DNA from: Bacteroidota bacterium
GTDB taxonomy: Bacteria; Bacteroidota; Bacteroidia; Chitinophagales; Chitinophagaceae
Direction of reading: 5' to 3'
Length of the DNA: 48,343 bases
Assembly: GCA_029561305.1 (NCBI GenBank)
Contig: JAKQJG010000043.1
Span: 1 to 48,343, forward strand
The number at the start of each line of letters is the position of its first letter. Position 1 is the first letter of the stretch. Positions 1 through 48,343 of this stretch are shown one piece after another. Position numbers and translations under genes: made by a program. The notes under the pieces are model-generated. The model was not told the DNA's origin and did not search any database. It saw only the letters and a list, made by a program, of their open reading frames with translations.

Positions 1-3000
1 TCCCCTTGCAGCAATGTATCCGAGATTGGGGTCAGGCCTTTTCGCGCTCTGTGGTGCGCGAGTCCTGTACCGGCCGGTATCAGACGTCCGACAATGACGT
101 TCTCTTTCAGTCCCCGCAGTCCATCTTTCTTGCCCATGATCGCTGCTTCGGTACGTACTCTAGTCGTTTCCTGGAAGGAAGCCGCCGAAATGAACGAGTC
201 GGTCGAGAGAGAGGCTTTGGTAATCCCCAGCAGGACATTTGCGTGCATCGCGGGTTGTTTGCCCTCGCTGATCATCAAGTCGTTTTCGCGCAAGAACTCT
301 GAGCGTTCAACTTGCTCACCCAAAATGAAACTGGTATCGCCCGGATCACTGACGATGACTCGCCGGAGCATCTGGCGGACCACAACCTCGATGTGTTTGT
401 CATTGATCTTCACACCCTGCAAACGGTACACTTCCTGTATCTCGTTCACTACGTACTCCTGTACGGCAAACGGACCTTTGATAGAAAGAATATCGGAAGG
501 AGCTATCTGACCATCACTCAATGCAGCACCTGCTTTTACAAAGTCACCATCCTGCACCAGGATCTGGCGTGTCAATGGAACAAGGTATTTTTTCACCACG
601 CCATCTTTTGCTTCCACTACGATCTCCCTGTTACCACGCTTGATATTACCAAATGTAACCACACCATCAATTTCGCAAACCACCGCAGGGTTACCCGGGT
701 TCCTTGCTTCAAACAATTCAGTTACCCTTGGAAGACCACCCGTGATATCTTTCAGTTTGCTGAGTACCCTTGGAATTTTCACCAGTACCTGGCCGCTTCT
801 CACTTCATCACCCTCTTCTATCACGATATGGCTGCCCACCGGAAGGTTATAAGACTTATGCTCTTTTCCTTCGATAATTAAGGCAGGTAATTTTGTTTTA
901 TCTTTTGTTTCAATTACCACTTTTTCCCTGTGACCTGTTTGCTCATCTGCTTCTTCACGAACGGTAACACCTTCAATCACTGCGTCAAACTTCACTTTAC
1001 CTACTATTTCAGAAACGATTACATTGTTGAATGGATCCCATGTACAAATGGTGTCGCCTTTGTTTACTTTCTGACCGTCTTTCACGTTCAGTGTAGCACC
1101 ATAAGGAACGTTGTTAGTGATCAGCAGACGGTCATTCTTCACATCCATGATACGAACCTCACCTGTACGGCCAATTACCACATGTACTTTCTTGCCTTCA
1201 TTGTCTTCTGAAGTTACTGTACGCAGACCATCAAACTGGATCGTACCGTCAAACTTGGCACCCATGGTGGATTCAACCGAAGCAGAGCCTGCCACACCAC
1301 CCACGTGGAAGGTACGGAGTGTTAACTGTGTACCTGGTTCACCAATGGATTGTGCAGCGATGATACCAACGGCATCACCTTTTTGTGCGGTGTAACCTGT
1401 TGCCAGGTTTTTACCATAACACTTCACACATACACCACGCTTGCTTTCGCAGGTGAGTACAGAACGAATTTCAACAAATTCAATTCCGCTATCTTCTATT
1501 TTTTGTGCAACCAATGGAGAAATTTCTTCGCCAGCGGCTACTAACAATTCTTCATTCAGCGGGTGGAATACATTGTGCAGGGATACACGGCCAGCAAGCC
1601 TGTCGCTCAATGGTTCAATGATATCCTCGTTATCTTTTAATGCCGAAGTTGCAATACCACGCAGGGTGCCACAATCTTCATCTTTAATTACCACATCCTG
1701 TGCAACGTCAACCAGCCTACGTGTTAAGTAACCGGCATCTGCTGTTTTCAAAGCCGTATCCGCCAAACCTTTTCTTGCACCGTGGGTAGATATAAAGTAT
1801 TCCAATACGTTCAAACCATCTTTAAAGTTTGACAGGATCGGGTTTTCAATGATCTCACTTCCACTAGAGCCCGATTTACGTGGCTTGGCCATCAGACCCC
1901 TGATACCAGCCAGCTGTTTGATCTGTTGTTTACTACCCCTTGCGCCTGAGTCAAGCATCATGTAAACAGAGTTGAACCCTTGTTTATCGGCTGCTAATTC
2001 ACGGATAAGCGTTTCAGTTATTTTAGTATCCACACGGCTCCAGATATCCACCGTTTGGTTATAACGTTCGTTATTGGTAATTAAACCCATATTGTAGTTA
2101 TCCCAAACCTCGTCAACTTCACCGGTTGCATTGTTGATCAGTTCCTGCTTAATATCTGGAATGATCAGGTCATTGATACTGAATGACAGACCACCACGGA
2201 ATGCCATACGGTATCCCAATGTTTTAATATCATCCAGGAATTTAGCTGTTGTTGGAACGTTGGTCCAGGTAATGATGTCGCCAATGATCTCCCTTAAAGA
2301 TTTTTTGGTCAACAAGGCATTGATAAAACCAACTGTTTTTGGAACATGCTGATTAAATATTACACGGCCTACCGTTGTGTCAATCAGTTTGTAGGTTAAT
2401 GAACCATCTTCATTCCTGAAGTTTGCTTTTACCTTGATGTGTGCATGAAGGTCAAGCTGGTTTTCATTGTATGCAATGATCACCTCTTCGGCAGAATAAA
2501 AATATTTTCCTTCGCCTTTAACTTTTTCTTCTGGTGTTGATTTTTTACCCTTGGTGATGTAATACAAACCAAGCACCATGTCCTGTGAAGGAAGGGTGAT
2601 AGGCGTACCATTCTGCGGGTTCAAAATGTTGTGAGAAGAAAGCATCAGCAACTGGGCTTCCAAAATAGCTGCGTGGCTCAAAGGCACATGCACTGCCATC
2701 TGGTCACCGTCAAAGTCAGCGTTGAACGCCGTTGTTACCAACGGGTGCAGTTGGATCGCTTTACCTTCGATCAATTTTGGCTGGAAGGCCTGGATTGATA
2801 AACGGTGAAGGGTTGGGGCCCTGTTCAGCATTACAGGATGACCTTTCAATATATTTTCTAAGATATCCCAAATAACAGCTTCTTTTTTATCTACCAGTTT
2901 CCTTGCAGATTTCACTGTTTTTACGATACCTCTTTCAATCAGTTTACGAATGATAAATGGCTTGAACAATTCAGCCGCCATATCTTTTGGCAGACCGCAT

Positions 3001-4136
3001 TCATGCATTTTCAATTCTGGTCCTACCACGATAACAGAACGACCGGAGTAATCCACACGTTTACCCAACAGGTTCTGGCGGAAACGGCCTTGTTTACCTT
3101 TCAATACATCACTCAATGATTTCAATGCACGGCCACCTTCTGCTTTTACAGCATTTGATTTACGGCTGTTATCAAACAGTGAATCGATCGCTTCCTGCAG
3201 CATCCTTTTTTCATTACGAAGGATCACTTCAGGCGCTTTAATTTCCAACAAACGCTTTAAACGGTTGTTGCGGATAATTACACGACGATAAAGATCATTC
3301 AGATCAGATGAAGCAAAACGGCCGCCATCCAATGGAACCAACGGACGCAGTTCTGGTGGAATAACAGGAATGTATTGCATTACCATCCACTCGGGACGGT
3401 TGTTGATCCTTGTATTGGCATCACGGAAACTTTCTACCACGCTTAGACGCTTTAAGGCATCTGCTTTACGCTGCTGCGAAGTTTCGCTTGCAGCAGTACT
3501 GCGGAGGTCATAGCTCAACTGATCCAGGTCGATGCGCTGTAACAGGTCATGCACCGCTTCCGCACCCATCTTAGCGATGAATTTGTTTGGATCCTCATCC
3601 GGCAGGTGCTGGTTGTCTTTTGGCAATGCATCCAGGATATCGAGGTACTCTTCTTCCGTCAACAGGTCACCAAAATTTTGTCCTTTATCTGCACGGATAC
3701 CAGACTGTATTACCACAAAACGTTCGTAGTAAACGATGGTCTCTAATTTCTTAGAGCTCATACCCAGCAGGTAACCAATTTTATTTGGTAAAGATTTAAA
3801 ATACCAGATATGTACCACCGGCACCACCAGTTTGATGTGGCCCATTCTTTCACGACGTACTTTTTTCTCTGTTACTTCCACACCGCAACGGTCGCACACA
3901 ATACCTTTATAACGGATACGCTTATACTTGCCACAGGCACATTCATAATCTTTTACTGGCCCAAAGATCCTTTCGCAGAACAAACCATCTCTTTCAGGTT
4001 TGTAAGTACGGTAGTTGATCGTTTCAGGCTTTAACACTTCACCGAAGCTTTTTTCTAAAATGCTGTCGGGAGAAGCCAAACCAATAGTGATTTGTGAGAA
4101 AGTTGCCCTGGGGCGGTTTTCTTTTTTGAATGCCAT
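1..4136 (-). CDS. rpoC: DNA-directed RNA polymerase subunit beta' (3' end cut by window edge)
   Basis: Largest subunit of RNA polymerase; it carries the Mg-binding catalytic loop of the transcription elongation complex. The reading frame opens at ATG 4136 and stays open to base 1, so 1378 codons are visible. The last readable segment is the conserved [10 protein letters not shown] region, and I infer that roughly 50 C-terminal residues are outside the window. The N-terminal zinc site has Cys66, Cys68, Cys81 and Cys84. The active-site loop [12 protein letters not shown] starts at residue 472, with Asp474, Asp476 and Asp478 the metal ligands by family knowledge. The second zinc cluster ([13 protein letters not shown]) lies near base 1420. 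It follows rpoB by 99 bases on the same strand and is surely cotranscribed with it. No frameshift or odd feature was seen. Confidence 0.98.
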
Positions 4137-4170
4137 ATTCAGTTTTCTGTTTGTAATGTTTTAAATATGA

Positions 4171-4233
4171 GTGGTGAATGGTGAATTGTCAATGGTGAAT
4201 ACTGGCCACATTGACCATTCACCATTGCTCATT
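4171..4233. repeat. TGGTGAAT-type low-complexity repeat with dyad in the rpoB-rpoC gap
   Basis: The spacer between rpoB and rpoC holds three closely spaced copies of a TGGTGAAT-like unit (4172-4200) followed by the inverse units (ATTGACC, ATTCACCATTG, 4210-4227). CAATGGTGAAT at 4190-4200 is the reverse complement of ATTCACCATTG at 4217-4227, so the transcript can fold into a hairpin between the two cistrons. There is no T-run, so it does not look like a terminator. It may be a dispersed intergenic repeat; copies elsewhere in the genome were not tested. Confidence 0.6.
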
Positions 4234-4235
4234 GA

Positions 4236-7200
4236 CTACTCAAAATTCAGATCCAGCCCCAATCCCCTCAACTCATGCACCAATACATTGAATGATTCAG
4301 GAATACCTGGTTTTGGAATGTTCTCTCCTTTCACAATTGCTTCGTATGTTTTAGCCCTTCCGATGATATCATCCGATTTAAGCGTGAGCAATTCCTGCAA
4401 AATGTTAGAGGCGCCATAAGCTTCCAGTGCCCAAACCTCCATCTCACCAAACCTTTGACCACCAAACTGTGCTTTACCACCGAGCGGCTGTTGAGTAATG
4501 AGAGAGTATGGTCCGATTGAACGGGCATGCATCTTATCATCCACCATATGGTGCAATTTAATTACATAGATAACCCCCACGGTTGCTTTCTGATCAAAGC
4601 GGTCGCCTGTTTCTCCATCATACAAATAAGTATGACCGAATTTAGGTAAGCCAGCCTGTTCAATGTAATCAGCAATTTCTTCTGTGCTGGCACCATCAAA
4701 GATCGGCGTTGCGAATTTCAATCCCAGTTTTTCACCAGCCCATCCAAGAACAGTTTCATAGATCTGGCCGAGGTTCATCCTGGAAGGTACACCCAGTGGA
4801 TTCAGTACAATATCAACCGGTGTTCCATCTTCAAGGAACGGCATATCTTCTGCACGAACGATCTTAGCCACAATACCTTTGTTACCGTGACGGCCCGCCA
4901 TTTTATCACCCACTTTCAGCTTACGTTTAACTGCGAGGTACACCTTAGCCAGTTTCAATACACCTGCTGGTAATTCATCACCAATACTGATGTTGAATTT
5001 CTCCCTTTTATACCGGCCCAATTCTTCATTGTAGCGGATAGTGTAGTTATGCAGCAGGATGTTGATGAACTCATCCGTTTTTGGCTCCCCTGTCCATCCC
5101 AAAGGATTTACATTGAGGAAGTCAATATTGCTCAGGTTCTTCTGATTGAATTTAGCGCCTTTGCCGATCAGTACTTCACCAAAGTTGTTGCTCACACCCG
5201 CAGAAGATTTGTCTTTCAGCAAGGTCTGCAGTTTGTTCACCAGCATTTCAAGAATATCTGTTTCATTCTTTTCATGCGTCTTCTCAATCTTCTCTAAACT
5301 TGCTTTCTCCCTTACTTTAGCATTCTTATCTTTCTTGGCACGCTGGAACAATTTCTTATTGATCACAACACCTTCTGTTCCGCTTGGAGCTTTTAAAGAA
5401 GCATCTTTTGCGTCACCGGCCTTATCACCAAAGATGGCACGTAACAACTTCTCTTCAGGAGTTGGATCGCTTTCACCTTTTGGCGTGATCTTACCGATAA
5501 TGATATCACCTTCTTTAATATGTGCACCGATACGGATGATACCGTTCTGGTCCAGGTCTTTAGTAGCTTCCTCACTTACGTTTGGAATATCCGGAGTCAG
5601 TTCTTCTTCACCCAGTTTGGTATCACGTACTTCTGTTTCAAATTCACTGATATGGATTGATGTAAACAGATCTTCTTTTACCACTTTCTCAGAGATCACG
5701 ATAGCATCCTCGAAGTTGTACCCTTTCCATGGCATGAAGGCCACTTTCAGGTTACGGCCGAGTGCCAGTTCACCACCTTTGGTTGCATAACCTTCCGTTA
5801 AGAAGTCGCCTTCAGTAACTTTCTGTCCTTTGGTAACCGCAGGACGCAGGTTGATACAGGTTTCCTGGTTGGTACGTATAAACTTGGTGATCTTATACAC
5901 TTTCAGGTCATCTTCAAAACTTACCAGCTGTTGCATTTCGCTCCTGTTGTAGCGAACATGGATTTCGTTAGCATCTACATATTCCACCACACCGGTTCCT
6001 TCAGCATGTAACTGGATCCTTGCGTCACGGGCAGCTTTTCCTTCTAAACCAGTACCAACAATTGGCGGGTCAAGACGCACCAACGGTACAGCCTGGCGTT
6101 GCATGTTCGATCCCATCAGTGCCCTGTTGGCATCATCATGCTCCAGGAACGGGATCATAGAAGCACTCAAACCAACGATCTGGTTAGGTGCCACATCCAT
6201 GAACTCCACTTCACCCTTATCTAATATCGGGAAGTCACCTGTTTGACGGCTCTTAATTTTATCTTCAATAAAGTTGCCCTTTTCATCCATCGGGATATTT
6301 GCCTGGGCAATTTTAGCGGTATCTTCTTCTTCAGCACTTAAGAAAGTGATCTTCTTCATATCCGCCCTGCCGTCATTTACTTTATGGTAAGGCGTTTCAA
6401 TAAAGCCCATTTCATTGATCTTGGCATGTACGCAAAGGGTAGATATCAAACCAATGTTTGGACCTTCTGGTGTTTCAATTGTACAAAGACGGCCATAGTG
6501 AGAATAGTGAACGTCACGAACCTCAAAGCCAGCTCTTTCCCTGCTCAAACCACCGGGTCCGAGCGCTGAGATACGGCGTTTGTGAGTGATTTCAGACAAT
6601 GGGTTGGTCTGGTCAAGGAACTGTGACAACTGAGATGTACCAAAGAAAGAGTTGATAACGGAAGACAAAGTCCTGGCGTTAATAAGATCAACTGGTGTAA
6701 ATACCTCGTTGTCCCTTACGTTCATCCTTTCACGGATGGTACGGGCCATACGGGCCAAACCAACACCAAACTGGGCATATAACTGTTCGCCTACGGTACG
6801 TACACGACGGTTGCTCAGGTGATCAATATCATCCACTTCACTTTTACCATTGGTTAATTGTACCAGTGTTTTAATGATGGCGATGATATCATCTTTAGTA
6901 AGTACTTTCTTTTCGATAGGGAAGTTCAAACCAAGACGGCGGTTAATTTTATAACGTCCTACTTCACCCAGGTCATAACGCTTATCACTGAAAAATAATT
7001 TGTCGATAATACCCCTTGCTGTCTCATTATCAGGCGCATCTGCACCACGAAGCTGGCGATAGATATGCTGTACCGCTTCCAATTCTGAGTTGGATGTATC
7101 CTTATTTAAAGTGTTGTAAATGATAGCGTAATCACCACTTACTTCTTCTTTTTGTATAAATACACTCTTTACGTCCATATCGGCAATCATTTCGATATTG

Positions 7201-8045
7201 GACTGATCCAGCACGGTATCTCTTTCTAATACAATTTCATTACGCTCCAGGCTCACTACTTCACCGGTATCTTCATCCACAAAATCTTCTACCCAGGTAC
7301 GAAGTACACGGGCAGCCAGGCGTTTACCAATAAATTTCTCTAATTGTTTTTTATCAACCTTTACTTCATCAGCCATTCCGAATAATTCCAGGATGTCCTT
7401 GTCGGTTTCAAAACCGATAGAACGTAACAAAGTAGTTACAGGGAATTTTTTCTTACGGTCGATGTAAGCATACATTACATTATTAATGTCAGTTGCAAAT
7501 TCCATCCAGGCTCCTTTGAAAGGAATTACCCTTGCAGAATAGATCTTGGTACCGTTCGGGTGAACAGACTGACCGAAGAATACACCGGGCGAACGGTGCA
7601 ACTGGCTTACCACTACCCTTTCAGCTCCGTTGATCACAAATGTACCACGGGGCGTCATGTAAGGGATATTACCCAGGAAAACATCCTGGACAATGGTTTG
7701 GAAATCCACGTGCTCTTCATCATTACAGCTCAACCTGAGTTTAGCTTTTAATGGAACAGCATAGGTCAATCCCCTTTCAATACACTCATCAATAGTGTAG
7801 CGTGGTGGATCAACAAAGTAGTCTAAGAATTCCAGCACGAAGATGTTACGGGTGTCGGTTATAGGAAAATTTTCCTTGAACACACGGAACAAACCTTCCA
7901 CGTTACGCTTATCGGGCGTAGTTTCCAACTGGAAGAAATCTTTAAACGACTGAATCTGGATTCCGAGCAAATCGGGTGTTTCTGCCAAGAGTTCAACTTT
8001 TCCAAAATTGATACGCTGAGCAGCGGGTGTTTTTGTTGCAGACAT
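4236..8045 (-). CDS. rpoB: DNA-directed RNA polymerase subunit beta
   Basis: Second-largest RNA polymerase subunit, 1269 residues, the normal size for Bacteroidota. The fork-loop/rifampicin region is clearly readable ([20 protein letters not shown], followed by [10 protein letters not shown]), with the Asp, His and Ser at the usual resistance positions in the sensitive state, so nothing suggests a rifampicin-resistance allele. The conserved C-terminal blocks GRHGNKG and the [21 protein letters not shown] region are present. ATG at 8045 sits about 80 bases below a strong Bacteroidota-type promoter. Oddly, rplL is not its upstream neighbour: it lies 20 kb away, and a divergent T9SS cargo gene occupies the upstream side. 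The gene is therefore expressed from its own promoter together with rpoC. Confidence 0.99.
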
Positions 8046-8052
8046 ATTTGTT

Positions 8053-8068
8053 TATAAAACGTTTTATA
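8053..8068. promoter_or_regulatory. 16-bp perfect palindrome in the rpoB leader
   Basis: TATAAAAC followed directly by GTTTTATA forms a perfect 16-bp palindrome, 8 bases upstream of the rpoB start codon and inside the predicted 5' untranslated region. It could be an operator or an mRNA hairpin hiding the start. The function is inferred only from symmetry and position. Confidence 0.5.
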
Positions 8069-8133
8069 GCTGAGAAGGGCTCTAATTTTGGCTTTGATAC
8101 AACTAAATGTAGCATGCCTAAATTAAAGGATTG

Positions 8134-8164
8134 CAAAGGTAGGGGTATTAATTCAAAAATCGAA
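8134..8164 (-). promoter_or_regulatory. Predicted rpoBC promoter (TTCG-N19-TACCTTTG)
   Basis: On the minus strand TACCTTTG (8134-8141) matches the Bacteroidota -7 consensus TAnnTTTG exactly. A TTCG 19 bases upstream (8161-8164) approximates the TTTG -33 element. The predicted start near 8127 gives a leader of about 80 bases. A dedicated promoter is needed because rpoB is separated from rplL in this genome. Confidence 0.75.
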
Positions 8165-8537
8165 CAGTTTCGATTGAAATTTTAGATTTTTGGTTTGATT
8201 TTTGATTAAACGGCCTTTTTTTATTTAAAACGCTGGTTTTCAAGTGATAAACGGGGCCCTAGTTCTTCACTTGTTATGCACAGGCGGAACCAATTTGGAT
8301 AAAAAATTTGTATCGGCCTTTGAATTCTGCCTGGAATGCTGCTTAAATCACAGAAAAAGGTAAAATACCTATATAAAATTCTCCTTCACACAATTACACC
8401 ACGTAATGTTACGTTAATGACTGTTACAAGAGGTTCTTTTTTATAGATTCTTGCAAGGCACCCAGATAAATACCCCGTTCTGCTTATCTCCGGTATTGCT
8501 GTTTTTATAAGAAGGAATAAAAACAAATCCAACAATC
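8165..8537. other. Intergenic region between divergent rpoB and the T9SS cargo gene
   Basis: No coding region is supported here. An interrupted dyad spans 8241-8273: CAAGTGA and TCACTTG arms around a GGGCCC core, nearly coaxial. A second small dyad, ACGTAA-TG-TTACGT, lies at 8401-8414. No exact TAnnTTTG element was found for the plus-strand gene, so its promoter is not assigned. Confidence 0.5.
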
Positions 8538-9398
8538 ATGAAAAAGGTTTTAACATTTATCCTGCTTGCAGCAGCCCTTACCCAGGCTCCTGTAAAAGCA
8601 CAATGCCCCCCCGGTGCATTTGCTTATCAAAGCTTGTATCCACAATGCCCCAGTGGTTGTGGTGTGTTGCTTTTAGGCTGGCCTGAAGGTGTTTTGGTAA
8701 ACATTTACGGCGGTACCCCACTCACAATTATTACCAGTACTATTATTTCGGGCACTTTGGGTGGTCCGGGTACGGGTGATGCTTTTACCTGTGTGCCTTG
8801 CAATACCCCATTGGTATATGCATCAAATGTAAGTGGTGCCTCCAGCGGTTGTGTAATTGCAACGATTGGAGTAGTGCCTGTAAAACTCACCAATTTTACT
8901 GCTGCTTCAAATGGTAACAGCATTTTATTAAAGTGGACCGCTACGTCAGAAACCGGTACGGTAAAATATACGATTCAAAAAAGCAATAACGGCCGGTCGT
9001 TTACTGACCTTGGCAATATCAACGGAAAACAATTCGCAGAAAATGACTATAGCTATACAGATGCCGCTGCATCTGTTGGTTCTGTATTTTACAGGATAAA
9101 AGCAACCGAGGTCAGCGGAAGCACTACGTTCTCTGAAGTGGTGATGGTAAAAAGCCAAAACGATTTCGGTTTTAGCGTGTATCCCAACCCAGCCCTTGAG
9201 ACATTTAAGGTAACCTTGCCTAATAAGTTTTTGCCAGCCACTGTTGAAGTGATCAATGCACAGGGTGCGGTAGTGCTGTCAGCAAAAACAAATCAGACTA
9301 CATACACCGTGAGTCAATACCTGCAAAAAGGTATTTATGCAGTAAGGGTTACCGGTAATAATAATGAAAGTCTTACGCAGCGCCTGATCAAAAACTAA
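8538..9398 (+). CDS. Small secreted T9SS type A cargo protein with Cys-rich N-terminal module
   Basis: An exported protein of 286 residues with a Sec signal peptide (residues 1 to about 22, ending in VKAQ). The mature N-terminus has six cysteines (23, 37, 41, 85, 88, 105), which could form three disulfides. Residues about 114-205 read as a fibronectin/Ig-like beta sandwich of the PVKLTNFTA...LKWTATSE type that is common just before T9SS tails. Residues about 208-286 are a T9SS type A sorting domain (FSVYPNP start, GIYAVRVTG near the end, terminal LIKN). By family knowledge the tail directs export across the outer membrane and is then cleaved or anchored. It is a single-gene unit, divergent from rpoB and convergent with the M13 peptidase. 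The specific ligand or role of the Cys-rich module is unknown. Confidence 0.85.
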   Translation: MKKVLTFILLAAALTQAPVKAQCPPGAFAYQSLYPQCPSGCGVLLLGWPEGVLVNIYGGTPLTIITSTIISGTLGGPGTGDAFTCVPCNTPLVYASNVSGASSGCVIATIGVVPVKLTNFTAASNGNSILLKWTATSETGTVKYTIQKSNNGRSFTDLGNINGKQFAENDYSYTDAAASVGSVFYRIKATEVSGSTTFSEVVMVKSQNDFGFSVYPNPALETFKVTLPNKFLPATVEVINAQGAVVLSAKTNQTTYTVSQYLQKGIYAVRVTGNNNESLTQRLIKN

Positions 9399-9520
9399 AA
9401 GGGCTGCAACTAAAAATAAAATAACCCGCATTTAGAGCGGCATCATACCAACTGGGATTAGATGGTAGCTTAATTGCCATTACAACCGGATGGTATTATA
9501 AGGTTTACTTATAGTTTCGC

Positions 9521-9558
9521 AAAAAAAAAGTCCCCGGTTAACCGTGGACTTTTTTTTA
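9521..9558. terminator. Bidirectional intrinsic terminator between convergent genes
   Basis: An A-run (9521-9529), a stem AGTCC/GGACT (9529-9533 with 9546-9550) enclosing the palindromic CGGTTAACCG, and a T-run (9550-9557) form a hairpin that works in both directions. It separates the plus-strand T9SS cargo gene from the minus-strand M13 peptidase. Confidence 0.9.
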
Positions 9559-9575
9559 TTCGTTGCAATCAATCA

Positions 9576-11618
9576 TTACCAGATCTTCGCTCTGTCTTCT
9601 GCTTTGATAAACATCTTATCTCCTTCTTTTACATCAAACGCTTTATAGAAAGGATCAAAATTCATAGCGGGTCCGTTTACCCTGTGCATTTCAGGAGAAT
9701 GGGGATCCGTTTTAATACGCACCCTCATACTTTCATCCCGGTCTTTTAAACGCCAAACCTGTGCATACCCTAAAAAGAACCGTTGGTCAGGTGTAAGTCC
9801 ATCAATTTTTTCATTACCCTGCCCCTGTTTGGTCATCTTAAAGGCATCGTAAGCTATTGCAAGGCCGCCAATATCTGCCAGGTTCTCCCCCAGCGTCAGC
9901 TCACCATTTACCGGCTGGTTGTCAAGCACCGTGAATGCATTGTATTGTTTAACCACCACGCCTGTTTTGGCTTTAAACTTTTCCGCATCCGATGCACCCC
10001 ACCAGTTTTGCATGTTGCCATTTTCATCATACTGGCTTCCCTGGTCATCAAAACCATGTGTCATTTCGTGGCCGATCACCATACCGATTGCACCATAGTT
10101 GATGGCATCGTCTGCATTTACGTCAAAGAAGGGGAACTGTAAAATACCTGCAGGAAATACAATTTCATTGTTGGTGGGATTGTAATAGGCATTGATCGTT
10201 GGCGCACTCAATAACCACTCCGTCTTGTCAACCGCCTTTCCGATTTTTCCTAATTTCTCTTTTTGTTCGTGTAGTTGAACGCTTTTGGCGTTGGCAAAAA
10301 AATCGCCTTTGCTGATGGATACATCGTCGTAGTTTTTCCACTTGGTTGGGTACCCGATCTTTTTAAGGAAGGTGTTTAATTTTACCAATGCCCGTTGCTT
10401 GGTGCTGTCACTCATCCAATCGAGGTTTTTGATCCTTACCTCAAAGGCCTTCTGAAGATTGGTAACCAGTTCGTCCATACGCTGCTTGGCAGCTTCTGTA
10501 AAATATTTTTTTACATACAACTGGCCCAGTAAGTCGCCGAGGCTTCCATCTATCCTTGCCACAATTTTCTTCCATCGTGGATCATTCTTCGTTTTTCCAC
10601 TGTATGTTTTATTGTATTCAAAATTTGCATCAATAAAAGCCTGGCTAAGTAAAGAAGCATGATTAGCGATATATTCAAATTTCATCTTGCTCTTCCATGA
10701 TTCAATTGGCTGGGTTGGCAGCAGTTTGCTCAACCCTGCGTAGTATTCAGGCTGACCAACATTCACACTGTCAATCTTTACATTCATTTTAGCAAATATC
10801 TGCGGCCAATTAATATTTGAACCTTGCTTATCAAGGTCAGCCACACTCATTTTATTGTAATTTTTTTTGGAATCCCTTTGTTCCACTGGTGTTCTGTTAT
10901 ATTTTGCCAGTTCAGTTTCCAAGGCCAAAACAGCGGCAGCATTCTTATCAGCTGTGGCGGCATCCGTACCTGTAAGGGTAAACAGCTTAGCTGCATACTT
11001 TACCAGGGCTTCCCTTGCTGCTTTGCTGGAACTGTCCTGTTTGGTATAATAATCCTTTTCGGGCAACGAAGTGCCGCTTTGGTAAAGGCTGAGGATATTG
11101 ACGGTACTGTTCTTTTCATCTGCTCCCACATAAGTAGATATGATGCCATTATCATCTCCCGATGCTACGGTTTCAGCAACATAGGCCATCAGTTCTTTAT
11201 AATCTTTTATAGCATCAATTTTAGCCAGGCCAGTTTTCAATGGCGCTGCACCCAGTTTTTCCCTGGTTACAGAATCCATTCCACTGCTATAAAAATCACC
11301 CAGCTTTTGCTCAATACTGCCCTGGGCGGCATTAGCTGCACCTGCAGCTTCCAGTATGCCCTGGATATTTTTTTGTGTTTCACTATACAGGGTATAATAA
11401 CTGCCCCAGGCGCTTTGATCATCTGGAATGCTGGTATTTTTCATCCACTGTCCATTGGCATACAGGAAGAAATTATCCTGGGCCCGTACGGTACTGTCCA
11501 TTCCTGTTTTATCAAAGAAAGAAGTTCTTTGAGGCGTTTCTTCTTTCTTTTCTGCGTTGTTACAGGCGGTAATTGAAGTTAGCAACATTGCTGGCAAAAA
11601 CAATCTGTTGAAGTTCAT
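9576..11618 (-). CDS. M13 family zinc metallopeptidase (neprilysin/PepO-like) lipoprotein
   Basis: A 680-residue endopeptidase of the M13 family, which cleaves oligopeptides in the cell envelope. The N-terminus is a lipoprotein signal ending LLTSITAC, with Cys19 as the likely lipidated residue, so it should be anchored in the envelope. The zinc motif HEMTH is at residues 517-521 (catalytic Glu518). The third zinc ligand, Glu578, sits in GENLADIGG. The substrate-binding NAYYNP segment precedes the motif, and the C-terminus ends in the usual conserved Trp. N- and C-terminal M13 domains are complete and of standard length. It is monocistronic: a terminator lies directly after it and 277 non-coding bases lie upstream. 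No exact promoter match was found there. Confidence 0.95.
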   Translation of the reverse strand: MNFNRLFLPAMLLTSITACNNAEKKEETPQRTSFFDKTGMDSTVRAQDNFFLYANGQWMKNTSIPDDQSAWGSYYTLYSETQKNIQGILEAAGAANAAQGSIEQKLGDFYSSGMDSVTREKLGAAPLKTGLAKIDAIKDYKELMAYVAETVASGDDNGIISTYVGADEKNSTVNILSLYQSGTSLPEKDYYTKQDSSSKAAREALVKYAAKLFTLTGTDAATADKNAAAVLALETELAKYNRTPVEQRDSKKNYNKMSVADLDKQGSNINWPQIFAKMNVKIDSVNVGQPEYYAGLSKLLPTQPIESWKSKMKFEYIANHASLLSQAFIDANFEYNKTYSGKTKNDPRWKKIVARIDGSLGDLLGQLYVKKYFTEAAKQRMDELVTNLQKAFEVRIKNLDWMSDSTKQRALVKLNTFLKKIGYPTKWKNYDDVSISKGDFFANAKSVQLHEQKEKLGKIGKAVDKTEWLLSAPTINAYYNPTNNEIVFPAGILQFPFFDVNADDAINYGAIGMVIGHEMTHGFDDQGSQYDENGNMQNWWGASDAEKFKAKTGVVVKQYNAFTVLDNQPVNGELTLGENLADIGGLAIAYDAFKMTKQGQGNEKIDGLTPDQRFFLGYAQVWRLKDRDESMRVRIKTDPHSPEMHRVNGPAMNFDPFYKAFDVKEGDKMFIKAEDRAKIW

Positions 11619-11895
11619 ATGAAAATTTTATTGGTTGCTGGTTTTACTGGTGCTTTGGCTGTAAATATTGCTAAAAAAAATCAGAACTGAAATATTTTTT
11701 GGTGAGCGGAAAGAAAGAATGTATAAAAAATCAGCACAGGCTATAAAAGGAGAAGCAAATCAAAAATAATAACATAAGCATTCCGCATTATTGGGTTAAG
11801 TAAAACCACATAAATAAGTTACAAATCAAATACATAGTAATGTACCATAAACGAAATAAGGAAGAATAATCATTGTTTGCCGGAAGCCACAATAG
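11619..11895. other. Intergenic region upstream of the M13 peptidase
   Basis: About 280 AT-rich bases with no supportable coding region. It contains the 3' flank of the four-gene lipase operon and the upstream region of the peptidase gene. No strong hairpin with a T-run and no exact TAnnTTTG element was seen. Confidence 0.4.
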
Positions 11896-13563
11896 TTATA
11901 AAACCTTAAACTCATTTTCCAGCGTGGGGATTTCATCTTTAAATGAAAGAAGAAAACTTATGATGGCTTGCTTTTTTTCATTATCATTACAATACCTGTA
12001 CAATTCAAACAAGCTTTTCCTAATGTGTATAGAAGGATAAAATGACGTAAGAAGGGAAAGAATTTCACCGGCATACCGGCTGTAATTACCACCATCCGAA
12101 TTTTTCAATATGCTGAATACAATGGAATCAGGCATGTGCTGAAGGGCATTGATGCAAAGGACCGGCGCCTGCTTTCCTAAAAATAATTCCTCTATGAAGA
12201 ATAACCGTTTTGTATCGCCGGCATTTGCTATTTGATTTAAATACTGCAGGCTGTCCGATAAGCTATTATTGTTACGCACAAATAAGCTGTATAAAGTGTC
12301 TTTCAGGCGGTATGAGAAATTGGGATACGTGTCTTTAATACCATAAGCAATATTAGCTAGACACAATTTTGCAGTATTACTGTTTTCCCGGTTATGCGTT
12401 AATTTTAAGATTGAATTGATCAGATCCCTGCTTTCAGTATATCCAAGACTGCTAACCTGTACCAGCATTTCCCTTAGCCAATCATTGTCGGAAATGTTGT
12501 CCAGTACAGAAGCTATAAAATCATGTGCGGATATTGAAATAGATTCTACAGCTCCCCTTGTAATAAGTCTCTTCAACTTGTCTGATCCCGTCTTGCTAAA
12601 GAGTTTCTCCAGGCGGAATATGCTATCAGGAAAATAATGGTATAGTGCTGCAACCTGGCAGATGTATTTTCTATCAGTTGGGGAAAGCTCGTCTGGCAAG
12701 TCATTTAATCCTTTCAATATCTCACCAAAAGACCTGTTGAAAATACAGCTGGCAATATTTAATTTTTTCCTTTCTGCTTTGCTTAGCGGTGTAAAAATTG
12801 TTTGTTCAATTAGGGGGTTGTCTGCAATACACAGGGAAGCAGCATTTTCTCCTGTGTCGGATTGCAGTTCGTGTAATGAAAATGTGGTTTCAACTTCAGA
12901 TAAAATCAGGTTGCCAAATTTTTGACGCTTTTTTTCATTGATACTTACCGTATGAAGGCAATTCTGTTTGTATGTAAGGACTGCGTCATACCTGTCCATT
13001 ATTGTCCTGGTACTTCGTAAATTTTCATTATCCGCCTTTTGTATTTGCCTAGTATAGGTTGCAGATTGTTTGTCGTTTTCTCTAAGCGAATAATTAGCCA
13101 CATAAAGCCCATCATAATAATTTTCTATTGCAGGTGTGCTTTTTTTTACACCGCTCTCTTTGAAAACTTGAATAAATGACAATATTTTTTTAAGAACAAA
13201 CACATGTTGGGTGCTGGTTGAATGGCAAGTGTAAAATTTATTGATGCCAACTGTTGTTAACTGCAAAGATGCCTTGATCGTATCCGGCGTGCCTGCACCC
13301 TGGTCATCACTATCTGAATAAATACATGTGATGCCGAGCCGCTCATCACCAGTGTACACGAAGAATAAAGTGCCTGTGGCTGAATACCGGGCTGTAGTAA
13401 AATGCGCCGGACTATCGCCGCCCCGGAATGATGAAGCATTTTCTGCAATATGCTGTTGCAGCGAAAAAGCATACTGCCTTACTGTGGGCTGTTGCGCATA
13501 AGCCCTCAGGCAACCCAAAAGTAAAATGCTTATACAATAAAAGGCATCGATAACCTGGCGCAT
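11896..13563 (-). CDS. Exported protein of unknown function, alpha-helical C-terminal half
   Basis: I do not recognise a family. The start chosen is ATG 13563, which gives 555 residues and a clear signal peptide (MRQVIDAF... ending RAYAQ). An upstream in-frame TTG at 13581 would overlap the preceding stop codon and adds only six residues. The N-terminal half looks beta-rich. Residues from about 270 on are rich in Leu/Ser/Asn helices with repeated patterns such as KLKRLITRGAVESI and LINSILKLTHNR, suggestive of HEAT-like solenoid repeats. It is the last gene of the lipase operon, 11 bases after the preceding stop. No T9SS tail and no transmembrane segment beyond the signal are visible, so the product is probably periplasmic. 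Confidence 0.75.
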   Translation of the reverse strand: MRQVIDAFYCISILLLGCLRAYAQQPTVRQYAFSLQQHIAENASSFRGGDSPAHFTTARYSATGTLFFVYTGDERLGITCIYSDSDDQGAGTPDTIKASLQLTTVGINKFYTCHSTSTQHVFVLKKILSFIQVFKESGVKKSTPAIENYYDGLYVANYSLRENDKQSATYTRQIQKADNENLRSTRTIMDRYDAVLTYKQNCLHTVSINEKKRQKFGNLILSEVETTFSLHELQSDTGENAASLCIADNPLIEQTIFTPLSKAERKKLNIASCIFNRSFGEILKGLNDLPDELSPTDRKYICQVAALYHYFPDSIFRLEKLFSKTGSDKLKRLITRGAVESISISAHDFIASVLDNISDNDWLREMLVQVSSLGYTESRDLINSILKLTHNRENSNTAKLCLANIAYGIKDTYPNFSYRLKDTLYSLFVRNNNSLSDSLQYLNQIANAGDTKRLFFIEELFLGKQAPVLCINALQHMPDSIVFSILKNSDGGNYSRYAGEILSLLTSFYPSIHIRKSLFELYRYCNDNEKKQAIISFLLSFKDEIPTLENEFKVL

Positions 13564-13574
13564 GGTGATTAATC

Positions 13575-15119
13575 TTACCAATTTAGCTTTTTACTTAAGT
13601 CTTCGTCTGCCAATACGTGCTGGAATTGTAGAGCACTGCCTGTATTAAAGATATCATTTTCCTGCCTGAAAAGATCCCAGCAGTTTACATCGAGACCCTG
13701 CAAAATAATATTGTTGCACCTAAACCGGGGATACTGTGTAAAAGTGTACAACCTTCCCTTAAGCAACCTTAAATCAAAGCCCTGGTATACATCATTTAGT
13801 AAACTGAGGCTTTTGTTTTGTATTGCCAGGCCCATATTGGCATTAAAACTGATACCTCCTTCAATCAACCGCAATTCGCCACCTACCCCGGCATCAATTG
13901 TATTGCCTATACCTTCTCCTACGGGGCCTGGCACTGCAATTTCAGTTATTGATGTTTCCATGTAAATGGATTGTGAAACCATTGGAGTGATAGCGCCATT
14001 AACACCCGTTTTACTGATGGCTACATCAAAATCAACTCCCACACCAGTGGCGTTTAGGTAGATATCAACAGGCATTACCGCATTCAATAAATAGGTAAAA
14101 AAATCTGCCGAACCAAGCAGTTTAGCACTGCTGTAAGTCTTGTTTTGCTTGTAGGTCACTTCATCCCCGTTCAGGTCCCTGTCATCATCAATAACTGTAG
14201 TACCCAGCACTGTTAGTTTCGCCTTTGCATGATGCTTTTTTTGGGAATTGCTCTGGCTTGTAAATTCGCCATTCAGTTCATAAGCATTTAAGTCTCCTAC
14301 ACCTGGCACGGCTATTTTTATGTTTGCCTGGAAGCCGATGGACATATTATTATCCGTTGTTTTCGCAGCGGTTTTCAAACCCGCTGCATCCCTGTTTGCC
14401 TCCTGGATATTGAATGGTTTGATTGTACCTTTTTGAAACTGTCTGCCGCTTACAGTAACACCGTATCCGGCCACTTTAAATTTCTGCTCAGGTAAGCCCT
14501 TTTCCTGATTGATTTCAATTACCGGGAGGCTGGCTGCATTTAAACGGATCGGCGTACTGGATACAGCCCCGGTCAAATTTAAATTTTTAACTGCACCGCT
14601 ATTTACCTTATCAAACCTCGTTGCTTTTGCTGTATTTGACAATAAGACCAACGGCCTTGCAGTAAGCACCCTGGGGGTGTTAGTAGCCTCTGACAACAAT
14701 ACTGCTTTTGAAATAACTGTTGATGCCGGTGTACCTGTTTGTGTAACACCAGCATCAGACAGCCGTTGTTCCACAGCATTAATTGTTGCCACGTATTTTG
14801 CCAAAGTCGTTTTCTTTCCATTTGGCAGTGTTACTATTTTTACGGCATCAGCAGCCTTCGCATTGGGCAAAAAAGCAGACATGGTATATGGCTTAAAAGG
14901 CTGCTTCACAGGTTTAGTCAACACAAATGTTTCTTTATTAAAAACTGGCTTTTGTATATTGCTTACCAGTGCCACACGATTAACAGCGGCAACCGGGGTT
15001 TGTGCAGTACCTTGCAACAGCACACGGTTGCTGTTTATTGTTGCAGGTGTCTTTGTTTGTGCCTTCGCAGCATCTATTAAGGATAACACCAAGAACATAT
15101 TTAAAAGTATTTTTTTCAT
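13575..15119 (-). CDS. Exported protein of unknown function (beta-rich, Ala/Thr/Val-rich N-terminal part)
   Basis: A 514-residue protein with a Sec signal peptide (MKKILLNMF... ending AAKAQ). Residues about 22-200 are low in charge and rich in Ala, Thr, Val and Lys with no globular signature. The remainder is beta-rich, with alternating segments such as FQANIKIAVPGVG and GVGVDFDVAIS, and an acidic DDDRDLNGDE stretch that could bind calcium. Four cysteines lie near the C-terminus (the FRCNN to VNCWD area holds two). No family is recognised. It is third in the operon, separated from the lipase gene by a strong 13-bp hairpin and followed after 11 bases by another exported unknown. Periplasmic or outer-membrane-associated location is inferred. 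Confidence 0.75.
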   Translation of the reverse strand: MKKILLNMFLVLSLIDAAKAQTKTPATINSNRVLLQGTAQTPVAAVNRVALVSNIQKPVFNKETFVLTKPVKQPFKPYTMSAFLPNAKAADAVKIVTLPNGKKTTLAKYVATINAVEQRLSDAGVTQTGTPASTVISKAVLLSEATNTPRVLTARPLVLLSNTAKATRFDKVNSGAVKNLNLTGAVSSTPIRLNAASLPVIEINQEKGLPEQKFKVAGYGVTVSGRQFQKGTIKPFNIQEANRDAAGLKTAAKTTDNNMSIGFQANIKIAVPGVGDLNAYELNGEFTSQSNSQKKHHAKAKLTVLGTTVIDDDRDLNGDEVTYKQNKTYSSAKLLGSADFFTYLLNAVMPVDIYLNATGVGVDFDVAISKTGVNGAITPMVSQSIYMETSITEIAVPGPVGEGIGNTIDAGVGGELRLIEGGISFNANMGLAIQNKSLSLLNDVYQGFDLRLLKGRLYTFTQYPRFRCNNIILQGLDVNCWDLFRQENDIFNTGSALQFQHVLADEDLSKKLNW

Positions 15120-15148
15120 AACTTTTTTTTAAATAGTGATTACCCCTG

Positions 15149-15185
15149 CAGGCAGCCAGTATTTTCATGTATTACTGGCTGCCTG
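15149..15185 (-). other. Strong intra-operon hairpin (13-bp perfect stem)
   Basis: CAGGCAGCCAGTA (15149-15161) and TACTGGCTGCCTG (15173-15185) are perfect reverse complements with an 11-base loop, placed just after the lipase stop codon. No T-run follows in the direction of transcription, so it is more likely an mRNA-stabilising or processing element that sets expression of the lipase above the downstream genes than a full terminator. Confidence 0.7.
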
Positions 15186-15197
15186 ACCAGGATAAGT

Positions 15198-17033
15198 TTA
15201 ATTTACTTTTTCCAAGATCCATATTTGGTTTGTGGCACCTTTTCTATATGGATTTTGCCGGACGCCACAACCTGCGTTGCCTGTATTAGCGTTATCTGCT
15301 TCCAATACTTTACCACTCCTTTCATTTTGAATAATATATTTATTAGTGGTTCCGATTTGATGGAAATACCAAATTTGGTTGTTGGGAACTATAGGTACGA
15401 AATGCTTATCATAAGTCTGTATTGCTGCATTATTAGCAGTTGACATATCTTTTACATCAAGCATTTTATCGGTATTTGGTACAATTACTTCTACACCATA
15501 TCCAAGACCATATTTTTTAATGTCAAATTTTTCGTTATTGCCGCTCGCGGTAAGCCCCCACAACATTACGTTACAGCTATTATTCGTGTAGCAACTACCA
15601 TTTACATTTAGATAACGACCACCTTTACCACATTTTATTTTATAAACGCCTTCACCATTTTTAAGCGCCGAACCTGCAAAGTTTTTTAATGCAGAAGCCA
15701 ATTTATTTACGTTGCTGCTAATGGCTGCGGTCACAATTTCTATCATACCATCTGTAATATCCAATAAACCTTCTGTCACTTGGCTTGGATTTACTGCCCG
15801 GTTAATATCAAAACCTGATGAGCATCCCATAAAGGCTGTAGTAGGCACAGGTAGTGGAACAGGGACTTTGGTTTTTTCTGTAGCCGTAAGTTGGCGATGT
15901 GCTGCCTGCATATACCAATGAGCATGATGAAAACACATCCCACCCATGCCAGCTCCACCAAGATCTGCAATAACTCCTGGTGCACTCAATGCAATCCTGG
16001 AAATATCTCCTGCAGGCCTTTCGGGTGCATCGTAAACCATTGCATCCAATGATGGGTAAAAAACCCTCGTACCCGTAGGTTTTAAATTAATGTTAGGAAC
16101 TGCCATCGCAAATACGGTAACCGGGTCATCAATAAAGTCAAAACGTTGTAATTTTTCCCTGTTACCCAATACAGTAATGAAATCGTTGTTAAAAGTAACA
16201 TCACCAACCTGGGGCGGAGCATAAACATATACGCCCTGAGGGATTATGTTATGTACTTTGGCCAGATAATAACTGAATAATTGCGCTTGTCCGGCACCAA
16301 GACTATGCCCGGTTATCCATACTTTTTTATTTCTACCTCCTAATGCCGCTATCCTTGCACACATTCTTTCTGCAATTTTTGTTATAGATATCCACATCCC
16401 CTGATGCACTCTTCCCTTAAACGGTGATTGAGTATTATTTACAGCGGCTGGATTAAACGTTATAGGCTGGAAATCTGTTAATAACCATTCACCGGCCTTA
16501 TAAACAACTGATCCAATATTGTTATTTTGTGCTACCCTGTCGGTACCCCTAAAGGTTACATAAATAGCTGTGGAGGTTGGTATAATAATAGCCTCAGGAT
16601 CGTAGCCATCAAACTGACCAGATGTTGGCTCAAACAACTCCATATCCGCACCGTTGTAGGAAGTAACACTGCTAAAAAAAGGGCTGGTGATTTTCCTGAA
16701 TTTTTCCATAAACAAACCACTATTCTGGTTTAAAGTATTAGCTTCATTGTCTATTTGGGATGGTGATTTTGTAGGCGTTTCAAACTCTATAATCCTGTCA
16801 GTATACACCGCAGTGGCCAGGTAGCTTAATAAATAAGCATTTAGGTCATTCCTTCCGGTAGCATTTACAGAAAAATTTGCATTAAATGTATTAGCTCCCT
16901 GACTGGTTCTCGGTAGCCCTATGGGTAAATTTCCGGTTACTGTAACTTGTGTTACTGTTCTTGGATTAACCTGTGCAGGTGATGAGCCGATATTAGCTAG
17001 GCTAATAGTTACTGCTACTAATAGTTTTTTCAT
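15198..17033 (-). CDS. Secreted class 3 lipase with C-terminal RICIN lectin domain
   Basis: A predicted esterase/lipase of 611 residues. The signal peptide spans residues 1-20. The alpha/beta-hydrolase core (about 60-380) has the oxyanion segment FRGT (161-164), the nucleophile elbow TGHSLGAGQ with Ser244, a candidate acid Asp in the DDPV segment (302-303) and a candidate base among His369, His370 and His372 (CFHHAHW). The family is lipase class 3, which hydrolyses acylglycerols. Residues about 455-611 form a beta-trefoil of the RICIN type, with repeats ending NEKFDI, NQIWYF and NQIWIL, the QxW signature, likely binding carbohydrate. No T9SS tail is present, so export past the periplasm is uncertain. 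It is second in a four-gene operon, 39 bases after an outer-membrane-like protein, and probably attacks acylated polymers or glycolipids. Confidence 0.88.
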   Translation of the reverse strand: MKKLLVAVTISLANIGSSPAQVNPRTVTQVTVTGNLPIGLPRTSQGANTFNANFSVNATGRNDLNAYLLSYLATAVYTDRIIEFETPTKSPSQIDNEANTLNQNSGLFMEKFRKITSPFFSSVTSYNGADMELFEPTSGQFDGYDPEAIIIPTSTAIYVTFRGTDRVAQNNNIGSVVYKAGEWLLTDFQPITFNPAAVNNTQSPFKGRVHQGMWISITKIAERMCARIAALGGRNKKVWITGHSLGAGQAQLFSYYLAKVHNIIPQGVYVYAPPQVGDVTFNNDFITVLGNREKLQRFDFIDDPVTVFAMAVPNINLKPTGTRVFYPSLDAMVYDAPERPAGDISRIALSAPGVIADLGGAGMGGMCFHHAHWYMQAAHRQLTATEKTKVPVPLPVPTTAFMGCSSGFDINRAVNPSQVTEGLLDITDGMIEIVTAAISSNVNKLASALKNFAGSALKNGEGVYKIKCGKGGRYLNVNGSCYTNNSCNVMLWGLTASGNNEKFDIKKYGLGYGVEVIVPNTDKMLDVKDMSTANNAAIQTYDKHFVPIVPNNQIWYFHQIGTTNKYIIQNERSGKVLEADNANTGNAGCGVRQNPYRKGATNQIWILEKVN

Positions 17034-17072
17034 TGTTATAGTTATTAAATTGTTACGAAAGTGTCATTCAGT

Positions 17073-18302
17073 CTACCGCATCATACAGCTAATATTAGCG
17101 ATCGGCAAAAACGAAACCGTTTTAAAATTGTTATCCAGCACACAACGCATACCATAGTTCAGTATCACATTGCGGCTGATACGCCAGTCGCCGCCAAAAT
17201 TGATGATGTAGGGATTTACCACATCCCACTTAACCGTACTCGTTACCACTGTTTTTCCGTCTGGCAGGGTCAGCACATCGTTCAATGCCTGTATGGGGGT
17301 TTTAAGTGATTTGGCTTCTCGGATAAATTCAGCAAAGAAGTTGTATACCGGTCCCCCGTAGCGGAAATTGATACCGAATGTAAAAAGCTTGTTGGCTGCA
17401 ATCGCCGTCTGGCTGGTCTCTTCGCCGCTGTTATCATCCCTCACGGTAAAGGTTAGCTCCTCTTCATAGAACGATGACCGTATTAAGCCGGATATTAAGC
17501 CACGCTTGCCAACGCCAAAGCCAAAGTTGAGCCAGAAGGCATTGCCCGTATTCCTGTTAAGGGCCAGTTTGCGAAGGGAACCTGCACTGTCTGTACTATA
17601 GCTGAATACTTTGCCAAATGCCACATCGATATAGGCAGCATTCCAGTTATTCACTGCAAACTGTGCTGCCTCATTTTGTATCGCGTCGTTTCTTCTGCTG
17701 TAAAAACTGGCGAGCTGTGTATCATTGCTTCTTAACTCCTCTTTTTTGGCCGCCAGTTCAGAAGGCTTTACAATACTGTCAAGGGCAAGCAGTATTTCCT
17801 TTTCTTTTTGTTTCAATTGCAGTAATTCTTCCTCAAAATTTTTCTGTATGGCATCATAAGCCCCCTGCATCATCAAAGGGTCCTTTTGTTTGTACAAATT
17901 CATTTTTAATGCACCGCCTATTCTTCGTTCATCTCTTTCACCCAAGGTAGTACCCAGCGACAGGTCAAGCGACGCCATCATCCGCTGAAAATTACTGGCC
18001 TGTTGGTATTTGGTTAAATTTTTCCTGTTGTAAAACATTTCCCAAATGGGTTGCGCCTGTATAGCAAGATTGGGATTTACCTTCCAGTTCCTTAATGACC
18101 AATCCACTTTAAAGTTTTTGATATCTGCTGTACGGGCTACCTGGCTGGGAGCAGCACCCAGTAAATCAAATAATGGAGAGGTAGGTATCGCCAGTTCTCT
18201 TGGTGCCAGCTTTTCCACAGCAGTTTCCTGTGCATGCAGATGGTTCTCAAAAGCTACTAAAATAAAAATCAATACAGGTATTGTAAAATAGCGTTTATTC
18301 AT
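17073..18302 (-). CDS. Outer-membrane-like protein of unknown function
   Basis: A 409-residue exported protein with a signal peptide ending HLHAQ. Residues about 145-225 are a charged helical stretch (LLQLKQKEKEILLALD...) with coiled-coil character. The flanks are amphipathic beta strands such as AFWLNFGFGVGKRGL, LFTFGINFRYGGP and NPYIINFGGDWRIS, which resemble transmembrane strands of an outer-membrane barrel. No family is recognised. It is the first gene of the operon that includes the lipase, with a good promoter 25 bases upstream, divergent from a LuxR-type regulator that may control it. It could be an anchor or porin for the lipase system; that is inference. Confidence 0.75.
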   Translation of the reverse strand: MNKRYFTIPVLIFILVAFENHLHAQETAVEKLAPRELAIPTSPLFDLLGAAPSQVARTADIKNFKVDWSLRNWKVNPNLAIQAQPIWEMFYNRKNLTKYQQASNFQRMMASLDLSLGTTLGERDERRIGGALKMNLYKQKDPLMMQGAYDAIQKNFEEELLQLKQKEKEILLALDSIVKPSELAAKKEELRSNDTQLASFYSRRNDAIQNEAAQFAVNNWNAAYIDVAFGKVFSYSTDSAGSLRKLALNRNTGNAFWLNFGFGVGKRGLISGLIRSSFYEEELTFTVRDDNSGEETSQTAIAANKLFTFGINFRYGGPVYNFFAEFIREAKSLKTPIQALNDVLTLPDGKTVVTSTVKWDVVNPYIINFGGDWRISRNVILNYGMRCVLDNNFKTVSFLPIANISCMMR

Positions 18303-18326
18303 AACTGATATTTTGACTTGATTTCA

Positions 18327-18357
18327 CAAATATGCAATTTGAAATCTTTACCCGCAA
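18327..18357 (-). promoter_or_regulatory. Predicted promoter of the lipase operon (TTG-N20-CATATTTG)
   Basis: On the minus strand CATATTTG (18327-18334) differs from TAnnTTTG only at the first base, with a TTG -33 element at 18355-18357 and a 20-base spacer. The predicted start lies about 18 bases above the first codon. Confidence 0.6.
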
Positions 18358-18364
18358 TCGCTAA

Positions 18365-18413
18365 TTATAGCTATAAGAAAAGGCAGACAAAACAACAGGA
18401 AACGGTATCGTTT
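18365..18413. promoter_or_regulatory. Two dyads between divergent promoters (candidate operators)
   Basis: TTATAGCTATAA (18365-18376) is a perfect 12-bp palindrome. AAACG-GTAT-CGTTT (18400-18413) is a 5+5 inverted repeat. Both lie between the lipase-operon promoter and the promoter of the divergent LuxR-type gene, so they are plausible regulator binding sites. Confidence 0.5.
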
Positions 18414-18438
18414 AAAATAGAGGTATAAAAACTGCTTC

Positions 18439-18446
18439 TACATTTG
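18439..18446 (+). promoter_or_regulatory. Predicted -7 element of the LuxR-type gene (TACATTTG)
   Basis: An exact TAnnTTTG match 24 bases before ATG 18470. It overlaps an in-frame GTG at 18446, which argues against that GTG being the start codon. No clear -33 element was seen at the usual spacing. Confidence 0.6.
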
Positions 18447-18469
18447 TGGCATTTACGATATTTTATATC

Positions 18470-18940
18470 ATGGATAAGACCTCCGAAAGAAAAAAACACA
18501 TACGGCCAGCGATATATATCAGACTGCTGAGTCCTGAAAAAGTTTACAAGTGGACGATGATACAATATGCCGAAAATATATGGGATGCAGAAGGCAGAAT
18601 AGCATATGGCTTAACGTTAGTAACCGATATCTCCCACATAAAAAAAGAAGGCGTGGCGATGATGAGTATCCTTGATAGTTACGAAGATCATTGCCAGCAT
18701 TTTTTTTGTACAGATGGAAAAGCGTTGCCCGACAGCAGCACCCAACTGCCTAAGTTAAGCAACCGGGAAATTGAAGTGCTCCGCTACCTGGCCGTTGGCA
18801 ACAGCAGCAAACAAATTGCAGCACAGCTCAATATTGCAGTCAAGACCATTGATAACCATCGCCAGAGCCTGTTAAAAAAGACAAATTCCAAATCAGCTGG
18901 AGAATTGGTAGCATATGGAATTAATATGGGATTTATTTGA
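18470..18940 (+). CDS. LuxR-type transcriptional regulator with degenerate PAS-like N-terminus
   Basis: A 156-residue DNA-binding regulator. The start is set at ATG 18470; an in-frame GTG at 18446 would add eight residues but lies in the promoter. Residues about 15-75 (QYAENIWDAEGRIAYGLTLV region) resemble the end of a PAS fold seen in Bacteroidota LuxR proteins, though much of the domain is missing. The C-terminal 65 residues are a GerE/LuxR helix-turn-helix (LSNREIEVLRYLAVGNSSKQ followed by IAAQLNIAVKTIDNH). There is no phospho-receiver domain, so it is not a classical response regulator. It is divergent from the lipase operon across two dyads, which suggests it controls that operon. It is followed by a low-complexity repeat tract. 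Confidence 0.88.
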   Translation: MDKTSERKKHIRPAIYIRLLSPEKVYKWTMIQYAENIWDAEGRIAYGLTLVTDISHIKKEGVAMMSILDSYEDHCQHFFCTDGKALPDSSTQLPKLSNREIEVLRYLAVGNSSKQIAAQLNIAVKTIDNHRQSLLKKTNSKSAGELVAYGINMGFI

Positions 18941-18945
18941 GAGGG

Positions 18946-19095
18946 GTTGGGAGTTACGGGTTACGGGTTTGATGTGTAAGGTTTAAAGTTTAAAGTTTAA
19001 AGTTTAGAGGTTTAGGGTTTAGGTTGCGGGTTAACGAGTTGCAGGTTGAGGGGTTTCGGGTTGAAGGGTTTGGGGTTAAGGATTTTTGATTTAGG
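18946..19095. repeat. GGGTT / AAAGTTT low-complexity intergenic tract
   Basis: About 150 bases of irregular 7-11-base units: several GGGTTACGGG/GGGTTGAAGG-like units surrounding a tract of four AAAGTTT-like heptamers (about 18980-19006). It separates the LuxR-type gene from the convergent response regulator. Strand composition is strongly G/T-biased. It resembles short dispersed repeats of Bacteroidota intergenic regions; genome copy number is not known. Confidence 0.7.
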
Positions 19096-19102
19096 GGAAT
19101 TA

Positions 19103-19729
19103 TTATACCAATCTTTGTTTGTGTGCCAAAGCAACCGCTTCGCCGAGGGAATGCACCTGTAGTTTTTCGTAAATCTTTTTTACATGGTTGTTCACAGTGA
19201 AATAACTGATGCCCATTTGGTCAGCAATCATTTTATAGCTTAAACCTTTGGATAAAAATTTCAGGGTTTCGGTTTCTTTGGTAGTGAGGTTATAAGGCAG
19301 TTGTGCCGGTTGTTCATTAAAATACCGCATTACTTTTAAAGCGATACTGGGGCTCATGCTGGCACCTCCGTTCATCACCTCATCTATACTTTGTGCAATT
19401 TGTGTAATGGAAGCCGTTTTTAAAATATAACCTTCCGCACCAGCCTGGATTGCTGCAAACACCTTGTCCTCATCATCAAAAGCTGTTTGCATGATCACTT
19501 TAATATGGGGATTGTTTTTTTTCACCATGCGTACACCATCAATGCCATCAGACACCGGCATTTCAATATCCATCAGGATCACATCAGGATTGGCAGCTAT
19601 CATATCCGCTTCAATATTGGCGCAGTTTTCAAAGCTGCCGGCAAACTCAATACCCGGTGTCAACTGCATAAAAGCTTCCAGGCTTTCCCGCCTGGCCTTG
19701 TTATCATCATAAACTGAAATACGTATCAT
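19103..19729 (-). CDS. NarL/FixJ-type response regulator (REC-LuxR)
   Basis: A 208-residue response regulator. Start ATG 19729 is chosen because MIRISVYDD aligns with the normal receiver N-terminus and lies 25 bases after the kinase stop; an upstream extension to 19792 would run into the kinase gene. The receiver domain (1 to about 120) has the acidic pair Asp8-Asp9, phospho-acceptor Asp54 in LMDIEMP and the conserved Lys in GYILKTAS. The C-terminal LuxR helix-turn-helix (about 142-208) has KETETLKFLSKGLSYKMIAD and the TVNNHVKKIYEKLQ recognition helix. It is the last gene of the signalling array and most likely the partner of the TPR kinase directly upstream. It is strongly similar to the second regulator of the array, suggesting duplication. 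Confidence 0.95.
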   Translation of the reverse strand: MIRISVYDDNKARRESLEAFMQLTPGIEFAGSFENCANIEADMIAANPDVILMDIEMPVSDGIDGVRMVKKNNPHIKVIMQTAFDDEDKVFAAIQAGAEGYILKTASITQIAQSIDEVMNGGASMSPSIALKVMRYFNEQPAQLPYNLTTKETETLKFLSKGLSYKMIADQMGISYFTVNNHVKKIYEKLQVHSLGEAVALAHKQRLV

Positions 19730-19754
19730 AGCATAAAAATAAGGGGTAAATGTT

Positions 19755-21569
19755 TTATGGTTTATAGCTAATTGTAGCCATAGGGAAAACACAGGAAATT
19801 GTCACTCCTTTGCCTGGAGAGGAATTAATAGTGCATTGTCCGTTTAGCTGTTTAGAGCGCTGCTGCATATTCTGCAACCCATTTCCCTGCTTTATATTTT
19901 CTACCGGAAGTCCCTTCCCGTTGTCGCTAATAGTTAAAAATACTTTTCCTTCCGTTTGCTTTAATGAAACGACTGCTTTAGTTGCCCCGCTATATTTTGC
20001 AATGTTATTGATGGCCTCTTTCGCAATGAGTAAAATATTTCTTTTTGTCTCAGGGTTGGTAATAGCAGCCGCTATTTTTTCGTCAATATCAAATTCACAT
20101 ACAATATCTTTTGGCGAGAGTAATTCACTGGCGTAATTTCTCAACCTTGTTTCGATGCTTTGCTTTCCGTCGTCAGCAGCTTTCAGACTCCACACCACAT
20201 CACCCATCCTGTCCACCAGTCCCCTGGAAATATCAGCAATTTTTCCCAGCATTTTTTTACTCTCCTGTGGCTGCGTATCCCACACACTGGCCGCCAGTCC
20301 ACCGTAAATATTCATGCTGCTGAGTGATGCTCCAATGTCGTCATGCAGGTCCCGGCTGATCCTGTTCCTTATTTCTATTTCATTTAACTGCCGTCGATGA
20401 TAATACCTTGTTACAAGAAAGAGTACAATAACACTTATCAGGATAAGCAATACAATGATCAACCGGGTATTCGCAAGAGATTGTGCTTTTTTCGAATCTT
20501 CTATTTCCAAATTCGCCGCTCTTGTTTCATTGCCAATACTGGCAGCCACCAGCAAAGTAACCTGTTTGTCGTAACTGTCCATTTGCCCGGCATATAAAGC
20601 AGCTTTTTGTGCAAGGGCTTCTTTTAACAATGCCCCGTTGTTAATTTTATCCGATACAGCAATGGCGTCTTCTAAAAAGTCTTTCTTAAAAAAACTATTA
20701 ATGATTGTTGGCTGTTGCTGTATCAATTCAAATCCTTTTTTCAGGAAAAAGACAGCGCTGTCTGATTGATTAATTTTTTGATGACATTCGGCGAGATCGC
20801 CATAGGCAATCAATGCCAGGTCAATCTGTCGGTGTTTTAAACCCAATTGCAAAGCGGTGTGCTGGTATCCTATCGCATCCTGGTACAAACCCTGTTCAGC
20901 GGCAAGAATGCCCAATAAATTTTGGGCGGCAGCCACACCCCGGTAAGAAGGAATTTCGGATGCCAGCTGCACCGAGCGCAGTAAACGTGACCTTGCACTA
21001 TCATATTTTTTCATTTTTAAAAACAGCTCACCCAGGTTACCATACAGGTTATGTGGTTTTGAGATCACTAAGTATTTGGGTGCATATGGCGGCTGCCTGC
21101 AGTATTTGATCCCTTCTTTAAAATAGCTAAGCGATTTAGAAAAGCTATCGCTGTTCATTAAAAAAACACCGGAGATATTATAGGCCGTTGCCAGGTAGAT
21201 ACTGTCTTTGAGCTGCTTTGCAATAGAAAGCGCACGTTCACCTTCTTTTAAACCAATTTGTTTAAGCCCATTGTAGTAATAGGTGATGGTTTGATTGACG
21301 GCCAAATAAAAATTAAAGTGTGTGGGCTTTTTTATTGGTACCAATGAGGCAATTTCATTCAGCCAAATTTGTGCACTGTCGTACATGTCTATATCCATAA
21401 ACTGATCTGCGATATAAAAGCACGTGTTCATGTAAGCGCTGTCGCCTTTTATGTATGACAGCACTTTTGCTTTGGCAGAGTCTATCCTAATTCTTTCGGC
21501 AGACTGGCAGCATGCAACTACAGGTGTCAACAGGGAAAAAACAAGAATAGCTAATACTAATTTGCTCAT
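19755..21569 (-). CDS. TPR-containing sensor histidine kinase (NarX/LytS-like H-box)
   Basis: A membrane sensor kinase of about 604 residues. ATG 21569 starts a signal sequence with a possible lipobox (VVAC). Upstream alternatives at 21611 (ATG) and 21626 (TTG) lie in or beside a promoter element. The extracytoplasmic part (about 25-370) is a tetratricopeptide array (paired helices such as DSFSKSLSYFKEGIKYC and QGLYQDAIGYQHTALQLG). One membrane helix (LIIVLLILISVIVLFLVT) leads to the H-box RDLHDDIGASLSSM, the N-box LIAKEAINNIAKYS and the G-box ISDNGKGL with GNGLQNM, so the kinase looks active. It belongs to the four-kinase array, 25 bases before its presumed response regulator. The ligand is unknown. 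Confidence 0.93.
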   Translation of the reverse strand: MSKLVLAILVFSLLTPVVACCQSAERIRIDSAKAKVLSYIKGDSAYMNTCFYIADQFMDIDMYDSAQIWLNEIASLVPIKKPTHFNFYLAVNQTITYYYNGLKQIGLKEGERALSIAKQLKDSIYLATAYNISGVFLMNSDSFSKSLSYFKEGIKYCRQPPYAPKYLVISKPHNLYGNLGELFLKMKKYDSARSRLLRSVQLASEIPSYRGVAAAQNLLGILAAEQGLYQDAIGYQHTALQLGLKHRQIDLALIAYGDLAECHQKINQSDSAVFFLKKGFELIQQQPTIINSFFKKDFLEDAIAVSDKINNGALLKEALAQKAALYAGQMDSYDKQVTLLVAASIGNETRAANLEIEDSKKAQSLANTRLIIVLLILISVIVLFLVTRYYHRRQLNEIEIRNRISRDLHDDIGASLSSMNIYGGLAASVWDTQPQESKKMLGKIADISRGLVDRMGDVVWSLKAADDGKQSIETRLRNYASELLSPKDIVCEFDIDEKIAAAITNPETKRNILLIAKEAINNIAKYSGATKAVVSLKQTEGKVFLTISDNGKGLPVENIKQGNGLQNMQQRSKQLNGQCTINSSPGKGVTISCVFPMATISYKP

Positions 21570-21623
21570 TATGCACTGGTTTTTCTTCTGGCAGGTACTG
21601 GCGCCCAGCATAATCCTGTTTTT

Positions 21624-21631
21624 CAAATTTA
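21624..21631 (-). promoter_or_regulatory. Predicted internal promoter for the TPR kinase (TAAATTTG)
   Basis: An exact TAnnTTTG match on the minus strand between the degenerate kinase stop (21639) and ATG 21569, with TTTC as a weak -33 element 17 bases upstream. It implies that the kinase/regulator pair can be transcribed separately from the upstream array, and it supports the 21569 start. Confidence 0.5.
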
Positions 21632-21638
21632 TCGTATA

Positions 21639-22799
21639 TTATTGAACTGAAACCTGCGGTTTATTATTATGTAATACAACTCTTACCAGTACAGAATGTG
21701 ATATTGACTTTTCCGCTATCCACAGCATCCCTTCCCTTACTTGCTGCAAAATATCTTTTGCTGTACCAATATCCTGTATACTCAGCAGTGCTGCCTCCTC
21801 TACCTGGTAAGTGCATTCGATATTTTTAGGTTCCAGTATTTCAAGCCCATATCTTTTTATCCTTGTGTTCAATGCTCCGGGTATATTTTCGGGTAATAAA
21901 TTGAGTGCCCATATAATGTCACTTACTTCGTTCATAAGTGACATTGTATTCGTATTGATCTCCTGCAGGTACTCTTTTACTTTTGCTGTATCCTTATCCA
22001 GCAGTTTGTCTGCAACAGCTGCGTACACATGCATACTGCTGAGTGCTGCACCTACATCATCGTTAAGTGATTTAGCAATAGCTGCCCGGCTTTCTGCTAA
22101 TTCCAATGAAAATTGCAACAACTGATTTTTTTCATCAGATAATTTTTTAAACCGGTAGCCCAAGGCTCCGGAAAAAATAATAATGTCGATAAAACTTCCG
22201 ATCAGATAAGGTTCTACACCTGACAGCCCGAAGTAACTTTGTTTAAAAATAAAGGAGAACACAGAGAACATTGCAAAAAAAGCGTACACATAAGATCCGA
22301 TAATGATCGTTTTTTGAAAGACCGTAGTCCGCACCCGCCATGCCATTGCCAGGGCAAAACCCGCCACTGCAATGGTGGTTAACCTGGATAACCCATAGGC
22401 AAAGCCGGTAGTTACCCCTGGACCAATTAATACTGCTTTGGTTACATGTACAACGATGGTAATGCCTGAAAAGATCAGTAAACCGATCCAGCACCATTTT
22501 ATAAGCGCTGGCTTTTTTGTTACTTCCAGCGTTACTGCTGCAAAAGTGGCGTAGCTGCTGTACATCAGCACCTGCAGTATTTCTTCTGTGGCATAATACC
22601 AGGTATTGGCAGTGGGAGAAAAAGGATCATAGTTATTACTGACCAGTTTAAAGATCAAATAAGCGGAAGCAGAAAAAAGATAAAGGCTGTAGTAAAGAAG
22701 GAACCTGTCTTTTTGCTGGATAAAAAGCATGGCATGGTAGATGGCAGCAATCAATGAAGCCCCCAGCACAAATATTTCTATCAGCAGCAATTGCGTCAT
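21639..22799 (-). CDS. 7TM histidine-kinase-like protein, degenerate (predicted pseudokinase)
   Basis: A 386-residue membrane protein. The N-terminal half (about 1-220) has seven hydrophobic segments like the neighbouring 7TM kinase. The dimerisation helix follows, but the H-box reads KSLNDDVGAALSSM: the phospho-accepting His is Asn246 (codon AAC). The N-box reads QVREGMLWIAEKS, lacking the two Asn residues. The protein stops after PQVSVQ, exactly where the G-box would start, so the ATP-binding half is missing. It is not a kinase by these criteria, yet the frame is open and the ATG overlaps the preceding regulator stop by one base (TGATG), which argues for translation. It could act as a decoy dimer partner or a phosphatase/adaptor for the array. 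Function is inference. Confidence 0.85.
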   Translation of the reverse strand: MTQLLLIEIFVLGASLIAAIYHAMLFIQQKDRFLLYYSLYLFSASAYLIFKLVSNNYDPFSPTANTWYYATEEILQVLMYSSYATFAAVTLEVTKKPALIKWCWIGLLIFSGITIVVHVTKAVLIGPGVTTGFAYGLSRLTTIAVAGFALAMAWRVRTTVFQKTIIIGSYVYAFFAMFSVFSFIFKQSYFGLSGVEPYLIGSFIDIIIFSGALGYRFKKLSDEKNQLLQFSLELAESRAAIAKSLNDDVGAALSSMHVYAAVADKLLDKDTAKVKEYLQEINTNTMSLMNEVSDIIWALNLLPENIPGALNTRIKRYGLEILEPKNIECTYQVEEAALLSIQDIGTAKDILQQVREGMLWIAEKSISHSVLVRVVLHNNKPQVSVQ

Positions 22800-23431
22800 C
22801 AAACAATGTTATTCTTAATGGCGTACGAAATGGCTTCACCCACGGAATGAACCTGGAGCTTTTCGTAGATCTTTTTTATATGACTGTTAACGGTATAATA
22901 ACTGATGTTCATTTTATCGGCCACCATCTTATAACTCAGGCCTTCGGTAAGATTTTTAAGCACTTCTTTTTCTTTTGCTGTAAGTGCGGTGACTGAATTA
23001 TCAATGGCAGGTGAACTGTTAAAGTGCTTCATTACCCTCAGTGCCACGCTCGGCGTCATAAAAGCGCCACCATTATTAACATCCACAATACTTTGAATGA
23101 TTTTTTCAGCAGATGCTGTTTTTAAAATATAACCCTCTGCGCCCGCCTGCAGGGCAGCAAATATTTTTTCCTCATCTTCAAACACGGTCTGCATCACAAT
23201 TTTAATTTCCGGGAAAGACTGCTTTATTTTTTTTACGCCTTCAATGCCATTTACATTCGGCATTTCAATATCCATCAAAACCAATGATGGTTTTAATGAT
23301 TCCATATCCTGCTGTACGGTGCTGCAGTCGCTGAAGCTACCAACACATTCCACGCCATCGCTAAGCTGCAACAGTGCCTCCAGGCTTTTTCGCCGGGCAT
23401 TGTTATCATCATATACTACAACACTTATCAT
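22799..23431 (-). CDS. NarL/FixJ-type response regulator (REC-LuxR)
   Basis: A 210-residue response regulator. The receiver domain has acidic Asp8-Asp9, phospho-acceptor Asp54 (LMDIEMP), Thr82 (QTVFEDE) and Lys104 (GYILKTAS). The LuxR-type DNA-binding domain covers about 143-210, with KEKEVLKNLTEGLSYKMVAD and the TVNSHIKKIYEKLQ recognition helix. It starts 22 bases after the stop of the intact 7TM kinase, its probable phosphodonor, and its stop codon overlaps the start of the degenerate kinase (TGATG), so the two proteins are made together. It closely resembles the other regulator of the array, including the SFxxC and NGGAxMxPS segments, which suggests tandem duplication. Confidence 0.95.
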   Translation of the reverse strand: MISVVVYDDNNARRKSLEALLQLSDGVECVGSFSDCSTVQQDMESLKPSLVLMDIEMPNVNGIEGVKKIKQSFPEIKIVMQTVFEDEEKIFAALQAGAEGYILKTASAEKIIQSIVDVNNGGAFMTPSVALRVMKHFNSSPAIDNSVTALTAKEKEVLKNLTEGLSYKMVADKMNISYYTVNSHIKKIYEKLQVHSVGEAISYAIKNNIV

Positions 23432-23453
23432 CTGGTAAATTTCACACTATTAA

Positions 23454-24848
23454 TTATAAAGGCACATCGCTAATATTAGGGATAGGTAGCGTACTGGTAA
23501 TGCAGGTGCCGGCGCCCGGCTCCGTTACCATCACGGTATGGCCACCCATTGCTTTTGCCCTCGCTTGCATGTTAGCCAGGCCATTACCTGTTTTAGAATA
23601 TTTTACATCAAAACCCTTTCCATCATCCTTCACGGATAAAATTATATGCTGGTTTTGTTTTTCAACAACAATTTGTACATTTTTTGCTTCGCTGTATTTG
23701 GCTGCGTTATTGATAGCCTCTTTCGCAATCAGCAGTATATTTTTTCTTGCCGCCATATCACAGCATACGGTTTCTATCGTATTACCGAAATGAAAATGGC
23801 ATGCTATGCCTTTTACCAGCAGGAGGCTGTTTGCAAAATGCTTTATTCTTGTTTCAATGCTATGTACTTCATTTGCAGCAGGCTGCATAGCCCATACAAT
23901 ATCTTCCATATTGCTCATGATACCTTCGGTGTTACACGAAATCTGCTGAAGCAATTCCCTGGCTTTTCCTGGTTCTTTATCCATCAGCTTGTTTGCAAGA
24001 GCGCTGTATATGTGCAGGCTGCTGAGCGATGAACCAATATCATCATGCAGATCTTTACTGATACTGCTGCGTACTTCCTGTATGTCCAGTTGCTGCTGCA
24101 GCAGTTTAGCTGTTTGTACGGCCAGTGATTCTCTTTTTTGGGTTTCCAGCAGCAGGCTCTGCTGATACATTGCTTTTTCCCTATAGGCTATCTTGAGGCG
24201 ATAGCCCAATGCAGCGGATAAAAAAACTGATTCTGCCAGCATACTGATCTCTAAAAAATATAATCCACCAAAGGCAAGGTTATCCTTGTATACAAACACA
24301 TTCATTACAAGGCCGGAAAGAACGCCGGTAACAGACAGCAACGTGCCTGCGATGATCAACTGAAAAAAAGTTTCTTTTCTAAACTGTAGCAGGCGGAGCG
24401 TCAATAACAATCCAAAACACATACAACAAAAGCTGGCAGCAGTGATGATAATGGTGCCGATTTTATATTGATCGCCAGCCAGCCTGATAAAAAAGTACAG
24501 CACTAAAAAAGAAGGGACAAAAACCTGCAGAAATTTCCAGCAGTTGTAATAAAATTTTTCCTGCCGGGTAATATTCAATATCACACCGAGGAAATTTACA
24601 TACATAAGAAATGCAAAATTGGAGAGAATTGGATCGAGCGTTTCAACTGAAAAGTAAGATAACGGGTACACATCAGTCAGGCGTGAATCCAGCAAACGGA
24701 TCACATTAAATACGGCCATCACTAAAAGGTAAAAAGCATAATTGCGGAATGCTTTATCATTCTGCTGCAGGTAAATAGTGAAATGAAAGATGCCAAGAAT
24801 GGCAAGGGCTCCAAAAGACACTAAAAGCAGGTAGGTAATTTGCTGCAT
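23454..24848 (-). CDS. 7TM sensor histidine kinase
   Basis: A 464-residue membrane kinase. Residues 1 to about 220 contain seven hydrophobic helices (for example LLLVSFGALAILGIFHFTIY, IIITAASFCCMCFGLLLTL, LIIAGTLLSVTGVLSGLVM), similar in layout to 7TM-DISM sensors. A short coiled coil follows, then the H-box KDLHDDIGSSLSSL, N-box LIAKEAINNAAKYS, G1 box VKDDGKGF and G2 GNGLANM, so all kinase motifs are intact. No periplasmic sensor domain precedes the membrane bundle, so it probably senses a membrane or small diffusible signal. It is translated 14 bases after the Reg_prop kinase and 22 bases before a response regulator. The membrane part is homologous in style to the degenerate kinase downstream. 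Confidence 0.93.
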   Translation of the reverse strand: MQQITYLLLVSFGALAILGIFHFTIYLQQNDKAFRNYAFYLLVMAVFNVIRLLDSRLTDVYPLSYFSVETLDPILSNFAFLMYVNFLGVILNITRQEKFYYNCWKFLQVFVPSFLVLYFFIRLAGDQYKIGTIIITAASFCCMCFGLLLTLRLLQFRKETFFQLIIAGTLLSVTGVLSGLVMNVFVYKDNLAFGGLYFLEISMLAESVFLSAALGYRLKIAYREKAMYQQSLLLETQKRESLAVQTAKLLQQQLDIQEVRSSISKDLHDDIGSSLSSLHIYSALANKLMDKEPGKARELLQQISCNTEGIMSNMEDIVWAMQPAANEVHSIETRIKHFANSLLLVKGIACHFHFGNTIETVCCDMAARKNILLIAKEAINNAAKYSEAKNVQIVVEKQNQHIILSVKDDGKGFDVKYSKTGNGLANMQARAKAMGGHTVMVTEPGAGTCITSTLPIPNISDVPL

Positions 24849-24862
24849 AATTTTGATTGCGT

Positions 24863-27800
24863 TTACAACTTTACTTCGCTTTCCTTTCCACCAATATCCA
24901 CAGGAAATACACAGGTAATAACTACGCCCATGTCCTTCGCAGAAACAATGTCACAATATCCATTCAATTGGGTGCAACGTTGGTGAATATGCTGCAAGCC
25001 ATTTCCCTGAGGCACTTCGCTTTGAATGAAACCTTTGCCATTATCGCTGATGATCAATTGCATTTTTCCCTGCTCCCTTTTTAATATAACACCTGCCCTG
25101 GTGGCTTCGCTGTATTTTGCAATATTATTGATGGCTTCTTTTGCTATCAGCAGCATATTTTTTCTCACGGCTGGCTTGATGATGGAAGCGGCTAAGCTTG
25201 CATCCAGGTCAAATTCGCAAACGATATTCTTAGGTGCCAGCAGTTCGTTGCTGTAATTTTTTAATCTTGCTTCCAGCGTGTACCTATTTTCATCCGCTGG
25301 TTTCATACTCCAGACGATATCGCCCATTCTTTCCATCAGGCTTTTGGATGTTTCTGAAATACTATCTACTAATTTCTTACTTTCTTCGGGTTGGGTCTTC
25401 CATAAACTGCCGGCCAGGTCGCCATACAGCGACATACTGCTGAGAGACGCACCAATATCATCATGCAGATCTGTTGTGATCCGTTCCCTTTCCTTTGTAA
25501 TCAACAGTTGTTGTTCCGCTTTTAATCTGATGATCTCATTTTCTTTTTGCAGTTTCTCCAGTTTTCTTTGTTGTATCCTGTTTACCATGTACATAACCAA
25601 TAACAGAGCCACTACCGACAGACTCAATAAAAACCACCAGGTCCGGTAATAGGGCGGTTGAACAACGATATTCACTTGTCTTACTGCAGCAGTTGAATAC
25701 ACATTATCCTCCCGGTAATTTAACTCGAGTATATAACTGCCAGGTGATAGATTAAACATAGTGATATCATTGCCATTATCAGTTTCGGACCACGCTGTCT
25801 GCCCTTTTAAACGGTACATAATCTTCAATACATCCGTTTTAACAAGGTGCAGGGCCTGTAGTTTAAAAGTAAGAGGAACAGGATTATAATCATATTCCAC
25901 GGTAGTAATATAATCAGGATTTATATTACTTTGGTATGGCTTGCTGTTCAATAAAATATTTTCGACTACCAGCCTGGGCTGTATGGTATCCCTGTCTGCA
26001 AAAGGCGGCTTGAAATAATTAACCCCTTTTACGCCACCAAAATAAACATACCCGTCTCCGTCAGTGGCAAACGCCCTGTTGTTATATTCGAGTGCCTGTA
26101 AACCAGGATCTTTGTTAAAATTGCGTACCTGCCCGGAGCTGCTATTGATGGCTACTATTCCCCTGTTTGTGGAACACCATATCCAGCCAAATTGATCAGG
26201 AATTACAGCATATACAAAATCATTGGCCATCCCATCAGCAACAGTATAATGTTGCAAAATAGAAAATGTTGTATTGTCCAGTTTATATACTCCCTTTTCA
26301 GATGCTGCCCACAATATCTTTCTTACAGAATCTTCCACAGTCATCAATAGAGAATAACCCAGTTTCACTTCCTGCTTTAATTGAATCAACAGGTCATCCG
26401 TATATTCAAATATTTTCAAAGGCTGCCCGGCAACCGACAAGGCGAGTCGCCCGTGCGACAACTTACTAAGGTGATTAATATTACTGCTGCTGAAGGCGGG
26501 CAACAACCTCCCTGTGCCAAGCTGCCTGTTAATATCAAACACGCCATCAATTCTTACCAATAATAGTTTATGACCGGGAAGCTCCACAAAATTCCGGATG
26601 TAATCAACAGCAGGATTCACATTATGACTGAAGGCTGTTTTCTGAAAACGGTTATCCTTTAAAGAATAGTACCACAGATCATAGTTGGTATTAAACCAGA
26701 TCCTGTGTGCAAGGGAATCATAATATATCTGCCTGAAAAAACCGGGCATCTTCAGATCGTCAACAGAGGAAAATATCTTTTCTACTTTACCGGAAGCCTT
26801 ATTTATTCTGGTAAGGTAAGAATCCGATACCCACAATACAGTATCCGCTACCGTTATACTCTGTATGGTACCTGACCGCAGACCACCCTGTTTGCCAACC
26901 GCTATTTTCCGCATGAATTTTTTTGACAGATCAATCACGGCTGTATATTCTCCATTGGCATTCAGCCATAAACGCTTCCATTTATCTACATAGATACAGG
27001 CGGTGGCGCTGCCACGGTGCAATTCATTGTCTAAAACGGAAGGTTCAAAAACCTGTTCTGCTTTGTTTCCGTCTACCGACAACTTTATCAGATGAGCATT
27101 TTCATTAGAAACCCAAAAGCAGTCATCCCCTGCCTTTACATGCCAGGTATCCACGTCAGTCAGCAGTTTATGATTACCCTGCAGGTACTTTTGTACTTTT
27201 TGCCTGGTGTCAAACAATAGTACGCCCTTATCTGAGGCAATTGACAGCATGCCGCTTTGCAGGTGCAGCGACAGGTTTTTAATAGTGATACTTTCCCCTG
27301 GCTTTGCCTTGTTGGCGGTTAATCTATATTCTTCGAATGAGTTCTGCGATGGACTGATTTCATACAGGCGGTTGGCATTTGCCATCCAGATTTTTCCGTC
27401 ACCGTCCGTTTGTGGAAACATTACATAAGGGTCAATAATGGCAAGTTTCTGATTCAGATCATACAACTGCCGCGTAAGTTTAGTACGGCAGTTAATAGCC
27501 ATAAATAACAAGTCATCTTTCAGGAACCATATTTCATCGCCTGCAGCTGCAAATGGAATAATCCGGCTGTTGCCGCTTCCCTTTTTCTGAGGAATGTGAA
27601 TTCTATAAAATGTATTTTCATTCTGTTGGTACCTGTACAACGCATCCCGTGAGCCCATCCAGATATCTCCCTGTTGATCTTCCACGATGCCAAAAATCTG
27701 TTTAGGTGCCTCGCAACCACTGTAGTAAACAGCATCGGTAAAATGAAAAAAACGTTTGCCATCATACCTGTTGATGCCATCCTGCGAACCGATCCACATA

Positions 27801-27973
27801 TATCCTTTTGAATCCTGCAGCATGGAAAAATTGGTGGCCTGACTCAACCCGTCCTGTGTGGTTAAAAAAGTAATATGGTATTGATCAGGATGTAACTGTG
27901 CAACTCCCGTGTAGTGGAAACAGCAGCTGATGATGTGGGCCAGGAAAAAATAAACCGGTTTCATTACAGGCAT
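24863..27973 (-). CDS. Reg_prop/YXYXY two-component sensor histidine kinase
   Basis: A 1036-residue hybrid-style sensor without a receiver. A signal sequence (ending YTGVAQ) is followed by a periplasmic beta-propeller built of Reg_prop repeats (LQDSKGYMWIGSQDGINRYDG, EDQQGDIWMGSRDALYRY and others; about 30-650), a Y_Y_Y domain (about 680-765), one membrane helix (about 772-792) and a cytoplasmic kinase. The H-box RITTDLHDDIGASLSSM has His837; the N-box (LLIAKEAINNIAKYS) and G-box (ISDNGKGF, GNGLQHI) are intact. ATG 27973 or the in-frame ATG 27964 can serve as start; the latter gives a tidier signal peptide. In related Bacteroidota sensors the propeller binds oligosaccharides or other periplasmic ligands. 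It is the first gene of the array; no regulator is fused, so it must use one of the two NarL-type regulators. Confidence 0.94.
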   Translation of the reverse strand: MPVMKPVYFFLAHIISCCFHYTGVAQLHPDQYHITFLTTQDGLSQATNFSMLQDSKGYMWIGSQDGINRYDGKRFFHFTDAVYYSGCEAPKQIFGIVEDQQGDIWMGSRDALYRYQQNENTFYRIHIPQKKGSGNSRIIPFAAAGDEIWFLKDDLLFMAINCRTKLTRQLYDLNQKLAIIDPYVMFPQTDGDGKIWMANANRLYEISPSQNSFEEYRLTANKAKPGESITIKNLSLHLQSGMLSIASDKGVLLFDTRQKVQKYLQGNHKLLTDVDTWHVKAGDDCFWVSNENAHLIKLSVDGNKAEQVFEPSVLDNELHRGSATACIYVDKWKRLWLNANGEYTAVIDLSKKFMRKIAVGKQGGLRSGTIQSITVADTVLWVSDSYLTRINKASGKVEKIFSSVDDLKMPGFFRQIYYDSLAHRIWFNTNYDLWYYSLKDNRFQKTAFSHNVNPAVDYIRNFVELPGHKLLLVRIDGVFDINRQLGTGRLLPAFSSSNINHLSKLSHGRLALSVAGQPLKIFEYTDDLLIQLKQEVKLGYSLLMTVEDSVRKILWAASEKGVYKLDNTTFSILQHYTVADGMANDFVYAVIPDQFGWIWCSTNRGIVAINSSSGQVRNFNKDPGLQALEYNNRAFATDGDGYVYFGGVKGVNYFKPPFADRDTIQPRLVVENILLNSKPYQSNINPDYITTVEYDYNPVPLTFKLQALHLVKTDVLKIMYRLKGQTAWSETDNGNDITMFNLSPGSYILELNYREDNVYSTAAVRQVNIVVQPPYYRTWWFLLSLSVVALLLVMYMVNRIQQRKLEKLQKENEIIRLKAEQQLLITKERERITTDLHDDIGASLSSMSLYGDLAGSLWKTQPEESKKLVDSISETSKSLMERMGDIVWSMKPADENRYTLEARLKNYSNELLAPKNIVCEFDLDASLAASIIKPAVRKNMLLIAKEAINNIAKYSEATRAGVILKREQGKMQLIISDNGKGFIQSEVPQGNGLQHIHQRCTQLNGYCDIVSAKDMGVVITCVFPVDIGGKESEVKL

Positions 27974-28000
27974 TACACAGAGGCATTTATATTAGGATTT

Positions 28001-28027
28001 TAAATGTATTGTATTTTTAGATACAAT
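28001..28027 (-). promoter_or_regulatory. Candidate promoter and operator of the signalling array
   Basis: TACATTTA on the minus strand (28001-28008) resembles TAnnTTTG. Directly upstream, a perfect 7+7 inverted repeat ATTGTAT-N6-ATACAAT (28008-28027) covers the spacer region, a position typical of a repressor operator. The first gene of the array starts about 28 bases downstream. Confidence 0.5.
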
Positions 28028-28055
28028 GTTGGGTAATACCAGAATTACTGGTTTG

Positions 28056-28092
28056 TATAAAAAAAAGCCCCCCGGTAAACCAGGGGGCTTTC
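28056..28092 (-). terminator. Intrinsic terminator of the rplKAJL operon
   Basis: The minus strand reads AAAGCCCCC, a short loop, GGGGGCTTT (28064-28072 with 28083-28091), then a run of eight T. It lies 22 bases after the rplL stop codon. It ends ribosomal-protein transcription here, which shows that rpoBC no longer belongs to this transcript. Confidence 0.93.
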
Positions 28093-28112
28093 ACTAATAT
28101 TCTGAAAAGAAA

Positions 28113-28481
28113 TTAAGCTATCTCAACATCAGCACCTGCTTCAGTCAATTTAGTTTTCAGTTCTTCGGCTGTTGCTTTATCAACGCCTTCTTTAACTGGT
28201 TTTGGAGCGCCATCAACTAAGTCTTTTGCTTCTTTCAAGCCTAAGCCAGTTAATTCTTTAACGATCTTAACAACCGCTAATTTGTTAGCACCACCGCTCT
28301 TCAATACTACATTGAAAGATGTTTTTTCTTCAACAGCAGCGGGCGCATCACCTGCACTCATTACTACTGCAGCAGCAGCTGGTTCAATACCATACTCTGA
28401 TTTCAGAAATTCTGCTAATTCCTGTACTTCTTTTACTGTTAAGCCTACTAAACTTTCAGCTAATACTTTTACGTCTGCCAT
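28113..28481 (-). CDS. rplL: 50S ribosomal protein L7/L12
   Basis: The stalk protein of the large ribosomal subunit that recruits translation GTPases, 122 residues. The N-terminal dimerisation helices ([21 protein letters not shown]), Ala-rich hinge ([20 protein letters not shown]) and C-terminal factor-binding domain (the [20 protein letters not shown] region) are all complete. It is the last gene of the rplK-rplA-rplJ-rplL operon, followed immediately by a strong terminator instead of rpoB. Its spacer from rplJ contains a GCTAAT-type repeat and a CTCCGCCGGAG palindrome. Expression above the other proteins, as needed for its multi-copy stoichiometry, is not visibly explained by an internal promoter. 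Confidence 0.98.
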
Positions 28482-28551
28482 GTGTTTAAATTTTTTCCGC
28501 CTTCATTGTTTTGGACTCCGGCGGAGAGTTTAAAAAAATTTGTTTATAATT

Positions 28552-28591
28552 AATTAGCTAATCAGCTGATGTGCTAATGTGCTAATCTAAT
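28552..28591. repeat. TGCTAATG-type low-complexity repeat in the rplJ-rplL gap
   Basis: Five imperfect units of 8-9 bases (AGCTAATC, AGCTGATG, TGCTAATG, TGCTAATC) fill this stretch between rplJ and rplL. They can pair partly through AGCTAAT/ATTAGCT. It is a different sequence family from the repeats at 4171-4233 and 18946-19095. Confidence 0.65.
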
Positions 28592-28598
28592 CCTGAAA

Positions 28599-29234
28599 TT
28601 AAGCTTCTGCTGCCGGTGCATCAGCGGCCGGAGCCTCTGGTGTTGCAGGTGCTTCTGCTGCCGGAGCTGCCGCTACCGGTGCTTCTGCTGCTGGTGCTGC
28701 TTCTGCAACCGGGGCAGCTGTTTCCACAACTGCTTCTGGTGCCTTGGCTGCATCTTTATTTTGCAAAGCGCCCAATACACGCTGTATAGGAGATTGCAGT
28801 AAACCGATCACTTCACCGATCAATTCATTCTTCGTTTTGATCTTCGTAAGTGCAACCAGCTGGTTATCGCCTACAAATACATCACCGTTAATGAATGCTG
28901 CTTTCAGCGATGGCTTTTCGCCTTTGCTTGCCTTACGGAAACCTGCTAAAATCAGAGCTGGTTCTTTAGGGTTTTCGCTAAAAAGCAATGCGGTTACTTT
29001 ATGCAGTGAATCATATACGCCACTGTATTTTTCTGCGTCGATGCTTTCCAGTGCTTTTTTGATCAATGTATTTTTAGCCACTTTCATTTCAACTTGTTTG
29101 TTGAAACAGTGCCTGCGGAGATCACTTATCTGTGCTACAGTTAAGCTCTCTGTATCCGTGATATAGAAGTTGTTGTACTGGCTGAATTTACCTTTCAGCA
29201 CGTCGATCACTTCGTTTTTTTCCTGTTTAGTCAT
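28599..29234 (-). CDS. rplJ: 50S ribosomal protein L10 with Ala/Pro/Glu-rich C-terminal tail
   Basis: The base of the L7/L12 stalk on the large subunit, 211 residues. Residues 1 to about 163 are a normal L10 (MTKQEKNEVIDVLKGKF start, KNTLIKKAL motif, AGFRKASKGEKPSLKAAFIN). The helix that binds L7/L12 (GLLQSPIQRVLGALQNK) is intact. Past it, about 45 residues are almost only Ala, Pro, Glu, Val, Thr and Asp in repeats of AAPAAEAP type. Typical bacterial L10 ends near residue 165-175, so this tail is an extension. It resembles in composition the flexible hinge of L7/L12. It sits 57 bases after rplA and 117 before rplL. Confidence 0.97.
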   Translation of the reverse strand: MTKQEKNEVIDVLKGKFSQYNNFYITDTESLTVAQISDLRRHCFNKQVEMKVAKNTLIKKALESIDAEKYSGVYDSLHKVTALLFSENPKEPALILAGFRKASKGEKPSLKAAFINGDVFVGDNQLVALTKIKTKNELIGEVIGLLQSPIQRVLGALQNKDAAKAPEAVVETAAPVAEAAPAAEAPVAAAPAAEAPATPEAPAADAPAAEA

Positions 29235-29259
29235 AACAAATATTTTTTTGCCTTTTCAT

Positions 29260-29291
29260 TCCTTCCCTTTGAGGGGAGGTTAGGTGGGGCT
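29260..29291. repeat. CCCTTTGAGGGGAGGTTAGG-type repeat in the rplA-rplJ gap
   Basis: A GC-rich 32-base block between rplA and rplJ with a small stem (CTTCCC/GGGGAG around TTTGA). Its composition differs sharply from the surrounding AT-rich spacer. It looks like a dispersed intergenic element of the kind rich in CTCCCC/GGGGAG halves; copy number was not tested. Confidence 0.55.
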
Positions 29292-29981
29292 TTAGTTAGA
29301 AACTGATTTTGTGTCGATCAAAATGCCTGGGCTCATCGTACTGGCCATGCTTACACCTTTAAGGTAGGTACCTTTTGCAGAAGATGGTTTTAACTTAAGC
29401 AATGCATTGATCAATTCCTGGCTGTTTTCAGCGATTTTATCGGCACTGAAACTTACACGGCCAATAGAAGCATGGATGATACCCACTTTATCAACTTTGA
29501 AAGCGATCTTACCACCTTTTACTTCAGTGATAGCACCTGCCACATCGTTCGTAACCGTACCGGTTTTAGGGTTTGGCATCAGGTTACGAGGACCTAACAC
29601 TTTACCTAATTTACCAATTTTAGGCATTACAGATGGCGTAGCGATGATCACATCCACATCCGTCCAGCCACCTTCAATTTTTGTAATGAATTCGTCCAGT
29701 CCAACATAATCAGCACCAGCACTTTTTGCAGCTTCTTCTTTATCAGGCGTACAAAGCACCAATACTTTTTTCGTTTTACCAGTACCGTGAGGTAAACTAA
29801 CTGTACCACGGATTGCCTGGTCAGCTTTTTTAGGATCCACACCTAATTTGATATGCAGGTCAACTGAACTGTCAAATTTAGTAGTGTTTATTTCTTTAAC
29901 CAAGGTAGATGCTTCTTTGAGCGAGTAAGCTTTGTTACTATCAACCTTAGCGTTGGCTAATTTTCTTTTTTTAGTAATCAT
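29292..29981 (-). CDS. rplA: 50S ribosomal protein L1
   Basis: L1 forms the mobile stalk at the E site that binds deacylated tRNA and, in many bacteria, represses its own operon by binding the leader. It has 229 residues, the standard length. Recognisable blocks are [20 protein letters not shown] at the start, the [12 protein letters not shown] region, [20 protein letters not shown] (the family signature) and the C-terminal [19 protein letters not shown]. It starts 27 bases after rplK. The 5' leader upstream of rplK contains a hairpin that could be the L1 site, which is inference. Confidence 0.98.
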
Positions 29982-30008
29982 TGTCTAAAACTTTTTGAGT
30001 TGATAATA

Positions 30009-30452
30009 TTAATTTTCCCAAGGCGCTTTACCGTCAACAGTTAAACCCATACTTCTTGCTGTACCGGCAACCATGCTCATGGCACTGTTGAGGGTAAATG
30101 CATTCAGATCGGCCATTTTGTCTTTGGCAATTTCTTCCACCTGTGCCCAGGTAACCTTGCCCACTTTCTGGCGGTTAGGTTCTTTACTGCCACCTTTAAT
30201 TTTAGCAGCATCCATTAACTGAACGGCAGCCGGGGGAGTTTTAATTACAAACTCAAAAGATTTGTCGGAAAAAACAGTGATTAAAACGGGAAGTACTTTC
30301 CCTTGTTTATCCTGGGTTCTGCCATTGAATTGTTTGCAGAACTCCATGATGTTGATACCTTTAGAACCCAGTGCTGGCCCGATGGGGGGTGCTGGATTGG
30401 CTTGTCCTCCTTTACATTGGAGTTTAACATAGCCCGTGATCTCTTTTGCCAT
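30009..30452 (-). CDS. rplK: 50S ribosomal protein L11
   Basis: Part of the GTPase-associated centre of the large subunit; it binds 23S rRNA and the stalk base. At 147 residues it is the usual length, with the N-terminal proline-rich [20 protein letters not shown] signature and the C-terminal rRNA-binding [20 protein letters not shown] region. It is the first gene of the operon. The common neighbours nusG, secE and tRNA-Trp are absent; the four-gene TIR/STAND operon ends 180 bases upstream instead. A strong Bacteroidota-type promoter lies 110 bases before the start codon. Confidence 0.98.
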
Positions 30453-30476
30453 GTGTTACATTTTTTTGGTGATAAC

Positions 30477-30498
30477 GTCTCCAGCAATGGCTGGGGAC
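30477..30498 (-). promoter_or_regulatory. Hairpin in the rplK mRNA leader
   Basis: In the leader transcript GUCCCCAGC pairs with GCUGGAGAC (one C-A mismatch) around a CAUU loop, about 25 bases before the rplK start codon. A leader stem in front of an L11 operon could be an autogenous L1 binding site; this is inferred from position only. Confidence 0.45.
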
Positions 30499-30559
30499 TC
30501 CCAAGTTATAATCTGCCTTCACTAAAGCTATGGCAGATGAAAAGAACTATTTGGGGCGG

Positions 30560-30590
30560 CAAAAGTAGGGGAATTTAGGGAAATGGCAAA
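30560..30590 (-). promoter_or_regulatory. Predicted rplKAJL promoter (TTTG-N19-TACTTTTG)
   Basis: On the minus strand TACTTTTG (30560-30567) matches TAnnTTTG exactly and TTTG (30587-30590) matches the -33 element exactly, with a 19-base spacer. This is the best promoter in the window. The predicted start near 30553 gives a leader of about 100 bases. Confidence 0.85.
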
Positions 30591-30607
30591 TGTTTTTTTA
30601 AACATTT
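30588..30607. other. AAATGTTT hairpin at the end of the TIR/STAND operon
   Basis: AAATGTTT-TTTT-AAACATTT is a perfect 8-bp dyad located 26 bases after the stop of the last gene of the TIR/STAND operon. It overlaps the -33 element of the rplK promoter. It may act as a weak terminator or as a regulator site; an all-AT stem makes strong termination doubtful. Confidence 0.5.
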
Positions 30608-30632
30608 AGTTGGGCAAGCCTGCACATCCTTT

Positions 30633-32480
30633 CTAAAAAAAATTATACACCATACCGGCACTAATTCCAAAAGTACTGTAAACCGACTTAGCAGTTGAAT
30701 TAAATATAGAGTTATACGGTTCGGTTGTTCTGTCAAGAGGTATATACTTTTTGGTTTTTGCCGGCAGCGCAGCGTACGTGAAGTAGAGCCCGCCTCTAAA
30801 TGCAAATGACTCCGTTATCTTTCGGTGCAGGTCAAAGCCTGCATTAACGGCAATGGCATAGCGGTTCAAATTCCTGCTTTTATCACGATAATTTTTATCA
30901 TCCGTAAAATCATAACTCTTTTGTAACTGGGAAAAAACACTGATGGCCCCAGGAGAGGTATTTTGACTATTAATACCTTGTGAAGTAATGTATACATTAT
31001 TGGGAGAAGCTGGATCAAGGTAATTGTCATACACGATGGCTTGCCGGGCTGGGTTTACCTGGTAGATACCGCCCACATTGATCAGTGCATCGTAGTCCGA
31101 AGTGTTTTTAAAGATCACTACAGAAGGCCCAATCTTAAAATTTGCTGATGACAAATTCCTGTTACCAAGGTGTACCCTGTAGTTGAACAGTATGGGGAAA
31201 TTAAGCATATAGTAAGTGATCTTCTCCTGGAGGCTGCGGATAGTTAGTTGCCGCCTGTAGAAATCTCCCCCATCAAACGACTTGTAGGTATACACAATGG
31301 GGTCGGTCAATGTATAATTGGCAGTATACCTTGAAAAAACAGCGCCTACCGACACCCCCATTTTCCTTTTTTTACCAATATAAAATATAACATTTCCCCC
31401 GGCACTGATGCCGGTAATAGAACCTGGATTATTCAGCATACCTTTTTTTGACTGCAGCACATCCACCGCATCATTGCCCGCTTCATCCAGGTAACCCAAT
31501 TGATTCAATTCCGGCAAATTTATGGTGGTGGAATTAACCTGGAAACCAACAAACACATCGCCCAGTATTTTTGAACTAAAATAAGAAGCCGGGCAACCCA
31601 GGTTACTTAAAATACCATAAGTTGTTTTACATTTATCAACAAGCACCGTGGTAAAAAAACCGTCACTGCCTTTTGCTACATCCGTTACGCCATCGAAATC
31701 AAAATCCGGCATACCACTGGCCGTAAAATCGCCCGGCTGCTGCGGAAGACTATCGTCTGCATTCAGCACCACATCTTTATCATCATCATTCCTGCATGCT
31801 ACCAAAAACCGGGGTGTAATATTTTCAATACTTGTAATTTTATATACCCCTTCATTGTCGTACCGCATGGTTACCTGCAGCTCTGCCACTGAACTGAACC
31901 TGTATACAGCATCTTTCCCGTTATTTACCTTTGCCAAAAAGTTTCTTTTCATTACTAAGTTATCAGACGCTCTTTCGAAAAGAATGAACCGGTCACCAAT
32001 ACTCTTCACTACGAAATCCATAGAATCGCCCAGCAAAAATTCCCTTGTCATTTGCACTTCCACATTCCTTTTCAGCTTGTAGGTTACCCGGGCTGGATTG
32101 GCAGTATTGGAATTAAGTATCCAGGCAGTGTCGATATTTAATCCTTTTACCTTAAGTGTAACATCATGCGCATACATATCAAAGGTCCTGGCAACGGTAT
32201 CTGTAAAATAAACCCCTCCCTGCATATAGGTTCCGGGTTTATACAACACAGTGATATCATCTTCCACCATGGCATCTGAATCGAACAGGTTTTTAAACTT
32301 ATTGTACATCCTTATATCTATTGTTTCGCTGTTGCTGTCGATGCCAAGCGTCCATGTGTCAAGCAGATCGTTGATAGTATTTTTTGAGAGCGAATCATAA
32401 TTGATCTTAATATCCCCTGTTTGCTGCGCCATACCAAACAAAGGACCTATCACAAAAAACGATATGATTATATATTTCAT
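30633..32480 (-). CDS. Predicted outer-membrane beta-barrel protein, last gene of the TIR/STAND operon
   Basis: A 615-residue exported protein of no recognised family. The signal peptide ends GMAQQ. Residues about 20-240 are mixed, without clear repeats; 250-275 contain an acidic Ca-binding-like patch (DFDFDGVTD). The C-terminal part (about 330-615) shows alternating amphipathic strands such as NVIFYIGKKRKMGVSVGAVF, YMLNFPILFNYRVHLG and STFGISAGMVYNFF. The terminal Phe is typical of outer-membrane barrels inserted by BamA. The gene starts 10 bases after the giant Ig-like T9SS protein, so a partner role (anchor, conduit or receptor) is likely, comparable to the SprF/PorP partners of surface proteins, although it is longer and not visibly of that family. 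Confidence 0.78.
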   Translation of the reverse strand: MKYIIISFFVIGPLFGMAQQTGDIKINYDSLSKNTINDLLDTWTLGIDSNSETIDIRMYNKFKNLFDSDAMVEDDITVLYKPGTYMQGGVYFTDTVARTFDMYAHDVTLKVKGLNIDTAWILNSNTANPARVTYKLKRNVEVQMTREFLLGDSMDFVVKSIGDRFILFERASDNLVMKRNFLAKVNNGKDAVYRFSSVAELQVTMRYDNEGVYKITSIENITPRFLVACRNDDDKDVVLNADDSLPQQPGDFTASGMPDFDFDGVTDVAKGSDGFFTTVLVDKCKTTYGILSNLGCPASYFSSKILGDVFVGFQVNSTTINLPELNQLGYLDEAGNDAVDVLQSKKGMLNNPGSITGISAGGNVIFYIGKKRKMGVSVGAVFSRYTANYTLTDPIVYTYKSFDGGDFYRRQLTIRSLQEKITYYMLNFPILFNYRVHLGNRNLSSANFKIGPSVVIFKNTSDYDALINVGGIYQVNPARQAIVYDNYLDPASPNNVYITSQGINSQNTSPGAISVFSQLQKSYDFTDDKNYRDKSRNLNRYAIAVNAGFDLHRKITESFAFRGGLYFTYAALPAKTKKYIPLDRTTEPYNSIFNSTAKSVYSTFGISAGMVYNFF

Positions 32481-32490
32481 GCCCTTTGTT

Positions 32491-35400
32491 TTAGTGTTGA
32501 ATGATAAAGCGTGCGGCAGCTTTTTTCAGATCGCTGCTGTTGATTACAATGTAGTACAATCCCTGCGGCAGGTCATTCCGGTTGATTGTTTCCCTTATGT
32601 CCGGCAAGGTTTTTACAAATTGTTTTTTCAGAACCACCTGGCCAAGCGCATTATATACCATTGCCGAAATGTTTCCGTATATATTTCCTTTTACATTGAT
32701 GTTGAAAGAGCCACTGTTAGGGTTAGGTAATATCAACAGTTGCACCACATCCCTTTGTGGTGGCATCACAGGCAGTGGCCGCCTGGCATAAGGGCCATTA
32801 TAGTACACTTTGGTATAGCAGCCACCTTTTTGCAGCAACACCCAGAATTTATAGGTAACCGTATCCAGCTGATTTCCGCTAAAGAACTTATTGCTGTCAG
32901 GCAGGAAGAACTGGTACACCTGGCCTTGTACGGGATGAGGGGCTGAAAAAGAATAATCTGGTGCAGGAGTAATTAAAGAGTCGTAACCCCATTGGTAACC
33001 TGTTACCGGATCCATGGAATTGTCAGGATAGATCAGGATATTACCTGGCTGCTTAAGCAAAATTTCCTGCTCTGTGATACTGCCACCACTTACAACGTTT
33101 ATTGCCTGGGTCACACTATCTCTGCAACCGCCAATATTATTTGTAGCAATGACTTTCACAGAATCCCCGCCTGTTTGCGAAAACGAGATCACGGTATTGG
33201 CACTGTTAACATCCTGTATAGATACACCCGGTGTGTTGGCAGGTATGGTTTGCCATGTATAGGAAATGCCACTAACAGGCACGCTTACATTAAAATTGAG
33301 ATTGCCGGCCGCACTGCACACGTTATTATTGTTGATATCAAGCCATGTAAAATCCGGCCTGGGCGCAGAAGGATTTACTGTAATGGAAAACGTATCGGGA
33401 AGTCCCTTGCACTGAGGATTATCAGCCATCGCAATTCCTACGGCAACCGTTGCAGTTAGTGGCGCTGTGTTGGGATTACTGGCAATAAAACCGGTTATAT
33501 TTGGAGAAGGCCCGATGCCGAAGCCTACAGTCTTATCGCTTTTCCAATCAAACAACACATTGGGCGTATTGCTGTTAAAAGTTATTCCATCAAAATCGAT
33601 CTCTCCATTACAATAGGTAAGATCACTAATCAAACCGGTTACGGGTGTAGGATTAACCGTAATAAAAAGAGAATCTTCCGTAACACAACCCTGACCAGTT
33701 GATAATGTAAAATAATAAGGAACCAATACAGGAGCAGCGGTGATATTATTAAGCGTATCGTAGATGACCGCTGTTCCATTACTACCGGTGTCTCTTTTAG
33801 CGGCATTTCTCAATTCCGGCACAACGTATCTAACCCAACTGAAATTGGTCCGGGTATCTGAACTAAATACAGTATCAGCAAATACAGCACTATCACAAAC
33901 GCTGGTAATGGAAAAACGGGAAAGTACGGGTTTATTTACAACGGTAATTTTAGCTGTATCCCCCTGGGCCTGGGTACAACCATAACTGTCTTTCACAGAA
34001 AGCAGGTTATAGTTATAGGTCGTTACGATATTAGTTGATACATTTACAAAGCCGGAATCACTTCTTACACTTGCTGTGGTATCGCTTGCAGCTCCGTTAA
34101 CGTTATATACAAAGATATAAGGGGCGGCACCACCCGAACCATCAAATATTATTACTGGTTGTTCTGAATTCTGACAAACTGTTTTGCTGCCAGCTATAGT
34201 GGCGGTGGGTAATGGTTTTACCTCTACCGGCTCCGAAATAATGCTTGTATCGGGCGGTGCGCAGGCACCATTTACGATGCAATAATAGTAACCAATACCA
34301 ACAACTGACGTTGAAGGAAACAGTACAGAACGCACTGAATCGGTAAGTAAAAAACTTCCTGTGTAAGACGGAATAACATTTTTGTACCACTGATATTGTA
34401 AGCCGGTACCGGTGGCTGCAACCGAAAGTGGATCGGCACGACTACTCAAACAAACAGTTTGAGCCTGCATTGACTGATTATTGATCACCGGCGGTGTTTT
34501 AATAACCACTTTTCCTGACAAAGCACTGGTAACAGAAGGTGTACAGGTTCCGCTGACCACACAATAATAATACAGGCTTGCTGCTGCAGCAGTTGAGGGG
34601 TAAAAAGACGAGTTGACCGCACCATTAATTAAAGATGAATTTGTATAACTTCTTTCAGTATTGCTGTACCATTGAAAAGTTAACGCAGTTCCTGTAGCAT
34701 CCACGGTTAATGGAGACGAAACATCTCCCAAACAATAATCTATATCTACACCTGGTGGCTGAATGATAAGAGCAGGAGGTTCATAAACGGTAACAGCACC
34801 TGATACATTACTTATTATGTTATCGCAATCTCCCGAAACAATACAATAATAGTAAAATGTGCCTGCTATATCTGTTGGAGGCAAAAAGGAGTTTGCAGTG
34901 GCTCCGGTTATTAACTGCCCACCAATAACGGTTGAACTTGAATTTTTATACCATTGATACCTGGCAGTTCCGCTGGCTTCAACGGAAACGGGAATAACAG
35001 GGTTGCCTAAGCAAGCAGCCTGGCTTGTTAGCGAGGGTTGTGCAACTATAGCAACGGGCGCAGCTATTTTTACAAAACCGGATATGTTGCTTGCTTCACC
35101 TGTGCCGCAGCCACCTGTAACAATACAATAGTAATAATGCGTACCAATAATATCAGATGGGGGCGCATAAAAAGAATCCGTAGCACCAGTAACTTCACTG
35201 GCGCCTGCATAACCGGCTGTTGTGTTACTATACCACTGATATTGCAATTGCCCGTCTCCCTGGGCACGTACCGTTAATGCTGCTGTTGGAGTATTAAAAC
35301 AATAAGCCGTGTCGCGGATGGATGGCCCATTGCTAATCACAGTGGGCTCCTTTATATAAACCGGGCCAGCTGTGTTGCTGGCAACCGCTCCTGTTGCACA

Positions 35401-36471
35401 AGCCGTACTGTAAACGATACAATAATAAAAAAGCGGACCACCAATAATTGATGAGTCAGGGTAAAAATAAGGACTGTTGGTTCCTATCGGCGAATTAGGG
35501 AATGTTGTCTCACGCCAGCTATAAACAAGATCAGTGCCTGTAGCACCAACATAAACAGGTGTTGTATTCCCGTTTTGACAAATAACCTGGGCTGTTGTTA
35601 CTGGTTGAGTAATAATCTGCGGCAAAGGCTTTACGGTAATAGCGTCGATTGTTACGTTAACGGCATCATCGCACCTGCCGGACACTCTACAGAAATAGTA
35701 AAAGGTTCCGGCAGTATTTGTCAGCGGAATACAGGTTGCACCCGTTTCACCACTCAATACGGCAGCTGTTGCAAAATTATTTACTGTATTAATATACCAC
35801 TGGTATGTAAATGGCTCCCTGCCACTAGGCGTAGCCGTTAGACGATCAGCGCTTGCATCCTCCCCAACGCAAAAAACATTTCCTGAAGTTATAATATCAA
35901 CCCCGGTAGCCGGGATAACTGTTATTGATATCTGTTCAGGACTGCTTTCACAACCGTTGGCTCCAATGCCTATGACAGTATAAACAGTTGGCAGGGCGAT
36001 AGCCGTGGGATAAACAGGAAATGGATTACCGACTGAGTCCTGGGCAAAACCGTCACTGGACCACGAAAATGAATTGGCACCCAATCCTACCAATGTGCAT
36101 ACCTGGCCTTCGCAGATTTCGGTACCAGGAAAAGCATACAGACTTATAACCGGTTGCGTCAGATCTTCTGTAATAATGATGGAAGATGAACTTATGCAGC
36201 CTGCGTTATCTCTCATTTCTACTGTATAAACTCCCGGCAAGCTCGCATCCAGCGTTTGTCCGTTAAGTGCTCCCCATGAATACGAGACCGGATCCACTGA
36301 TCCTGTTCCGGGATTTGCCGTCAGCGTGATGGTTGTATTAGTACAATTTAATACAGTACCAGCTACATTATTATTATCTACCCCGGTAATAGTTACAGTG
36401 CATTGCGCATACACAATACTGTGAGTATGCAATACCACGATCAACAATAGTATTAAATTTAACTTTTTCAT
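32491..36471 (-). CDS. Giant secreted Ig-like repeat protein with T9SS type A sorting domain
   Basis: A 1326-residue surface or extracellular protein. Signal peptide 1-22 (ending VYAQ). Residues about 190-790 hold at least six tandem Ig-like modules of roughly 90-100 residues; each has a QWY/SW strand near the middle and a conserved YYYC-V-G-C strand at the end (for example HYYYCIVTGGCGTG, FYYYCIVSGDCDN, LYYYCVVSGTCTP). Further PKD-like modules follow to about 1150. The C-terminus (about 1245-1326) is a T9SS type A tail (LLILPNPNSGSFNINV ... GLYYIVINS). It may bind ligands or surfaces by repeats, as in adhesins. Its start codon overlaps the STAND gene stop by four bases (ATGA), which ties an exported protein translationally to a cytoplasmic TIR/STAND pair; this is unusual. 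Confidence 0.9.
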   Translation of the reverse strand: MKKLNLILLLIVVLHTHSIVYAQCTVTITGVDNNNVAGTVLNCTNTTITLTANPGTGSVDPVSYSWGALNGQTLDASLPGVYTVEMRDNAGCISSSSIIITEDLTQPVISLYAFPGTEICEGQVCTLVGLGANSFSWSSDGFAQDSVGNPFPVYPTAIALPTVYTVIGIGANGCESSPEQISITVIPATGVDIITSGNVFCVGEDASADRLTATPSGREPFTYQWYINTVNNFATAAVLSGETGATCIPLTNTAGTFYYFCRVSGRCDDAVNVTIDAITVKPLPQIITQPVTTAQVICQNGNTTPVYVGATGTDLVYSWRETTFPNSPIGTNSPYFYPDSSIIGGPLFYYCIVYSTACATGAVASNTAGPVYIKEPTVISNGPSIRDTAYCFNTPTAALTVRAQGDGQLQYQWYSNTTAGYAGASEVTGATDSFYAPPSDIIGTHYYYCIVTGGCGTGEASNISGFVKIAAPVAIVAQPSLTSQAACLGNPVIPVSVEASGTARYQWYKNSSSTVIGGQLITGATANSFLPPTDIAGTFYYYCIVSGDCDNIISNVSGAVTVYEPPALIIQPPGVDIDYCLGDVSSPLTVDATGTALTFQWYSNTERSYTNSSLINGAVNSSFYPSTAAAASLYYYCVVSGTCTPSVTSALSGKVVIKTPPVINNQSMQAQTVCLSSRADPLSVAATGTGLQYQWYKNVIPSYTGSFLLTDSVRSVLFPSTSVVGIGYYYCIVNGACAPPDTSIISEPVEVKPLPTATIAGSKTVCQNSEQPVIIFDGSGGAAPYIFVYNVNGAASDTTASVRSDSGFVNVSTNIVTTYNYNLLSVKDSYGCTQAQGDTAKITVVNKPVLSRFSITSVCDSAVFADTVFSSDTRTNFSWVRYVVPELRNAAKRDTGSNGTAVIYDTLNNITAAPVLVPYYFTLSTGQGCVTEDSLFITVNPTPVTGLISDLTYCNGEIDFDGITFNSNTPNVLFDWKSDKTVGFGIGPSPNITGFIASNPNTAPLTATVAVGIAMADNPQCKGLPDTFSITVNPSAPRPDFTWLDINNNNVCSAAGNLNFNVSVPVSGISYTWQTIPANTPGVSIQDVNSANTVISFSQTGGDSVKVIATNNIGGCRDSVTQAINVVSGGSITEQEILLKQPGNILIYPDNSMDPVTGYQWGYDSLITPAPDYSFSAPHPVQGQVYQFFLPDSNKFFSGNQLDTVTYKFWVLLQKGGCYTKVYYNGPYARRPLPVMPPQRDVVQLLILPNPNSGSFNINVKGNIYGNISAMVYNALGQVVLKKQFVKTLPDIRETINRNDLPQGLYYIVINSSDLKKAAARFIIQH

Positions 36472-39374
36472 TTCCCTTTATTGTAAAGATTTGCCGGGTC
36501 AAAATACTTTTTCTTAAAATCCGGTGGAATCGTTTTACTGCGTTTGTATTCAGCCAGTATCTCTGCTGTAAACGGGTTCCATCCATAGAGGGTTTCTCCC
36601 CCTCTTTTTGATCTTACTTTTATGATGATTCTCCTGTTGTCCTTTGCATCATTGGTAAAAGTGGCGTTCACCACATCCAGCAGGTTTTTCTCCGGCAGTA
36701 TATTGCCGGATAATTTTTTATCAGGTTTGGGCATATTATCATCCAGCTCATATACCACCACCCGGCTTCTTTTTGCGGCAGCTAATAAAAAATACCGTTT
36801 TTCTCCAGCAACTGTATAACTGAAGAATTGTATGGCGGTGATAGCAGAACCCAGCGTGTTTTCAAAAACAGGTTGATTTCTTATGTTTGTATGATACTCT
36901 ACGTAACCAATATCACCGGTTTCCAGACCAAAATAGATGATCTTTTTTTCACTGTTGTAATCAAGTGCCGTTACCTGTGCCCCAAGCGGAATTTTGCTTT
37001 CTTCTATCAGTGTGTTACCGGTGTTTTTATAAACATAAATCCAGTTATCTGTGGTGGAGCAAATGATAAGGCCGCTGCTTTTATCAACAGTGAAGGCGAT
37101 GATCTTTCCTTTACAGCTTTTACTTACTTTTTTGTAATCAGCGTTGCTGCTGTCGGGTTCATTTTTGAAACGGCCTGCGTAAGTTGTTTTATCAAAAACA
37201 GTCCGCCTGGTTTTGCTGTTGCTGGTGATTGTTTCAAAACAAGCGTATGTTTTTTCATACAGGTCATTATTAAAATACAGCCGCTCTCTCAATGCATTGT
37301 AATCATCCTTTGCCTTTTTATCTTTAATAGCATCGATCAATGGCCGTAAACTGTCGAGATGATTACAATAGGCTATCAGTTTATAGTCGAAAGAGTCTTT
37401 CTCGATCTTAATTTTATTAGTGGCGCCTTCACGGATCAGCCTGGCATATTCGTTTGCGGCTATCTTTAAATTCTGATAAGCCACTTTATCTCTTTGTATC
37501 TGCGCCACCGCTGCAATGGAATCTGATATTTTCCGCTGGCGCTGTGCCACTGCTGCACTGTCTTTTGCAATATCACGCTGCAGTTTGGCAGCCTCTGCGC
37601 TGTCACTGGCTATCTTACGTTGCTCTTTGGCTACAGCTGCACTGTCATTGGCAGTTTGTGCATTTAATTCTGCAATACCTTTTAGCCGTTCTGCTTCTTT
37701 TCTTAATTTGTTAGCTTCTGCTGCATTCTTTTCTGCCTTGGCTGCGTTTTGTTTTGCCTTAATTGCATTTTGTTTATTCTCTTCTGAAAGATTGTAATAC
37801 CTGAATCCAAAAATGATAGCGCCAGCCAATATTACCGACATTACAAACAACATGGCTGTGATGCGTTTTTGCCTGGCTGCTTTCTTTTCTAATTCAAGAC
37901 GTTGCCCGGTTTCCGCTTTTTCCTTTTCCTTTTCCAGTATGTCTTCATCATGACTTGTTTTAAGGTACTGCATTGTTTTTACAAAATCGCCCTTGTAACC
38001 TTCGGCCCATTTTGCAGTTGGTTTATTCTCATTTTGCCATTTCAAAGCGATAGCCAGTTCAGGGTCTTTAAGCCAGCCCCTTTGCCCCTGTTCTTTTAAC
38101 TCCTGAGAATTAGCAAGGCGCATAAACAGATCTCCGCTACGCCCCTCTTCTATCGTCCATTTTACAAGCTCATCCCACACACGCATGAGGCTTTCATGAG
38201 AAATATCAATGATAGAGTCATCATGCAATTCCACATGCGGTGGTGGCATTAAAAAAGTGCGGCCCGGCTTTCGGAAAGTTTCTATGGATTTGCAAATTTC
38301 ATCCCTTGTGCTTCCTGTAAGTAACATCAAATCGGCAATACTCCTTGGCCTGCGGGTTCCTCTTTTATCCGCTGCTTTATCTGTGAGTGCCTTGAACATC
38401 AATTCGCATATTTTTTGCTCCTTTCCTGCTGATAGTTCATTGTAGGCTTCATTGGCATGTATTGACAGGGCATTGCTCATAGTGCCTATCTTTTCATAGT
38501 CTTCAAAGTCAATAGGTGTATCATGTTGCCCCCTGTCATACCATTCCTGCCAGGTCCGCATCATGGCATGTTGCAGTATCGGCAGCTGGTCTGTATCATT
38601 ATTTACATCATTCAATAACCTGGTTACCAGCCGTTGGCTGATAGTGGCACCACTAACGGCAACGGGCCCTGTAATGGCCTCCCGTATCTCTTCACGTGTC
38701 ATTCTTGGAACCAGGTATTGTCCTTCATTTATTGCTTCGGGTAATCCACGAAACTCTGCACAGTCGCCTAGAAAGTCTGCACGCATGGTAAGTAATACAT
38801 AAATGGGATAGGTTGCCTGCTGAGCGGCTGTTAGCAGTATTTGCACAAAATGCATGGCATCACTTTGACCCAGCCGGTTTTCTTTTTCGTACTTACTGAA
38901 ACGAAACAATTCTTCAAACTGGTCCACCACCACCAATAAACTTTCATTCCCGGGTAAATGAGCGTCTTTATATACTTGTACCAAACCATTTTCACTTCGG
39001 CGCAAGCTGGCTTCAATAATTGATTCCAGCGGAATATCACTGTCGGGCTTTTTATGAAATAAAGCTCCTTCGGCTGCAAGCTCCCTGGTAAGATAACCAA
39101 TGGGATTTTCGCCTGGCTGCATTAAAGCCACCCGCCAGTTGCTGCCAACTTTCATAAATCCGCTGTAAACAGAGGGCAATAACCCAGATTTTACCAGGGA
39201 GGATTTACCGCTGCCCGAAGCTCCGATAACAGCAAGAAAACGGCTGTCGCTTAATTTTTTAAGCAACTCATCAATCTGCTTACCCCTGCCAAAAAACAGG
39301 TAGTCTTCCGTTTCTTCGAAAGACCTTAGCCCTACAAAGGGATTAGCCAATTGAGCAACAGCAGTATTACTCAT
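36468..39374 (-). CDS. Membrane-spanning STAND-family NTPase (nSTAND1-like) with coiled coil
   Basis: A 968-residue signal-transducing ATPase. Walker A GASGSGKSS is at residues 51-59 and Walker B VVVDQFEELF (Asp151, Glu154-155) shows the DQFEEL signature of nSTAND1. The conserved arm motif DISHESLMRVW is at 390-400. A positively charged segment (RQKR) precedes a single membrane helix at about 505-524, then a long coiled coil of KDSAAVAQ-type repeats (530-645), then a beta-rich part to the end (about 750-960, possibly a propeller-like sensor). By the positive-inside rule the NTPase is cytoplasmic and the coiled coil and C-terminus are periplasmic. In this family ligand binding drives oligomerisation and activates an effector. 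It overlaps the TIR gene by eight bases and the Ig-like gene by four. Confidence 0.92.
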   Translation of the reverse strand: MSNTAVAQLANPFVGLRSFEETEDYLFFGRGKQIDELLKKLSDSRFLAVIGASGSGKSSLVKSGLLPSVYSGFMKVGSNWRVALMQPGENPIGYLTRELAAEGALFHKKPDSDIPLESIIEASLRRSENGLVQVYKDAHLPGNESLLVVVDQFEELFRFSKYEKENRLGQSDAMHFVQILLTAAQQATYPIYVLLTMRADFLGDCAEFRGLPEAINEGQYLVPRMTREEIREAITGPVAVSGATISQRLVTRLLNDVNNDTDQLPILQHAMMRTWQEWYDRGQHDTPIDFEDYEKIGTMSNALSIHANEAYNELSAGKEQKICELMFKALTDKAADKRGTRRPRSIADLMLLTGSTRDEICKSIETFRKPGRTFLMPPPHVELHDDSIIDISHESLMRVWDELVKWTIEEGRSGDLFMRLANSQELKEQGQRGWLKDPELAIALKWQNENKPTAKWAEGYKGDFVKTMQYLKTSHDEDILEKEKEKAETGQRLELEKKAARQKRITAMLFVMSVILAGAIIFGFRYYNLSEENKQNAIKAKQNAAKAEKNAAEANKLRKEAERLKGIAELNAQTANDSAAVAKEQRKIASDSAEAAKLQRDIAKDSAAVAQRQRKISDSIAAVAQIQRDKVAYQNLKIAANEYARLIREGATNKIKIEKDSFDYKLIAYCNHLDSLRPLIDAIKDKKAKDDYNALRERLYFNNDLYEKTYACFETITSNSKTRRTVFDKTTYAGRFKNEPDSSNADYKKVSKSCKGKIIAFTVDKSSGLIICSTTDNWIYVYKNTGNTLIEESKIPLGAQVTALDYNSEKKIIYFGLETGDIGYVEYHTNIRNQPVFENTLGSAITAIQFFSYTVAGEKRYFLLAAAKRSRVVVYELDDNMPKPDKKLSGNILPEKNLLDVVNATFTNDAKDNRRIIIKVRSKRGGETLYGWNPFTAEILAEYKRSKTIPPDFKKKYFDPANLYNKGK

Positions 39375-40956
39375 GGCCTGGCAAGTTTACACGTTGGATA
39401 AAGGTGGAAAACAGATCTGCACTGAAGCCGTTGATGCCATTGATAACCTGGAGGTCGATGGCTTTGAAAGTTCCCTTATCATTATCTGCGGGGCCGGCAA
39501 TGTAAACAGCTTTATCCAGCAGTGGTTTTGTGCGTCCCAAAGCCGGCAGGCGCATCAGGTCGCTTTTCATACTGCCCGCCCAGCGGTAATTGGCCGCACC
39601 GTAATAAATGATCACCGCATCACAGATCTTCAGGTTGTCGAGATGTGCCTGGCGCAGTTGTGCCTGGTCACCATCAAAAAGCGGAAGCAATATCTCATGT
39701 CCATTGTCATTCACCAAATCTTCTATAGGCCTTGTATGATCCAGATCCCGTTGATCACATATGAGGTAAACCAGCTTTGGACCATCCCGCTTTGCAGTTA
39801 ATGATACACCCAATGGAATGCCAGCAGTATATTTCTTTGCTTTTTCTTCGGCTTCTCTCTTTGCATCTTCCTTTGCTTTTTCTTCGGCTGCCAACCTTCT
39901 TATCGTGTCAAAGATGGCCTGCTTTAATTCTTCCAGCGGGCCTTCCAGGATATCAGCCCCCTTTTGATATGCCGGATTTGTTTTAAGTTCTTCTATAAAA
40001 CTTTTTTGCTGCTCCAGCATTTTTGGATTGATAGCGGCATTGACTTCAGCAGGCGGTGTCCATATAAGCCGGCTTAGGTTCCCCGTTTCACTTTTTTGTG
40101 CCGCTATTTCATTTTGCAAAATTACCGTTGATTTGTCTGCACCTTCAGGCTGGGCAGCATAGTTGGTAGTGCTGATAAGGTGTACAGACAAGATACTTTC
40201 ATCCAGATATTTTTCCACTTCTTCCGTGTACCGGTTGATTACGTTGGGCAAATTTTTAGCGGGCAATACTGCAAAGCCACCCTCCTGCAACTCACGGGCA
40301 AGATTATCCCTGTATATCTGCAGATCATACGTGGTTTCGGCCAGGTATATTTTCTTTTTTTCAACGTCACTTTTACCGGAACTGTTTAGCTTTTTGATCA
40401 GGTTGGCCATGTCCTGAACCACATCCTCCAGCTTGTTCATGTATTCCTGCTTGATCTTATTATCTACCCAGCTGCCCCTGCTCAGTTCTTTAAATTTTCC
40501 AGTAGCCGTATCCTGGATGTAAAATTTATAGTCCAGTATTTCGTCAAATATTTTAGATATGCCATCAGGTAAATGCGCTATCACATCCCTGTCCACCGGC
40601 GTTTTCATGATCTTGAATATTCTTGATTTGTTTCCGATGCTGACACCACCATTTTCCGCAGCGGCTTTATAAAAAGCTCCCAGTTCCCGCCTGCACCAGT
40701 CAGAACTGAGGTACCGTGGTGTAATGACAGAAACCATTATTTTTAACAGGGGCAGCTGTGATTCAATTTCAGGTGCAAACACTTCATTGCCACTGAGCTT
40801 TTCGTCCCGCCAGATATTTATTTCATAGCCAATAGTTTGCTCCAGCCTTGTTTCAAGCAAACGGTGGAAATCAGATATCCAGCCTTTAGCACCCTCATCA
40901 AGCGGCTTGTCATCCAGATGAGCATAGCTGATAAAAACATCTTTTTCAGATTTCAT
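39367..40956 (-). CDS. TIR-domain protein with three TIR-like segments
   Basis: A 529-residue cytoplasmic protein; no signal or membrane segment. Domain 1 (about 5-150) is a TIR fold: DVFISYAHLDD start, RYLSSDWCRRELGAF with Glu91 at the position of the catalytic Glu in NAD-cleaving TIR domains, so NADase activity is possible. Domain 2 (about 200-350) restarts as KKIYLAETTYDLQIYRDNLA and reads as a second TIR-like Rossmann fold. A Glu/Lys/Ala helix (352-378) links it to domain 3 (393-529), starting KLVYLICDQRDLDHTRPIED and including CDAVIIYYGA, a third TIR-like fold without an evident catalytic Glu. It is the first gene of the operon and overlaps the STAND ATPase gene by eight bases (ATGAGTAA), so it is probably the effector or adaptor of that ATPase. 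Confidence 0.9.
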   Translation of the reverse strand: MKSEKDVFISYAHLDDKPLDEGAKGWISDFHRLLETRLEQTIGYEINIWRDEKLSGNEVFAPEIESQLPLLKIMVSVITPRYLSSDWCRRELGAFYKAAAENGGVSIGNKSRIFKIMKTPVDRDVIAHLPDGISKIFDEILDYKFYIQDTATGKFKELSRGSWVDNKIKQEYMNKLEDVVQDMANLIKKLNSSGKSDVEKKKIYLAETTYDLQIYRDNLARELQEGGFAVLPAKNLPNVINRYTEEVEKYLDESILSVHLISTTNYAAQPEGADKSTVILQNEIAAQKSETGNLSRLIWTPPAEVNAAINPKMLEQQKSFIEELKTNPAYQKGADILEGPLEELKQAIFDTIRRLAAEEKAKEDAKREAEEKAKKYTAGIPLGVSLTAKRDGPKLVYLICDQRDLDHTRPIEDLVNDNGHEILLPLFDGDQAQLRQAHLDNLKICDAVIIYYGAANYRWAGSMKSDLMRLPALGRTKPLLDKAVYIAGPADNDKGTFKAIDLQVINGINGFSADLFSTFIQRVNLPGHE

Positions 40957-41204
40957 ACCTGGTTAGATAATTTAATGATTGGAGAGAAGGCCGCATCATA
41001 TTCAAATACCCGATAGTACTTGTTTGTACATCAAAAACGACTGTCATACCTTGTTAATACCCTTATTAAAAATGCCTGGCAGTTTTAATTTAAAATAATT
41101 ACAAATTCTATTAGGGGATAAAAACGGAAAGCATAATTTCCACGGGAAGGGAATGAACAATTGATTTGCATCTAAAATTAATTGATATGTCATTCAAAAC
41201 CAAT
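40957..41204. other. Intergenic region upstream of the TIR/STAND operon
   Basis: No coding region is supported. No exact TAnnTTTG element was found on the minus strand; GGTATTTG near 41005 (minus strand, about 50 bases before the start) with a TTTG upstream is the closest match and is weak. Together with the following repeats it separates the operon from the divergent glycosyltransferase. Confidence 0.4.
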
Positions 41205-41244
41205 AGTGTTTTCACGGTATTTTACCAGTGTTTTCACGGTATTT
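41205..41244. repeat. Tandem 18-bp direct repeat with 22-bp period (candidate activator sites)
   Basis: AGTGTTTTCACGGTATTT occurs exactly twice, at 41205-41222 and 41227-41244. The 22-base period equals about two helical turns, so both copies face the same side of DNA. They sit about 60 and 82 bases before the predicted transcription start of the glycosyltransferase, a position typical of activator sites. Confidence 0.65.
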
Positions 41245-41281
41245 CGGTCCACACTTCAACAACTATGAAATCATATATTCC

Positions 41282-41289
41282 TATTTTTG
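41282..41289 (+). promoter_or_regulatory. Predicted -7 element of the glycosyltransferase gene (TATTTTTG)
   Basis: An exact TAnnTTTG match 21 bases before the TTG start codon, giving a very short leader. No good -33 element is present at 19-20 bases upstream, which fits a promoter that needs an activator bound at the tandem repeats. Confidence 0.5.
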
Positions 41290-41309
41290 CCCATAAATAA
41301 TATTTCGCC

Positions 41310-42059
41310 TTGATACTCGGAAAAAAATTAGTCGTCGTTCTGCCGGCATACAATGCTGCTAAAACCATTGAGCAAACCTATCGGGAGATCCCCTTTGACA
41401 TAGTGGATGATGTGATACTGGTGGATGACCGCAGCAGCGACAATACGGTGGAAGTGGCAGGCAGGCTACATATCAAACATATAGTACAGCATGAAAAAAA
41501 CAAAGGCTATGGCGGCAATCAGAAAAGCTGCTACAATAAAGCAAGGGAAATTGGCGCCGATATCGTGATCATGCTCCACCCCGATTATCAATATACACCC
41601 AAGCTGATACACAGCATGAGCTACCTGATAGCGGAGGGTTTGTACCCTGTAGTGTTTGGTTCCAGGATACTAGGTAAAGGAGCGTTAAAAGGTGGCATGC
41701 CCTGGTATAAATATGTGGCCAACCGTATGCTGACACTTTTTCAAAATACCCTGATCGATCAAAAATTATCCGAGTACCACACCGGCTACCGGGCTTTTTC
41801 AAGAGAAGTGCTGGATGCAATCCCCTACGAATTAAACTCTGATGATTTTATTTTCGACAACCAGATGGTGGCGCAAATTTTTTATGCAGGTTTTGAAATT
41901 GCAGAGATCACTTGTCCTACCAAATATTTTGACGACGCATCTTCCATTAATTTAAGCCGCAGTGCCGTTTATGGCTTGGGTGTGTTGAAAGTCAGTTTGC
42001 AATACCGTCTTGCTAAATGGGGCTTATCCAAACCCGCTTATCTCGGCAAGCGTTTATAA
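41310..42059 (+). CDS. Family 2 glycosyltransferase (polyprenyl-phosphate sugar synthase-like)
   Basis: A 249-residue GT-A enzyme that transfers a sugar from a nucleotide donor, in this subgroup often to a polyprenyl phosphate. The start is TTG 41310: the frame is closed by TAA at 41298 and has no ATG until well inside the conserved fold. Motifs: VVVLPAYNAAKTIEQTY at the N-terminus, DDVILVDDRSSDNT (Asp39-Asp40), KNKGYGGNQKSCYNKA, and the metal-binding MLHPDYQYTP (Asp92). A distal YHTGYRAFSREVL segment matches the acceptor region. No membrane helix is seen, so it is cytosolic or peripheral. It is convergent with a GT39-type transferase, which could use the lipid-linked sugar it makes; their coding 3' ends overlap by 22 bases. 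Confidence 0.9.
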   Translation: MILGKKLVVVLPAYNAAKTIEQTYREIPFDIVDDVILVDDRSSDNTVEVAGRLHIKHIVQHEKNKGYGGNQKSCYNKAREIGADIVIMLHPDYQYTPKLIHSMSYLIAEGLYPVVFGSRILGKGALKGGMPWYKYVANRMLTLFQNTLIDQKLSEYHTGYRAFSREVLDAIPYELNSDDFIFDNQMVAQIFYAGFEIAEITCPTKYFDDASSINLSRSAVYGLGVLKVSLQYRLAKWGLSKPAYLGKRL

Positions 42060-43678
42060 AAATAAAATCCATTGCTGTTGTATAAAAAAACAGCATCGGT
42101 AATTTCCTTTTCTAATTGAGCCCTGCCTTCCTGGCGGGAAGAAATATAAACAGGCTTGTCAATATTGCCTTTGAGCAGCCATTCTTTATCAGCATATTTT
42201 TTATTGGCATGGGGCTTTGCTTCGCCATAAAAAAACAAGGTGTACGATAAGTAATTGTAGGTGGCCATATAACAATCTTCCCTGGCATGGCTTTTAAAAA
42301 ATTCAATATTGGCCCGCTGGCTATATCCTTCAATTCTTTTTATTAAAAAGAATAAAGTCACTTGTGTGTAAACAGCTGCACCAATAAACAAAATATGTAT
42401 GGCGCTGCCTGTCCTGCCTTTTTTTATCCAGAAAAAAAACAAGGCCAATACAAATACCAGCAGTAAACCGGGTAAAAATTCCCAGCCACTCCAGTGAATG
42501 GTTGCCTGAAGGTTTTCCACAGCAAATGGATCCTGTGCCAGCAAGGGTTTTAACTGGTCAATGTTTTGTCCAAACCAGGCAAAGGCAAAAGGTGCAATCA
42601 AAAAAGGCAACCCACTTACAACCAACAGTACTTTCATCCAGCCTTTTAATAGCCATTTTTTATGGTGGATATTGTACAAACTAACTGCCGCTAAAAAAGC
42701 CAGGGGAAAATAACAGAGCGAAGAATAGTGAACGATCTTTGTTTTTACAACGGTAAATAAAATCAATACCACCCAAAATAACACCGCCATCCAGGTTTTA
42801 AAATCTGCAAAATTCTTATCTTCTTTTTCCTTTTTAAAAAAAGTCTGTATACAAAAAACACTGGCAGGAAAACAACCAAAGAACAGGACGATAAAATGAT
42901 AGAGAAAAAATCCACCATGACCAGCATCGGCTGTTGTAAGCAGTTCCCATTGGCGAATGGTAAACTCCGTGATAAATTTATTTCCGTTCTGCAGGTAATT
43001 GATACCCACCCAAAGACCTGTTACAAACAAAGCAGTACATCCAAATACAATCAACTGCGGCCAACTGATAAACATCCTGAACTTTTGCATGGCCCAATAC
43101 ACGAAAAAGGTAAGGCCGGTTACCAGCAATGCCACAGGACCTTTAGTCAAAATGGCAAGCCCGAGAAAAGCTCCACCAGCAATCAGCATCAGTATATTGG
43201 ACCCGCTTGCTTGTTTTTTCCAGGATGCCTGAATGAGACAGTAAATAGAAGTGAAAATGAAAAAATTAAACCATGGATCGATGATGCCGGATTTAAAATA
43301 CAAATGCGGCAATATGGTTCCAAAGTACACTAACGTAAACAAGAACCCGAATTGCTGGTTTTTTACTTTCTTACCAATAGTATACAAAAAAGGAAGTACC
43401 AGCAAGCCCAGCAAGGCATTGGGAAAACGGGCGGCAAACTCATTGATGCCAAATATTTTCATGCTGGCCGCTTGCAGCCAAAAAAACAGCGGAGGCTTTT
43501 CTGTAAAAGACTGGAAGTTGATCTGAGGTTCGCCATAGTTTCCGCTCACCACCATTTCACGGGCTATTTCTGCAAAGTTTATTTCATCCCAGTCAAATAA
43601 ATGCACATTACCCAAAAAGGGAATGAAAAATAAAGCGGCAATGATGATCCAGATAAAATTGGCAGCCCGGTAGGACAT
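42038..43678 (-). CDS. GT39/ArnT-like membrane glycosyltransferase
   Basis: A 546-residue integral membrane enzyme of the PMT/ArnT type (GT-C fold) that moves a sugar from a polyprenyl-phosphate carrier to an acceptor such as lipid A or a protein on the periplasmic side. The first extracytoplasmic loop has the catalytic acid motif LFDWDEINFAEIAREM (Asp31-Glu32) and the downstream FTEKPPLFFWLQ segment typical of the family. About eleven to thirteen hydrophobic helices follow to residue 425, then a soluble C-terminal domain. Its last 22 bases overlap the end of the GT2 gene on the opposite strand. TACTTTCG at 43702-43709 on the minus strand, one base off the -7 consensus, is a possible promoter. 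Confidence 0.92.
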   Translation of the reverse strand: MSYRAANFIWIIIAALFFIPFLGNVHLFDWDEINFAEIAREMVVSGNYGEPQINFQSFTEKPPLFFWLQAASMKIFGINEFAARFPNALLGLLVLPFLYTIGKKVKNQQFGFLFTLVYFGTILPHLYFKSGIIDPWFNFFIFTSIYCLIQASWKKQASGSNILMLIAGGAFLGLAILTKGPVALLVTGLTFFVYWAMQKFRMFISWPQLIVFGCTALFVTGLWVGINYLQNGNKFITEFTIRQWELLTTADAGHGGFFLYHFIVLFFGCFPASVFCIQTFFKKEKEDKNFADFKTWMAVLFWVVLILFTVVKTKIVHYSSLCYFPLAFLAAVSLYNIHHKKWLLKGWMKVLLVVSGLPFLIAPFAFAWFGQNIDQLKPLLAQDPFAVENLQATIHWSGWEFLPGLLLVFVLALFFFWIKKGRTGSAIHILFIGAAVYTQVTLFFLIKRIEGYSQRANIEFFKSHAREDCYMATYNYLSYTLFFYGEAKPHANKKYADKEWLLKGNIDKPVYISSRQEGRAQLEKEITDAVFLYNSNGFYFYKRLPR

Positions 43679-44181
43679 CGTAGTTATATAGGTTTTAGGA
43701 GCGAAAGTAACTACTTTGAAGAAAATAAAATGATCGCCACATCAGAACAATTGAATATAGTGTTATTCAAAAAATCAAAAACAAACAATTTATTGGGAGA
43801 ATATTCTGTTTTCAAACGGAGGTTTGATCAATAATTCAGGCCTGTCAACCATGTTACCAACTGCTTTTAGCACAGACATTGGTAATCTACATACAGCAAA
43901 ATCCAACGGTGGAAGAAATCAAATACTATCAATGGCACTTTTAACACTGGATTAAACAGCATTATCAAAAAACTCCGAACTTTAGCGTAAATGATAAAAA
44001 CTATTAAAAAGAACAGTCCTAAACGATGGACTCTGCAATACGACCCGCCAGTGTGCATAGCTGGCACATTCAGGCAAATGATAATTATATCTGCAACCGG
44101 GTCTGGCGCAACAAAGGAGGGCATATTCCCTTTTACCAATAAAGTAAAGAAATAGTTTTACTTTCCTGCATCAGTCAACAT
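43679..44181. other. Intergenic region between the GT39 and acyltransferase genes
   Basis: About 500 AT-rich bases between divergent genes. It contains a perfect AAAGTAAA-N8-TTTACTTT dyad (44141-44164), 17 bases before the acyltransferase start, and a doubtful 54-codon frame (listed separately). No RNA gene was recognised. Confidence 0.4.
43991..44155 (+). CDS. Possible small protein, 54 residues (doubtful)
   Basis: An ATG-to-TAG frame beginning MIKTIKKNSPKRWTLQYD and ending FTNKVKK, 26 bases before the acyltransferase start. Composition is plausible for a small basic protein, but there is no recognised motif, no exact promoter and no clear ribosome binding site. It may be a relic or chance frame. 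Confidence 0.22.
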   Translation: MIKTIKKNSPKRWTLQYDPPVCIAGTFRQMIIISATGSGATKEGIFPFTNKVKK

Positions 44182-45261
44182 ATGGATACATCTAACAACG
44201 CCACTCCAAAAAAATCAGAATATGTTCCCAGTCTTGATGGCGTTCGTGGCTATGCCGTATTATTAGTTTTGCTGGTGCATGGAGCCAACAGGTTTTGTAA
44301 AGGCGGCTGGATTGGTGTTGATCTTTTTTTTGTCATTAGTGGCTATCTTATAACTTCATTATTGATTGGTGAATATGAAAAACACCACACCATATCCCTT
44401 AAGAAATTCTATGCCCGCCGTTTTTTAAGACTGTTTCCTGTATTGATCGCAGGGATTTTATTGGCAAACATTTTATGGAATTATAGCGGCTTCACCCCGG
44501 AAGGTCGTATCAAAGCAACCCTTTCGGCATTATTTTACTATATTAATTTCCAGCAGGATACTTACAGTAATCTCCGTCACCTGTGGTCGCTTGCTGTAGA
44601 AGAGCATTTTTATATGTTTTGGCCACTAACCTGTTTATATTTTTTATTCCGCATTGACTATAAAAAAAAGCTGTGGTTTGTTATGGGGGTATTGCTGGCT
44701 GTTACAGCATTTAGATTATACCTGAGTTATTTTCCAATTGACTGGGGATGGTTGCATATGGACAGTTACCGTTCTACATTCTCCAGAATTGATTGCATAT
44801 TATTAGGTGTTATAATGGCGATTGTATTTGCAGAAGCGAAGAAAAGGAACCGCCATTTCATCCGGCACCAGAATGATAATGCCTTATTAATAATATACGT
44901 CAGCTTATTTATGGCAGTATTGTTTTGGGTACGTGATACTTCAGTCTATTTATTAAGTGGCGGTTTTATTTTAACCAACCTGTTGTGCGGCGTCGCAGTT
45001 TTATTTGCAGTACAACACCCCGAACACTCTTTTTTTTCAAACAAAACGATCGTATGGATTGGGCGAAGGTCATATGGTATCTATGTATATCATTACCCCA
45101 TCTTCTTCCTGTTCAATTTTAAAAATGGCGGACATGACATAAAAAGTTATGTATTGATCACACTGCTGCGATTGGGACTTACATTTATTATAGCGGCCCT
45201 CTCATTTAAATATATTGAGCAACCGGTACTCAATTATAAGAAGCGCTTCGAGGTAAATTAG
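44182..45261 (+). CDS. Acyltransferase 3 family protein (OafA/YrhL-like)
   Basis: A 359-residue integral membrane O-acyltransferase that adds acetyl or other acyl groups to cell-surface polysaccharides. The N-terminus has the family signature YVPSLDGVRGYAVLLVLLVH (His33 as the catalytic base candidate), then GGWIGVDLFFVISGYLIT, and the RHLWSLAVEEHFYMFWP motif near residue 135. About ten membrane helices are visible. The C-terminus ends soon after the last helix (YIEQPVLNYKKRF), so there is no SGNH domain. It lies near the GT2 and GT39 genes; with them it suggests a small envelope-glycan decoration locus. It is not in an operon; the upstream gene is divergent. Confidence 0.93.
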   Translation: MDTSNNATPKKSEYVPSLDGVRGYAVLLVLLVHGANRFCKGGWIGVDLFFVISGYLITSLLIGEYEKHHTISLKKFYARRFLRLFPVLIAGILLANILWNYSGFTPEGRIKATLSALFYYINFQQDTYSNLRHLWSLAVEEHFYMFWPLTCLYFLFRIDYKKKLWFVMGVLLAVTAFRLYLSYFPIDWGWLHMDSYRSTFSRIDCILLGVIMAIVFAEAKKRNRHFIRHQNDNALLIIYVSLFMAVLFWVRDTSVYLLSGGFILTNLLCGVAVLFAVQHPEHSFFSNKTIVWIGRRSYGIYVYHYPIFFLFNFKNGGHDIKSYVLITLLRLGLTFIIAALSFKYIEQPVLNYKKRFEVN

Positions 45262-45553
45262 GAAGACGCAGTTCGCCCCTTCCCGTGTACGTTATATAAA
45301 AAGTGCCAGTTGTTAAATCAGCGCCTGTTGCAAAAGGTATAGGAGGAATGACTGACCTGCCACAGGCAGGAAAATACAGCCTACATCACTGGCTGACGTT
45401 ACTTTAATACAGTATGGTTACCGAAAAATGTATATAGCCGCATACAAGTCCACATATAAGATACTGCAGGTCATTCTCTCGTTGCGGTACACTTTTTCGG
45501 ATGCCTGCATTCTAATATGTGGTCGGGTTTAAATAAAATGAAATCGGGCTCCT
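45262..45553. other. Intergenic region between convergent acyltransferase and FG-GAP genes
   Basis: Just under 300 bases without coding potential. A CCTGCC-ACA-GGCAGG hairpin (45356-45370) followed by AAAA lies near its middle and could serve as a weak bidirectional terminator. Confidence 0.4.
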
Positions 45554-48343
45554 TTAATGAACCACTGTCAAATTAAATCCGGGATTTACCAATACACTAA
45601 CTCCGGGCTTTACAGTTAAAGTACGACATATAACATTAGAGCTTATCACTACAGTGCCATTGTTGATCACAACATCGGTTCCGGCATCTGGTAATGCGTT
45701 ACAACTCCAGTTACCAATATTTTCCCAATTTGAATTTACAGCGCCTGTCCATGAGTTTTCAAATTTTAATCCAACCGGTTTGCTGATGAGTCCATCAACA
45801 ACACATCTGAAAACATACCCGTTCCATGAAGAGGGCGTATTGATCAACTGCAATGCAGCAGTGTTTACTCCTGACAGATTGATGCCATCTACAGCAGGAG
45901 AAAAAGCCGTATCGGTTTTTACCTGCCATTGATAACTGCCGCCTGCTATATCGGCAATAATTGTTGCATCCTCACCGGCACACAATATTCTGGCAGGTAT
46001 AGCAGCAGTAATCTTCCTGATATAGCCATCCACTTCACAAACATACAATTCCCCGTCTCTGCCGCACGCCATACCAGCGGGTTTTGCCAATTCCGCCAGC
46101 AACGCATCTCCACCGTCACCGGAATGGGCGGGTAATACATTACCTCCTGCTATGGTTTTTATTATCCCCGTATTCAGATCAATTTGCCGGATACTGTTTG
46201 TTATAAGGCCGTCTAAAACAGTACCGATCTGTGATAAATACAATACGTTTGCCTGCTGATCAATCGCAATATCATTTGGAGATACTATAGCAGCATTTAT
46301 CGCCTGCCCACCGTCACCCTCTGTACCAGTAACGTCAGTTCCGGCTATTGAGGTAATCATCCCTGTTATTCCGTCAATTTTCCTGATTTTAAGGCTCGAA
46401 AGGTCTCCCACGTAAATATTATTATGCTGATCAAATGCTATACTTTCTGTAGAAACTCTTGCAGCACTCACATGAATACTGTCTGCAAGAGACAAAGATG
46501 TGCCGGAAACATTGTATAAAAGACCCGTCAATGTATCCAGCTTTCTCAGGCGCATTAAATCAGCAATATATAAAATGCCTGTGTTATCAAATGCAATACC
46601 TCTCAAACCTGAAAATTGAACCGAAGTGGCTGGCACCGCATCTATATCAGCACTACCTGTACCACCACCTGCAATTGTACTGATAATACCGGTAGAGATA
46701 TTTACTTTTCGAATCCTGTTATTAAAAAGGTCTGCGAAATAGAGATCGCCTGATTTGTCCAGCGTCATTCCTGATGAACTGGAAGTGTACATTTGCGCCG
46801 CCGTTGCCGGTCCTCCATCACCACTAAAACCTGCAGTTCCATTGCCCGCAAAATTTGAAATCAGGCCAGTTGCCAGGTTCAAACGCCGGATGCGTAAATT
46901 ACCGTAGTCAAGGAAATATAAATAGCTCCTTGCTGTGTCAATACAAACTTCATAAGGTTTGTTTATTGAAGCCAGTAGTGCTGAAACAGAATCTCCATTA
47001 TAACCAAGTGTGCCGTTTCCAGCAATGGTGGTAATGAACCTGGCAGGCTCGGGAGCTGAACTGAATTTAAATGATCCGAATCTATTGATCGATTCTTCTG
47101 TTGACACCCTTATATAACCTGAGGCCCCCGTACCAACTGATGCGATGACAACACTGTCGCTCCCAACAGAAAAATCTGCAGCGGACGTTCCGCCAAAAGA
47201 AACTTTACTTATACCATTCAAATGTTCTCCCCTTATTGTAACAGGTTCTCCTGCCGCAGCAGAAAGTGGAGATACTGATGTTATCAGTGGGGCACCTGTA
47301 AAGATCATATTCCGGAAAGGCCTGAAGCTGTTATCAACATCATTTGAAATAATTATATCAGGCTTATTATCGTTGTTTAGATCTGAGGCTGAAATATAGG
47401 AAGCATTGTTTCCTGCAAAATAGCTTGCAGCGGCAGACAACTTAACATCGAATATGCCAGTTAAAAGAGCGGAATTTCTAAATATGGTTAGGGAATCCGT
47501 GATATCGTTCAACCCAACAACATCAGACCGGCCATCGCCATCCAGGTCGCAAACTGCAAGCGATACAATGCCTTTGGCTGCCGCTACCGTTCTTTTCTGG
47601 AAAGAGACATTTCCACCCAGCGAGGAAGATGAGTTTCTTAATACCGTGAGTGAATCACCATTGTAGTTTGCCACCACCAGGTCAGCAAAGTCTCTCCTGT
47701 CAAACTCCCCTATGGCAATTGCCACTGGATTTATGCCGGCGCTGTATGTTGATTTTATATCAAAAACAATATTTCCACCAGATGAATTATTGCGGTATAC
47801 GGTGATGCTACTATCTCCATAATTGGCAGTAGCTATTTCTGGCTTTCCGTCTTTATTGAAATCACCGCTCAATATGGCAAAAGGCCGTTTGCCAACTGTA
47901 AGGTAATTAGCAACAACAAACAGAAGATCGTTTACTGTACTTAAATTTTTAAGAATGGTCACCGTATTGTTACCAAGGCCTCCGTTGGCTACAGCAATAT
48001 CTGGTTTGCCATCAGCATCAAAATCACTAATGGCGGACATTTTACCCTCGCCTCCTAAAGAGGTGGTTACAGGGGTTGCAAAGGCAATAGATCCGCTGAC
48101 ACTCGTATTTTTATAGATGAGTATAATTCCAGAAATGGAGCTAACCACAATCATATCCAGTTTACCATCTCCATTCATGTCTGCAAAAGAAATATGTTGT
48201 GGACCCTGACCGGCCGTAAGATCAAACTTTTCGCCGAAAGCGATAGAGTCCTGGTTACTCAGGTTTTTGTATACTGACACGGTGTTTCCATAAGAATTGA
48301 TTACAGCCAAATCCGGCTTCCCGTCATTATCAAGATCTCCTGA
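45554..48343 (-). CDS. FG-GAP/IPT/NHL repeat exported protein (5' end outside window)
   Basis: The frame is open at the window edge, so the N-terminus (signal peptide and further repeats) is missing; 929 residues are visible. The first 330 or so are FG-GAP/VCBS repeats with Ca-binding DxDxDGxxD loops (DMNGDGKLDMIV, DFDADGKPDIAV, DFNKDGKPEIAT). An IPT/TIG module (PLITSVSPLSAAAGEPVTIRG) follows, then NHL-type propeller repeats (TTIAGNGTLGYNGDS, DLFNNRIRKVN, IRKIDGITGMITSIAG). A terminal beta-helix-like segment (NWENIGNWSCNALPDAGTDV to SVLVNPGFNLTVVH) closes it. By family it is secreted or surface-bound and may bind ligands or sugars. Unlike related proteins it ends without a recognisable T9SS tail, so its export route is unclear or the gene is 3'-truncated. 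Confidence 0.88.
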   Translation of the reverse strand, partial: SGDLDNDGKPDLAVINSYGNTVSVYKNLSNQDSIAFGEKFDLTAGQGPQHISFADMNGDGKLDMIVVSSISGIILIYKNTSVSGSIAFATPVTTSLGGEGKMSAISDFDADGKPDIAVANGGLGNNTVTILKNLSTVNDLLFVVANYLTVGKRPFAILSGDFNKDGKPEIATANYGDSSITVYRNNSSGGNIVFDIKSTYSAGINPVAIAIGEFDRRDFADLVVANYNGDSLTVLRNSSSSLGGNVSFQKRTVAAAKGIVSLAVCDLDGDGRSDVVGLNDITDSLTIFRNSALLTGIFDVKLSAAASYFAGNNASYISASDLNNDNKPDIIISNDVDNSFRPFRNMIFTGAPLITSVSPLSAAAGEPVTIRGEHLNGISKVSFGGTSAADFSVGSDSVVIASVGTGASGYIRVSTEESINRFGSFKFSSAPEPARFITTIAGNGTLGYNGDSVSALLASINKPYEVCIDTARSYLYFLDYGNLRIRRLNLATGLISNFAGNGTAGFSGDGGPATAAQMYTSSSSGMTLDKSGDLYFADLFNNRIRKVNISTGIISTIAGGGTGSADIDAVPATSVQFSGLRGIAFDNTGILYIADLMRLRKLDTLTGLLYNVSGTSLSLADSIHVSAARVSTESIAFDQHNNIYVGDLSSLKIRKIDGITGMITSIAGTDVTGTEGDGGQAINAAIVSPNDIAIDQQANVLYLSQIGTVLDGLITNSIRQIDLNTGIIKTIAGGNVLPAHSGDGGDALLAELAKPAGMACGRDGELYVCEVDGYIRKITAAIPARILCAGEDATIIADIAGGSYQWQVKTDTAFSPAVDGINLSGVNTAALQLINTPSSWNGYVFRCVVDGLISKPVGLKFENSWTGAVNSNWENIGNWSCNALPDAGTDVVINNGTVVISSNVICRTLTVKPGVSVLVNPGFNLTVVH

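Follow-up and report, generated by a model that had tools for sequence, protein, structure and literature searches.

In Fec-type signalling (FecA-FecR-FecI), a protein of the outer membrane passes its signal via the periplasmic portion of an inner-membrane protein that crosses the membrane once, and the output is a sigma factor, while in Zorya envelope sensing is tied to a cytoplasmic effector. The nSTAND1 conflict systems, as presented in the available part of their published description (eLife 2021, PMC8195603), comprise an nSTAND1 NTPase and a variable sensor part with TIR-type effectors nearby; the terms 'outer membrane', 'TonB' and 'periplasm' each have 0 counts in the main text. STAND antigen-sensor proteins also occur among the Thiohalocapsa STAND/NACHT DGR targets, one variable domain of which is predicted to be periplasmic in the accessible portion of that report (PNAS 2024, PMC10907252). 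The T6SSiii membrane complex, TssNQOPR, is described with TssR as a possible outer-membrane lipoprotein in the text available (Nat Commun 2024, PMC10781749), where 'barrel' and 'T9SS' occur 0 times.

Here, a four-gene operon is analysed within a 48,343-nucleotide stretch of Chitinophagaceae DNA (hereafter the window). The sequence data suggest, with a probability of roughly 0.52, that the operon is an envelope-spanning conflict sensor, most likely immune or self-destruct. No system with this gene set was found in print, in a literature search that was incomplete.

Results

The operon occupies 30633..40956 on the (-) strand, as do all features described below, and the order TIR, nSTAND1, Ig/T9SS and outer-membrane protein (genes 1-4), with overlaps of 8 and 4 bases and then a 10-base gap, is as initially annotated. 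Rfam at gathering thresholds gave 0 matches in the window.

Gene 1 (39367..40956) encodes a 529 aa effector candidate with an N-terminal TIR domain, a weak DUF4062-like middle domain (residues 202-261, 40174..40353, E 0.055, below cut-off; PF13271 is precomputed in many homologues among the matches listed) and a third domain without a family match. The TIR domain (residues 7-101, 40654..40938) matches Pfam PF13676 above cut-off (E 1.4e-8), with the genome search giving the same place, and a profile of gene 1 homologues matches a plant TIR structure (E 0.008). Glu91 (codon 40684..40686), the predicted catalytic glutamate of an SxWCxxE motif, is invariant in 32/32 aligned homologues, as expected of a TIR NADase, and the motif is present in 11/12 locus TIRs, the 12th lacking the region at a contig end. 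The TIR protein is predicted to cleave NAD+ and is likely the output enzyme of the system.

Gene 2 (36468..39374, 968 aa) combines an NTPase with an inner-membrane helix and a C-terminal propeller. The NTPase domain (residues 12-423, 38106..39341) is of the nSTAND1 type (PF20703, E 6.2e-89) and has a Walker A motif (GASGSGKS, residue 51) and a Walker B motif (residue 147). Hydropathy indicates a single transmembrane helix (residues 505-523, 37806..37862) with K/R on its N side, and one such helix preceded by basic residues was present in 11/11 STAND proteins examined. Beyond it lies a predicted periplasmic region (residues 641-968, 36471..37454), with a helical part and, in an AlphaFold model, a WD40-like propeller; the propeller model was built from 7 sequences. 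The STAND C-terminus retains 37-47% identity in four relatives (G304, G077, G063 and G208), and a search of solved structures by sequence gave no match for the protein. At E 1, Pfam matched no effector-associated (EAD/Death-like) adaptor in any of the four proteins, these being domains that diverge fast.

Gene 3 (32491..36471) encodes a secreted Ig-repeat protein of 1326 aa with PF19081 in five stretches. Its C-terminal type A sorting domain scores above cut-off for TIGR04183 and matches PF18962, identifying it as T9SS cargo, and GldK, the single T9SS marker searched, is present in the same genome (590 bits against a cut-off of 350). Across six relatives, one of them partial, and with gaps counted as different, the N-terminal Ig array (residues 1-900, 33772..36471) is variable, at 14-29% identity per 100-residue block, while the C-terminal 426 residues (32494..33771), which carry a YQWGYDS motif and the T9SS tail, are conserved at 34-64% per block. 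The five complete relatives are 1235-2109 aa long.

Gene 4 (30633..32480), supported by gene call and homologues, encodes the 615 aa outer-membrane protein (OMP). In AlphaFold models it has an NTF2-like domain (residues 23-229, 31794..32414), predicted to be periplasmic, and a small OmpA-like beta-barrel (residues 302-615, 30636..31577) as expected of an OmpA-type outer-membrane protein. These are joined by an aspartate-rich TSP3-like linker (about residues 231-300, 31581..31790) recognised through a profile match to the OmpA family protein 5wtl (E 4.7e-16, profile positions 229-282). The NTF2-like and WD40-like matches denote shared folds and show no function. Topology throughout was assigned from hydropathy together with signal peptides and not with a trained predictor; 10-residue N-terminal hydropathy is 3.3 for the Ig protein, 2.5 for the OMP and 1.2 for the STAND protein.

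The linker complicates any census of OMP homologues. Tallies of 299/394 and 263/395 genomes consist, among the matches listed, nearly all of this linker, and only matches extending well beyond it were counted. At 73 further loci (L042-L114) the OMP is matched only outside the barrel piece in 73/73 cases, and 0/73 have a TIR protein, NTPase, propeller or TssR match at E 1e-5. In a separate comparison, 11/46 OMP clusters, including the window's own, matched one of 120 listed TIR clusters in size of longest contig when judged by eye, which agrees with linkage.

The full-length OMP is accompanied by an Ig/T9SS gene and by this propeller domain in every genome examined that has it (7/7, with G208 pieced across contigs), although independent loci are few at seven genomes. 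The four-gene order is identical in G304, G077 and G063, and is seen across contig breaks in G208. TIR-nSTAND1 is present in 5 of the seven. In the other two the first gene is different, with a DUF4062 match below cut-off only, the nSTAND1 is distant (only 24% identical) and the propeller (36-37% identical) is encoded on its own and apparently secreted. At their N-termini these separate propellers are hydrophobic and signal-like (2.9 and 3.5 by the 10-residue measure), without reaching the 19-residue helix threshold. The propeller profile hits 6/394 family genomes, the same six that have full-length OMP; as rows of the profile came from those six, the informative part is the absence from the other 388. 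The nine full-length STANDs fall into groups that are also separate in the TIR tree, so the co-variation could be simple descent, from which the two split loci alone are independent.

The initial annotation had proposed that its reading would fall if TIR/STAND pairs never shared the downstream two genes, and they do: of the 13 family genomes in which a TIR homologue is clear, 5 share them, one pieced across contigs. TIR-nSTAND1 linkage is tight in relatives, providing the NTPase with a linked conflict-type effector. The second concern, that the downstream genes might occur mostly alone, does not apply within this subfamily, where Ig and propeller accompany the full-length OMP in all seven genomes examined, but distant Ig-barrel pairs exist in T6SSiii loci and one pair in G097 has no TIR, STAND or TssR on the side seen. 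The operon might instead hold two unrelated modules on a shared promoter, one being the TIR-nSTAND1 pair and the other the surface adhesin/barrel pair, which would serve a purpose of its own. The occurrence of TIR-nSTAND1 pairs without Ig-OMP in G323, G372, G097 and G131, and of distant Ig-OMP pairs without TIR, one of which (G097) is flanked by neither system on its visible side, is consistent with this. It is nevertheless improbable, and was rejected as the leading reading, because the propeller and Ig-OMP stay together where the first gene and NTPase have been replaced, and the propeller is missing from all other family genomes. Since the propeller tracks the OMP, and is also a separate apparently secreted protein in two genomes, the half of the STAND protein that carries it probably lies in the periplasm and partners the outer-membrane pair, which the propeller likely contacts.

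A parallel class was found in 4 genomes, where a TIR-nSTAND1 pair with a WD40 propeller is coupled to a TonB receptor and, in 3/4, an MFS-like protein is also present. The NTPases of these four STANDs are 55-59% identical to that of gene 2, and the gene 2 propeller has no significant match in them. The company of a receptor and an MFS-like protein suggests uptake or Fec-like signalling, and the same wiring could serve ordinary sensing of envelope stress, nutrients or kin contact, in which case the TIR protein would produce a signal and not kill, and there would be no immune role. The lack of a strong defence-library match also favours this. We consider it unlikely, however, as TIR, nSTAND1 and SLATT are conflict-type domains, and as the patchy distribution, with a TIR match in 0/9 other genomes of the genus, ill suits a housekeeping sensor. 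One variant locus has a SLATT protein and another nSTAND1 beside it.

OMP homologues and an Ig gene also lie inside four divergent T6SSiii loci, and the YQWGYDS motif or a close variant recurs in the Ig proteins that neighbour T6SSiii-type OMPs. The OMP is homologous over its full length to proteins of T6SSiii membrane-complex loci (hhalign E 1.6e-41), which would suit a pared-down, T6SSiii-related device for secretion or injection that delivers the TIR protein as its toxin. Such a device is very improbable: the window's genome, searched for TssR among T6SS components, has none above cut-off, its only match being a VWA-type one below it (21.8 bits, in G000), and the TIR protein has no PAAR-like match in a Pfam search and no hydrophobic N-terminus (10-residue hydropathy 0.5). 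For want of TssR, membership of the operon in T6SSiii was likewise rejected. Nor do the data support the pair as a general feature of T6SSiii; among 192 genomes three have strong TssR, and at E 1e-14 only G456 has the Ig-OMP pair, G565 and G414 being without it. On contig G097:C9, an Ig gene occurs together with a barrel gene of the T6SSiii type on a stretch with no TIR, STAND, TssP or TssR match, the other side being beyond the contig end, and this argues against the wider pair being firmly tied to either system. As related pairs serve T6SSiii-type loci and one stands apart on the side seen, the pair cannot be regarded as immunity-specific.

Discussion

The data allow a model of the operon as an envelope-spanning conflict sensor. 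The Ig protein would be exported by the T9SS and sit at the surface with the OmpA-like barrel, while the NTF2-like and TSP3-like parts of the barrel protein hang in the periplasm and the STAND protein, spanning the inner membrane once, presents its WD40-like propeller to the outer-membrane pair. Perturbation of the surface pair by a phage, rival cell or bacteriocin could then be relayed via the propeller, upon which the cytoplasmic nSTAND1 NTPase would oligomerise and activate the TIR protein, and cleavage of NAD+ would stop the cell. The envelope wiring is well supported by sequence, and immunity or self-destruction as its purpose is somewhat better than an even bet. The existence of the parallel TonB-receptor class and the conflict-type neighbours of one variant locus speak for the model. 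No match was found for the TIR protein in a phage collection or for the OMP in a plasmid collection, and mobility is therefore unsupported.

The interpretation in the initial annotation is partly supported; it lacked the propeller, the class with a TonB receptor, the replacement of the first gene and the kinship with T6SSiii. Its envelope-spanning proposal gains independent support from the conserved inner-membrane helix, the propeller that tracks the outer-membrane pair and the relatives in which that propeller is apparently secreted separately. More tentatively, bacteria may plug an NLR-like NTPase into an outer-membrane receptor via a periplasmic propeller that fits the receptor in use, be it the Ig protein with its OmpA-like barrel or a TonB receptor, with an exchangeable cytoplasmic effector; the Ig-barrel module would be common to divergent T6SSiii, where it may be an outer-membrane port that the described complex lacks. 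This generalisation is slightly weakened by the related G097 pair, which stands apart from both systems.

If the model is true, TIR/STAND systems would include a class that reads surface events before entry, across two membranes, besides those that monitor the cytoplasm. Furthermore, the modular pattern, in which the propeller is matched to the receptor and the first gene is swapped, offers a direct route to more such systems and to which receptor part sees what. The T6SSiii link also points to a candidate for an outer-membrane part of a machine whose membrane complex, in the published text available, names one possible outer-membrane member.

Among known systems, Thoeris has a TIR effector in common with the operon, but ThsB is matched only at E 0.036 and ThsA has no match in the four proteins; Thoeris and other listed defence systems were rejected because PADLOC matches are only weak (best E 0.0015). 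Zorya likewise has no match in the four proteins. The divergent T6SSiii subtype has Ig-OMP pair homologues inside its cluster, whereas TssR, part of the complex as described in the accessible text (PMC10781749), is missing above cut-off from the window's genome. The Thiohalocapsa targets differ in their retroelement diversification and lectin-type sensors, with no outer-membrane partner noted in the accessible portion of PMC10907252. Compared with the nSTAND1 systems in the available part of PMC8195603, the sensor half here lies beyond an inner-membrane helix and is accompanied by a T9SS surface protein and by a barrel in the outer membrane. Of working systems the Fec type is the nearest analogue, particularly for the class with a TonB receptor, with the output here being a STAND NTPase and a putative TIR enzyme.

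Gene content and surroundings of the operon

The operon occupies the minus strand, and the four-gene layout in the initial annotation is correct: neighbouring genes overlap by 8 bases, then by 4, and a 10-base gap follows. Its TIR, STAND and T9SS Ig-repeat assignments agree with Pfam: gene 1 (40956-39367) matches TIR_2, gene 2 (39374-36468) matches nSTAND1 (E 6e-89) and gene 3 (36471-32491) combines Ig_7 repeats with a T9SS sorting tail; gene 4, encoding the outer-membrane protein (OMP; 32480-30633), has no Pfam match. PADLOC returned no match better than E 0.0015 for the operon proteins. Glu91 of the TIR protein sits in the motif SSDWCRRE and is invariant in 32/32 aligned homologues, picked among 120 listed of 736.

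Upstream of the TIR gene, the minus strand carries an exact 18-base direct repeat, AAATACCGTGAAAACACT, at 41205-41222 and 41227-41244; none is expected by chance, and it is a possible regulatory site. The operon lies immediately 5' of rplK (30009-30640), and the likely nusG is beside an EF-Tu gene on another contig (C249). The nusG-rplK junction varies in five relatives from the genus (L202-L206): the two are separated by a 155-aa gene in G126 and by three genes in G381, are about 1 kb apart in G311, and in G241 and G034 the best NusG-family matches are far off or on another contig. Further TIR genes in this genome (L178, L177) comprise two matches on contig C182, of which one belongs to a protein whose start resembles ParA, and a third within a 612-aa protein on C285.

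Conservation of the gene set

An alignment of 44 OMP homologues (of 46 found; two shorter ones were omitted) was used to scan genome contigs, giving 96 relatives, with 80 loci kept. Full-length OMPs were present in six genomes (G304, G149, the record KR4, G063, G077 and G208) at loci L035, L036, L037 (KR4), L039, L040 and L038 plus L041, the last two being pieces of one genome. None of the remaining 73 loci matches the OMP barrel or holds the operon's TIR, NTPase or propeller, the last being the WD40-like region that ends the STAND protein after its single predicted inner-membrane helix. The order TIR-STAND-Ig-OMP is found in G304, G077 and G063, and in G208 as far as contig breaks allow. In G149 and KR4 the first gene is a different one (a DUF4062 match under the cut-off), present as two ORFs in KR4; after it come a short, helix-bearing nSTAND1-type protein, a propeller that forms a protein of its own, Ig and OMP. 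On the 3' side of the KR4 OMP lie genes for a DUF4231/SLATT protein and another nSTAND1 protein (L037:11940-14587).

The conserved neighbourhood that the initial annotation proposed seeking was therefore found: among contig loci, with the window counted and metagenome OMP clusters among the 46 homologues outside the count, Ig, propeller and OMP are kept in 7/7 genomes with a full-length OMP and TIR in 5/7. The counter-proposal that the downstream genes mostly occur alone fails for this full-length subfamily; more distant Ig-barrel pairs lie in type VI secretion (T6SSiii) loci or apart (G097).

Two outer-membrane partners, each with its own propeller

TIR matches occurred in 30 of 394 Chitinophagaceae genomes, 13 of them clear (over 130 bits), including that of the window. 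Five of the 13 carry the Ig-OMP pair, contradicting the suggestion that TIR/STAND pairs might never share the downstream genes, and four have a TonB receptor instead. In G333 the contig ends within the STAND gene, G110 and G357 have a TIR without adjoining STAND, and G316 is partial. A homologous TrkA-N type protein lies 5' of the TIR in all seven second-group genomes (G323, G110, G333, G372, G357, G097 and G131), and homologous MFS-like proteins follow the TonB receptor in three of four (G323, G372 and G097), exceeding the Pfam cut-off in G097 only. This second cassette (L117, L121, L123, L124) reads TrkA-N protein, TIR, nSTAND1, TonB-dependent receptor and MFS-like protein; the TrkA-N protein has a weak RyR match in G323, and no MFS-like protein was seen in L124.

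All three TonB-class STANDs scanned end in an ordinary WD40 propeller. The C-terminus of the window's STAND had no significant match to those of four TonB-linked STANDs (G323, G372, G097 and G131), whereas it is 47%, 37%, 38% and 43% identical to those of G304, G077, G063 and G208, and 37% and 36% identical to the separate propellers of the split loci, G149 and KR4. NTPase identities to the window's are 55-59% for the TonB-linked STANDs, not far below the 61-64% for G208 and G063, and just 24% for those adjoining the separate propellers. One TIR-nSTAND1 core is thus found with either of two types of outer-membrane partner, and the propeller type differs between them.

A propeller profile matched 6/394 family genomes, the same six with a full-length OMP; because these supplied rows to the profile, the weight of the co-occurrence lies in absence from the other 388. 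The two split loci are independent cases of the pairing; elsewhere descent alone could also explain it, since the TIR tree separates the two groups (the NTPase tree resolves them weakly). The N-termini of the separate propellers are signal-like, with 10-residue hydropathies of 2.9 and 3.5 (Ig 3.3, OMP 2.5, TIR 0.5, STAND 1.2), and fall below the 19-residue helix threshold.

Across six relatives (one partial), residues 1-900 of the Ig protein show 14-29% identity per 100-residue block and the final 426 residues 34-64%; length ranges from 1235 to 2109 aa among the five complete relatives. Such a pattern is consistent with a conserved anchor bearing a variable, outward-facing part, and also with relaxed constraint.

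Relationship to T6SSiii

Outside the family, OMP matches extend far past the linker in at least four genomes of the class sample (G637, G659, G716 and G456, among the matches listed). In G716, G637, G456 and G149 (L175, L173, L176 and L213/L219), Ig-repeat/T9SS and barrel genes lie directly 5' of a TssP-type gene. The order in the first three is Ig, OMP, a PKD protein of TssP type, about 200 aa and TssR, with the G716 pair between TssN/TssO genes and TssP; the G659 locus stops at a contig edge. In G149 a second, T6SS-type pair precedes TssP- and TssR-like genes, followed by ClpV-like, TssC, Hcp, VgrG-like, TssE-like, TssF and PAAR genes. Locus L213 of this genome has three TssR-like ORFs in tandem, then an 816-aa protein resembling by position the ABC/FtsX-type one of L176. 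A 2024 paper (PMC10781749) gives TssNQOPR as the T6SSiii membrane complex and TssR as a possible outer-membrane lipoprotein; the pair in these divergent loci is a candidate outer-membrane component of the machine. A general rule that T6SSiii carries Ig-OMP is not supported: among 192 sampled genomes three have strong TssR, and the T6SSiii-type OMP was present in G456 and absent from G565 and G414. The window's genome has no TssR above the cut-off.

Profiles of operon-type and T6SSiii-type OMPs align with E 1.6e-41 over 530 columns. The Ig-OMP pair is thus shared between the proposed TIR/STAND sensor and a divergent subtype of T6SSiii, and can also stand apart. The G097 contig (L221) carries a T6SSiii-type barrel gene, whose 648-aa product has its barrel in the N-terminal half, beside an Ig gene that runs off the contig; the part seen contains no match to TIR, STAND, TssP or TssR. 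With neither system on that part, this pair weakens the wider Ig-barrel link and slightly favours the view that the TIR-nSTAND1 and Ig-barrel pairs are two unrelated modules, which we consider improbable.

Model and comparison with known systems

Read most economically, the parts form a proposed chain in which the surface Ig protein and barrel would signal to the periplasmic propeller and, through the membrane helix and NTPase, to the TIR, whose most likely output, given the domain and its glutamate, would be NAD+ cleavage. Use in conflict is the preferred reading, given the types of domain present, the SLATT protein next to the KR4 set and the patchy occurrence; 0/9 other genomes of the genus had a TIR match. 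In the portions of the STAND literature covered by a search of limited reach, no STAND system with a partner in the outer membrane was found. Tentatively, at a probability of roughly 0.37, the operon may represent an NLR-like NTPase joined to an outer-membrane receptor by a receptor-matched periplasmic propeller, with an exchangeable effector and an Ig-barrel shared with divergent T6SSiii.
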